Positions 1-36,662 of a stretch of DNA of 36,662 bases are shown one piece after another. How positions within the stretch are numbered: position 1 is the first letter of the stretch; the number at the start of each line of letters is the position of its first letter. Below the pieces are notes generated by a model. It was not told the DNA's origin. It searched no databases and worked only from the letters and a program-made list of their open reading frames with translations. This DNA comes from Clostridia bacterium (GTDB lineage Bacteria > Bacillota > Clostridia > Oscillospirales > CAG-272): the NCBI GenBank assembly GCA_017456985.1, contig JAFTIH010000034.1:1-36662 (forward strand), read 5' to 3'. The translations under genes were made by a program, and so were the position numbers.

Positions 1-5
1 CTGTA

Positions 6-24
6 CTTCCCTTTTGAAGGGAAG
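6..24. other. Short perfect hairpin downstream of the DUF1015 gene
   Basis: CTTCCCTT-ttg-AAGGGAAG is an 8-bp perfect inverted repeat with a 3-nt loop, just past the 3' end of the minus-strand gene ending at 45. It has no clear U-tract on the minus strand. Its form (perfect stem, 3-nt loop) matches the hairpin arrays elsewhere in the window, so it may be the edge of another array cut by the window border. Confidence 0.4.
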
Positions 25-44
25 GCGCACTTATCTTTGCGCGC

Positions 45-1283
45 TTACAAAATACTGCGGCATTCGAGATAGTAGCGCTTTTCGTACGCCGTACCCATCG
101 AGAAGGTCTTGCGGGGCAGAGCGCCGTCCTTTTCTACCGCAGAAAACAGCTCGCTCTTTTTCATACCTTCAAAGAGGAAGCCGACCGCACCCTCGCGCGC
201 AGAGAGCGCAAGAAGCGACTCCTCGCCGTGAATGTAATCGATCTCAATTTCGGGATGCGCGGCAAGATAGCCGTCAAGGAAGGCTTGCAGCGTTCCCACC
301 GTTAAGGTATGGTATCCGTGTGCAAACGTAAACTCTTCTTTACAAATTCCGCCTTTTTCGTAAACGACCGTCACCGTCTGTGCCTCGCCCGCCGTCTGCG
401 CATCTGCAAACGCGCGCATCGCGCGCAGAAGGTCGGCACGGTCAGCGCCGAAGAGCACGCGGTAAATGGGCTCGAACACGATCGCCTCGCTGTGGATGTT
501 GACCACCTCGCAAAGCGCGTAGCGCGCGGGGTGCTCCTTCGCCGCCTCGGCACCGATCGTCGCCTTGATCTCCTCGTAATACGCCTTGGCGCTGGCAAGC
601 GAGTGGTTGCCGTCGCCCACCGCAAAGTGAAGCGCGCCCTCACGACCGCCCGTCAGTCCAGAAAGCGCCGCGCAAATATCCTTTTGTGCCGCCTCGGGCA
701 GAAAAACGCCCTTAACGTGACCGCCGCCCTGCATAAGGGGGAAGTCGTACGCGACGGCGCCCTCTGCCTCTCTTGCGACGGAAAAGACGGTGTCCGCGCC
801 GTCGTCGATCAGAAGCATCACGTGGGGCGCCTCGATGGACGCACCGCGGCGCACCGCAACGCGGGGCGGGATGCGGGAAAGCACCGTTCCCTCGGTCGCA
901 CGCACGGCGGACGTCGAGCCACGGTTATAGTCGTATTCTTCGAGGTCGATTTTGCCCACGAGTCCCTCACGCACCGCGCCCGAGGGGCAGGTGCGGCGCA
1001 AATAGATCATCGCGTCCTTATGGAGGGTCAGCACGTCCTTTTTATACGCCGCCATCGCCGCGTGAATGGCTTCGATGCGCTTTTCGTCCTCCTTACCAAG
1101 GTACAGCTCGGGCAGAATGATGCGAAGCGCGGAGGGCGCGTCGCCCACGGTGCGCTCGGTTTGGGCCCAATACGCCGCCTCGGAGGTGAACTGGTCACAA
1201 GCGATGCACGACCAGCGCGTGCCGTCAACCTGATCAAAATCGGGCAGAAGAATATCTGCCCCAGAAAAACAAAGCTCTTTCAT
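45..1283 (-). CDS. DUF1015 family protein (COG4198)
   Basis: A 412-residue protein that I recognise as the DUF1015 family from its overall pattern: an N-terminal PDFDQVDG segment, the central block with DGNHSLASAK, and the RIPPR and HVMLLIDD segments. The family is widespread in Clostridia and often lies near serine or PLP-dependent genes. I do not assign a reaction. The start at 1283 is chosen over the longer frame reaching 1382 because an AAAGGA site lies just upstream of this ATG and because the extra upstream frame runs through the hairpin array at 1309-1398. It is the last gene of a minus-strand cluster led by murD, 111 nt after the cysteine desulfurase stop, so it may be a co-transcribed distal gene. 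Confidence 0.85.
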   Translation of the reverse strand: MKELCFSGADILLPDFDQVDGTRWSCIACDQFTSEAAYWAQTERTVGDAPSALRIILPELYLGKEDEKRIEAIHAAMAAYKKDVLTLHKDAMIYLRRTCPSGAVREGLVGKIDLEEYDYNRGSTSAVRATEGTVLSRIPPRVAVRRGASIEAPHVMLLIDDGADTVFSVAREAEGAVAYDFPLMQGGGHVKGVFLPEAAQKDICAALSGLTGGREGALHFAVGDGNHSLASAKAYYEEIKATIGAEAAKEHPARYALCEVVNIHSEAIVFEPIYRVLFGADRADLLRAMRAFADAQTAGEAQTVTVVYEKGGICKEEFTFAHGYHTLTVGTLQAFLDGYLAAHPEIEIDYIHGEESLLALSAREGAVGFLFEGMKKSELFSAVEKDGALPRKTFSMGTAYEKRYYLECRSIL

Positions 1284-1308
1284 AACCGTAATCCTTTCCG
1301 TTCTTTTT

Positions 1309-1398
1309 GCACGCAGAGCGTGCGCTTTCCATTCGCCCACGGCGAATGCTTCACGGCGGCAAAGCCGCCGCTTCATACGCACAAAGTGCGTGCTTTAT
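1309..1398. repeat. Hairpin array A (four hairpins, GCTTyay spacer word)
   Basis: Four perfect hairpins in a row: GCACGC-aga-GCGTGC (1309-1323), ATTCGCC-cac-GGCGAAT (1331-1347), GGCGGC-aaa-GCCGCC (1355-1369) and ACGCAC-aaa-GTGCGT (1377-1391). They are separated by 7-nt words GCTTTCC, GCTTCAC, GCTTCAT and GCTTTAT. The stems share no sequence, but every loop is 3 nt. The array fills the gap between the DUF1015 gene and the cysteine desulfurase and touches the stop codon of the latter. It has no U-tract expected of a terminator. Confidence 0.7.
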
Positions 1399-2573
1399 TT
1401 TCTCGCCTTGGCGCGCGTTTGCACGATCTCGGCAAGCGCCGCCAAAAACGCGTCTGCCTCGGCGGTCGTATTATGATGGGAGAAGCTGAGGCGGATCGTC
1501 GCATCCGTTTCGGCTTCCGTCTTGCCGAAGGCTAAAAGTGCCTCGGAGAGATTGCGCGCATTGGATGCGCACGCCGAGCCGCTGGACACGTAGATCCCTC
1601 TGCCCGACAGGTCGTTGAGCACCGTTTCGCTCTTGAAGCCCGACACGGTGAGCGAAAGAATATGGGGTGCCGCCGCATCGGGAAGGTTGGGCGTCACCGC
1701 CGTCGATAAAACGGGATGTGCAGCGATGGCGCGAACGAGGTATTCCCGCACGGCGCGCATCTGCGCGGTGCGCTCCTCAAAGCTCTCCTTGGCAAGACGG
1801 GATGCCTCAGCAAAGGCGCAAGCCCCGGGGACGTTCTCGGTGCCCGAGCGAAGCCCCTCCTCCTGCCCGCCGCCTAAAAGAATGGGGGACAGCCCCTTAT
1901 TTTTGATGAGCGCGTCCGAAACCCAAAGCGCACCCACGCCCTTGGGACCCTCGATCTTGTGCGAGCTGACGGTCACCATATCCGCTCCTAGCGTTTTGGG
2001 GGTGAAGGGGATCTTCATAAACGCCTGCGTTGCATCCACGTGAAGCACGCCGTCGGGACAAACGCGATGTAAAAGCCGCCCGATCTCGGCGGTGGGATAG
2101 ACGGCGCCCGTTTCGTTGTTGACCGCCATCACGGACACGAGCACCACCCTAGGCGAAAGCGCCGCGCGGAGCGCGTCCATATCGATCACGCCGCCCTTCG
2201 TGGGAATTTCCACCACCTCAAAGCCCTCGCGGGCAAGCGCCCGCAACGGAAGCGCCACGGAGGAATGCTCCCCCGCCGTCGTGAGGATGCGCCCACCCCG
2301 CGCAAAGCGCTCCTTTGCGTGGGCGCGCCCGAGAAGCGCAAGGTTGTTTGCCTCGGTGCCGCCCGCCGTAAAGACGAGCCGCCCCTCCTTGGTGCCAAGC
2401 GCGGCAAAAAGCTTGGTGCGCGCCTCGGAAAGCAGGGCGCGCGCGGCGGTGCCGCGTGCGTGGCGGGAGGAGGGGTTTCCGTAGCAGTCGCGCGCCACGC
2501 GGGCGTAAAAGTCGATCACATCGGGCGAGGGACAGGTCGTGGCGGCGTTGTCAAAATAGATCTCCGTGCTCAT
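1395..2573 (-). CDS. Cysteine desulfurase, NifS/IscS class
   Basis: A 392-residue PLP enzyme of aminotransferase class V. It should take sulfur from L-cysteine as an enzyme-bound persulfide for Fe-S cluster, tRNA thiolation or cofactor synthesis. Visible signatures are the N-terminal YFDNAATT, the PLP lysine in SSHKIEGPKG (K206), a TEN segment, and the active cysteine in SSGSACAS (C335). The short linear cysteine loop and the length fit the NifS-like group. The start at 2573 is chosen because the protein begins directly with the family's N-terminus; the longer frame to 2780 would overlap the lipoprotein gene. The ribosome site is weak and there is a single base between the lipoprotein stop and this ATG, so translational coupling is likely. 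No iscU or thiI lies adjacent, so the acceptor is unknown. Confidence 0.9.
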   Translation of the reverse strand: MSTEIYFDNAATTCPSPDVIDFYARVARDCYGNPSSRHARGTAARALLSEARTKLFAALGTKEGRLVFTAGGTEANNLALLGRAHAKERFARGGRILTTAGEHSSVALPLRALAREGFEVVEIPTKGGVIDMDALRAALSPRVVLVSVMAVNNETGAVYPTAEIGRLLHRVCPDGVLHVDATQAFMKIPFTPKTLGADMVTVSSHKIEGPKGVGALWVSDALIKNKGLSPILLGGGQEEGLRSGTENVPGACAFAEASRLAKESFEERTAQMRAVREYLVRAIAAHPVLSTAVTPNLPDAAAPHILSLTVSGFKSETVLNDLSGRGIYVSSGSACASNARNLSEALLAFGKTEAETDATIRLSFSHHNTTAEADAFLAALAEIVQTRAKARK

Positions 2574-2574
2574 C

Positions 2575-3117
2575 TTAATGGAAACGGAAATGCGAAAGAA
2601 TGTCGTTCGCGAGCGAAAGGTGCGTGTCGAAATGCGCCGCCGTCGCGGTATAGGTATAGCAGAAAAATCCGGGAGTAAAGGCGTTGCTGTCAAAGAAGAA
2701 CACCTGCATATACGCGTATTCGGTGCCGTTGTACTTGCCCGAGAAGCGATAGCGGTAGCCCTGGCGCCCGTCCTTGCCAACGCTCACCTGTGCGCCCTCC
2801 TCGGTCACCGTGAAATCGCTCAAAAAAGTAAACTTTGCTTTACATTCTTCCCAATACTGTTCCATCGTTTCGGCGTAAACGTCCTCAAGCTTTGCGACGC
2901 TGACGGTGCATCCGTCCGACGAGGAAACGGCGGCGATGGTGTAGTCCGAGCGGTCGGACTGCACGATCCAGGTTTCGGGAACGTACAGGTCGTAGGAGCA
3001 GATCTCGCCATTCGAGGCAAGCTTATACCCCTCGGGCGTGACGGGATCCTCTCCGCCGCAGGCAAAGAGCGTAAGCGATGCACACAGCACAAGCAAAAAA
3101 GCGATCAGTTTTTTCAT
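2575..3117 (-). CDS. Putative lipoprotein, unknown function
   Basis: A 180-residue protein with a type II signal peptide: MKK, a hydrophobic stretch, then LFACGG with the lipidated Cys near residue 20. The mature part has the look of a small alpha/beta PsbP-like domain (YDLYVPETWIV, then a DGCTVSVAK strand), which is an inference from pattern only. The ATG at 3117 is favoured over the longer frame because AAAGGA lies 7 nt upstream and the signal peptide starts there. Its stop is one base from the start of the cysteine desulfurase. The function is not recognised; it is probably a membrane-anchored extracytoplasmic protein. Confidence 0.8.
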   Translation of the reverse strand: MKKLIAFLLVLCASLTLFACGGEDPVTPEGYKLASNGEICSYDLYVPETWIVQSDRSDYTIAAVSSSDGCTVSVAKLEDVYAETMEQYWEECKAKFTFLSDFTVTEEGAQVSVGKDGRQGYRYRFSGKYNGTEYAYMQVFFFDSNAFTPGFFCYTYTATAAHFDTHLSLANDILSHFRFH

Positions 3118-3148
3118 ATTCGTTCCTTTCGGTTTTGATTTTTTCACG

Positions 3149-3209
3149 CGCGGCTGTGCCGCGTATTGTAAGACGCAACCCGTGGTCATTTCCACATCCC
3201 GCAAGGGAT
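3149..3209. repeat. Two short hairpins in the lyase-lipoprotein gap
   Basis: The 122-nt gap between the PLP lyase and the lipoprotein holds CGCGGC-tgt-GCCGCG (3149-3163) and ATCCC-gcaa-GGGAT (3196-3209). They resemble the elements of the larger arrays, but no spacer word is evident, so this may be a degenerate or minimal copy. Confidence 0.4.
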
Positions 3210-3239
3210 TCCTTTTAAGCGCGCGGACAAGCACGCATT

Positions 3240-4523
3240 TCAAGACGCGCCTTGTGCGTCGTTTTCCATCACTTTAAGAACCTCGCGCACGGCGCTCAAA
3301 ACGCCGATCTTGCCCGACTCGTAGGTCAGACCGCCTTGGAAATAGGCGATGTAGGGCGGACGGATGGGACCGTCTGCCGAAAGCTCGAGCGACGCGCCCT
3401 GCGTAAAGGTTCCCGCCGCCATGATCACGGGGTCGCCGTAGCCGGGCATGTCCCAGGGCTCACAGGTCACGAAGGCATCCACGGGGGAGCCGTACTGAAT
3501 GCCGCGGCAGAACGCCACGAGAAGCTCGGGCGCACCGCACTTGACCTGTTGAATGATGTCGTGGCGCACCTCTTTCGCCCTCGGCTCGGTCTCAAAGCCC
3601 AGCTTTTCAAAGAGATACGCCGCAAAATGCGCGGTTTTCAGCGCCTGTGCCACGGTGTGCGGCGCGTAAAAAAGACCCTTGAACATATTTTTGTTCTGTC
3701 CGAGGCTGGCACCGATCTCAAGTCCCACGCCCGGGGCTGTGAAGCGGTAGCCGCAAAGCTCCACCGCGCGGCGCGTGCCCACGAGATACCCCCCGCACTC
3801 TGCCATACCGCCGCCCGGGTTCTTGATCAGCGAGCCGACCGAGAGGTCCGCGCCCACCATCGAGGGCTCCTTGTCCTCCACGAACTCGCCGTAGCAGTTA
3901 TCCACCATCACGAAGGCGTCACTGCACGCGTGGACGATCTTACAAAGCTCGCCGATCTCATCCACGGAGAGCGACTTGCGGTCAAGATAGCCCTTGGAGC
4001 GCTGAATAAAGGCAACCTTGACCGAGGGGTCGGCAAGCAGTGCCGCGCGCACGCCCTCGTAGTCGGGAAGCCCCTCGGCAGTCAAGGCGACCTCGCTGTA
4101 CTTCACACCGAAATCCTTTAACGAGCCGACGCCCGCCTCGCCCGAAATGCCGATCACCTCGTCGAGGGTGTCGTAGGGCTTGCCCGTCAGGGAAAGCAGG
4201 GTATCACCCGGGCGAAGAAGCCCGAAAAGACCGATGGTGAGCGCGTGCGTCCCCGAAAGGATCGCGGAGCGCACGAACGCCGCCTCCGCGCCAAAGACGC
4301 GCGCGTAGATCTCGTCAAGCACCTCGCGCCCGCGGTCGTCGTAGCCGTAGCCGTCCGTCGCGGCAAAGAGCGCCGCGCTCACGCGGCACGCGCGGAAGGC
4401 GTCCATCACGCGCGCGGTCGCGCGCTCGGCTTGCAGATCGATCTCCCGAAAGGCAGGCGCGAGCGCCGCCTCCGCCTCGGCGGTCAGTCGTTCCAAATCA
4501 AAAGTGTTGCTCATCGTTTTCAT
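3240..4523 (-). CDS. Methionine gamma-lyase family / aluminium resistance family PLP protein (COG4100)
   Basis: A 427-residue fold-type I PLP protein of the Al-resistance family (PF06838), annotated in many Firmicutes as methionine gamma-lyase-like. The signatures are GTHALTIGLFGLLRPGD near residue 100, a VDNCYGEF segment for the PLP aspartate, and the lysine loop GSLIKNPGGGMAECGGY near residue 235. The substrate is not certain; the family name is historical. It overlaps the end of murD by about 25 nt, so the two are translationally linked. An alternative ATG at 4514 (MSNTF...) has better spacing from the AGGA site and resembles family N-termini, so the first three residues are doubtful. Confidence 0.85.
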   Translation of the reverse strand: MKTMSNTFDLERLTAEAEAALAPAFREIDLQAERATARVMDAFRACRVSAALFAATDGYGYDDRGREVLDEIYARVFGAEAAFVRSAILSGTHALTIGLFGLLRPGDTLLSLTGKPYDTLDEVIGISGEAGVGSLKDFGVKYSEVALTAEGLPDYEGVRAALLADPSVKVAFIQRSKGYLDRKSLSVDEIGELCKIVHACSDAFVMVDNCYGEFVEDKEPSMVGADLSVGSLIKNPGGGMAECGGYLVGTRRAVELCGYRFTAPGVGLEIGASLGQNKNMFKGLFYAPHTVAQALKTAHFAAYLFEKLGFETEPRAKEVRHDIIQQVKCGAPELLVAFCRGIQYGSPVDAFVTCEPWDMPGYGDPVIMAAGTFTQGASLELSADGPIRPPYIAYFQGGLTYESGKIGVLSAVREVLKVMENDAQGAS

Positions 4524-5832
4524 TTTCCTGTTCTTTTATTTGTCCGCACAGACGGCGAAAGCATTCGCCTCTGGCTTCATAATCCACGAATTCGTCAAAC
4601 GCCGTCGCCGCAGGCGACAAAAGCACCGTGTCCCCCCGCTCTGCCGCGCCCGACGCCGCAAGAAAGGCGTCGCGCATCCCTAAAAAGCTCGCGTGCGCAA
4701 TCCCCGTCCCCGCAAGGGCGCGTGCCGCTACGGGCGCGCTCTCTCCGAAGAGATAACAAAGCGTGCGCTTGCCGCGCAGGGCGTCCGTCAGCACCTCGTA
4801 GGAGAGCCCCTTTTCTCTGCCGCCGAGCAGCAAATGCAGCCTGCCCTCGCCCGAAAGTGCGGCTAGCGTTATCGCCGTGCGGGAGGGGGTGGTGTCGATG
4901 GAGGAATTGATATAGCGCACGCCGCGCACGTCACACACCCACTCGGCGCGGTGTGCGACACCGCCAAAGCGCATCGCAAGCTCCCTTACGGCACGCGGGG
5001 TGATCTCACCTGCCGCCGCCGCAGACGCGGCAAGCAGGTTTTCTATATTGTGCCGCCCCGAAAGGCGCATTTGCGCGGCGTGGCAAAGCGGGACGCCAAG
5101 CCCCCAAAGCACCCCGTCGCGAAGCGTAAAATCAGCGTCCCCCTCGACAGAAAACCGCCGCGCATCAAGGTCCTCGAAGAGCCCCCGCCGTAATACGGGC
5201 AGGTCGCTCGACAAAGCAAGGCGCCGCTTGGCGGCGGCGTACTCCTCAAAGCTCTTATGCCAGTTTAAATGGTTGGGCGTCAGGTTGGTGAGAACGCCCA
5301 CCGCGAAGCGCGTGTCCATATCCTGAAGCTGGAAGCTCGAAAGCTCTAAAACGCACGCGTCCTCTTGCCGCATCCCGCTCAAAAAGGGGAGCAGGCTCCT
5401 GCCGATGTTGCCGCCAAGATATACCCGCCGTCCGCCCGACGCAAGCAGATGGGCGAGCATCGTCGCGGTGGTGGTCTTGCCGTCGCTCCCCGACACGGCG
5501 TAAATGGGTGCGGGGCAAAGGCGGGCAAAATACTCCGCTTCTCCCATCACGGTGGCACCGCGCAGAGCGGCACGGCATAAAACGGGGCTGTCGGGACGCA
5601 TTGCGGGCGTGCGGAACACGAAATCCCCGCGCGATTCTCCCTCGCCCCCCGCATAGAGCGGAACACCCAGTGAGGAGAGCCAGCGCGGCAGATCCCCCAG
5701 CGCCTCGCGCGGCTTGTCGTCAAAGGCGCAAACGCGCACGCCAAGGGCAACAAGATGTGCAACGAGCGCCCGTCCCGAGCGCCCCAAGCCATAGACGGAG
5801 GCGGTATCGTGTTTCTTTGGTAGCGGCTTCAT
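4498..5832 (-). CDS. murD: UDP-N-acetylmuramoyl-L-alanine:D-glutamate ligase
   Basis: A 444-residue Mur ligase that adds D-glutamate to UDP-MurNAc-L-Ala in the cytoplasmic phase of peptidoglycan synthesis. The N-terminal domain has a Rossmann-like GLGRSGRA (15-22). The central domain has the ATP loop SGSDGKTTTA (114-123) and the LTPNHLNWHKS segment. The C-terminal domain begins near YINSSIDTTPSRT. The length is normal for MurD. GGGAG lies 6 nt before the ATG. It is the first gene of the minus-strand cluster, with a plausible promoter at 5869-5897. It sits apart from other mur genes, in contrast to the dcw cluster arrangement of many bacteria. Confidence 0.93.
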   Translation of the reverse strand: MKPLPKKHDTASVYGLGRSGRALVAHLVALGVRVCAFDDKPREALGDLPRWLSSLGVPLYAGGEGESRGDFVFRTPAMRPDSPVLCRAALRGATVMGEAEYFARLCPAPIYAVSGSDGKTTTATMLAHLLASGGRRVYLGGNIGRSLLPFLSGMRQEDACVLELSSFQLQDMDTRFAVGVLTNLTPNHLNWHKSFEEYAAAKRRLALSSDLPVLRRGLFEDLDARRFSVEGDADFTLRDGVLWGLGVPLCHAAQMRLSGRHNIENLLAASAAAAGEITPRAVRELAMRFGGVAHRAEWVCDVRGVRYINSSIDTTPSRTAITLAALSGEGRLHLLLGGREKGLSYEVLTDALRGKRTLCYLFGESAPVAARALAGTGIAHASFLGMRDAFLAASGAAERGDTVLLSPAATAFDEFVDYEARGECFRRLCGQIKEQENENDEQHF

Positions 5833-5868
5833 CGCATTCTCCCTTCGGAACGTTTCTCTTTCCCTAGC

Positions 5869-5897
5869 AGAATATGCCCGCCGCGCATAATTGTCTA
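5869..5897 (-). promoter_or_regulatory. Putative promoter of the murD cluster
   Basis: On the minus strand: TAGACA, 17-nt spacer, TATTCT, giving a leader of about 30 nt before the murD ATG. A run of very AT-rich sequence follows upstream. Confidence 0.5.
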
Positions 5898-5918
5898 TTA
5901 TATTATATAATCATACCG

Positions 5919-5959
5919 CAAAAAAAGCAAGAGCGAAATGAAACTTTTGCTCTTGCTTT
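5919..5959 (-). terminator. Rho-independent terminator of the MATE gene
   Basis: Stem AAAGCAAGAGC / GCTCTTGCTTT (5924-5959). On the minus strand the stem runs into a T-tract (GCTTTTTTTGC), 9 nt past the MATE stop codon. Confidence 0.8.
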
Positions 5960-5967
5960 GAAGCTCT

Positions 5968-7353
5968 TTATGCGATTTTTTCTCGGTTTTGACGCTTTTT
6001 GTCCCTTTTGTTTAAGAAAAGCGAGGTGGCTACGTGTAAAATACACACGACGACCCAAGAGATGGGATAGCAAAGGAACAGTCCGCTCAGCGAGTGCAGC
6101 TCCTCCATCGGGAAGAAGACCATCACCCAGATACTGCGAAGCACGACGGTACCGACGACGGAGGAGATCATCGGAATGATGGAGCATCCTCTGCCGCGCA
6201 AGTGTCCCGTCAGCACCTCCATCGCGCCGCAAAGGAAATAGGTTGCAAGGATGACCGTGTTGCGTTCCCTCGTCGCCGCCAGCACGGCGGGAAGATTGCC
6301 CACGGTGCTGTCGATAAACAGCCGCGCGATCTGATCGCAGAACACGAGGCAAAGGGCGCCGACCAGCACGCCCACAAGCACCACCTGCACCAGAGAATAG
6401 AGCAGCGTTTTGGTGACGCGGCGGCGCTCACCCGCCCCCACGTTCTGTCCCGTCACGGTGAGCGACGCCTGATAAAAGCCGTTCATCGCAGTATAGGTCA
6501 GTCCCTCGACCGAGCCGCCGATGGTGTTACCCGAGATGGTCTCCACGGGGAAGGTGTTGACCGCGCTTTGCAGCAGCATATTGGAAACGGAAAAGAGCGA
6601 GCCCTGCACGCCCGACGGGATGCCGATGCGCAGAATATCGCGCACGATGCGGCGGTCAAGGCACACGCGCCGCAAAGAAAAGCGGGTGTCCCCCTCGCGG
6701 CGGGCAAGAACGATCCACACCGCGAGCGCCGAAACATATTGCGAAATGATGGTCGCAAGCGCCACGCCCGCCACGGACAGGTGGCACGCGATGACGAAAA
6801 AGAGGTTGAGCCCCACGTTGACGAGTCCCGAGAGCGCCAGAAGGATCAGCGGGGTGCGCGAGTCACCCACCGAGCGAAGCGTCGCCGCGCCGAAGTTATA
6901 CAGCGCCAAGGCGGGAATGCCCAAAAATACGATGCGGATGTAAAGGAGCGCGCTTTCAAAAATATCGCCGTTGGTCTTCATCAGCACGAGCACGGGGCGG
7001 GAAATGATAAGACCCAACGCGCAAAGAAAGAGTCCGCCGATCAAGGCGAGCAAAAAGGAGGTGTGGACGGTGCGACAAACGCGTTCCCCGTCGTGCGCAC
7101 CGAAGTGATGCGCCACCACGACGCCGCCGCCCGTCGAAAGACCGATGGCGAGGTTGATGATCAGATGGCTGAACGAGGAGGTAGAGCCCACCGCCGCGAG
7201 CGCATTCGGGTCCCCCGAAAACTGCCCCACGACGATCTGGTCCGCCATATTGTAGCACATTTGCAACAGTCCCGTCAGTATGATCGGAACCGCAAACAAA
7301 AAAATCGGAAAAAAAAGAGGACCGTGCGTGAAGTCCTTGGTCTTCGCCGACAT
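5968..7353 (-). CDS. MATE family multidrug/Na+ antiporter
   Basis: A 461-residue polytopic membrane protein with about 12 predicted hydrophobic segments. The N-terminal signature GLLQMCYNMADQIVVGQFSG and the ALAAVGSTSS segment are typical of MATE exporters of the Firmicute VmrA/NorM-like branch, which use Na+ or H+ gradients to expel cationic compounds. The specific substrate cannot be told. The start at 7353 (MSAKTKDFTHG) is chosen for its GGGGAT-type site and because the frame further upstream runs through tandem repeats with a strongly basic, non-membrane translation. The last residues are Lys/Arg-rich (NKRDKKRQNR), as is common for a cytoplasmic tail. Confidence 0.92.
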   Translation of the reverse strand: MSAKTKDFTHGPLFFPIFLFAVPIILTGLLQMCYNMADQIVVGQFSGDPNALAAVGSTSSFSHLIINLAIGLSTGGGVVVAHHFGAHDGERVCRTVHTSFLLALIGGLFLCALGLIISRPVLVLMKTNGDIFESALLYIRIVFLGIPALALYNFGAATLRSVGDSRTPLILLALSGLVNVGLNLFFVIACHLSVAGVALATIISQYVSALAVWIVLARREGDTRFSLRRVCLDRRIVRDILRIGIPSGVQGSLFSVSNMLLQSAVNTFPVETISGNTIGGSVEGLTYTAMNGFYQASLTVTGQNVGAGERRRVTKTLLYSLVQVVLVGVLVGALCLVFCDQIARLFIDSTVGNLPAVLAATRERNTVILATYFLCGAMEVLTGHLRGRGCSIIPMISSVVGTVVLRSIWVMVFFPMEELHSLSGLFLCYPISWVVVCILHVATSLFLNKRDKKRQNREKIA

Positions 7354-7398
7354 TCCGATCCCCCCTTTTTCTCTATCAAGGCGATTTGCGACCGCCCG

Positions 7399-7527
7399 CG
7401 CGGGCGAACGCCATTTTGCTTTTTGCGCCTGCGTCCGCTCTCGCGGGCGCCCGCCATTTTGCTTTTTGCGCTTGCGTCCGCTCTCGCGGGCGCCCGCCAT
7501 CTTATTTTTTGTGTTTGGGCGCGCTTG
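7399..7527 (-). repeat. Three tandem copies of a 43-bp repeat in the MATE leader
   Basis: Units at 7399-7441, 7442-7484 and 7485-7527. Each has the palindromic core GCGGGCGCCCGC (one arm altered in the first unit), then CCATTTTGCTTTTTGCGC and GCGTCCGCTCT; the third is degenerate at its 3' end. The period of 43 is not a multiple of three, so the repeat is not a coding repeat. It lies between the promoter at 7606-7633 and the MATE start codon, so it should be part of the mRNA leader. The 308-nt gap 7354-7661 holds nothing else I can support. Confidence 0.8.
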
Positions 7528-7605
7528 CACGCGCCCATAACCTTGTGTTTCTATCGCGCCTTCGCGCTTACCTTCGCGCGCCCACGCGAGCACGCTCTCC
7601 TTGAA

Positions 7606-7633
7606 ATTATACTCCCTTTTCCCGAAAAGTCAA
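7606..7633 (-). promoter_or_regulatory. Promoter of the MATE gene
   Basis: Minus strand TTGACT, 16-nt spacer, TATAAT. The implied transcript start near 7599 gives a leader of about 245 nt that includes the 43-bp repeats. Confidence 0.65.
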
Positions 7634-7661
7634 GAGCTTTTGCAATTTTCTTCCAAAAATT

Positions 7662-8447
7662 TTAAGCGCGCTTTTGCTTTTTCTCTTTGAGCACCGTCTT
7701 GCGCCAAAGCACCGTAAGAACACGGTCGGGCAAAAGCTTAAAAAGCAGATGCTGGAGCTTGGTGTACCAGTTGGTAACGGCAAGCGTCTTTCCCCGCCGC
7801 GCGCGCCGCAACGCGTACGCCACTACGCGCTTTGCTTCCAAAAGCGGTTTAGGGTTTTGCGGATATAGAACGCCCGCCTCGGGCTCCGCCACCGCCAAAA
7901 ACTCGGTCGCCACCCAGCCGGGGCAGAAGCAGGTCGCCGTCAGTCCAAGCGGTGCGATCTCGTCGCGAAGCCCCTTGGTATAGTGCAAAACGAAGGACTT
8001 TCCCGCCGCATAGACGTTGAAATGCGGGAGCGGCGTGAACGCCGACGCCGAGCCCAGCGTGATCAGATACCCGCCCTTTTCCATATACGGGATGACGCGA
8101 TGCGTCATCAGAACGAGCGCGCGCACGTTGAGGTCGATCATCCCCGCCACCGTGTCCTCGGACAGGTGCGCGTAATCGCCAAACTTGCCAAACCCCGCCG
8201 CTGCCACGAAAACGCGCACGCGCGGACGCTTTTCCTCCAAATACGCGGCAAACGCGCGTACCCCCTCCATCGTCGCAAGATCCGCCGAAAGGATCTCGGC
8301 GTTTGATAGCTCCTCTGCCAGCGCAAGCAACCGCTCGCGGCGGCGTGCCACAAGCAAAAAGCCGTCCACCTCACCCGATCTTTGCAGCTGTAAGGCGAAC
8401 TCCCGTCCAAGCCCCGACGAGGCGCCCGTAATGATCGCAATCCCCAT
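7662..8447 (-). CDS. Short-chain dehydrogenase/reductase (SDR) family oxidoreductase
   Basis: A 261-residue classical SDR. The N-terminal TGASSGLG (8-15) binds NAD(P); ADLA and AAAGFGKFG correspond to the adenine-pocket and NNAG-type motifs. The catalytic Ser lies in GSASAF and the catalytic pair in YAAGK (about 150-154), with PGWVATEF following. ARRRERL after strand 2 suggests NADPH preference. The substrate is unknown; the C-terminal basic, hydrophobic segment (about 210-250) is longer than in the shortest SDRs and is like that of DltE/YqjQ-type members. AAAGG precedes the ATG. The gene lies 69 nt downstream of the S24 repressor on the same strand and may share its transcript. Confidence 0.88.
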   Translation of the reverse strand: MGIAIITGASSGLGREFALQLQRSGEVDGFLLVARRRERLLALAEELSNAEILSADLATMEGVRAFAAYLEEKRPRVRVFVAAAGFGKFGDYAHLSEDTVAGMIDLNVRALVLMTHRVIPYMEKGGYLITLGSASAFTPLPHFNVYAAGKSFVLHYTKGLRDEIAPLGLTATCFCPGWVATEFLAVAEPEAGVLYPQNPKPLLEAKRVVAYALRRARRGKTLAVTNWYTKLQHLLFKLLPDRVLTVLWRKTVLKEKKQKRA

Positions 8448-8516
8448 TTTTGTAAACCTTTCTTTACTTTTTTGATGTTTTCAAAGGGTGTATTCCCATT
8501 TTTGCGCTTTGAACGG

Positions 8517-9137
8517 TCAAGCAAAACGGGCAAAGACACCAACCGCAAGCCCTAATATGTGCACCCCTTCCAGCTCCGCTCCCACCAGCACGATGGGGGA
8601 AAAGGCGGGGTTTTCGGGATACAGCACGAGCGTATCGCGCTCGGGATAATAATATACGCGTTTCAGCGTGGCTTCATCCTCAATGACTACCACACCGATC
8701 TGTCCGTTTTGCACCGCGCTTTGCGCACGCACGAACACAAGGTCGCCGTCAAAAATGCGTGCGCCCGTCATACTGTCCCCCTTGGCACGCAGGCAAAAAT
8801 CCGCGCGCACGCCGTCGGGTGGGATATAGTAGCCGTCCGCGACGCCCTCTGCAAAAATAGGGCGACCGCAGGCGACCTCGCCAAGCATCGGCACCCCGCG
8901 CGGCGCGCGGCACGCTTCCTCTCTTGGGTGCATGGGCGCTTCCTCTGAAAACAGCGCCCCCACGGAAACCCCGAAGAGCGCCGCCATCTCACAAAGCTTG
9001 TCGGCGGGAACGTTCTGTATCACGCCCATCTCGTAGCGATATATCGTCTGGCGACTGACCCCCAGGCGCTCTGCCAGCGCGTCCATGCTCATTCTCGCCC
9101 GTCGGCGCAAAAAGCGAATGTTGCGTCCTAACTCCAT
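8517..9137 (-). CDS. XRE-family repressor with S24 (LexA-like) self-cleavage domain
   Basis: A 206-residue regulator. Residues about 5-60 form a helix-turn-helix (MSMDALAERLGVSRQTIYRYE). Residues about 84-206 are an S24 peptidase domain with the nucleophile in KGDSMTGARIFDGD (S122) and the general-base lysine in EATLKRVYY (K159). The likely scissile bond lies in EVACGRPIF, where Cys90-Gly91 replaces the usual Ala-Gly. By family knowledge such proteins repress until RecA-ssDNA filaments promote autocleavage. The start at 9137 has AGAGGT upstream; the longer frame to 9221 enters the promoter. The divergent promoters at 9181-9269 are its most likely targets. Confidence 0.88.
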   Translation of the reverse strand: MELGRNIRFLRRRARMSMDALAERLGVSRQTIYRYEMGVIQNVPADKLCEMAALFGVSVGALFSEEAPMHPREEACRAPRGVPMLGEVACGRPIFAEGVADGYYIPPDGVRADFCLRAKGDSMTGARIFDGDLVFVRAQSAVQNGQIGVVVIEDEATLKRVYYYPERDTLVLYPENPAFSPIVLVGAELEGVHILGLAVGVFARFA

Positions 9138-9180
9138 AATGTACCTCTTTTTGCGCTCGTTTGCGCTTTTTCTCGTGCCA

Positions 9181-9209
9181 ATTGTAACATATATTGACAC
9201 AAAAATCAA
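9181..9209 (-). promoter_or_regulatory. Promoter of the S24 repressor gene
   Basis: Minus strand TTGATT, 17-nt spacer, TACAAT with an extended -10 TG. The transcript would start about 35-40 nt before the repressor ATG. Confidence 0.65.
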
Positions 9210-9240
9210 GCATTTTTTCAAAAAAAGTCGAAAATGTATC

Positions 9241-9269
9241 TTGACAAGTTACATTTTTCGTGTTATACT
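9241..9269 (+). promoter_or_regulatory. Divergent promoter facing the small two-gene operon
   Basis: TTGACA, 17-nt spacer, TATACT. It is 32 bp from the oppositely directed promoter. TGTAAC (9183-9188) and its complement GTTACA (9248-9253) occur once in each promoter, and TTGAC recurs at 9194, 9241 and 9274. These are possible operator half-sites for the S24 repressor, but no clear palindrome is present. Confidence 0.7.
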
Positions 9270-9437
9270 GTGTTTGACCGTACGAGCGAAAAGCGCGATC
9301 TTCTCCGTCGTGCGCTGAGAGAAACGGGTCTCCCCGTGGCTTTGCTTCTCCCCGCCCTCAAACGGTCTTGCGGCGCCCCGTCCCGATCGGTCGCGCCACG
9401 GACGCCCCCAAACGATATGGCAAAGGAGAACGATCGC

Positions 9438-9533
9438 ATGAAACTCACTTTCCCTTTCTCCGCCAAACGCACATCACCGTACCTTGCTTTGATGCAGATC
9501 TGCACGCTGCAAAGGGGTGACAAGCATAAATGA
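9438..9533 (+). CDS. 31-residue small protein, unknown
   Basis: A short frame starting MKLTFPFSAKRTS and ending RGDKHK. An AAAGGAGA site lies 8 nt before the ATG, which is unusually good for a chance frame. Its TGA overlaps the ATG of the next gene (ATGA), so it may act as a leader peptide that delivers ribosomes to that gene. The 170-nt leader between the promoter and this ATG holds a small ACGGG-tctc-CCCGT hairpin. No family is recognised. Confidence 0.5.
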   Translation: MKLTFPFSAKRTSPYLALMQICTLQRGDKHK

Positions 9534-9844
9534 CGGAGAACCTCCCCGCAGGAGTAGAGCGCGCCGTGCGCGGCTTTTGTGAGGACTACGACCGCCGTGC
9601 CCGAGAGATTTCCAAGGGAACGGCACCCGCCGAGCTGATCGGTCACTATATGGTGCTCAACGCAAAGATCGACCGCGCCATCGCCTCCTGCTGTGAAGAG
9701 CCGTTCTGTGCCGCGATGCGTGCGGACATCGGCAACTGCACGGGCCACCGCACGTCGCAAATGATCTACTTATCCGCAGGCACCTACAAGGATCGCAAGC
9801 GTAAGACGAAGCTCGCGATCGCCAAGGCTTTTCATTTGATCTAA
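9530..9844 (+). CDS. 104-residue protein, possible RinA/ArpU-like small transcription regulator
   Basis: A soluble 104-residue protein that begins inside the stop of the 31-residue frame (ATGA overlap). The N-terminal half is helical (VERAVRGFCEDYDRRAREI). The C-terminal segment IYLSAGTYKDRKRKTKLAIAKAF resembles the sigma-region-4-like HTH of phage regulators, in which a S-x-x-T-Y-x-R-R-K-R pattern is usual. That assignment is inference from pattern alone. The arrangement (S24 repressor on one side, tiny activator-like gene on the other) is like a phage or ICE switch, but no integrase or structural gene follows. A strong terminator closes the operon. Confidence 0.6.
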   Translation: MTENLPAGVERAVRGFCEDYDRRAREISKGTAPAELIGHYMVLNAKIDRAIASCCEEPFCAAMRADIGNCTGHRTSQMIYLSAGTYKDRKRKTKLAIAKAFHLI

Positions 9845-9850
9845 GCACCC

Positions 9851-9876
9851 GCCGTCCGCGCACGCGCGCGGACGGC
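9851..9876. other. GC-rich hairpin after the small operon
   Basis: GCCGTCCGCG and CGCGGACGGC pair across a 6-nt loop, a 10-bp stem a few bases past the stop codon at 9844. No U-tract follows directly; it precedes the true terminator. Confidence 0.5.
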
Positions 9877-9897
9877 AAGCACCCTCAAAAAAAAGAT

Positions 9898-9932
9898 AAG
9901 GCGTTGTGTCAAGCCTGACACAACGCCTTTTT
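9898..9932. terminator. Bidirectional rho-independent terminator
   Basis: AAGGCGTTGTGTC pairs with GACACAACGCCTT across a 6-nt loop (13 bp). A TTTTT run ends the plus-strand side and an A8 run precedes it for the minus strand, so it can serve both the small operon and the alcohol dehydrogenase gene. Confidence 0.88.
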
Positions 9933-9951
9933 GCAAACCAACGGTTTGCAT

Positions 9952-11097
9952 TTACCAGATTTTCTTATACAGCTCCATAACCTCGCGTTTCGTGGGGACA
10001 CGGGGGTTGGTCGCGGTGCAGGCGTCGGCAAGCGCCGCCTCTGCCATCGACTCGATCGCCTCCATATACTCGCCCTCGCTGATGCCGCCGATATCGGAGA
10101 TGGAGAGCGGAATGTTCATTTCCTTATTCATAAACTGGATGTAAGAAACGAGCGCGCGCACGGTCGTGATCTCGTTGAGGTTGAACACGCCCAGCGTTCT
10201 CGCCATATTACAGTACTTGCGCACGCAGGGCGCATAGACCGAGCGGGAGCGGGAGTGCTTGTCGATCTCGGAGTTGTACTCAATAATGAACGGAAGCAAG
10301 ATCGCGTTCGCCTTGCCGTGGGGGATGTGGAACTGTGCGCCCAGCTGATGCGCCATACCGTGGTTTAAGCCCAGCGACGCCGAGTTAAACGCAAGTCCCG
10401 CAAGGCAGGAAGCAATATGCATTTTTCTGCGCGCGTGGGTGTCGTGGTTGTCGTTGTAGGAGCGGAGCAAGAACTGTCCGCAGATCTCGACCGCCTTTTC
10501 AGCAAGCGCGGCGGAAAACTCGTTGTTATTCGTGGAAACGTACGCCTCGATCGCGTGCGTCATAACGTCCATACCCGTGTCTGCCGTAACGGTGGCGGGA
10601 ACGGACTTGACAAGCTCCTCGTCAAGGATCGCCTCGTCGGGAATGAGCGACTCCTCGGCAAGCGGATATTTCGCCTCGTGCGCGGGATCCGAGATCACGG
10701 CAAACGAGGTCACCTCGCTGCCCGTACCCGAGGTCGTGGGAATGGCGATCAGCCAGGGGGTGTAGGTCGCATCCATCTCGGTGGCAAACTTGCGCACCGC
10801 CTTGGCAAGGTCGATCGCAGAGCCGCCGCCAATGGCGATCATACACTCCGCACGGTAAGAAAGCGCCGCCTTGACGCCGCCGATGACCTTCTCCACGGGG
10901 GGATCGGGAACGACGTCAGAAAAAACCTCGTACGACACGCCCGCCTGCTCAAGCCGTCCCGTCACCTCGCGGATCATTCCGCTCGACACCACGAAGGGGT
11001 CGGCAACCACGAGCGCACGGCGGTACGTCAGGCTTTTGAGGCGGTCAAGCGCACTCTCACCAAAGCAGACCTTGGTCTTTACTTCAAAATTTTTCAT
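9952..11097 (-). CDS. Iron-containing alcohol dehydrogenase
   Basis: A 381-residue group III (Fe-ADH) dehydrogenase, interconverting alcohols and aldehydes or ketones with NAD(P)H in fermentation. The nucleotide loop is GGGSAIDLAKA near residue 90; PTTSGTGSEVTSFAV follows near 130. The metal ligands are seen in TADTGMDVMTHAIEAY (Asp, then His) and NHGMAHQLGAQFHIPHGKAN (two His). The pattern fits butanol/propanol dehydrogenase-like members such as PduQ, but specificity is not deducible. The ATG at 11097 is preferred to 11109 because the AAGG site is in contact with the latter. It is a single gene with its own promoter. Confidence 0.92.
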   Translation of the reverse strand: MKNFEVKTKVCFGESALDRLKSLTYRRALVVADPFVVSSGMIREVTGRLEQAGVSYEVFSDVVPDPPVEKVIGGVKAALSYRAECMIAIGGGSAIDLAKAVRKFATEMDATYTPWLIAIPTTSGTGSEVTSFAVISDPAHEAKYPLAEESLIPDEAILDEELVKSVPATVTADTGMDVMTHAIEAYVSTNNNEFSAALAEKAVEICGQFLLRSYNDNHDTHARRKMHIASCLAGLAFNSASLGLNHGMAHQLGAQFHIPHGKANAILLPFIIEYNSEIDKHSRSRSVYAPCVRKYCNMARTLGVFNLNEITTVRALVSYIQFMNKEMNIPLSISDIGGISEGEYMEAIESMAEAALADACTATNPRVPTKREVMELYKKIW

Positions 11098-11154
11098 TTG
11101 CTTTCGCATCCTTTTTTGCGCACGGCTATACCGCGCGCCTCGTTCTTTGTGATT

Positions 11155-11183
11155 ATTTTAACACATTTTGCGGGCAATTGCAA
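11155..11183 (-). promoter_or_regulatory. Promoter of the iron alcohol dehydrogenase gene
   Basis: Minus strand TTGCAA, 17-nt spacer, TAAAAT with an upstream TG. Confidence 0.6.
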
Positions 11184-11236
11184 GAGAAAAGCGAAAAAAA
11201 CTTGTGCCCCCCCTTTTTCGGCGTTTTTATGCCCCG

Positions 11237-11806
11237 TCAGGCGAGCGGTGTCCCCGCACTCGCCTCGGGCGGCAGAGCGCGCCCCTCGAGAAGGGCGTAA
11301 AAAACGGCACTCTCATCGGGAAGTGCTACCCGAACGCCGTCGATATGTAAAAAGCGCGCAAGGTTGTAGGTGTAGCTCGAAAGCGGACGCAAAAACGCGT
11401 CGTCCGTATGAGCGGCGACGAGGATCTCCTCCCCCGCCTCCATCACGAAGAGCGTGTGATAAAAATCCTCCTCGTTCCGCCCGAGTTGAACGAAATCCCC
11501 CGCCACGAGCTCGCCCTCTCCCACCACGCGCCCGAAGGGACCCACCCCCTCGTTCTCGGTCAGAAAGCGGTAAAAGGGCGCCACCCCCGTCCAAGCGGGG
11601 GCGCGGTCGGTGTCGCTCCGATAGTACCAGCCGAAGGGCTGGTCGTAATTCATCACGAGCGCCCCCGCAAGCAAGCATTGGGATGCAAAGTTGGTGCAGT
11701 CCCCGCCAAAGGGACTGTAATCGTTAAAGAGCGGATTGCGGGCAAACGCCCAGCGGCGCGCATACGTTTGGGCGCGCATACGGTTATACGCCGTCACGGC
11801 AAGCAT
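11237..11806 (-). CDS. Amidase-domain protein (PF12671-like)
   Basis: A 189-residue protein that is nearly all one putative amidase domain, a papain-like fold common in Firmicutes and often found as part of spore or cell-wall proteins. The family signature runs YNRMRAQTYARRWAFARNP then GGDCTNFASQCL; the Cys in GGDC is the expected nucleophile and the His in YHTLFV the likely partner. There is no signal peptide, so it would act inside the cell or be spore-associated. A strong GGGAGGGG site precedes the ATG. It is a single gene, divergent from guaA. Confidence 0.85.
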   Translation of the reverse strand: MLAVTAYNRMRAQTYARRWAFARNPLFNDYSPFGGDCTNFASQCLLAGALVMNYDQPFGWYYRSDTDRAPAWTGVAPFYRFLTENEGVGPFGRVVGEGELVAGDFVQLGRNEEDFYHTLFVMEAGEEILVAAHTDDAFLRPLSSYTYNLARFLHIDGVRVALPDESAVFYALLEGRALPPEASAGTPLA

Positions 11807-11898
11807 AAATTCCCCTCCCTTTCGTTTTTCTTATTCTATGCACCGAGCGCCTCCATCGTCACAAATCGCAAAAAAATCGAAAAAATTCGCAAAAAATC

Positions 11899-11927
11899 TT
11901 GAAAATCGTTCGCTTTTGTGCTATGCT
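11899..11927 (+). promoter_or_regulatory. Promoter of the GMP synthase gene
   Basis: TTGAAA, 17-nt spacer, TATGCT. The leader of about 38 nt is too short for a purine riboswitch and shows none. Confidence 0.65.
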
Positions 11928-11971
11928 AATGGTATCAAAAAAATTGAAGAAAACCACGGAGGAAACAGGGT

Positions 11972-12952
11972 ATGGATGGAAACAAAAGACCGGATACTAT
12001 GGCGCGCATCGTGACGGCGGCACAGGCTGACGCCTTTATCGCGGATCAGCTTGCAAAGGTCCGCGCAACGGTAGGCGACAAAAAGGTACTGCTCGCGCTT
12101 TCGGGCGGTGTTGACAGCTCGGTCGTTGCCGCACTTCTCGTTAAGGCGATCGGCAAGCAGCTCGTCTGCGTGCACGTCAATCACGGACTGATGCGCAAGG
12201 GCGAAAGCGAGCAGGTCATCAAGATCTTCCGCGACGAGATTGACGCAAACCTCGTTTACGTTGACGCCACCGACCGTTTCCTCGATAAGCTCGCAGGCGT
12301 GTCCGCCCCCGAGGAAAAGCGCAAGATCATCGGCGGCGAGTTCATCCGCGTCTTTGAGGAGGAGGCTCGCAAGCAGGAGGGCATCGAGTTCCTCGCACAG
12401 GGTACCATTTACCCCGACATCCTTGAGAGCGACGGCGTCAAGGCGCACCACAACGTCGGCGGCTTGCCCGAGGACCTGCAGTTCTCCCTCATCGAGCCCA
12501 TCAAGCTGCTGTATAAGGACGAGGTCCGCGTCGTCGGACGCGCGCTGGGGCTCCCCCGCGACCTCGTTGACCGCCAGCCCTTCCCCGGCCCCGGTCTTGG
12601 CGTCCGTTGCCTGGGTGCCATAACGCGCGACCGTCTGCACGCCCTGCGCGAGGCTGACGCCATCCTGCGCGAGGAGTTTGACAAGGCTGGGCTTGCCTAC
12701 AAGGTATGGCAGTACTTCATCGCCGTTCCCGACGTCAAGAGCGTCGGCGTCAAGGACGGCAAACGCTACGAAGGCTGGCCTGCCATCATCCGCGCCGTCA
12801 ACACCACCGACGCGATGAGCGCGACCATCGAGGAGCTGGAATATTCCCTTCTGCACCGCATCACCGACCGCATCACCCACGAGGTGGACGGCATCAACCG
12901 CGTGCTGTATGACTTAACGCCTAAACCCATCGGCACGATCGAGTGGGAATAA
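11972..12952 (+). CDS. guaA: GMP synthase ATP-pyrophosphatase subunit (no glutaminase domain)
   Basis: A 326-residue protein that matches only the C-terminal two thirds of bacterial GuaA: the PP-loop SGGVDSSVV (44-52), FLAQGTIYPDILES, the FPGPGLGVRCLG segment and the terminal TPKPIGTIEWE. It adenylates XMP and aminates it to GMP. The class I glutaminase domain that normally supplies ammonia (about 190 residues) is absent, and nothing like it lies upstream: the gene has its own promoter and a good GGAGG site. The enzyme must use a separate glutaminase subunit, as in archaea, or free ammonia. The 3' end is the attachment site of the island that follows; the coding end is intact. Confidence 0.92.
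   Translation: MDGNKRPDTMARIVTAAQADAFIADQLAKVRATVGDKKVLLALSGGVDSSVVAALLVKAIGKQLVCVHVNHGLMRKGESEQVIKIFRDEIDANLVYVDATDRFLDKLAGVSAPEEKRKIIGGEFIRVFEEEARKQEGIEFLAQGTIYPDILESDGVKAHHNVGGLPEDLQFSLIEPIKLLYKDEVRVVGRALGLPRDLVDRQPFPGPGLGVRCLGAITRDRLHALREADAILREEFDKAGLAYKVWQYFIAVPDVKSVGVKDGKRYEGWPAIIRAVNTTDAMSATIEELEYSLLHRITDRITHEVDGINRVLYDLTPKPIGTIEWE
12940..12950 (+). repeat. Island attachment repeat, left copy (inside the guaA 3' end)
   Basis: CGAGTGGGAAT lies within the last codons of guaA and is repeated exactly at 15403-15413. The 3' end of guaA is a known integration hotspot for tyrosine-recombinase islands. Confidence 0.75.
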
Positions 12953-13011
12953 TTTCAGAGGTCGTAAAACGCCTGTAATATCAAGGGTTTTCGAACTTTC
13001 GAGGCCACTTG

Positions 13012-13030
13012 TGGCAACAAAATGGCAACA
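13012..13030 (+). repeat. Paired TGGCAACA sites, left end
   Basis: TGGCAACA at 13012 and 13023 (start to start 11 bp). The same pair with the same spacing and orientation occurs at 15285-15303. By analogy with tyrosine-recombinase elements these are likely arm-type integrase sites. Confidence 0.6.
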
Positions 13031-13061
13031 TTTTTAAGAGAATAATTGCAGCTGGCTTATA

Positions 13062-13100
13062 AATGCCCGGAATCCCTTGGAATTAGGGCTTCCGGGCATT
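13062..13100 (+). terminator. Hairpin downstream of guaA, probable terminator
   Basis: AATGCCCGGAA and TTCCGGGCATT form 11 bp, extended by CCCT/AGGG past one mismatch, with a 7-nt loop. It is followed by ATATTT, a modest U-tract. It would end guaA transcription and shield the island. Confidence 0.6.
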
Positions 13101-13161
13101 ATATTTCGATTGACATCAATATTTGTCCACTCGTTCTCTATATCCCATAAAAATAAAATAC

Positions 13162-13170
13162 TGTTATACT
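13162..13170 (+). promoter_or_regulatory. Possible extended -10 promoter of the tRNA-like / HEPN operon
   Basis: TG-T-TATACT is an extended -10 without a convincing -35 at the right distance. It lies 43 nt before the tRNA-like element, and no other promoter is evident before the genes. Confidence 0.4.
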
Positions 13171-13212
13171 GTAAAAATATATCTTGCGTATATGGAATTC
13201 TTTGCTGTATTT

Positions 13213-13304
13213 CCTCAAGTGGTGATTGGTAAAACGCCTACCTTTATGGTGATTCGCTCACTCTCAAAGTAGGAAGAACAGGTTCGATTCCTGTCTTGAG
13301 GCCA
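13213..13304 (+). tRNA. tRNA-like element with an enlarged anticodon arm
   Basis: A 7-bp perfect acceptor stem CCTCAAG / CTTGAGG (13213-13219, 13295-13301), T8, a D-arm with GTG/CGC and a TTGGTAAAA loop carrying the GG, a 4-nt variable loop AAGA, and a fully canonical T-arm ACAGG-TTCGATT-CCTGT (13278-13294). CCA follows at once (13302-13304), which leaves no separate discriminator base. The anticodon stem CCTAC/GTAGG (13237-13241, 13269-13273) encloses 27 nt instead of 7. Those form a 6x6 internal loop and an inner hairpin GGTGA-ttcgc-TCACT. One base (13237) is shared by the D and anticodon stems. It cannot present a normal anticodon. It could be a degenerate tRNA, a precursor with a 20-nt insert, or a functional tRNA mimic. 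It ends 24 nt before the next start codon. Confidence 0.6.
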
Positions 13305-13327
13305 AAATATTAATTTGAGAAGAGAAT

Positions 13328-14215
13328 ATGAATAGTCGAGCTTTTAGAAAATTCAAAACAGAAATAGGTCAAGCGAACCATTTTTTGATTACAATTATGA
13401 TTGGCTTAGATGCGGTTGAAGATGGTGCTGAAAAACGAGAGTCCTTTAATACAACATGGAATCCAGAAAGCAAAACAGCATCTGTTGCGAGAAGTAAGCA
13501 CTATGCCATAAAGTCGGCGTTGGCTTGGACTGTTGATAATCTTGATATGTACTTAAGACTCTGCAATCGTGAACCAAGACTTTATTCTGATAGCGAAAGC
13601 ACCGAAATTGCAGATACAGGGCATAGTATATACAAGAAATTTCGCTGCGTGATTAACAACCACAAAAAACTCACATTAGATAAATTTGCTTATGTGGACT
13701 TGCTCATTTGCTGGCGTAACAATACTGTTCATTTCGATGCTGAAAACCAGTTGATGCATGATTCGCTTAATTACTTCAAGAATGTTCCAGCTAATGATGT
13801 GGTTACAAATAAGTATCATTTGGATGTATCGCAAATGTTGGATCGTTTCAACAGAGGAGAGTGTCCTACTTTTAAAGAAGCGGCAACATTAATTAGTATG
13901 ACAATTCATTTTGTAGAGGAGCTTGACAGTATTCTTCTGCGTGATATAGACCAATATCGATTTCTTGAAACCAGTCTATTTAAAATGCTTAAATCCGAAA
14001 AGAAAACGGGCGTTTTTAGTCTTAGAAACACCACCCCAGAAAAGAGGAAAAAGAAGCTTAAACAATTTTTTGTTACAGCTGGAGTTTCGGAAGAATTTTA
14101 TAATGGAGATGGCGAAAGATTTCTTGATGAGGTTGTTAACCTAAAGGAAGACGAGTTTATAAGTAAAGTCCTTGAGAAGCGTAAAGAGGAAGAAAAGAAA
14201 GCAGAGGAATCATAA
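13328..14215 (+). CDS. Unknown protein with HEPN-type RNxxxH motif (HEPN1)
   Basis: A 295-residue soluble, helix-rich protein with no family that I recognise. The key feature is R130-N-N-T-V-H135 in a hydrophobic helix (LLICWRNNTVHFDAEN). This matches the Rx4-6H motif of HEPN ribonucleases, preceded by a long helix (KSALAWTVDNLDMYL) as in that fold. The C-terminal 60 residues are Lys/Glu-rich and likely coiled coil. Codon use is AT-rich, unlike the flanking genes, which points to horizontal transfer. The ATG has only a weak purine-rich site (GAGAAGAG). The tRNA-like element lies directly upstream and HEPN2 29 nt downstream. HEPN toxins often cut tRNA or other RNA during phage attack, so a defence role is inferred, not shown. 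Confidence 0.7.
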   Translation: MNSRAFRKFKTEIGQANHFLITIMIGLDAVEDGAEKRESFNTTWNPESKTASVARSKHYAIKSALAWTVDNLDMYLRLCNREPRLYSDSESTEIADTGHSIYKKFRCVINNHKKLTLDKFAYVDLLICWRNNTVHFDAENQLMHDSLNYFKNVPANDVVTNKYHLDVSQMLDRFNRGECPTFKEAATLISMTIHFVEELDSILLRDIDQYRFLETSLFKMLKSEKKTGVFSLRNTTPEKRKKKLKQFFVTAGVSEEFYNGDGERFLDEVVNLKEDEFISKVLEKRKEEEKKAEES

Positions 14216-14244
14216 AACTTCTTTGCTTGTAAGGGGGTGTAATT

Positions 14245-15249
14245 GTGTTGAATCCGGTTCAAAAGGCGGCTTATGAATTAATACAAGCCGACGCTCGGTT
14301 TCTTTACACCCTAACTGTCATTCAAAGAAATGCAAAAAATATCAGCAGCAACTATATTATGATGAGCCAACCTTATATTGGGCTGTTTACAGACGGAGCA
14401 GAACAATGGTGTCAGAAGCTTGGATTAGGTGCTCCTCAATTTACTGATACAGAGAAAACATACTACACCGCCTTGCGGCAAAGTCATAAGCTCTATGAAA
14501 TGTCATACTCAGATTATTTATCTGCGTTGATGGAAAAGTTCAAGGCAAGCGATGACTATTTTTATAAGATCCGTCGCCTTCGTGAAAAACTATTGGGATA
14601 CTACAATGTGGGTACTGATCTGTGTAATAGCCATTTCTGCGGAAATACGATTTTGTGCGCATTGTATACTCCGGTAGATACTTTGAATGACAAAGAAATC
14701 GGTCCTTGGATTCGAGATATTAGCGTGGTGTCGGGAAAACTTGCAGGCTTTTTTGATTGCAAAAACTTCCCACCGTACAATTATGACAATAATATTTTGG
14801 TAAAATACGAGGATTATCATTTTTACAAGAATTGCCCGCTTAAAAATAAAACGGAGCTTGGTTTTTTACTCTTTTCCATTCTTTGTAGTGTTAATTATGC
14901 CATTAAATTTATAGACCAATATTTTATTGAGGAGATTCCACAAAAATTCAAGTTTGCTTATCTTCAATACTACTATCTTTGCGATTTCATAAAAGAACTT
15001 AATGAAGCTAACGGTACAAATTTCCACCTTGATGACTCTTTAAAGAACAGATCATTTAGAAATTGTCTTGCTCACTATGGACTCGGGCAATTTCTGTCAG
15101 AAAGTGACTTGATTGTAGACGATCCACTGAAAGGATTAACGAACAAAGCATTTAACATAGACTATTTTTCGACAAAGGAGAAACTATATTGCTTCCTTCA
15201 AGAATTGAGTGATCAAATAAAAGCCGAAATACTATTGCCTTGCTTTTGA
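14245..15249 (+). CDS. Unknown protein with HEPN-type RNxxxH motif (HEPN2)
   Basis: A 334-residue soluble protein starting with GTG, after a good AAGGGGGTG site. I recognise no family. Near the C-terminus SFRNCLAHYGLG holds R272-N-C-L-A-H277, an Rx4H motif that fits a HEPN active site; the preceding segment (YLQYYYLCDFIKELNEANG) is a long helix. The N-terminal part is rich in Tyr and Cys and has no obvious nucleotidyltransferase, helicase or protease motif. It differs in sequence from HEPN1, so the pair is not a recent duplication. The short gap and shared composition indicate one operon. A two-subunit nuclease or a sensor/effector pair are both possible. Confidence 0.7.
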   Translation: MLNPVQKAAYELIQADARFLYTLTVIQRNAKNISSNYIMMSQPYIGLFTDGAEQWCQKLGLGAPQFTDTEKTYYTALRQSHKLYEMSYSDYLSALMEKFKASDDYFYKIRRLREKLLGYYNVGTDLCNSHFCGNTILCALYTPVDTLNDKEIGPWIRDISVVSGKLAGFFDCKNFPPYNYDNNILVKYEDYHFYKNCPLKNKTELGFLLFSILCSVNYAIKFIDQYFIEEIPQKFKFAYLQYYYLCDFIKELNEANGTNFHLDDSLKNRSFRNCLAHYGLGQFLSESDLIVDDPLKGLTNKAFNIDYFSTKEKLYCFLQELSDQIKAEILLPCF

Positions 15250-15284
15250 AATTATTTGATTATCTGATATAATATAAGCTTCCG

Positions 15285-15303
15285 TGGCAACACTATGGCA
15301 ACA
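15285..15303 (+). repeat. Paired TGGCAACA sites, right end
   Basis: TGGCAACA at 15285 and 15296, the same 11-bp spacing and orientation as the pair at 13012-13030. Together they flank the island cargo. Confidence 0.6.
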
Positions 15304-15402
15304 AAAAATCAGATAGCCCATACTGTCTGAATAATGAAAGCAATCAAAATAATCCGAGCGAAATCCCATAAGCAAATCTGTTTAAGATTTATTTTTCAGG
15401 AG

Positions 15403-15413
15403 CGAGTGGGAAT
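15403..15413 (+). repeat. Island attachment repeat, right copy
   Basis: CGAGTGGGAAT, identical to the guaA terminal sequence at 12940-12950. It marks the right end; GC-rich sequence of the host type resumes after it. Confidence 0.75.
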
Positions 15414-15418
15414 GAGGC

Positions 15419-15513
15419 ATTTGCCACAGGCAAATACAATGAAATCCCCCCTCTCGGGTGAGATAAATCTGCTGCGCAGATGAAATCGCTGCGGCGATGG
15501 GTGGATTTCATTC
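15419..15513. repeat. Hairpin array B (TGAAATC word, inverted at the end)
   Basis: Hairpins ATTTGCC-aca-GGCAAAT (15419-15435), ATCTGC-tgc-GCAGAT (15467-15481) and ATCGC-tgcg-GCGAT (15485-15498). The word TGAAATC occurs at 15440 and 15482 and its complement GATTTCA near 15504, so AATGAAATCC and GGATTTCATT form terminal inverted repeats around part of the array. The 328-nt gap 15250-15577 holds this array, the right island end and a terminator. Confidence 0.6.
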
Positions 15514-15530
15514 AAAATTCATAACGCAAA

Positions 15531-15565
15531 ACCGCTCTGTCCTTTCGGGCAGAGCGGTTCTTTTT
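15531..15565. terminator. Bidirectional terminator
   Basis: ACCGCTCTGTCC and GGGCAGAGCGGT form a 12-bp stem (one G-U) around a TTTC loop, followed by TTCTTTTT on the plus side and TTTTGC on the minus side. It probably ends the creatininase-family gene. Confidence 0.85.
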
Positions 15566-15577
15566 CGGGTCAGGTTT

Positions 15578-16315
15578 TTACACGATCACCTTGCGGAGCC
15601 ATTCAAGCGTGCAAGCCACCATATGCTTGCCCGTCTCGACGCTTGCTTCCTTGGCACTCTCGGCAAACCACTCGGTGTTGCGCTCGCAGCGGGAGAGGTC
15701 CACCAGCTCGGGGTAAGTACCCATCAAAAGGCTGGTCTCCCACTTGCCTGCGTGGTCGAAGCCGCCGCACTTGATCTGTGCGTCCGCGCCGATCAGGGGA
15801 AGGACCTTGATGTAGGAGAAGGGATCGTCCTCGCTGCCCATATCCTCGTAATAGGTGGCGTAAGCGTCGCTGCCCCACCAGCCCTCGCCGAGCTTTTCCT
15901 CCATATATTCCATCGTGACCTTCTTTGCCGCCTTGTGGCAGGCGATGGTCATCGGCATCAATCCCGCGCCCTCCGTCTGGTGGTGCGCTACGAGGTAGAT
16001 ATTCTTATGACCTGCACGGATCATCGACTTTAAAATCCAATACAGATAATCGACGTAAGCGTCCTCCTGTACGTGGAAGTGGCTGGGCTTGGGCGCGCAG
16101 ACCGCGTAGGAAGCCACACCGTACCAGATGGGGGGGCAAACGACGATCTCCTTTTCCTTCTCAAGCTCGCGCAGACATCCCGTGATCACGAGCGTGTCCG
16201 TTCCGCAGGATGCGTGACGGGCGTGGTACTCCATCGTACCGATCGGGATGATGAAGGGGACCTTGCGATCGACTGCGTCTTGGATCTCATCATAAAGCAT
16301 TTCGAGCATTTGCAT
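15578..16315 (-). CDS. Creatininase family protein
   Basis: A 245-residue metallo-amidohydrolase of the creatininase/MftE family. GTMEYHARHASCGTDT (about 26-41) carries the Glu, His and Asp metal ligands in the place of the usual G-E-Q-H-G-P-H-L pattern. YLVAHHQTEGAG replaces the usual NGHGGN loop, and HAGKWETS holds the late metal-ligand Glu. The changed loop suggests a substrate other than creatinine. The ATG at 16315 has AAAGGAGA upstream and is chosen over the longer frame to 16366, which crosses the promoter. Single gene. Confidence 0.85.
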   Translation of the reverse strand: MQMLEMLYDEIQDAVDRKVPFIIPIGTMEYHARHASCGTDTLVITGCLRELEKEKEIVVCPPIWYGVASYAVCAPKPSHFHVQEDAYVDYLYWILKSMIRAGHKNIYLVAHHQTEGAGLMPMTIACHKAAKKVTMEYMEEKLGEGWWGSDAYATYYEDMGSEDDPFSYIKVLPLIGADAQIKCGGFDHAGKWETSLLMGTYPELVDLSRCERNTEWFAESAKEASVETGKHMVACTLEWLRKVIV

Positions 16316-16354
16316 AGCGTTGTTCTCCTTTATATGGCGTTTTTTGACACCCAT

Positions 16355-16383
16355 ATTATAAGACAAGGAAGAAAAAAAGTCAA
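16355..16383 (-). promoter_or_regulatory. Promoter of the creatininase-family gene
   Basis: Minus strand TTGACT, 17-nt spacer, TATAAT. Confidence 0.75.
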
Positions 16384-16435
16384 GGGCTCGCCCAAATTAA
16401 ATCCCGAGAAAATGCGCGAAGCGGGCACGCGCTCA

Positions 16436-16464
16436 TTGACTTTTCGCGCAAAATGTGCTACAAT
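16436..16464 (+). promoter_or_regulatory. Promoter of the DUF6198 gene
   Basis: TTGACT, 17-nt spacer, TACAAT. Confidence 0.7.
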
Positions 16465-16501
16465 AGGCGCAAGTTTGACAGACAAGGAGATCCCCCCCGC
16501 C

Positions 16502-17203
16502 GTGAGCGACGCAACGAAACAAAAAAAGATCTTTTCTACCGAGCTTGCCTACCTTTTTGCGCTCCTCGCGCTCGCCGTCGGTACCGCCTTGATGGAGGCG
16601 TCCGATTTCGGCGTTTCAATGGTGGTAGCACCCGCCTATCTTCTGCATTTGAAGCTTTCCGAGTTTTTCCCCTTTTTCTCCTTTGGGATGGCGGAATACT
16701 GCTTACAGGCGGTCCTCGTGCTGATCGTTGCCATCGTTGTGCGGCGCTTTAAGCTATCGTATCTCTTTTCCTTCGTCACCGCCGTTTTGTATGGGCTCGC
16801 GCTCGACGGCTGTATCGCCCTCGTCGGGTTCATTCCCGTAGATACCATCGCGATGCGCCTCGTGTTTTACCTACTGGGCATTCCGCTTTGCTCGCTGGGC
16901 GTGTCCCTCTTTTTCCACACCTACATCTCTCCCGAGGCGTACGAGCTCTTCGTCAAGGAGCTCTCCACCCATATGGGCGTCAACATTCATAAGTTCAAAA
17001 CGATTTACGATTGTGTTTGCTGTGCGTTAAGCATCCTGCTCTCCTTCGCCTTCTTTGGGCTGTGGCACTTCGAGGGCGTCAAGCTCGGCACCGTCGTCTG
17101 CGCGCTCATCAACGGCTTCGTCATCAGCACCTTCACGCGCATTCTTGAGCGCCGCTTCCGTTTTGAAGATAAGCTTCCTCTTCGTCCCCTCTTCGAGCGC
17201 TAA
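16502..17203 (+). CDS. DUF6198 / YczE-like membrane protein
   Basis: A 233-residue protein with about five hydrophobic segments (near 12-40, 55-75, 80-105, 110-130, 165-205). It resembles the YitT/YczE/DUF6198 group of uncharacterised Firmicute membrane proteins; DFGVSMVVAPAYLLHLK near residue 30 is a typical early loop. GTG at 16502 is chosen as start because the hydrophobic region begins a few residues later and AAGGAG lies upstream, though the spacing of 12 nt is long. It is followed after 91 nt by the flavoprotein gene on the same strand, with no terminator between, so the two may form an operon. Confidence 0.8.
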   Translation: MSDATKQKKIFSTELAYLFALLALAVGTALMEASDFGVSMVVAPAYLLHLKLSEFFPFFSFGMAEYCLQAVLVLIVAIVVRRFKLSYLFSFVTAVLYGLALDGCIALVGFIPVDTIAMRLVFYLLGIPLCSLGVSLFFHTYISPEAYELFVKELSTHMGVNIHKFKTIYDCVCCALSILLSFAFFGLWHFEGVKLGTVVCALINGFVISTFTRILERRFRFEDKLPLRPLFER

Positions 17204-17294
17204 ACTTTTATGCTCCGAGAAGGATCAGAAAAAGTACCGCTTGCCCCGTCCAAGGCGAGCGGCGAAAAAACAAAGCTGTTTATAGGAGATCAAA

Positions 17295-18377
17295 ATGGAG
17301 CAAAAAAAGTGCATCTACGATATCGCCGTTGTGGGCGCAGGACCTGCGGGTGCCGTGTTTGTCAAGGAGCTCGCCACAGCACGCCCCGATCTTGCCATCG
17401 TCTTGATCGACGGGCAGACGGAAACGTCCGCAAAGCCGTGCGGCGGACTTCTCGCCCCCGATGCGCAAAAGCTTCTCGCAAGGTTTGACTTGGTGCTTCC
17501 GAAAAGTGTTTTGGAGGACCCCCAGATCTTTGCGGTGGAAACCATCGATATCGAGCAAAAAATCGTTCGGTATTATCAACGCCATTACCTCAATATGGAC
17601 CGATACGCCTTTGACCGATGGCTCCTTTCCCTCGTCCCCTCTCACGTCACGGTACGTCGAGGCAGATGCAAAAGGCTCCAAAAGGAGGGCGCGCTTTACA
17701 ACGTCTTCGTCAAGTGCGAAGAGGAAGAAACGCAGCTTCGCGCAAAAGCGATCGTGGGCGCGGACGGCGGCGGCTCTCTTGTCAGACGCACCTTCTTCCA
17801 CCCGATGCGCGTGCAATACGTCGCGATACAAGAATGGTTTGAAAGCAAGGGGCAAAGGCTCCCCTACTATTCCTGCATCTTCGACGCAAAAACGAGCGAC
17901 AGCTGCTCGTGGACGATCCACAAGGGAAGCTACGTGATCTATGGCGGCGCGTTTCAAAAGCAAGGATGCCGCGAGGCGTTCGATGCGCAAAAGAAAAGGT
18001 TAGAAGCCTTCCTCGGAAACACCTTTGGCGAGACAGTCAAGACCGAGGCGTGTCTTGTGTCAAGCCCGCGCGTGATGAAGGACTTTTGCACAGGCAAAGA
18101 CGGCGTCTTTCTCCTCGGCGAGGCGGCAGGCTTTATCAGCGCCAGCTCCTTTGAAGGCCTCAGCAGCGCGATGTATAGCGGGAAAATGCTTGCCGATGCC
18201 TTCGCCCAAAGCACCGCTCTTTCGGACGTGCAAAAGCGCTACCGCGCCGCTACGCGCGCCTTGAAGCGCAAGCTTCGAAGAAAATCGATCAAGCGCATCC
18301 TCTTATGCACGCCCTTCATCCGCAAGGCGATTATGAAAAGCGGCATACAAAGCATTCGCCCCTACGCAAAAAAGTGA
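17295..18377 (+). CDS. FAD-dependent oxidoreductase, geranylgeranyl-reductase-like
   Basis: A 360-residue flavoprotein of the PHBH fold. The N-terminal AVVGAGPAGAVF (11-22) binds FAD; KPCGGLLAPDA (near 47) is the hallmark PxGG loop of geranylgeranyl reductase-like enzymes; GADGGGS and GEAAGFISASSFEGL (near 272) are the later FAD motifs. Such enzymes reduce isoprenoid double bonds or act in quinone-type chemistry, but many Clostridia have copies with no known substrate. The C-terminus is strongly basic, which could favour membrane contact. AGGAG precedes the ATG by 6 nt. It is the distal gene after the DUF6198 gene and ends before a terminator. Confidence 0.82.
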   Translation: MEQKKCIYDIAVVGAGPAGAVFVKELATARPDLAIVLIDGQTETSAKPCGGLLAPDAQKLLARFDLVLPKSVLEDPQIFAVETIDIEQKIVRYYQRHYLNMDRYAFDRWLLSLVPSHVTVRRGRCKRLQKEGALYNVFVKCEEEETQLRAKAIVGADGGGSLVRRTFFHPMRVQYVAIQEWFESKGQRLPYYSCIFDAKTSDSCSWTIHKGSYVIYGGAFQKQGCREAFDAQKKRLEAFLGNTFGETVKTEACLVSSPRVMKDFCTGKDGVFLLGEAAGFISASSFEGLSSAMYSGKMLADAFAQSTALSDVQKRYRAATRALKRKLRRKSIKRILLCTPFIRKAIMKSGIQSIRPYAKK

Positions 18378-18395
18378 CCGTGCCTTTCTGGCACA

Positions 18396-18445
18396 AAAAG
18401 GTGTGCACCACAGCCTTACGGCGTCTTGGTGTACGCCTTTTTTCT
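18396..18445 (+). terminator. Terminator of the flavoprotein gene
   Basis: AAGGTGTGCACCA and TGGTGTACGCCTT form a long stem with two wobble pairs, followed by TTTTTTTC. It lies 20 nt past the stop codon. Confidence 0.75.
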
Positions 18446-18448
18446 TCG

Positions 18449-18569
18449 TTATTTCGCTTAAAGGACAAATTTCGTCGTTTTTTCGGTTTTATCCGAAATA
18501 ACTTTTGTATTTATGCGAAATAAATAATGTTTTTTCCGAAATAAAGTATTGACTTTTTCAAAATTTCGC
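18449..18569 (+). promoter_or_regulatory. Phased CGAAATAA sites, probable operators
   Basis: CGAAATAA occurs at 18494, 18516 and 18538, start to start 22 and 22 bp, so on the same face of the helix. Inverted copies are TTATTTCG at 18449 and ATTTCGC at 18563, the latter inside the promoter spacer. The cluster sits directly upstream of the HTH-ATPase gene and suggests cooperative binding, perhaps by that protein itself. Confidence 0.65.
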
Positions 18570-18577
18570 ATTATAAT
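18549..18577 (+). promoter_or_regulatory. Promoter of the HTH-ATPase-DUF4325 gene
   Basis: TTGACT, 17-nt spacer, TATAAT. An operator-like ATTTCGC lies in the spacer. Confidence 0.8.
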
Positions 18578-18600
18578 AAAAAGCAAAGGAGGGTCTCGGT

Positions 18601-19617
18601 ATGAAATTTACAAAAGACAAAAAAGCCACCATCCTGCTTTATCTCTTAGATAAGATCGAAAAAAAAACACCTGCGCTTTCCAAATGCGTGGCAGATACCT
18701 TCGAGATCGGGCAAACAACGGTTCACGCCTACTTAAACGAGCTCATCGGCGAGGGTGTGATTGAAAAGAGTGGACGCGGACAGTACGCGTTGGTCACCCG
18801 ACAATACGAGCATTTGCTTCGCCGAAGCCACGGCGAGCTCGCATCTGACACCTACGCCTTTGACGAGTGCTTGAAGGAGCATATTGCCGATCTTCCCGAA
18901 AATGCATACAAGCTTTGGGAGCACGCATTCACCGAAATGGCAAACAACGTCATCGATCATTCCGAAGCGGAAAATATGCACGTTCTGGTGGTACGAAATT
19001 ATCTTTCCACCACCGTTCTCATTATGGACGACGGCGTCGGCATTTTTGACAAGATCAAAAACCATTTTTCACTCGGCAGTCTTGACGAAGCGATCTGCGA
19101 GCTCTTCAAAGGAAAGCTGACCACCGACGAAGCCAATCACTCGGGAGAGGGAATTTTCTTCTCCTCCAAAATGATGGACACCTTTTTGATCGTATCAGAC
19201 GGGAAAATATTCGCCACGTCAAAGTACAACACCGAGGAGATCTTTACGCTCACGCAATACCCCTCGGGTACCTGCGTTTTCATGTCGCTGTCCAATTTCA
19301 CGCACCGAACCGTACAAGAGGTCTATGAGGGCTATGCCACGGTGGATGACGGCTTCACAAAAACGCACATCCCTCTCAAAAACGTGTTTGACGCCGCGCC
19401 CGTTTCGCGTTCTCAAGCCAAGCGTGTATGCTACCGACTTGACAAATTCAAGGAGGTTACGCTTGATTTCGACGACATCAGCTGGATCGGGCAGGGCTTT
19501 GCGCATCAGCTTTTCGTCGTGTATGCAAGATCGCACCCCGAAACGAAGCTGATTCCCGTCAATATGAACGAAGCCGTCACGAATATGTACTATCACGTCA
19601 CGCGCACGGTTCTTTGA
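18601..19617 (+). CDS. HTH - GHKL ATPase - DUF4325 regulator
   Basis: A 338-residue three-part protein. Residues 5-65 look like a winged helix (IGQTTVHAYLNELIGEGVIEKSGRGQY). Residues 85-215 are a GHKL ATP-binding domain with the N-box EMANNVIDHSEA (112-123), the G1 box MDDGVGIF (142-149) and the G2 box HSGEGIFFSSK (180-190). Residues 285-335 match DUF4325, a STAS-like domain seen after such ATPases. It lacks a phospho-accepting His domain, so it is not a classical sensor kinase. The likely role is an ATP-regulated DNA-binding switch; the effector is unknown. It stands alone, with a strong GGAGGG site and operator-like repeats upstream that suggest autoregulation. Confidence 0.82.
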   Translation: MKFTKDKKATILLYLLDKIEKKTPALSKCVADTFEIGQTTVHAYLNELIGEGVIEKSGRGQYALVTRQYEHLLRRSHGELASDTYAFDECLKEHIADLPENAYKLWEHAFTEMANNVIDHSEAENMHVLVVRNYLSTTVLIMDDGVGIFDKIKNHFSLGSLDEAICELFKGKLTTDEANHSGEGIFFSSKMMDTFLIVSDGKIFATSKYNTEEIFTLTQYPSGTCVFMSLSNFTHRTVQEVYEGYATVDDGFTKTHIPLKNVFDAAPVSRSQAKRVCYRLDKFKEVTLDFDDISWIGQGFAHQLFVVYARSHPETKLIPVNMNEAVTNMYYHVTRTVL

Positions 19618-19628
19618 TTTTTCTTGCA

Positions 19629-19666
19629 AAACGGGCGACCTCCTTCAAGGTCGCCCGTTTGTTTTT
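19629..19666. terminator. Bidirectional terminator between the regulator and mscL
   Basis: AAACGGGCGACCT pairs with AGGTCGCCCGTTT (13 bp, 6-nt loop), with GTTTTT on the plus side and TTTTGC on the minus side. It serves the convergent genes ending at 19617 and 19671. Confidence 0.9.
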
Positions 19667-19670
19667 ATCA

Positions 19671-20273
19671 TTACTTTTCCTCAAGCACCTTGAGGATCTT
19701 TTTGAGCAGGTCCTCGGTGGTGGGGTTTGCCTCGCGCTCAAGACGCGCCTTTTCCTCGGCAGCTGCCTTCTCTGCGGCTTCCTTCTCTGCCTTTGCGGTG
19801 AAGTATGCGGCAACGGCAGCGGAATCCTTCATCTTGATGCCCTGCTTCTTCATTGCCTTGCGGTCTTCCTTGGAGATGGTGTCAGCCAGCTCCTCCTTGA
19901 ACTTCTTGTCCTGCTCCTTGACACCGTTGATGATCTTAACGATGCAGAACAGAACGAACGCGATGATAAAGAAGTTGATGACGGCGTTGATGAATGCGCC
20001 CCAGTCGATGTAGATGGAGTTTGCAAGATCCACCGTTTCGACGCCCGTTGCAGCATCAACCACAGTTGCCTTCTTCAAGAAGGTAAAGACCTCGGACAGC
20101 GAGTTTGCGCCGAACACCAAGGCAAGCAGCCAGTTGATGACGGGCTTCAGAATGAAGTTGCTGAGTCCGTTGACGATTGCCGTAAACGCGCCGCCGACGA
20201 TGACACCGACTGCCATATCCAGCACGTTTCCGCGCGTGATGAATTTTTTAAATTCTGCGAAAAATTTTTTCAT
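19671..20273 (-). CDS. mscL: Large-conductance mechanosensitive channel
   Basis: A 200-residue MscL, a homopentameric turgor-release channel of the inner membrane. FKKFITRGNVLDMAVGVIVGGAFTAIVN (8-35) is the conserved N-terminal helix and gate-forming TM1; AFINAVINFFIIAFVLFCIV is TM2. The periplasmic loop carries the usual variable insert. The protein is about 50-60 residues longer than typical MscL because of an Ala/Lys/Glu-rich C-terminal coiled coil ending in the conserved TTEDLLKKILKVLEEK bundle helix, which may stiffen the cytoplasmic filter. AAGGAG precedes the ATG. It has its own promoter. Confidence 0.95.
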   Translation of the reverse strand: MKKFFAEFKKFITRGNVLDMAVGVIVGGAFTAIVNGLSNFILKPVINWLLALVFGANSLSEVFTFLKKATVVDAATGVETVDLANSIYIDWGAFINAVINFFIIAFVLFCIVKIINGVKEQDKKFKEELADTISKEDRKAMKKQGIKMKDSAAVAAYFTAKAEKEAAEKAAAEEKARLEREANPTTEDLLKKILKVLEEK

Positions 20274-20303
20274 AGCCTTCTCCTTAAAAAGTTTTACGCC
20301 GTT

Positions 20304-20332
20304 AGTTTAACATATAATCAACACAAAATCAA
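20304..20332 (-). promoter_or_regulatory. Promoter of mscL
   Basis: Minus strand TTGATT, 17-nt spacer, TAAACT with an upstream TG. Confidence 0.6.
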
Positions 20333-20393
20333 GAGTTTTGTCAAAAAAAGGGGGATTTCCATTGAGAAAGGCGCGCAACCCTTGTCCAAAGCC

Positions 20394-20422
20394 TTGACCT
20401 TTTTGCTCTTCCGTGCTACAAT
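20394..20422 (+). promoter_or_regulatory. Promoter of the esterase-like gene
   Basis: TTGACC, 17-nt spacer, TACAAT, 30 nt before the start codon. Confidence 0.7.
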
Positions 20423-20452
20423 AAGGCAAACGAAAAATTCTCGGAGGCTACG

Positions 20453-21277
20453 ATGAGCAATTCCCTTTTCCCTCACGATTACCTTGCGGCAGAGAGCACC
20501 GTCCTTCCTCTGCGACAGGATATCTATTCCCGCGTGGACGGCTACGCCCTTCCTATGAATATTTACGCCCCCGCCGTCAAAAACGAAAACGCACGCTGTG
20601 CCGTCCTTTGCATTCACGGCGGCAGCTGGGTGAGCGCCCTCAAAAAAGACGCTCCGTGGCGCGAGGACTGGATGCGCCACAACGCAAAGCAGCTCGCGTC
20701 GCTCGGCTTTTACGCCTTCGAGATCACCTACCGCTCCATCGGCAGGGACGACGAGCCGCCCACGGGCGTCACGCTCACCGACGTCGTGTCGGACGTCTGC
20801 GCGGCGATGGCGTATATCAAAGCCGCCCTTATGCCCGAATTCGGCTTTGAGAAGATCGCCGTCATCGGGGACTCTGCGGGTGCGCATTTAGCGCTATGCC
20901 TGGCACTCGCCGAGGACGAGAGCCTGCACCCGCACGCCGTCGTTGCCTGCAACCCCGTTTCCGACTGCGTGACGAATGCACGTTGGCACGGCAGATTGCC
21001 GTCGGTGGAAGCGCAAAAAAGCGTTTCTCCGCGCCATATGGCAAAAAAGACGAAAACGAAAATTCTCCTTTTGCACGGCACCGCCGACGAGGTCATCCCC
21101 TACACCGACAGCGAGGCGCTTTTTGCCGCCTTGGAGGGAAAGGGCTGCGCCGTTGCCCTTCGCCCCGTCAAGGACGCCCGTCACGCCTTCATCCTTTACG
21201 GCTACAACCCCGACCTCGCCGTCGTTTCTCGGTGTATGGACGAGGCGATCGCGTTTATAAAAAACGCAATTATGTAA
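20453..21277 (+). CDS. Alpha/beta hydrolase (esterase/lipase type)
   Basis: A 274-residue hydrolase of the BD-FAE / hormone-sensitive-lipase-like group. The oxyanion hole lies in LCIHGGSWVS (about 54-63), the nucleophile in GDSAGAHLALCL (Ser about 144), the acid in HGTADEVIPY (Asp near 206) and the His in KDARHAFILYGY (near 244). No signal peptide is present, so it acts in the cytoplasm, perhaps de-esterifying sugars or xenobiotics. The GH43-family gene lies convergent downstream, which is consistent with carbohydrate de-acetylation, but the link is weak. GGAGG precedes the ATG. Confidence 0.88.
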   Translation: MSNSLFPHDYLAAESTVLPLRQDIYSRVDGYALPMNIYAPAVKNENARCAVLCIHGGSWVSALKKDAPWREDWMRHNAKQLASLGFYAFEITYRSIGRDDEPPTGVTLTDVVSDVCAAMAYIKAALMPEFGFEKIAVIGDSAGAHLALCLALAEDESLHPHAVVACNPVSDCVTNARWHGRLPSVEAQKSVSPRHMAKKTKTKILLLHGTADEVIPYTDSEALFAALEGKGCAVALRPVKDARHAFILYGYNPDLAVVSRCMDEAIAFIKNAIM

Positions 21278-21297
21278 ACCAGCGGTTAGTAAATAGC

Positions 21298-21326
21298 AAA
21301 AAGAGGAACGTGCGTTCCTCTTTTTT
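21298..21326 (+). terminator. Terminator of the esterase-like gene
   Basis: GAGGAAC-gtgc-GTTCCTC with flanking A5 and T6 runs. Confidence 0.9.
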
Positions 21327-21357
21327 GGGTTGCATCTGCGGTGGATGAAATGCGCGC

Positions 21358-22221
21358 TTACGCGCGCCCCTCTACCTCGATATGGTCGCCAAGATCCGTC
21401 ACGAGGCGGAAGGTGGGACGCTCGCTGCCCGGCGTGTTGGGCGTGTGGAAGGTCATATATTCTTTGCCGTCAAGTCCCTTAAAGATCATACAGTGTCCGC
21501 CGTCGTCGCGGAAGATGGGATCGATATGCTCAAACTCGGTGCCGAGCTCGCCACCCTTGAAGCGGACGGCAACCACGGCGTATTTACCGCCCACGAAGGT
21601 GGACCAGGTCATGATCAGCTCGCCCGTCTTCGTGCGATAGAAGAAGGGAGCGTCGGTCACACGGTGCACGTCGGGCTCGGTCTTGTCCGCATAGTAGGGC
21701 TCGGAGGCGCGGAAGAGGGTCACCGCCTCGCCCACGGGACGGGAGAGGTCCTCCGAGAGCTGCACGTAGCAAACGGTGCCGTCGATGATCTGGGTATGCT
21801 CGTGGCAGAACACGAGATAGGGCGTGCCGTCCTTCGCGACGTACAGCGTGCCGTCCAGGCACTCCCACTCGGCGGGCGTCAGCACGTCCGTATGGCGCAA
21901 AAAGGGTCCCTTCGGGTTATCGGCTTTGAGCGCAAAGGTGCCACGCATCTTGCAGTCCTCGCGCGTGAAGGTCGCAAACATATAATACGCATCTCCCACC
22001 TTGTGGACCTCGGGCGCCCAGTTGGCGGCGAAATTCAGACCCGCCGCAACGGTATCGCAGCAAGGAATGGGGTCGCTCCAGTTTTCAAGATCGGTAGAAA
22101 CGTACACGTCGAAGCCGCCCGTGCCGATGCCGAAATTTGCGGCGCGCGTGCCGTACATATAATAGACGCCGCCCTCACAAAGAACGAAGGGGTCGCGGAT
22201 GTTGATGTCCTGATTTTTCAT
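21358..22221 (-). CDS. Glycoside hydrolase family 43-like protein
   Basis: A 287-residue five-bladed beta-propeller glycosidase. DINIRDPFVL (about 4-13) carries the general-base Asp expected at the N-terminus; NWAPEVHKVGDAYYMF has the WAPEV signature; later a TEPDVHRVTDAPFF segment likely bears the acid Glu. The family acts on arabinans and xylans, usually as arabinofuranosidase or xylosidase. No signal peptide is seen, so it would process imported oligosaccharides. The ATG at 22221 has AAAGGA upstream; the longer frame to 22302 runs into the promoter. It is single-gene, with a consensus promoter. Confidence 0.87.
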   Translation of the reverse strand: MKNQDINIRDPFVLCEGGVYYMYGTRAANFGIGTGGFDVYVSTDLENWSDPIPCCDTVAAGLNFAANWAPEVHKVGDAYYMFATFTREDCKMRGTFALKADNPKGPFLRHTDVLTPAEWECLDGTLYVAKDGTPYLVFCHEHTQIIDGTVCYVQLSEDLSRPVGEAVTLFRASEPYYADKTEPDVHRVTDAPFFYRTKTGELIMTWSTFVGGKYAVVAVRFKGGELGTEFEHIDPIFRDDGGHCMIFKGLDGKEYMTFHTPNTPGSERPTFRLVTDLGDHIEVEGRA

Positions 22222-22273
22222 AAATGTGTCCTTTCCCTCTCGCGCCAAAGCGCGCTTTTTCTTTTTCTTTTTC

Positions 22274-22302
22274 ATTATATCAAAGCGCCCCTCATCTGTC
22301 AA
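22274..22302 (-). promoter_or_regulatory. Consensus promoter of the GH43-like gene
   Basis: Minus strand TTGACA, 17-nt spacer, TATAAT: a perfect match at both hexamers. Confidence 0.85.
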
Positions 22303-22312
22303 GAGCGGAGAC

Positions 22313-22341
22313 TTGACAAACGTCGCTTTTTTTGCTAATAT
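22313..22341 (+). promoter_or_regulatory. Promoter of the ygjV-like gene
   Basis: TTGACA, 17-nt spacer, TAATAT, back to back with the GH43 promoter. Confidence 0.75.
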
Positions 22342-22370
22342 AAAAACAGAACCCCCGAAAGGAGTCCTTT

Positions 22371-22907
22371 ATGACGGAAATTGAGATCGTCGCGCAAGCC
22401 CTCGGCATCGTCGGACTTGTCATCATCGTCTTATCCTACCAGTTTAAAAGCAACCGCAACTTTTTCCTCGCACAAGGCACGGGAAGCTTGTTCTTCTTTG
22501 CCAACTTCTTGCTCATCGGCGCCTACGGCGGTGCGCTCTTTAATCTCACCAACCTCTTTCGCGGACTGCTCCTTCTCAAAAATCCCACGCGCAAGTGGAA
22601 GCTCGTCCTCATCGAGCTTGCCTATACGGGATGCCTCGTGTTTTCCATCATCGTCTCTCCATCGCTCCCGCAGATCCTGCTCGTGCTGGCGCCCTACACC
22701 GCGCTCGTCACGATGAGCGTGCTGATGGTGCGCGCCAAGCCCGTTCCCATCCGCGTCTTCCAGATCGCTTGGATGTCCCCCTCGTGGATCATCCACAACA
22801 TCTTCAACTTCTCCTTAGGCGGGCTCATCTGCGAGTCGCTCAATATGGTATCCTCCGCCGTATTCCTCTTTCGTCTCAAAAAAGAAACGCACGCCAAAAA
22901 AGAATAA
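22371..22907 (+). CDS. YgjV family inner membrane protein
   Basis: A 178-residue protein with about six hydrophobic segments and little else, matching the bacterial inner-membrane YgjV family (PF10688). The N-terminal AQALGIVGLVIIVLSYQFKS and the SLFFFANFLLIGAYGGA block are characteristic. The function of the family is unknown. A good AAAGGAG site precedes the ATG. Single gene with a terminator-like hairpin after it. Confidence 0.82.
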   Translation: MTEIEIVAQALGIVGLVIIVLSYQFKSNRNFFLAQGTGSLFFFANFLLIGAYGGALFNLTNLFRGLLLLKNPTRKWKLVLIELAYTGCLVFSIIVSPSLPQILLVLAPYTALVTMSVLMVRAKPVPIRVFQIAWMSPSWIIHNIFNFSLGGLICESLNMVSSAVFLFRLKKETHAKKE

Positions 22908-22929
22908 ACAAACTCATATTACAAATAGA

Positions 22930-22974
22930 AGAGAGAACAAAACGGTTTAATCCGTAATGTCCTCTCTTTTTTTG
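22930..22974 (+). terminator. Terminator of the ygjV-like gene
   Basis: AGAGAG...ACGG pairs with CCGT...CTCTCT across TTTAAT, with mismatches in mid stem, then TTTTTTT. Confidence 0.65.
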
Positions 22975-22977
22975 ATA

Positions 22978-23134
22978 GTGAAGTTTTCGCTGTCGCGAAA
23001 GTGAAGTTGCTACGCAGTGAAGTTTGTGCTAAGCACAAGTGAAGTTAAGTTTGCCCACTTTGCCAAAGGCAAAACTTCACTATCCGCAGGATAACTTCAC
23101 TTACGAAGTAAACTTCACTTGCCCGCAAGGGCAA
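22978..23134. repeat. Hairpin array C (GTGAAGT word, mirrored)
   Basis: Word and hairpin alternate with almost no spare bases. GTGAAGT occurs at 22978, 23001, 23017 and 23039, and its complement ACTTCAC at 23074, 23094 and 23112. Between them are TTTCGC-tgtc-GCGAAA, TGC-tac-GCA, TTGTGC-taa-GCACAA, TTTGCC-aaa-GGCAAA, TATCC-gca-GGATA, TTAC-gaa-GTAA and TTGCCC-gcaa-GGGCAA. The word turns over at about 23050, so the array is itself an inverted repeat of arrays. The 283-nt gap 22908-23190 holds only this and the terminator. Confidence 0.85.
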
Positions 23135-23190
23135 ACATCGTTTAGCGTGAATACTCCGATAAGAGTATCACGCCAAGGTACCGTGTTTTT

Positions 23191-24099
23191 TTATTTTCCA
23201 TCCCCCGAAGCAAGACTGTTTTGTGCGTTCGAGGGGAGCTTCGCCCGCGCGCGGCGGCGAAATTCGCCCGGGGTCATCCCCTCAGCGCGGCGAAACGCCT
23301 TAAAAAAGAGCACGTGGTCGTGATAGCCGCACTCCTCACCGATCGCGGAGGCAGAGAGGTCCGTCTCCTGCAAAAGCTGCTTGGCGCGCGCGATACGCTT
23401 TTGCGTGACGTATTGCATCGGCGGCGTTCCCATATATTTTTTAAAGATGTGCGAAAGGTAGTATTTGTTGATGCCAAGAGTCGCGCAGATCTGGTCCATT
23501 CCCGTGATCTCGGCAAAATGCTTGGATAGATAATGATGGATGCGTGTAAAAATGGCGTTAGTCACGAACTTCGCCTCGGAAATATTCGCAAGGCGCAAAA
23601 TACCAATGAGGATCAGGCGCGCCCAATACTTCGCCATCAGCTCACTGTACGGCTGGTCGGTCGAAACCTCCTCCACGAGCGAGCGGAAATAAAAGAGGAA
23701 CTTCTCCTCGTCCTTCTTGGTATGTAAGACGGGCGACGCGCTCGCGTCCACCAGATGGTCGGCGGGTAAATTCTCGATCTTAAAATTGGTGATGCCAAAG
23801 AAAGCAAGCTCGAGCCCCGAGTTCGCCGTCGTACGCTCACGATGCACCGTGCTCGGGTTGTAAATGATAAGGTCGCCCTTGCTGATCGGATAGTTGACCC
23901 CCTCGATCGTCACGTCCCCCTCGCCCGCCAGAACGAACAAGATCTCACAAAACGGATGAGCGTGCGGCTTTTCCTCCCAATCACGGATGCGCTCTAACTT
24001 GCCCGCAAACAGACACTTTGTGTCAAGTTTGATCACGTCCACCTTGGAATAAGCCAACTGCCGCTCGGCAATACCGCCCTCGTATGCCTCTGCCTTCAT
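23191..24099 (-). CDS. AraC family transcriptional regulator
   Basis: A 302-residue regulator. The N-terminal cupin domain (about 40-110) has HAHPFCEILFVLAGEGDVTIEG and the YNPSTVHRE segment typical of sugar-sensing AraC members. The C-terminal double HTH has FAEITGMDQICATLGINKYYLSHIFKKYMG and the AIGEECGYHDHVLFFKAFRRAEGMTPGEFRRR signature. The ATG at 24099 is chosen because AAGGAG lies 6 nt upstream; a longer frame would use TTG at 24117. It is divergent from the sugar ABC transporter and is the probable regulator of it. Confidence 0.9.
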   Translation of the reverse strand: MKAEAYEGGIAERQLAYSKVDVIKLDTKCLFAGKLERIRDWEEKPHAHPFCEILFVLAGEGDVTIEGVNYPISKGDLIIYNPSTVHRERTTANSGLELAFFGITNFKIENLPADHLVDASASPVLHTKKDEEKFLFYFRSLVEEVSTDQPYSELMAKYWARLILIGILRLANISEAKFVTNAIFTRIHHYLSKHFAEITGMDQICATLGINKYYLSHIFKKYMGTPPMQYVTQKRIARAKQLLQETDLSASAIGEECGYHDHVLFFKAFRRAEGMTPGEFRRRARAKLPSNAQNSLASGDGK

Positions 24100-24229
24100 A
24101 CGCTCTCCTTCGGACAAAACGATGTCAATTCTTGCTTTTGCTCCACTTTGTTCATTTTGTCCATTTTCTTTTTTTCGGTTATTTTCAAAATGTTCGTTTT
24201 GATAAAAACATTTTCAAAAACCTACCTTA

Positions 24230-24258
24230 ATTATAGCACGCGCGCGCGTAGAATGCAA
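24230..24258 (-). promoter_or_regulatory. Promoter of the AraC-family gene
   Basis: Minus strand TTGCAT, 17-nt spacer, TATAAT. The leader of about 125 nt is AT-rich and holds ATTTTCAAAA at 24181 and 24210, possible binding sites. Confidence 0.65.
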
Positions 24259-24314
24259 GTACCCCGAACAAAAAAGTGTGTCTTTTTTTGCGTTTTATTT
24301 TGTATTTTATGATA

Positions 24315-24343
24315 TTGAAAAGCGTGTCTGTTTTCACTAAAAT
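24315..24343 (+). promoter_or_regulatory. Promoter of the sugar ABC transporter operon
   Basis: TTGAAA, 17-nt spacer, TAAAAT, about 25 nt before the first start codon's leader. No catabolite-response palindrome is evident nearby. Confidence 0.7.
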
Positions 24344-24373
24344 AAAAATAGAAGAACCAAAAGGGGGTATTTT

Positions 24374-25879
24374 ATGTCGCAAGAAAAGCTGCTCGAAATG
24401 CAAGGCATCCACAAGCGCTTCCACGGCGTACACGCGTTAAAGGGTGTCAATTTCGATTTGAATTGCGGTGAAGTACACGCACTGGTCGGTGAGAACGGTG
24501 CGGGAAAATCCACCCTGATGAAGGTGCTTACGGGCATTCACCAGGCTGACGAGGGAACGATTACATATCTCGGCAATCCCTACGCCGTCAAGAACATCGG
24601 TGAAGCACAGGCGCTTGGCATCAGTATGATCCACCAGGAATTAAATATGATGAACGACCTGACGGTAGCGCAGAACATCTACATCGGCAGAGAGCCGATG
24701 CAAGGCGGCGCCTTCATCCGCGACGGGGAGATGATCAAGGCGGCAGAGGCGCTGTTTGCGCACATCGGCATCCGCATTGACCCGCGCGTGAAGCTCGGAT
24801 CCTTAACGGTCGGTAAGCAGCAGATGGTCGAGATCGCGAAAGCCATCTCGCGTGACGCGAAGCTTCTGATCCTCGACGAGCCGACGGCGGCACTTACGCT
24901 GGCGGAGATCGAGGAGCTCTTCCGCATTATGGGCGAGCTGAAGGAAAAGGGCATCGGCATGGTCTATATCTCGCACCGTATGGACGAGATCAAGCGCATC
25001 TCCGACCGCATCACGGTCATGCGCGACGGTGAGTACGTCGGCACGGTGAACACCGCCGAGGTCACCAAGGATGAGATCATCCAGATGATGATCGGTCGCG
25101 TGGTCTATGAGGACCCCAAGACGCACAGCGAGGTCGCGCCCGATGCGCCCGTGGTGCTGGAGGTCAAGAACCTGTCGAGCGGCAGAACGATCCGTGACGT
25201 ATCCTTTACCCTTCGCCGCGGCGAGATCCTGGGCTTCTCGGGTCTGATGGGCGCGGGAAGAACGGAGGTGGCGCGCGCCATCTTCGGTGCAGACCGCTTC
25301 GATAGCGGTGAGATCTACGTAAACGGTGAGAAGGTGGATATCCACTCCCCCGAGGACGCGATCCGCCACGGCATCGGCTATCTCTCCGAGGACAGAAAGC
25401 AATTCGGCTTAATGCTTCTCAAATCGGTCGCCGAGAACACGGCGATCGCCTCGATGGAGCGCTACGTCAAGGGCGGGCTCATCAGCGATAAAGCGCTGAA
25501 GGAGGAGGCGGCGATCTACAACGCCAAGCTCCGCACCAAGACTCCCTCGATGGATCAGGCGCTCAAAAACCTCTCGGGCGGTAACCAGCAAAAGGTTATC
25601 ATCGCAAGATGGCTCATCCGAAACAGTGATATTCTGATCTTCGACGAGCCGACGCGCGGTATCGACGTCGGTGCCAAGAGCGAGATCTACGCGCTGATGA
25701 ACGAGCTCTCCAAGCAGGGCAAGTCCATCATCATGATCTCCTCGGAGCTGGTCGAGGTCCTTCGTATGTCCGACCGCGTGCTGGTAATGTGCGAGGGCAG
25801 AAAGACGGGAGAGCTTGATATTTCCGAGGCAAACCAGGAAAACATTATGCAACTTGCTACGATGCGAGAGGAGAATTAA
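24374..25879 (+). CDS. Sugar ABC transporter ATP-binding protein (RbsA/MglA family)
   Basis: A 501-residue tandem ATPase that powers uptake of monosaccharides through a CUT2 transporter. The first cassette has Walker A GENGAGKSTLMK (about 38-49) and Walker B LLILDEPTAALT (about 162-173). The second, degenerate as usual for the family, has GLMGAGRTEVAR (about 292-303), LSGGNQQK and FDEPTRGIDVGAKSE. The length is standard. It is the first gene of a three-gene operon; the permease starts 3 nt after its stop. AAGGGGG precedes the ATG. Confidence 0.95.
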   Translation: MSQEKLLEMQGIHKRFHGVHALKGVNFDLNCGEVHALVGENGAGKSTLMKVLTGIHQADEGTITYLGNPYAVKNIGEAQALGISMIHQELNMMNDLTVAQNIYIGREPMQGGAFIRDGEMIKAAEALFAHIGIRIDPRVKLGSLTVGKQQMVEIAKAISRDAKLLILDEPTAALTLAEIEELFRIMGELKEKGIGMVYISHRMDEIKRISDRITVMRDGEYVGTVNTAEVTKDEIIQMMIGRVVYEDPKTHSEVAPDAPVVLEVKNLSSGRTIRDVSFTLRRGEILGFSGLMGAGRTEVARAIFGADRFDSGEIYVNGEKVDIHSPEDAIRHGIGYLSEDRKQFGLMLLKSVAENTAIASMERYVKGGLISDKALKEEAAIYNAKLRTKTPSMDQALKNLSGGNQQKVIIARWLIRNSDILIFDEPTRGIDVGAKSEIYALMNELSKQGKSIIMISSELVEVLRMSDRVLVMCEGRKTGELDISEANQENIMQLATMREEN

Positions 25880-25882
25880 CGT

Positions 25883-27145
25883 ATGAACAATCCGAACAAG
25901 TACGGCGCACCGCTTAACCTGCGCGGACGTCTCCGTCAGACGACGGTCAAGGCAGGCAACTACGTAAAGACCAACGGCAAGCAGAACATCGTCATCATCG
26001 CGGCGACGCTCATTCTGTTCGCACTCTTCACCCTGATCAACAGTAACTTCGCGGGCCCCGCCAACCTGCTCGTGCTCAGCAAGTCGCTCGTTCCCTACGC
26101 CATCATGGCACTGGGCGTTACCTTCGTTATCGCAACGGGCGGCATCGACCTGTCGATCGGTACGGTCTGTATCGGCTCGGCAGTGCTCGCAGGCGCGATC
26201 TGCAACACGACGGTCACCGTCACCGGCGGTCTTTGGCTGACCATCCCGCTGATCATCATCTTCGGTCTTGCCTTCGGTCTGCTCAACGGCGTGCTGATCG
26301 CAAAGTGCAAAATCCCGCCCTTCATCGCAACGCTCGGCACGATGCTGCTCTCCCGCGGTCTGACCGCCGTGATCGCGCAGATCATCACCGAGAAGTCCTC
26401 TGCGATCAAGTACCCCACCACGGGCTGGTTCCAGAGCGTATTCTCCAGTCTCGGCGGCTTCCCTATCGGTCTTGTCTGGGTTCTGGTGCTCACCGTCATT
26501 TGTATGATCGTGATGTATAAGACCCGCACGGGCAGATACATTCTCGCCATCGGCTCCAACGAAGAAGCAACCCGCCTTTCGGGTATCAATGTGGACCGCT
26601 ACAAGATCATCGCTTACGCTATCTGCGGTCTGTTCTCGGGTATGGCGGCACTGTTCTGGACGGCAGCAAACCCCTCGCTGACGCTCGCATCGGGCAACGG
26701 TATGGAGCTTGACGCCATCGCAGGCGTTTACATCGGCGGCACGAGCACCACGGGTGGCTTTGCTTCCGTAGCAGGTACCATCTTCGGCTCGCTCATCCTC
26801 GTCGTCATCCGTCAGGGTCTGAACTTTGCCCTGATGGAGTTCGGCAGCACGCTTTCCGCTACCTTTATTACGTATGCAGTCACGGGTGTCATCGTCGTCG
26901 GCGCCGTACTGCTTGACGTCTTCAAGAAGAAGGCAGCCGCAAAGGTCAAGATCGAAACGCCCGCCGAAAAGCTTAAGAAGTCTATTAAGGAAGAGATCGA
27001 AGCGCTGCGCACCGAGCAGGACTACGCGCTCTCCGCAAAGGGCAACGCAGAGGCGGAAGCCCGCGCAAAGGAGATTGGCGCAGAGATCGCCGCTCTGAAA
27101 GCGCGCTTGGCTACCGAGCTTCCCGCACTGAAAGCTCAGAAGTGA
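25883..27145 (+). CDS. Sugar ABC transporter permease (RbsC/MglC family), extended C-terminus
   Basis: A 420-residue CUT2 permease with about ten hydrophobic segments. GVTFVIATGGIDLSIGTV (about 73-90) and the GGTSTTGGFASVAGTIFGSL block near 288 are family signatures. The core ends near residue 345. The remaining 75 residues are an unusual Lys/Glu/Ala-rich, probably coiled-coil cytoplasmic tail (KKKAAAKVKIETPAEKLKKS onward). Typical RbsC is about 320 residues. GAGGAGAAT, inside the end of the ATPase gene, is the ribosome site. Confidence 0.93.
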   Translation: MNNPNKYGAPLNLRGRLRQTTVKAGNYVKTNGKQNIVIIAATLILFALFTLINSNFAGPANLLVLSKSLVPYAIMALGVTFVIATGGIDLSIGTVCIGSAVLAGAICNTTVTVTGGLWLTIPLIIIFGLAFGLLNGVLIAKCKIPPFIATLGTMLLSRGLTAVIAQIITEKSSAIKYPTTGWFQSVFSSLGGFPIGLVWVLVLTVICMIVMYKTRTGRYILAIGSNEEATRLSGINVDRYKIIAYAICGLFSGMAALFWTAANPSLTLASGNGMELDAIAGVYIGGTSTTGGFASVAGTIFGSLILVVIRQGLNFALMEFGSTLSATFITYAVTGVIVVGAVLLDVFKKKAAAKVKIETPAEKLKKSIKEEIEALRTEQDYALSAKGNAEAEARAKEIGAEIAALKARLATELPALKAQK

Positions 27146-27210
27146 TCTTCAAGATCGGGGCGGCGGACCCGCCCCCACCAAAACCGTATAAAAACCGTGA
27201 AACACGGCTT
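27144..27210 (+). promoter_or_regulatory. Intercistronic hairpins before the binding-protein gene
   Basis: A GATCTTCAAGATC palindrome (27144-27156), a GGGGCGG / CCGCCCC stem (27157-27175) and CCGTG-aaa-CACGG followed by CTTTTAT (27195-27213). Hairpins between the permease and the binding protein are often mRNA-stabilising or attenuating and raise the amount of binding protein. Confidence 0.5.
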
Positions 27211-27239
27211 TTATAAAATAAAAAATTTGGAGGACCATT

Positions 27240-28262
27240 ATGAAACGATTCACCAAAGTTATCGCACTTGTTCTCGCATTCGTGTTCTGCCTCGGCTTGC
27301 TTGCATCCTGCGGCGGCACGGAAGAAAAGACCATCGCCGTTGTTGCGAAGGGTGAGACCCACGCATTCTGGCAGGCAGTAAAGGCCGGCGCAGAGGCAGC
27401 AGGCGAAAAGTACGGCTACAAAGTCACCTTCCGCGGCCCCACCGCTGAGAGTGAAGAGTACGTTGGCACGCAGAGAGAAATGCTTCAGGCAGCCCTCAAC
27501 AACAAGAACGTTAAGGCAGTCGTTCTGGCTACCATCGGTCTTGGCTTTACCGACGAGCTGACCTCCGCATTCGACAGAAACATTCCGATCGTTGAGTTCG
27601 ATAGCGGTCTGTACAACAACGGCGCCGACATCGCAGCGGGCAAGGACCCCACCGTCGGTAGCGTTGCAACCGACAACAAGGCAGCAGCTGCTGTCGTTGC
27701 TGAGAACTTCTACGCATACCTCAAAGCACAGAACGTTCTGGCTGACGGCTACAAGATCGGTATCATCCAGCACGACTCCACCTCTACGGGTATCGACCGC
27801 GCAGGCGGCTTCAAGGAGAAGATCGAGGCTCTCGCTACGGCTGACGGTTACGACCTTGACATCAACGTTCAGGTTAAGACCAACACCACGGGCGACTACA
27901 AGCTGGGTCTGACCGCTCTGAAGGAGTGGGGTGCCGCTTCCATCTTCATGACCAACGAGGGTGTTGTTAACGAAGTATTCCCCGAGGTTTCCAGCGACAA
28001 GGATACCTATAAGAACATCCTGTTCTGCGGCTTCGACGCAGGCACCAACCAGTACAACTGGATGAAGGACGGCGGCGCAAACTACGCGCTCCTCGTCGGC
28101 TCCGTTGCACAGGACTCCTACAACATCGGTTACAAGGCTGTTGAGCTCGCTGCAAAGAAGCTCGCAGGCGAGAACGTTTCCGACGTTGGTATCGCAGGTG
28201 TTTGGTACAACAAGGACAACATCGACGAGCAGAAGGAAAAGAACATCTTCTACATGGGTTAA
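27240..28262 (+). CDS. Sugar ABC transporter substrate-binding lipoprotein (RbsB/MglB-like)
   Basis: A 340-residue type I periplasmic-binding protein anchored to the membrane. The signal peptide ends in LASCGG (Cys about residue 22). The mature part opens with KTIAVVAKGETHAFWQAVKAGAEAAGEKY, a typical first strand and helix, and has VKAVVLATIG and VEFDSGL segments that line the sugar pocket. Binding to ribose, galactose, xylose or another sugar cannot be decided by sight. GGAGG precedes the ATG. It is the last gene of the operon and closes in a strong terminator. Confidence 0.92.
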   Translation: MKRFTKVIALVLAFVFCLGLLASCGGTEEKTIAVVAKGETHAFWQAVKAGAEAAGEKYGYKVTFRGPTAESEEYVGTQREMLQAALNNKNVKAVVLATIGLGFTDELTSAFDRNIPIVEFDSGLYNNGADIAAGKDPTVGSVATDNKAAAAVVAENFYAYLKAQNVLADGYKIGIIQHDSTSTGIDRAGGFKEKIEALATADGYDLDINVQVKTNTTGDYKLGLTALKEWGAASIFMTNEGVVNEVFPEVSSDKDTYKNILFCGFDAGTNQYNWMKDGGANYALLVGSVAQDSYNIGYKAVELAAKKLAGENVSDVGIAGVWYNKDNIDEQKEKNIFYMG

Positions 28263-28265
28263 TTT

Positions 28266-28302
28266 TAAAAAAGAACGGTTCCTTCGGGAACCGTTCTTTT
28301 TT
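28266..28302. terminator. Terminator of the sugar ABC operon
   Basis: AAGAACGGTTCC-ttcg-GGAACCGTTCTT, with A and T runs on the two sides and a UUCG tetraloop. Confidence 0.95.
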
Positions 28303-28306
28303 AATC

Positions 28307-28475
28307 AACGCCGCAGGCGTTGTATGGAACCACGCGCCGCGCGCGTGTATGGCATCCGCCGAACGGCGGTATGGAACCACGGCTTTGCCGTGTATAACGC
28401 CTCCCTCCGTCACGCTGACGCGTGCCACCTCCCTCAAGGTTGGAGGCTTTTTTCAGCAGGCGTTGTATGGCATCC
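28307..28475. repeat. Hairpin array D (TATGGaac/TATGGcat word)
   Basis: Hairpins AACGCC-gca-GGCGTT (28307-28321), CACGCGC-cgc-GCGCGTG (28331-28347), CCGCCG-aa-CGGCGG (28356-28369), CACGGC-ttt-GCCGTG (28378-28392) and CGTCA-cgc-TGACG (28408-28420), plus a longer terminator-like stem near 28429-28450. The word TATGGAAC or TATGGCAT occurs at 28323, 28348, 28370 and 28465, all in one orientation, with a changed copy TATAAC at 28393. The array ends 10 nt before the toxin-antitoxin promoter. Confidence 0.7.
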
Positions 28476-28484
28476 GCCTGTCTC

Positions 28485-28513
28485 TTGACAAACCGTCGCT
28501 TTTGCAGTATAAT
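28485..28513 (+). promoter_or_regulatory. Consensus promoter of the Doc toxin-antitoxin operon
   Basis: TTGACA, 17-nt spacer, TATAAT, an exact match at both hexamers. Confidence 0.9.
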
Positions 28514-28549
28514 ATCAGTAAAAAGACTCTCGTTTGAAAGGAGCACGCC

Positions 28550-28678
28550 GTGGAACCGTTTATCCCCCAAAACCAAACCCCTTCCCAAGCCGAAGCCGTC
28601 ACCACGGAAGAGGCTTTTGCCAAAGCAAGCGAGATCCTTGACGCGTACCGCGAGGACTTCGAGGAGCTTGCCAAATGA
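28550..28678 (+). CDS. Putative antitoxin of the Doc pair, 42 residues
   Basis: Starts with GTG at 28550 after a strong AAAGGAG site. The protein is 42 residues; its C-terminal helix ASEILDAYREDFEELAK is of the kind by which Phd-type antitoxins cover the Doc active site. It lacks the Phd DNA-binding domain, so it cannot autoregulate alone. The stop overlaps the Doc start (ATGA). Too short for standard gene tables. The assignment rests on position, coupling and the terminal helix. Confidence 0.7.
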   Translation: MEPFIPQNQTPSQAEAVTTEEAFAKASEILDAYREDFEELAK

Positions 28679-29052
28679 GCGCGCGGCTGACGAAGGACGC
28701 CGTTCTCGCGATCCACGCGATGCTGTGCGAGCAAACGGGCGGCTTGGACGGATTACGCGACGCGGCGCTCCTTGAAAGCGCGCTCGGTGCGGCGTACGCG
28801 ACCTTCGGCGGAGAAGAGCTTTACCCCACCCCCGAGGAAAAGGCAGCGCGTCTGGGCTACTCGCTCATCGCCAACCACGCCTTCGCGGACGGCAACAAGC
28901 GCATCGGAATGCTCGCCCTCCTCACGCTGCTTGCGCTCTCGGGCGCACCCATTCATCCCCCGAAGGGCGAGGTCGCGCGCGTGGGGCTCGCCGCCGCGGG
29001 CGGCAAAATGGATTATGAGGCGCTGCTTGCGTGGATCCGCGCGTATCGCTGA
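28675..29052 (+). CDS. Doc family (Fic fold) toxin
   Basis: A 125-residue death-on-curing toxin. The active-site loop HAFADGNKRIG (H68 to R76) matches the HxFxDGNKR motif. In the Doc group this loop phosphorylates elongation factor Tu and stops translation, while canonical Fic proteins AMPylate. LRDAALLESALGAAYATFGG is the typical early helix. The protein is complete. It is translated by coupling to the 42-residue antitoxin gene. By its position in an intergenic repeat area it may be an acquired module. Confidence 0.9.
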   Translation: MSARLTKDAVLAIHAMLCEQTGGLDGLRDAALLESALGAAYATFGGEELYPTPEEKAARLGYSLIANHAFADGNKRIGMLALLTLLALSGAPIHPPKGEVARVGLAAAGGKMDYEALLAWIRAYR

Positions 29053-29081
29053 CGGTAACGCACCCCCGCTTTGCAAATGCA

Positions 29082-29140
29082 AAAAACCGATGCAAATGCG
29101 TGTTCTCCTAAACGGAGAACACGCATTTGCATCGGTTTTT
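29082..29140. terminator. 27-bp perfect inverted repeat, probable bidirectional terminator
   Basis: Positions 29082-29108 pair without error with 29114-29140 around a TAAAC loop. Outer A5 and T5 runs give a terminator form in both directions, for the convergent doc and mscS genes. The stem is unusually long and perfect. The half-sequence TGCAAATGC also occurs once more at 29072. Confidence 0.85.
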
Positions 29141-29151
29141 AAGTAATAAAA

Positions 29152-29973
29152 TTATTTGTCCGACTTGACGTGAACGTCCAGCTGATCGAAGGGGATCTCG
29201 ATGCCGTTCTCATCGAAGGCACGCTTCACGCCCTCCATCAAATCAAAATAAACCGTCCAATAATCTGCCGATTTGGTCCAAACGCGCGCCTTGATCTGAA
29301 TGGCAGACGCACCGTGCGCCCCCATACGGACGAAAATGTCCTTGTCCTTTAAGACCAGCGCGTGGTCCTCGGCAAGCTTGCGAACGATCGCCTGCGCCTT
29401 CTCGAAATCGGCGTCGTACGCGATGGAAAATTCCATATCCACACGGCGCTCGCCCCGTTCGGAATAGTTGATGATCGTGCCGCTCGAAAGCGCGCCGTTG
29501 GGGAGGTAGATGACCTTATTGTCACCCGTGATGACCTTGGTCGCCGTAATGTGAATATCCGCGACCGTTCCCGAAACGCCCTGCGCCTCGATAAAATCGT
29601 CCACCTTGAAGGGACGGGTCACAAGGATCAACACGCCGCCCGCCAGGTTGGAGAGCGCGCCGTTTACGGCAAGACCTACGCAAACGCCAAGAGAAGCGAT
29701 CAAGGCGGTGATGCCGCTCGTATCGATGCCAACGAAGCCGATCATACAAACGCCGATCAGGCATTTGAGCACGATCTTCAACACGTAAACCAGGGTTTTT
29801 AATATCGTTTTATCCACGTTTTTCTTTTTTCCGCTCTTTTCGATCTTACGGCAGACCCAGTTAACGATCTTAAAGGAAACGAAAATGATAAGAAGAGCCA
29901 CGATGACACGGACGCCCGTATGAGTCGCCCAATTCCAAAGGTTGTCAAGAAGGTTGCGAAGTTTTTCCGGCAT
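29152..29973 (-). CDS. Small-conductance mechanosensitive channel, MscS family
   Basis: A 273-residue MscS-type channel. Three hydrophobic segments precede the pore helix ALIASLGVCVGLAVNGALSNLAGGVLI (about 89-115), with its Gly/Ala packing face. The beta domain starts at RPFKVDDFIEAQGVSGTV, and NKVIYLPNGALSSGTIINYS is the conserved loop. The C-terminal alpha/beta domain ends IEIPFDQLDVHVK. It relieves osmotic down-shock. A perfect-spaced promoter lies upstream (30029-30057). AGGAGG lies 10 nt before the ATG. Confidence 0.93.
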   Translation of the reverse strand: MPEKLRNLLDNLWNWATHTGVRVIVALLIIFVSFKIVNWVCRKIEKSGKKKNVDKTILKTLVYVLKIVLKCLIGVCMIGFVGIDTSGITALIASLGVCVGLAVNGALSNLAGGVLILVTRPFKVDDFIEAQGVSGTVADIHITATKVITGDNKVIYLPNGALSSGTIINYSERGERRVDMEFSIAYDADFEKAQAIVRKLAEDHALVLKDKDIFVRMGAHGASAIQIKARVWTKSADYWTVYFDLMEGVKRAFDENGIEIPFDQLDVHVKSDK

Positions 29974-30028
29974 AATAAGGAAGCCTCCTTAAAACTGATA
30001 TATTTGCAAACGCGTTGCATCAAAAAGC

Positions 30029-30057
30029 AGTGTAGCACAAAGCGCGCTTTTTTTCAA
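30029..30057 (-). promoter_or_regulatory. Promoter of the mscS-type gene
   Basis: Minus strand TTGAAA, 17-nt spacer, TACACT. Confidence 0.6.
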
Positions 30058-30106
30058 GTGAATTTTGTAAATTTTCATTTTAATGCAAAGCAATCGTCAA
30101 AATCTC

Positions 30107-30134
30107 TTGCGTTTTTTCCAAAATTATGTATAAT
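30107..30134 (+). promoter_or_regulatory. Promoter of the fucose mutarotase gene
   Basis: TTGCGT, 16-nt spacer, TATAAT. Confidence 0.6.
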
Positions 30135-30191
30135 AAGTATGGAAACGTTCTCCCAAAGGGCGAGCCGTTATTACATCAAAAGAGGTGCGTT

Positions 30192-30635
30192 ATGTTAAAA
30201 GGAATTCCGAAAATTCTCTCCCCCGAGCTTCTCAAAGCGCTTTGCGAGATGGGTCACAGCGACCGTCTTTGCATCGCAGACGGCAACTTCCCTGCCGAAT
30301 CGATGGGCAAGAATGCCATCGTTATCCGCATGGACGGACACGGCATACCCGAAATTCTCGACGCCATTCTCTCCGTGTTCCCTCTTGACACCTACGTTGA
30401 AAAGCCCGCCGTCTTAATGCAGCTGATGGATCGCGACGTGGGCAAGGTACAAACCCCCATTTGGGACACCTACGCCGAGATCGTCGCCAAGCACGACGCG
30501 CGCGGCAAGGATGCCATCGGCAACATCGACCGCTTTGATTTTTATGAGGAAGCCAAAAAGTGCTACCTCATCATCGCGACAAGCGAAGGCGCCATTTACG
30601 CCAACGTGATGCTCCAAAAGGGCGTTATCGCATAA
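30192..30635 (+). CDS. fucU: L-fucose mutarotase / RbsD family
   Basis: A 147-residue protein of the RbsD/FucU family, which interconverts sugar anomers. MLKGIPKILSPELLKALCEMGHSD (1-24) is nearly the FucU family N-terminus, with the His at 22 expected to take part in catalysis, and ADGNFPAES follows. The VEKPAVLMQLMDRD and YANVMLQKGV segments support FucU rather than RbsD. The start at 30192 is chosen for the AAAGAGGTG site and the family N-terminus, rather than the longer frame to 30126. It is single-gene; no fucose pathway lies nearby. Confidence 0.9.
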   Translation: MLKGIPKILSPELLKALCEMGHSDRLCIADGNFPAESMGKNAIVIRMDGHGIPEILDAILSVFPLDTYVEKPAVLMQLMDRDVGKVQTPIWDTYAEIVAKHDARGKDAIGNIDRFDFYEEAKKCYLIIATSEGAIYANVMLQKGVIA

Positions 30636-30730
30636 GCTTTTGCGTGAGGAAGCAAGCCGTGGCGGATCGTTAAGCCCCCGACGGCTTGCCGTTTGCCTTG
30701 CGACGCATAAAACGCGCCGCATCCATACAA

Positions 30731-30791
30731 AAAAAGAGCACCCTGTGACGTACCTGCTGTAAAGCGGGCATGGCACAAGGTGCTCTTTTTA
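30731..30791. terminator. Bidirectional terminator between fucU and the PLP enzyme
   Basis: AAAAAGAGCACC and GGTGCTCTTTTT form the outer stem, with TGTG/CACA and CCTGC/GCGGG inside. The flanks ATCCATA and TATGGAT add further pairing. Confidence 0.75.
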
Positions 30792-30798
30792 TATGGAT

Positions 30799-31860
30799 CT
30801 ACCGAAAGCAACCTCTCGCGGTGACGGGAATGCGATCCGTGACCTTGCCGTCGCGCACGAAATAAAGGTTCTCGTGTAAATTGACCGTAGAACAGCAATG
30901 CGCGGGCACGAGAAGGACGCGATCGCCCACCGAAAGCTGCTTTGAGGGGTTATGAAGCTGAAAATGCTCCTCACTCGCCACCACCTCGGACACCGAGAAG
31001 CCGAGCGGGCGAGGCATTCCCTGATCGACACCGCAGGACTTGACGCCCGCATCGACAACGGCAAGCCCCTCGCGCACGCTCACAACGGTAGCCAGCACGA
31101 ATAGCGAGCTCTCAAACGGGAGCGCAAGCTCGCCGTAGGTCGCGTCCATAAAGAGATAGCTGCCCGCTTGCAGCTCGGTATAAAGTCCCGCTTCCTTTTT
31201 GATGCGCGCCGTACCCGTGCTGCCGCCCGAAAGCGTACGCACCGCAAGCCCCTCAGCGGCAAGAAGTGAAAGCAGCGTGCGGATCTTCTCTTCGTTTGCC
31301 GCCGTCAAGTCCTCGCGCTCCTTTTGGGACACGACGTGCGAGATGTGCCCCGCATACGCCTGGATGCCGTCAAAGACAAGATGCGCACAGCCGTCAACGT
31401 ATTTCGCAAGCGCCACGACCGCTCCCATATCCGAAAGCCCACAGCGCTGCATTCCGATCTCGTATTCCACAAGGCAGTGTACCGTCGCACCCGCAAACGC
31501 CGCCGCCTCTTCGAGCGCGCGCGCGTTTTCCTCGTCGTCCACGCACACCGTCAGGCGGCAGGCGCGGGCAAGGTGCGCTAAACGGGAAATCTTTTCCCTG
31601 TCGGTGATCTGGTTGGCGATCAGAATATCCTCTATCCCGCTCTCGGCAAGGTCGATCGCCTCGTCGAGCTTGGCGCAGGTCATACCGATGGCACCGCTTT
31701 GGATTTGTCTGTGCGCGATCGCCGCACACTTATGCGACTTAAAATGCGGACGCAGACGCAAGGAGCCCCCTTTAAGGAGCGCCGCCATCGCCGCCTCGTT
31801 TTTCAAAAAGATCTCCTCGTCCACGACGAGCGCGGGCGTGGGTAAATGTTTCAGTTCCAT
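30799..31860 (-). CDS. D-threonine aldolase / D-serine dehydratase-like PLP enzyme (DSD1 family)
   Basis: A 353-residue fold-type III PLP protein (alanine racemase-like N-terminal barrel with the DSD1 C-terminal domain). The PLP lysine lies in LRPHFKSHKC (about 36-45). The C-terminal PAHCCSTVNLHENLYFV segment has the His-x-Cys metal site of this family. LSGGSTGTAR is the phosphate-binding loop. It may cleave D-threonine or dehydrate D-serine; the choice is not clear. GAGAGGAA precedes the ATG. It stands alone between terminator sequences and the LRR protein gene. Confidence 0.88.
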   Translation of the reverse strand: MELKHLPTPALVVDEEIFLKNEAAMAALLKGGSLRLRPHFKSHKCAAIAHRQIQSGAIGMTCAKLDEAIDLAESGIEDILIANQITDREKISRLAHLARACRLTVCVDDEENARALEEAAAFAGATVHCLVEYEIGMQRCGLSDMGAVVALAKYVDGCAHLVFDGIQAYAGHISHVVSQKEREDLTAANEEKIRTLLSLLAAEGLAVRTLSGGSTGTARIKKEAGLYTELQAGSYLFMDATYGELALPFESSLFVLATVVSVREGLAVVDAGVKSCGVDQGMPRPLGFSVSEVVASEEHFQLHNPSKQLSVGDRVLLVPAHCCSTVNLHENLYFVRDGKVTDRIPVTARGCFR

Positions 31861-31889
31861 CGCTTTCCTCTCCCCTGAATTTTATCTTT

Positions 31890-34289
31890 TTATTCCGCCT
31901 GCACTTCGCCGTCCGTGCATTTCACCTTGGTGAAGGGTGCGCCCGAGCACCAGCCGGCGCCCTTATATACCCACGTGTTCCAGCGACCACGGGTGTTATC
32001 AAAGGACACGCTCTTTAAGCTCGTGCATCCCGAGAACGCCTTCGCGCCAATGGACGTCACGTTGCCGGGAAGCGCGATCGCCACCAAGGAAGTACAATCC
32101 GCAAACGCGCTCGCGCGAAGGGCGGTTAATTGGCTGTCGGGATCAAAGGTCAACTGTGTGAGCTTTCCGCAACGCGCAAAGGCGTACGCGCCGATCGTCT
32201 TCACGCTCGACGGGATGGTCACGCTTTCTAGTGCCGCGCAGTCCGCAAAGGCGTAGTCGCCGATCGTGGCGATCCCGCAATCCACCGTAAAGGCAACCAC
32301 CCTCAGCTTGGGAGTGCCCTCAAACGCGTGACCGGGAACGCTCGTGCCGCCGTTTAAAACGACGGTTTTGAGGCTTGCCATAGGAAGATGCTCAAGCATC
32401 GCCACGGGAAGCACCGCTTCCATGATATTCCCACAGTTTTCAAACACATTCGTGCCAATGGAGCTTACGTTCTTCGAGATCGTAACGGACGAAAGCGCCG
32501 TGCAGTCTGCAAACGCCTCGCTTCCAATGCTTCTCACCGTGTCCGTCATAAAAACGGAGCGAAGCGACGGGCAGTCCGCAAAGGCGTATTCTTCAATGGT
32601 CGTTACGGCTCCCACGATCCGCACACTCTCCAAAAGCGGACAGGAATAAAGCGCACGGGAGGGGATCGTTCCGTCACCCGCGATCACGAGCGTCTTTAAA
32701 GCATTCTTGGGGAGCGACGCGATGCCCGTCGTGGGAACCGTTGCCTCGCAAATGCTTTTACAGCCCGCAAACACGTCGACGCCAACGTACGCCGCGGCGG
32801 GAAGCGTTACGCGCTCAAGCGCCGCGCAATCCGAGAAGGCAAATAAGCCGATCGTGACTCTTCCCTCGGCAAAGGTGACCTCCTTCAGCGAGGAGCACTT
32901 CCCGAAGGCAGACTGCCCGACGGTCTTCACGCTCGACGGCACCGTCACGCTTTTGATGCTCGTGCATCCGTAAAAGGCAAAGCTTCCGATGGCTGCTTCC
33001 CCCTCGGGGATCACGAGGGCGGTCACCTTTTCTCCCTTGACGTAAAGGTTGCCCGCATAATACAGGGGGTTTTCCTGCGCAGAGCGGAAGGAAACAGCAA
33101 GGAAGGCAGAAAGATCCTCAATATAGACACCCTCTAGCGAGGTGCAGCTCATAAACGCATCCTTGCCGATCGTCGTCGGCTGGGCAAGGAAGGTGATGCG
33201 CTCAAGGTCAAGGCAGTCGGCAAACGCCTTTTCACCGATCTTCTTGATCGTAGCGGGAATCACCACGCTCTCAATGTCGGTACCGCGAAACGCCTCGTCC
33301 GCAATAGCGGTGACCGTCACGCCCCTGTACTCCGCGGGGATCTCGATCTCACGGACGCCGTCCTCGACGCCAACCACATGATACACGCCGATCTCTTGCA
33401 GTTCAAGCACGCAGTTTCCGCGCGCGGCTTTATCCACCAGGGCAAACGCGATCACGCCCGCGATCACGCAAAGCAGCGCAAACACCGCACACGAAATGCC
33501 AATGATCGTATATTTTTTTCTTTTCTTGTTCTTTTGCAGGATTTGTTCCGCCATTTCGCGGCAGTCCGCAGCACGCGTCGCCGCGTCCCTATATCCCGCA
33601 AGCGCATCAAAGCGTTCCGCAGCGTCCTCGCACGCGCGCACGGTGTCGCACGGCATCGCCGCCGCCTCGCGATACGACCGCTCGCGCTCAAAATCAAGGG
33701 GCGACATCTCGTCATACGCAACGAACTTTGCCCCGCAAACGGGACAAACGCGGCGGCGCGAGCGGTGGAAAACGGCACCGCACACGCAAAAATCAAGCTC
33801 GCCCCGACGGACGGGCACGTAGTGCGCGCGCTTGCCGTACACCTTGCGGTACGCCTCCGCCTCCTCGGCGGAAAGCGCCTCGTCGATCACGTGACGCACG
33901 GGAAGGGGTGTCGCGTCCTCCTCGTCGAAGAACTTTGCCGTGCTTCCCTGCCACTCGACCGCGCGCACGTAGGCGTCGAAGGATGCCGCACCGCGCACGG
34001 GTACGAGAATGGGCGTTCCCATACCAAAGGAGCCGTCCTGCAAGAGCGCGGGTGCCGTATAGCGGTATTGGTATTCCCCAAGCGCCGCACCCTCGCCGTC
34101 AAAAAAGCGCAAAAAGACCGTCACGCCCACGGGCGACGCATCGTATAGGCTTCTTAACGTCAGATAAAGGGCTTGCTGTCCACCCCCTGCACTTTCAACC
34201 AGCTCGCCCGAAACGAGCAGAATTCCCGCCCCCTCGGCATACGAGGGCTGCTGATGCGTACAAAGCACCCTGTCTTTTTCGTTGCGCAT
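31890..34289 (-). CDS. BspA-type leucine-rich repeat protein with zinc ribbon and one membrane segment
   Basis: A 799-residue modular protein. Residues 1-130 look like a beta-rich domain. Residues 165-190 hold a CxC...CxxC zinc ribbon (C168, C170, C182, C185). A Lys-rich stretch (252-260) is followed by one hydrophobic segment (261-285), so the N-terminal part should be cytoplasmic. Residues 300-795 are BspA-type leucine-rich repeats (LRR_5), with AFADCxxLExVTIPxSVKxIG repeated about every 23 residues. BspA repeats often bind host or matrix proteins, but here they are probably outside and the sensor part inside. GGGAGG precedes the ATG. Divergent from the second LRR gene. Confidence 0.85.
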   Translation of the reverse strand: MRNEKDRVLCTHQQPSYAEGAGILLVSGELVESAGGGQQALYLTLRSLYDASPVGVTVFLRFFDGEGAALGEYQYRYTAPALLQDGSFGMGTPILVPVRGAASFDAYVRAVEWQGSTAKFFDEEDATPLPVRHVIDEALSAEEAEAYRKVYGKRAHYVPVRRGELDFCVCGAVFHRSRRRVCPVCGAKFVAYDEMSPLDFERERSYREAAAMPCDTVRACEDAAERFDALAGYRDAATRAADCREMAEQILQKNKKRKKYTIIGISCAVFALLCVIAGVIAFALVDKAARGNCVLELQEIGVYHVVGVEDGVREIEIPAEYRGVTVTAIADEAFRGTDIESVVIPATIKKIGEKAFADCLDLERITFLAQPTTIGKDAFMSCTSLEGVYIEDLSAFLAVSFRSAQENPLYYAGNLYVKGEKVTALVIPEGEAAIGSFAFYGCTSIKSVTVPSSVKTVGQSAFGKCSSLKEVTFAEGRVTIGLFAFSDCAALERVTLPAAAYVGVDVFAGCKSICEATVPTTGIASLPKNALKTLVIAGDGTIPSRALYSCPLLESVRIVGAVTTIEEYAFADCPSLRSVFMTDTVRSIGSEAFADCTALSSVTISKNVSSIGTNVFENCGNIMEAVLPVAMLEHLPMASLKTVVLNGGTSVPGHAFEGTPKLRVVAFTVDCGIATIGDYAFADCAALESVTIPSSVKTIGAYAFARCGKLTQLTFDPDSQLTALRASAFADCTSLVAIALPGNVTSIGAKAFSGCTSLKSVSFDNTRGRWNTWVYKGAGWCSGAPFTKVKCTDGEVQAE

Positions 34290-34333
34290 ACGTTCCTCCC
34301 AAAGTGCGCCCTTCGGCGATTTTTATCACCTTT

Positions 34334-34362
34334 ATTATACCACCCGTAAGGCGCTTTGTCAA
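34334..34362 (-). promoter_or_regulatory. Consensus promoter of the large LRR protein gene
   Basis: Minus strand TTGACA, 17-nt spacer, TATAAT, an exact match. Confidence 0.9.
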
Positions 34363-34427
34363 GATTTTACGCACAAAGGGACGCGCGCCCCCGTCCCTAA
34401 AAAACTGCCGAAAGCCCCCCGCACCTC

Positions 34428-34456
34428 TTGCAAAACGCCTTGCTTTGTGATATAAT
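34428..34456 (+). promoter_or_regulatory. Upstream copy of the promoter facing the smaller LRR gene
   Basis: TTGCAA, 17-nt spacer, TATAAT. A second copy of the -10 region lies at 34638-34643, but the base run 17 nt before it is CTGATT, a poor -35, so this upstream copy is likely the active one. Confidence 0.6.
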
Positions 34457-34676
34457 AAGATGGATGTAATAAAACAAAACGGCAAGCAGATGCTTGCCGT
34501 AGCACGCAGGGCGTGCTCCTTTGCCCCAAGGGCAAAGACCGTTTTACTACATCGTAGCTCTGCCAAATGGCGCTTCGCGCCTTTTGCGGAAGCCACGCTT
34601 CCGCTTCAAAATCTCTGATTTTGTGGCAGATTTATGATATAATAAGATACAATGAAACAAAACGGCAAGGAGATAC
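34449..34676. repeat. Hairpin array F between two copies of a leader segment
   Basis: Two copies of GATATAATAAGAT...AAACAAAACGGCAAG (34449-34492 and 34636-34675) flank a run of perfect hairpins: GGCAAGCA-ga-TGCTTGCC, AGCACGC-agg-GCGTGCT, CTTTGCCC-caa-GGGCAAAG, CTAC-atc-GTAG, GGCGC-ttc-GCGCC, GCGGAAGC-cac-GCTTCCGC and AAAATC-tct-GATTTT. TGTAATAAAAC and GTTTTACTACA enclose the first three. The 390-nt gap 34290-34679 holds this array and two promoters. The array would form a long structured leader on any transcript from the upstream promoter. Confidence 0.8.
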
Positions 34677-34679
34677 ACT

Positions 34680-35549
34680 ATGAGCGAACAAAGCGGCGCA
34701 AGCAAGAACCGTTTTTCCTATACCCCCACGAGGGAGGGAGAGTGCGAGATCTTTATGGCAAGCACTGACACCGAGGAGGTCATCGTTTTCCCCTCAGAAA
34801 TCGACGGGCTTCGCGTCACAGCACTCGCCTATAGTGCCTGCAAGACTTGCCGAAACGTCAAAACGATCATCATTCCCGAGGGCGTCACTTATATTGGTAT
34901 GTTCGCCTTTTGGTATTGCTCAAAGCTCGAACACATTCATCTGCCCTCGACGCTGGAAGAGTTTGACAGCAATGCGCTGTCTTCCTATAACGGTATTAGC
35001 CTCATCACCTGCCCGAAGAAAAACCCGCTTTCCCCCGAGGTGCTCGCGGACGTCACGCTCCCCAAAAGCGAGAAGCCCACACGGATAGGCGAGGACGCGG
35101 GCAAGGAATACGAAGACGGCACCGTCGGTCTTTACACCGTCACGCCAACCTATCCCGACGACTGCGTGGCACTTTATGAAAAAAGCCTCACCCTGACCGT
35201 CACGCGCTACCCCAAGGCAGATGCGGAAGCATACCTCGCCAAGGCGAAGGGCTACGAGCTCACCATGAAAACCGTCAGAACCTACGACGTCTATTCCTCG
35301 GACGGCGTCAGCCCCGACGATCGGGATGAAAGCGGCGAGGAGCTTGCCATGGAAGGTAAAAACCTCGTCGTCCGCGACGGAGAGTGCTGCGGCGTGATCT
35401 ATACGGAGAAAGGGCTTTGCGGCATTTTGTTCTTTGACGGCACGAAGGCAGGCATCACCACCGCCTTTGTTGACCGCACGCTCTGCTACGGTCACCCCCT
35501 TGATTACTACATCAACACCAGCCGCAGCCTGACCTTAACGAAAAAATAA
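34680..35549 (+). CDS. Leucine-rich repeat (BspA-type) protein, small
   Basis: A 289-residue cytoplasmic protein. Residues 10-115 carry a few BspA-type repeats (FPSEIDGLRVTALAYSACKTCRNVKTIIIPEGVTYIGMFAFWYCSKLEHIHLPSTL in effect; key repeats end in IPEGVTYIG and LPSTLEEF). Residues about 140-289 form a mixed alpha/beta domain that I do not recognise. No signal peptide or membrane segment. AAGGAGAT precedes the ATG. It is divergent from the large LRR protein, and the shared repeat type suggests the two are related or interacting. Confidence 0.72.
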   Translation: MSEQSGASKNRFSYTPTREGECEIFMASTDTEEVIVFPSEIDGLRVTALAYSACKTCRNVKTIIIPEGVTYIGMFAFWYCSKLEHIHLPSTLEEFDSNALSSYNGISLITCPKKNPLSPEVLADVTLPKSEKPTRIGEDAGKEYEDGTVGLYTVTPTYPDDCVALYEKSLTLTVTRYPKADAEAYLAKAKGYELTMKTVRTYDVYSSDGVSPDDRDESGEELAMEGKNLVVRDGECCGVIYTEKGLCGILFFDGTKAGITTAFVDRTLCYGHPLDYYINTSRSLTLTKK

Positions 35550-35551
35550 TT

Positions 35552-35614
35552 TATTTTGTAAACAACAGTTTACAAAACGCGAGAAATGCGCACCCACACG
35601 GAGTGCGCATTTCT
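35552..35614 (+). terminator. Hairpins after the smaller LRR gene
   Basis: TTTTGTAAAC-aaca-GTTTACAAAA (10 bp) and AGAAATGCGCAC / GTGCGCATTTCT (12 bp, 35582-35614). Only ATTATT follows, so termination is probable but not certain. Confidence 0.6.
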
Positions 35615-35670
35615 ATTATTGTTACAGTTTGCATCCATCTTCTCACCATTCTGCAAAGACATCCTCTCAC

Positions 35671-35761
35671 TGCGGCTACGCCGCAATATCGCTCCTTGCA
35701 AAGCCAGGAATATCGCGCGCGCATCGCGCGCATATCGCTCGCCTTGCAAGGCGAATATCAC
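35671..35761. repeat. Hairpin array E (AATATCGct word)
   Basis: Hairpins TGCGGC-tac-GCCGCA (35671-35685), an imperfect CCTTGC-aaa-GCCAGG (35694-35708), GCGCGCG-cat-CGCGCGC (35715-35731) and CGCCTT-gc-AAGGCG (35740-35753). Between them the word ATATCGCT, AATATCG, ATATCGCT and AATATCAC occurs, all in one orientation. Confidence 0.7.
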
Positions 35762-35770
35762 GATTGCGCG

Positions 35771-35822
35771 ATCCACAAAAAAATGCGACTCCTTTCGGAG
35801 CCGCATTTTTTATTTGTGGATC
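35771..35822. terminator. Terminator of the pyruvate phosphate dikinase gene
   Basis: AAAAATGCG and CGCATTTTT with inner CTCC/GGAG and a TTTC loop, extended by ATCCACAAA and TTTGTGGAT. It lies just past the ppdK stop and has T-runs both ways. Confidence 0.85.
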
Positions 35823-35824
35823 AC

Positions 35825-36662
35825 TCAATCCTTGAGCGCTGCCTGAGCTGCCGCAAGGCGTGCGATCGGCACGCGGAAGGGCGAGCAGGAAACGTAGTCA
35901 AGACCGAGGGTATGGCAGAACTCAACGGACGTGGGGTCACCGCCATGCTCACCGCAGATACCGACGTGAAGCTTGGGGTTCACGGGTCTGCCGAGGGTGA
36001 TCGCCATGTTCATCAGCTTGCCAACACCGGTGGTGTCGAGCTTAGCGAAGGGATCGTTCTCGAAGATCTTAGCATCGTAGTATGCCTCGAGGAACTTACC
36101 TGCGTCGTCACGGCTGAAGCCGTAGGTCATCTGGGTAAGGTCGTTGGTACCGAAGCAGAAGAAGTCAGCGTTTGCTGCGATCTCATCTGCGGTAAGGCAT
36201 GCTCTGGGGATCTCGATCATGGTACCGACCTCGTACTTGAGGGCGACACCTGCTGCTGCGATCTCAGCGTCAGCCGTTGCAACGACAACAGCCTTCACGT
36301 ACTTCAGCTCCTTCACGTCGCCAACCAGAGGGATCATGATCTCGGGAACGATGTTCCATTCGGGATGAGCCTTCTGAACGTTGATTGCCGCGCGGATAAC
36401 AGCCTTGGTCTGCATCTTTGCGATCTCGGGGTAGGTGACTGCCAGACGGCATCCACGGTGACCCATCATGGGGTTGAACTCGTGCAGCGATGCGATGATA
36501 GCCTTGATATCCTCAACGCTCTTGTTCTGTGCCTTCGCGAGAAGAGCGATGTCCTCATCGGTGGTAGGAACGAACTCGTGCAGAGGGGGGTCAAGGAAGC
36601 GGATGCAAACGGGAGTGCCCTCGAGTGCTACGTAGAGCTGCTCGAAGTCGCCCTGCTGGTAA
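35825..36662 (-). CDS. ppdK: Pyruvate, phosphate dikinase, C-terminal part (cut by the window edge)
   Basis: About 279 residues of the C-terminal PEP/pyruvate domain; the frame is open to the last base, so the gene starts beyond the window. It should interconvert PEP, AMP and PPi with pyruvate, ATP and Pi in glycolysis/gluconeogenesis. Visible signatures are FLDPPLHEFVPT, NPMMGHRGCRLAV, FFCFGTNDLTQMTYGFSRDD and the active-site Cys segment HVGICGEHGGDP. The C-terminus CSPFRVPIARLAAAQAALKD is typical. The phosphohistidine and ATP-grasp domains are outside the window. A start at 36469 (MMGHRG) would be false, since family sequence continues upstream. Confidence 0.95.
   Translation of the reverse strand, partial: YQQGDFEQLYVALEGTPVCIRFLDPPLHEFVPTTDEDIALLAKAQNKSVEDIKAIIASLHEFNPMMGHRGCRLAVTYPEIAKMQTKAVIRAAINVQKAHPEWNIVPEIMIPLVGDVKELKYVKAVVVATADAEIAAAGVALKYEVGTMIEIPRACLTADEIAANADFFCFGTNDLTQMTYGFSRDDAGKFLEAYYDAKIFENDPFAKLDTTGVGKLMNMAITLGRPVNPKLHVGICGEHGGDPTSVEFCHTLGLDYVSCSPFRVPIARLAAAQAALKD

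Follow-up and report, generated by a model that had tools for sequence, protein, structure and literature searches.

A conserved tRNA-like RNA next to a putative HEPN ribonuclease points to an RNA-controlled toxin or phage-defence system

The window analysed here, a 36,662-nucleotide stretch of a Clostridia bacterium (contig JAFTIH010000034.1), contains a compact island inserted at guaA, and this part of an earlier, preliminary description of the sequence proved real. The island spans 2.46 kb, is flanked by the 11-bp direct repeat CGAGTGGGAAT and is low in GC (0.36-0.38 per 1 kb within the island compared with 0.47-0.65 elsewhere). The 3' part of the host guaA gene (GMP synthase), the integration target, occupies 11972-12952 on the forward strand, as do all features described below, and its open reading frame ends in ...GTIEWE, with the guaA genes of loci L035 and L036 sharing the ...IEWE ending. 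The left repeat copy lies at the end of guaA (12940-12950), and the right copy marks the outer island boundary (15403-15413). By eye, a G1212 contig (L040) begins with sequence similar to the right island end. Within these ends lie two TGGCAACA doublets in the same orientation, at 13011-13030 and 15284-15303; GTGGCAACANNATGGCAACA, allowing up to two mismatches, occurs twice in the 1.8-Mb genome of the organism, at 13011 and 15284, also in the same orientation. Paired TGGCAACA sites adjoin guaA in a related genome as well, beside an integrase with an arm-binding domain, and we therefore read them as integrase arm-type sites. The paired sites are thus a genuine feature of the island, but they fit integration machinery and not the candidate defence system to which they had been linked. 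No G1212-type integrase was found in the organism's own genome at E <= 1e-3 (assembly 93.6% complete). A terminator-like hairpin (13076-13096), recognized by consensus match only, separates the left end from the cargo. The view of the island as mobile DNA inserted at guaA is supported, and it is best read as an integrase-less mini-element carrying integrase arm sites. Such a non-autonomous element would be moved by an integrase acting in trans. Genomic islands integrated at guaA are known and share this integration site, but the present island has no integrase and is only 2.46 kb long.

The first cargo feature is an RNA with a tRNA-like fold (13213-13304). Its 7-bp acceptor stem pairs 13213-13219 with 13295-13301 and is followed by CCA (13302-13304), and its T arm (13278-13294) has a 5-bp stem around the loop TTCGATT (ACAGG-TTCGATT-CCTGT). 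The anticodon arm (13237-13273) is enlarged, with 27 nt between the strands of its 5-bp stem (CCTAC/GTAGG). This interval comprises a conserved CTTTAT (13242-13247), an inner hairpin formed by GTGA and TCAC (13249-13261) and TCTCAAA (13262-13268). Taken by itself, the window RNA is unconvincing. ARAGORN called no tRNA at the RNA site, whether in the window or in L005 and L006, the window RNA did not reach E 10 with the Rfam tRNA model RF00005, and its folding energy was ordinary in single-sequence folding (z -1.02, with 25 of 200 shuffles as good). An unconstrained three-helix parse, which gave a score of 17 at 10 of 14 real sites and in 2 of 112 control stretches (L026 left out), was dropped as statistical evidence because it is non-specific: 97 of the 112 controls scored 14-16, and 76 scored 15-16.

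A covariance model built from five alphaproteobacterial RNAs (R1) changed this picture. R1 matched the window at exactly 13213-13305 (47.0 bits, E 4.7e-10), and because the model was built solely from alphaproteobacterial relatives, its locating the exact site places the window RNA beyond chance. Across the organism's own genome, R1 gave 15 matches at E <= 1, and the window copy was the only one longer than 77 nt; three shorter matches outscored it, and ARAGORN calls these as Arg, Arg and Gly tRNAs.

Directly downstream, with no terminator-like site in the gap between 13304 and 13328, lies P1 (13328-14215), a 295-residue putative HEPN endoribonuclease of an unnamed family. A second protein, P2 (14245-15249; 334 residues), follows. 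The RNxxxH motifs previously ascribed to both proteins were borne out. In P1 the motif is RNNTVH (R130 to H135, 13715-13732), and W129, R130, N131 and H135 of the pattern W-R-N-x3-H are invariant in 14 of 14 rows of alignment A3, with the RNxxxH motif also present in L026 and L041. In P2 it is RNCLAH (R272 to H277, 15058-15075), and R-N-x3-H is invariant in 6 of 6 rows of alignment A8. Profile comparison revealed no relation between P1 and P2, in agreement with their description as unrelated.

P1 carries the RX4-6H catalytic motif of HEPN proteins, its AlphaFold2 model is all-helical (pLDDT 83.7, pTM 0.82), and the P1 of L026 has a sub-threshold match to HEPN_Apea (E 0.0068). With an upper limit of E 10, a P1 profile search of PDB sequences returned no match, and comparing the profiles of P1 and the L006 ApeA protein yielded none either. 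We found no convincing family for P1 in Pfam, NCBIfam, PADLOC, PHROGs or PDB sequences, and annotation from these libraries would therefore miss it. We read P1 as most likely a HEPN RNase.

P1 relatives were found in virus contigs, on a plasmid, at loci that also have integrase or primase genes, and next to defence genes, consistent with the mobile or defence setting originally proposed. Neighbours include ApeA (L006), a HamB-like helicase (L017), PDC-S39 (L018) and an HsdR_N/NACHT protein (L019). Searches of phage records with two P1 queries yielded no relative, searches of plasmids with three P1 queries yielded a single Sinorhizobium plasmid, and a repeated viral scan for P1 added no further relatives.

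The tRNA-fold RNA was present upstream of P1 in all 15 distinct P1 loci examined, which come from Clostridia and Pseudomonadota, establishing the proposed conservation beside the upstream protein. The end of the acceptor stem lies 7-26 nt from the assigned P1 start. R1 recovered 10 of 10 RNAs outside the model: seven with default filters, L012 and L026 with filters off, and L041, which was found after R1 was built (E 1e-8). Over 170 kb of 14 P1 loci, 12 of 12 R1 matches at E <= 1e-5 were just upstream of P1 on the same strand, with a single RNA copy per locus at this threshold. The gathering score of RF00005 was passed in 9 of 13 homologue loci (missed by L012, L016, L017 and L021). The suggestion that the helices covary also held: among 12 aligned RNAs, 22 of 25 pairs had two-sided changes and 96.9% of cells were paired, although the pair counts of alignment A7 lean toward the model because A7 was fitted to the model's structure. 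The covariation score was 0.780, compared with 0.290 +/- 0.029 for shuffled alignments, and was reached by none of 500 shuffles.

The strands of the 5-bp anticodon stem are separated by 21-37 nt in 15 of 15 RNAs, and thus none has a 7-nt loop with a readable anticodon. The arm contains a conserved internal loop (5' CUUYAN, 3' YYUYARA), with CUUUA or CUUCA following the anticodon stem in 14 of the 15; the loop is not universal, as L041 lacks CUUYA. Six of the 15 RNAs have an encoded NCCA end. When 397 genomes of one order were scanned with R1 at E <= 1e-16, scoring 10 of the several hundred candidates in each genome, the already known L019 site stood alone among the scored matches, and the scan therefore reveals little about RNAs without P1. 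Two exact-pattern scans of viral contigs returned ten contigs; tblastn found P1 in none of these, and R1 matched the pattern site in none. One viral contig, L052, has a 76-nt R1 match away from the pattern site.

The earlier counting of P2 as part of the system is not supported. By our reading of ORF listings, the window, L011 and L012 are the only loci where it adjoins the RNA and P1; around its relatives L008, L009 and L010, the 4 kb retrieved contain no P1, and R1 detects no RNA there at E <= 5. P2 was thus rejected as a core part and is regarded as separable cargo. No P2 relatives were found on plasmids or in viral contigs.

These results provide good support for the RNA and P1 forming one two-part unit, and point to an RNA-controlled toxin or phage-defence system that is so far undescribed. 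As a working account, in which we infer RNase activity, a tRNA target, inhibition by the RNA, its processing, release by phage and mobilization of the island, P1 would be a HEPN endoribonuclease acting on tRNA and the mimic RNA an antitoxin from which phage infection would release P1. The RNA folds as a tRNA: acceptor, D and T arms are present, and an additional hairpin together with the conserved internal loop extends the anticodon arm. It would be transcribed just ahead of P1 and probably trimmed out by cellular tRNA-processing enzymes. The natural substrate of P1 would be tRNA, most likely the anticodon loop, and the mimic is proposed to act as antitoxin because it would occupy P1 as an uncleavable or slowly cleaved pseudo-substrate. 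Phage infection, by stopping host transcription or damaging the short-lived RNA, would free P1 to cut tRNA and halt translation. We consider this whole account about evenly balanced between right and wrong. Somewhat more tentative is the broader idea of a new toxin-antitoxin or abortive-infection class. Here the antitoxin RNA would mimic an entire tRNA, its anticodon arm lengthened, and would block a HEPN anticodon nuclease until phage infection causes the mimic to be lost and the enzyme to be released; such an antitoxin would have its evolutionary origin in the substrate of the toxin.

Several observations run against the working account. The window lacks an RNA-gene terminator and RNA repeats, unlike type III systems; R1 also scores ordinary tRNAs, and ARAGORN and Rfam miss the window RNA. 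For the HEPN part, neither the PDB-sequence nor the ApeA profile comparison gave a match.

Two alternatives, each unlikely to a similar degree, deserve consideration. The RNA could be a cis-acting leader, a fold in the P1 mRNA that P1 or a tRNA-processing enzyme cuts to control P1 expression, with no role in trans. The short distance to P1 in the 15 loci and the terminator-free gap in the window favour such a leader, but all tRNA arms are kept, more than a cleavage site needs, and the conserved enlarged anticodon arm suggests a partner that binds the whole fold. The RNA could instead be a sensor or activator, either a bait for phage enzymes of tRNA modification, cleavage or repair or a cofactor required by P1, and not an inhibitor. 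A strict tRNA fold would be well suited as bait, and AbiF-like systems are discussed at the origin of Cas13 in PMC12373285, but one would expect an unrestrained HEPN RNase to require an antidote. Far less probable is a working suppressor tRNA, with U33 followed by UUA or UCA matching UAA or UGA stops and the extra hairpin as an intron: the CUUUA/CUUCA sequence and the encoded NCCA ends agree with it, but L041 has neither pentamer, 10 of the 14 RNAs that have one carry U or C at position 37, and the loop bases may, by eye, simply pair across the loop. Least probable of all is a passenger tRNA or attachment-site relic of integration, for although tRNA genes are common integration sites and a tRNA-Pro lies beside the P2 relative L009, the RNA accompanies P1 in both Clostridia and Pseudomonadota with a shared anticodon-arm extension absent from tRNAs, in the window adjoins the gene within the island and away from the island ends, and has the covariation and blind L041 match that disfavour a relic.

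If the antitoxin account is true, an antitoxin that copies a whole tRNA would hold its toxin by imitating the toxin's own target, and would thereby name that target. Standard tRNA finders miss or may misname this RNA, and its role beside a HEPN gene is directly testable with a two-part construct. RNA antitoxins known to us are hairpins or pseudoknots (in part from PMC12373285). Among the literature matches listed, covering titles and abstract openings and mostly outside subscription journals, no tRNA-like RNA paired with a HEPN protein was described.

Several known systems share individual features with the RNA-P1 pair. The phage-defence RNases PrrC and RloC, of HEPN type, target the anticodon loops of tRNAs; they possess NTPase domains, and their control comes from proteins or DNA signals instead of a tRNA mimic. 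In type III toxin-antitoxin systems (ToxIN, AbiQ, CptNI) the RNA likewise precedes the toxin gene, a likeness of position only (15 of 15 loci here), and neutralization of the protein by the RNA is proposed for the present pair. Unlike type III systems, the present one has no RNA repeats and, in the window, no terminator between its parts, and the all-helical P1 model takes the place of a ToxN-type protein, whose fold differs. Rfam includes the abiF RNA motif, and Rfam E-value scans of 12900-15500 and of 13 homologue loci did not return it. YrlA, a Y RNA of rsr-yrlBA-rtcBA operons, is likewise non-coding, includes a tRNA-like domain and is encoded next to protein genes, and PMC7790460 suggests that this domain may competitively inhibit an anticodon nuclease. 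The RNA described here differs in being a cloverleaf with an enlarged anticodon arm and in neighbouring an RNxxxH protein, not Rsr. A further likeness is to AbiF, described in PMC12373285 as a HEPN protein with an RphixxxH motif neutralized by an RNA encoded before its gene (RCd22, or abiF RNA), the shared features being a HEPN RNase motif, a structured non-coding RNA directly upstream and carriage by prophages. In contrast to AbiF/RCd22, the present RNA has a tRNA fold and a single copy, and comparing 14 P1 members with Pfam at E <= 1 gave eight families, Abi_2 not among them.

A tRNA-like RNA accompanied P1, a 295-aa protein with an RNxxxH motif (13328-14215, forward strand), at every locus whose upstream region we examined. 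Relatives of P1 occur in Clostridia and Pseudomonadota, with 25-82% identity to the window protein across the aligned set. In 15 of 15 distinct loci (the window and the relatives' loci L005, L006, L011, L012, L013, L015, L016, L017, L018, L019, L021, L022, L026 and L041), the RNA lay on the P1 strand, with 7-26 nt between the end of its acceptor stem and the assigned P1 start codon (in L019, the start is possibly 12 nt further downstream than assigned). This count leaves out L014, a near copy of L013 in which the same RNA is visible, and L004, whose P1 reads identical to that of L005.

A covariance model built from five alphaproteobacterial RNAs was searched against the P1 loci. Default filters recovered seven RNAs outside the model, including the window copy (47.0 bits, E 4.7e-10), and turning filters off added those of L012 (37.5 bits) and L026 (26.1 bits). 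With L041, which was discovered after model building and has the RNA at the predicted place (35.8 bits, E 1e-8), 10 of 10 RNAs outside the training set were recovered. Across 170 kb from 14 P1 loci, all 12 matches at E <=1e-5 were immediately upstream of P1 and on its strand; the weaker matches (E up to 5) were four antisense at RNA sites and three elsewhere. In an alignment of these 12 RNAs, 96.9% of 293 cells were paired and 22 of 25 pairs had two-sided changes, counts that lean toward the model because the alignment was fitted to it. The covariation score of these RNAs was 0.780, compared with 0.290 +/- 0.029 for shuffles and <=0.173 for slid structures. Ordinary tRNAs score too: the window's own genome gave 14 more matches at E <=1, measuring 67-77 nt compared with 93 nt for the window copy, of which three scored above that copy and the four checked were tRNAs for Arg, Gly, Arg and Lys. 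A bare three-helix parse was non-specific for RNA sites.

The window copy (13213-13301, then CCA) forms a tRNA cloverleaf with an extra hairpin in the anticodon arm. Neither ARAGORN nor Rfam called it and its folding energy is ordinary; taken singly it is unconvincing, and its support comes from its relatives. Of 13 homologue loci scanned with the Rfam tRNA model, 9 gave a match that passed the gathering score. The acceptor stem and T arm obey tRNA rules. Six of the 15 RNAs encode an NCCA end (L005, L006, L013, L018, L022 and L041), three have CCA directly after the paired acceptor (window, L011 and L012) and the remaining six have no CCA. The anticodon arm departs from tRNA rules, with 21-37 nt between its 5-bp strands. 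CUUYA opens the 5' strand of this insert in 14 of 15 RNAs, ARA closes the 3' strand in 13 of 15, and a covarying hairpin sits between the two; in L041, the arm is enlarged and its loop different. As a tRNA displays its anticodon in this arm, the enlarged arm is the likely contact site for P1.

The window P1 had no convincing match in Pfam, PADLOC or NCBIfam. The best matches among 14 P1 members were also unconvincing (Pfam HTH_25, E 0.0059, one member; PADLOC Csm2, E 0.004, one member; an unnamed PHROGs family, E 0.0033, three members; NCBIfam, E 0.058), and a comparison of the 14 with PDB sequences returned nothing up to E 10. W-R-N-x3-H is invariant in all 14 aligned members, in keeping with the motif first noticed in the window protein, and is also present in L026 and L041. 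Structure prediction gave an all-helical model of fair confidence (pLDDT 83.7, pTM 0.82). The assignment of P1 as a putative HEPN protein rests on the motif, these helices and one sub-threshold HEPN_Apea match.

P1 is rare. Counting the own genome, 2 of the 391 genomes from the class have it; one family gave 2 carriers among 345 genomes and one phylum 2 among 219 (centre genome counted in each), and among 139 genomes from the phylum to which the window belongs the own genome was the sole carrier. Each of 12 carrier genomes or records had a single copy. Carriers include IMG/VR contigs (L005, L021 and L022; L022 also has a tape-measure gene), and one P1 lies on a plasmid typed conjugative, where its neighbours are ApeA and one protein each of the caspase and RES families. 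Integrase or primase genes were present in L016, L017 and L019; other neighbours were a HamB-like helicase (L017) and PDC-S39 (L018). A 144-aa ORF, HD-type hydrolase-like by eye, follows P1 in three loci related to one another, L013 (7494-7928), L014 (6982-7416) and L004 (298-732). Upstream of the L041 RNA (806-1400) are a stretch with inverted repeats and an ORF that by eye resembles an integrase, which suggests another kind of mobile setting.

In the window, the guaA 3' end carries an insertion (12951-15413). The inserted island of the preliminary description was borne out by the 11-bp repeat CGAGTGGGAAT at both boundaries (12940-12950 and 15403-15413), a GTGGCAACANNATGGCAACA doublet near either end in the same orientation, and a GC content of 0.36-0.38 compared with 0.47-0.65 for the rest of the window. 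No further doublet was found in the own genome (<=2 mismatches). At <=1 mismatch, 3 of 98 genomes searched carried it, own genome counted, and all 59 other same-genus genomes lacked it. In the related genome G1212, the doublet lies ~60 nt past the guaA stop, matching the window spacing; beyond it are regulator-like and excisionase-like ORFs (both by eye) and a gene for a tyrosine integrase with the arm-binding domain Arm-DNA-bind_4. A second related genome, G1209, likewise has the doublet directly past guaA, with one mismatch. We therefore read the window island as probably non-autonomous and derived from G1212-type integrase elements; searching the own genome turned up no integrase of this kind. 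By eye, the island's right end resembles the start of a different G1212 contig. L011 (~6500-6640) has a downstream TGACAACA doublet and GCGAGTGGGAAT resembling this right end, and guaA was not seen within the fetched L011 stretch. Gut-1 RNA matched above its gathering score at 23069-23143, and weakly at 15437-15491, just beyond the island's right end (E 0.062).

P2, the second RNxxxH protein (334 aa, 14245-15249, forward strand), retains R-N-x3-H in 6 of 6 aligned rows, and profile comparison found no relationship with P1. The proposal that two unrelated RNxxxH proteins form one system held for the motifs and the unrelatedness but not for P2 as a part, as P2 relatives in L008-L010 showed no P1 within the 4 kb fetched around them and no match to the RNA model at E <=5. 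Overall, the RNA and P1 emerged stronger than first stated and P2 weaker. The P1-adjoining P2 relative in L012 (1255-2088) is truncated by an in-frame stop immediately past its motif. L011 has an upstream fragment of a second P2 copy (~1050-1180) and, between P1 and P2, a 609-aa ORF without clear family (3472-5301). The P2 relative of L010 is a distant one (36%) and overlaps a 367-aa ORF lying upstream, for which neither Pfam nor PADLOC gave a match (405-2496); the two are perhaps a different two-gene system.

The closest precedent for the mechanism of RNA and P1 is AbiF, an RphixxxH HEPN protein neutralized by an RNA encoded ahead of it (PMC12373285). The RNA has its nearest parallel in YrlA; its tRNA-like domain, it has been proposed, may inhibit an anticodon nuclease by competition (PMC7790460). 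Given these precedents and the RNA-P1 linkage, we favour P1 as a candidate HEPN RNase acting on tRNA, with the RNA as its putative antitoxin: P1 would have RNase activity directed at tRNA, the RNA would inhibit it, and phage would release P1 from inhibition. Less probably, the RNA could instead be a cis leader of P1 or, with similar probability, a sensor or activator. The RNA does not fit an attachment-site relic. The RNA-P1 pair differs from AbiF in the tested marks (protein family and RNA motif) and from type III systems in two (repeats and terminator); in its working, it probably resembles RNA-controlled HEPN systems.
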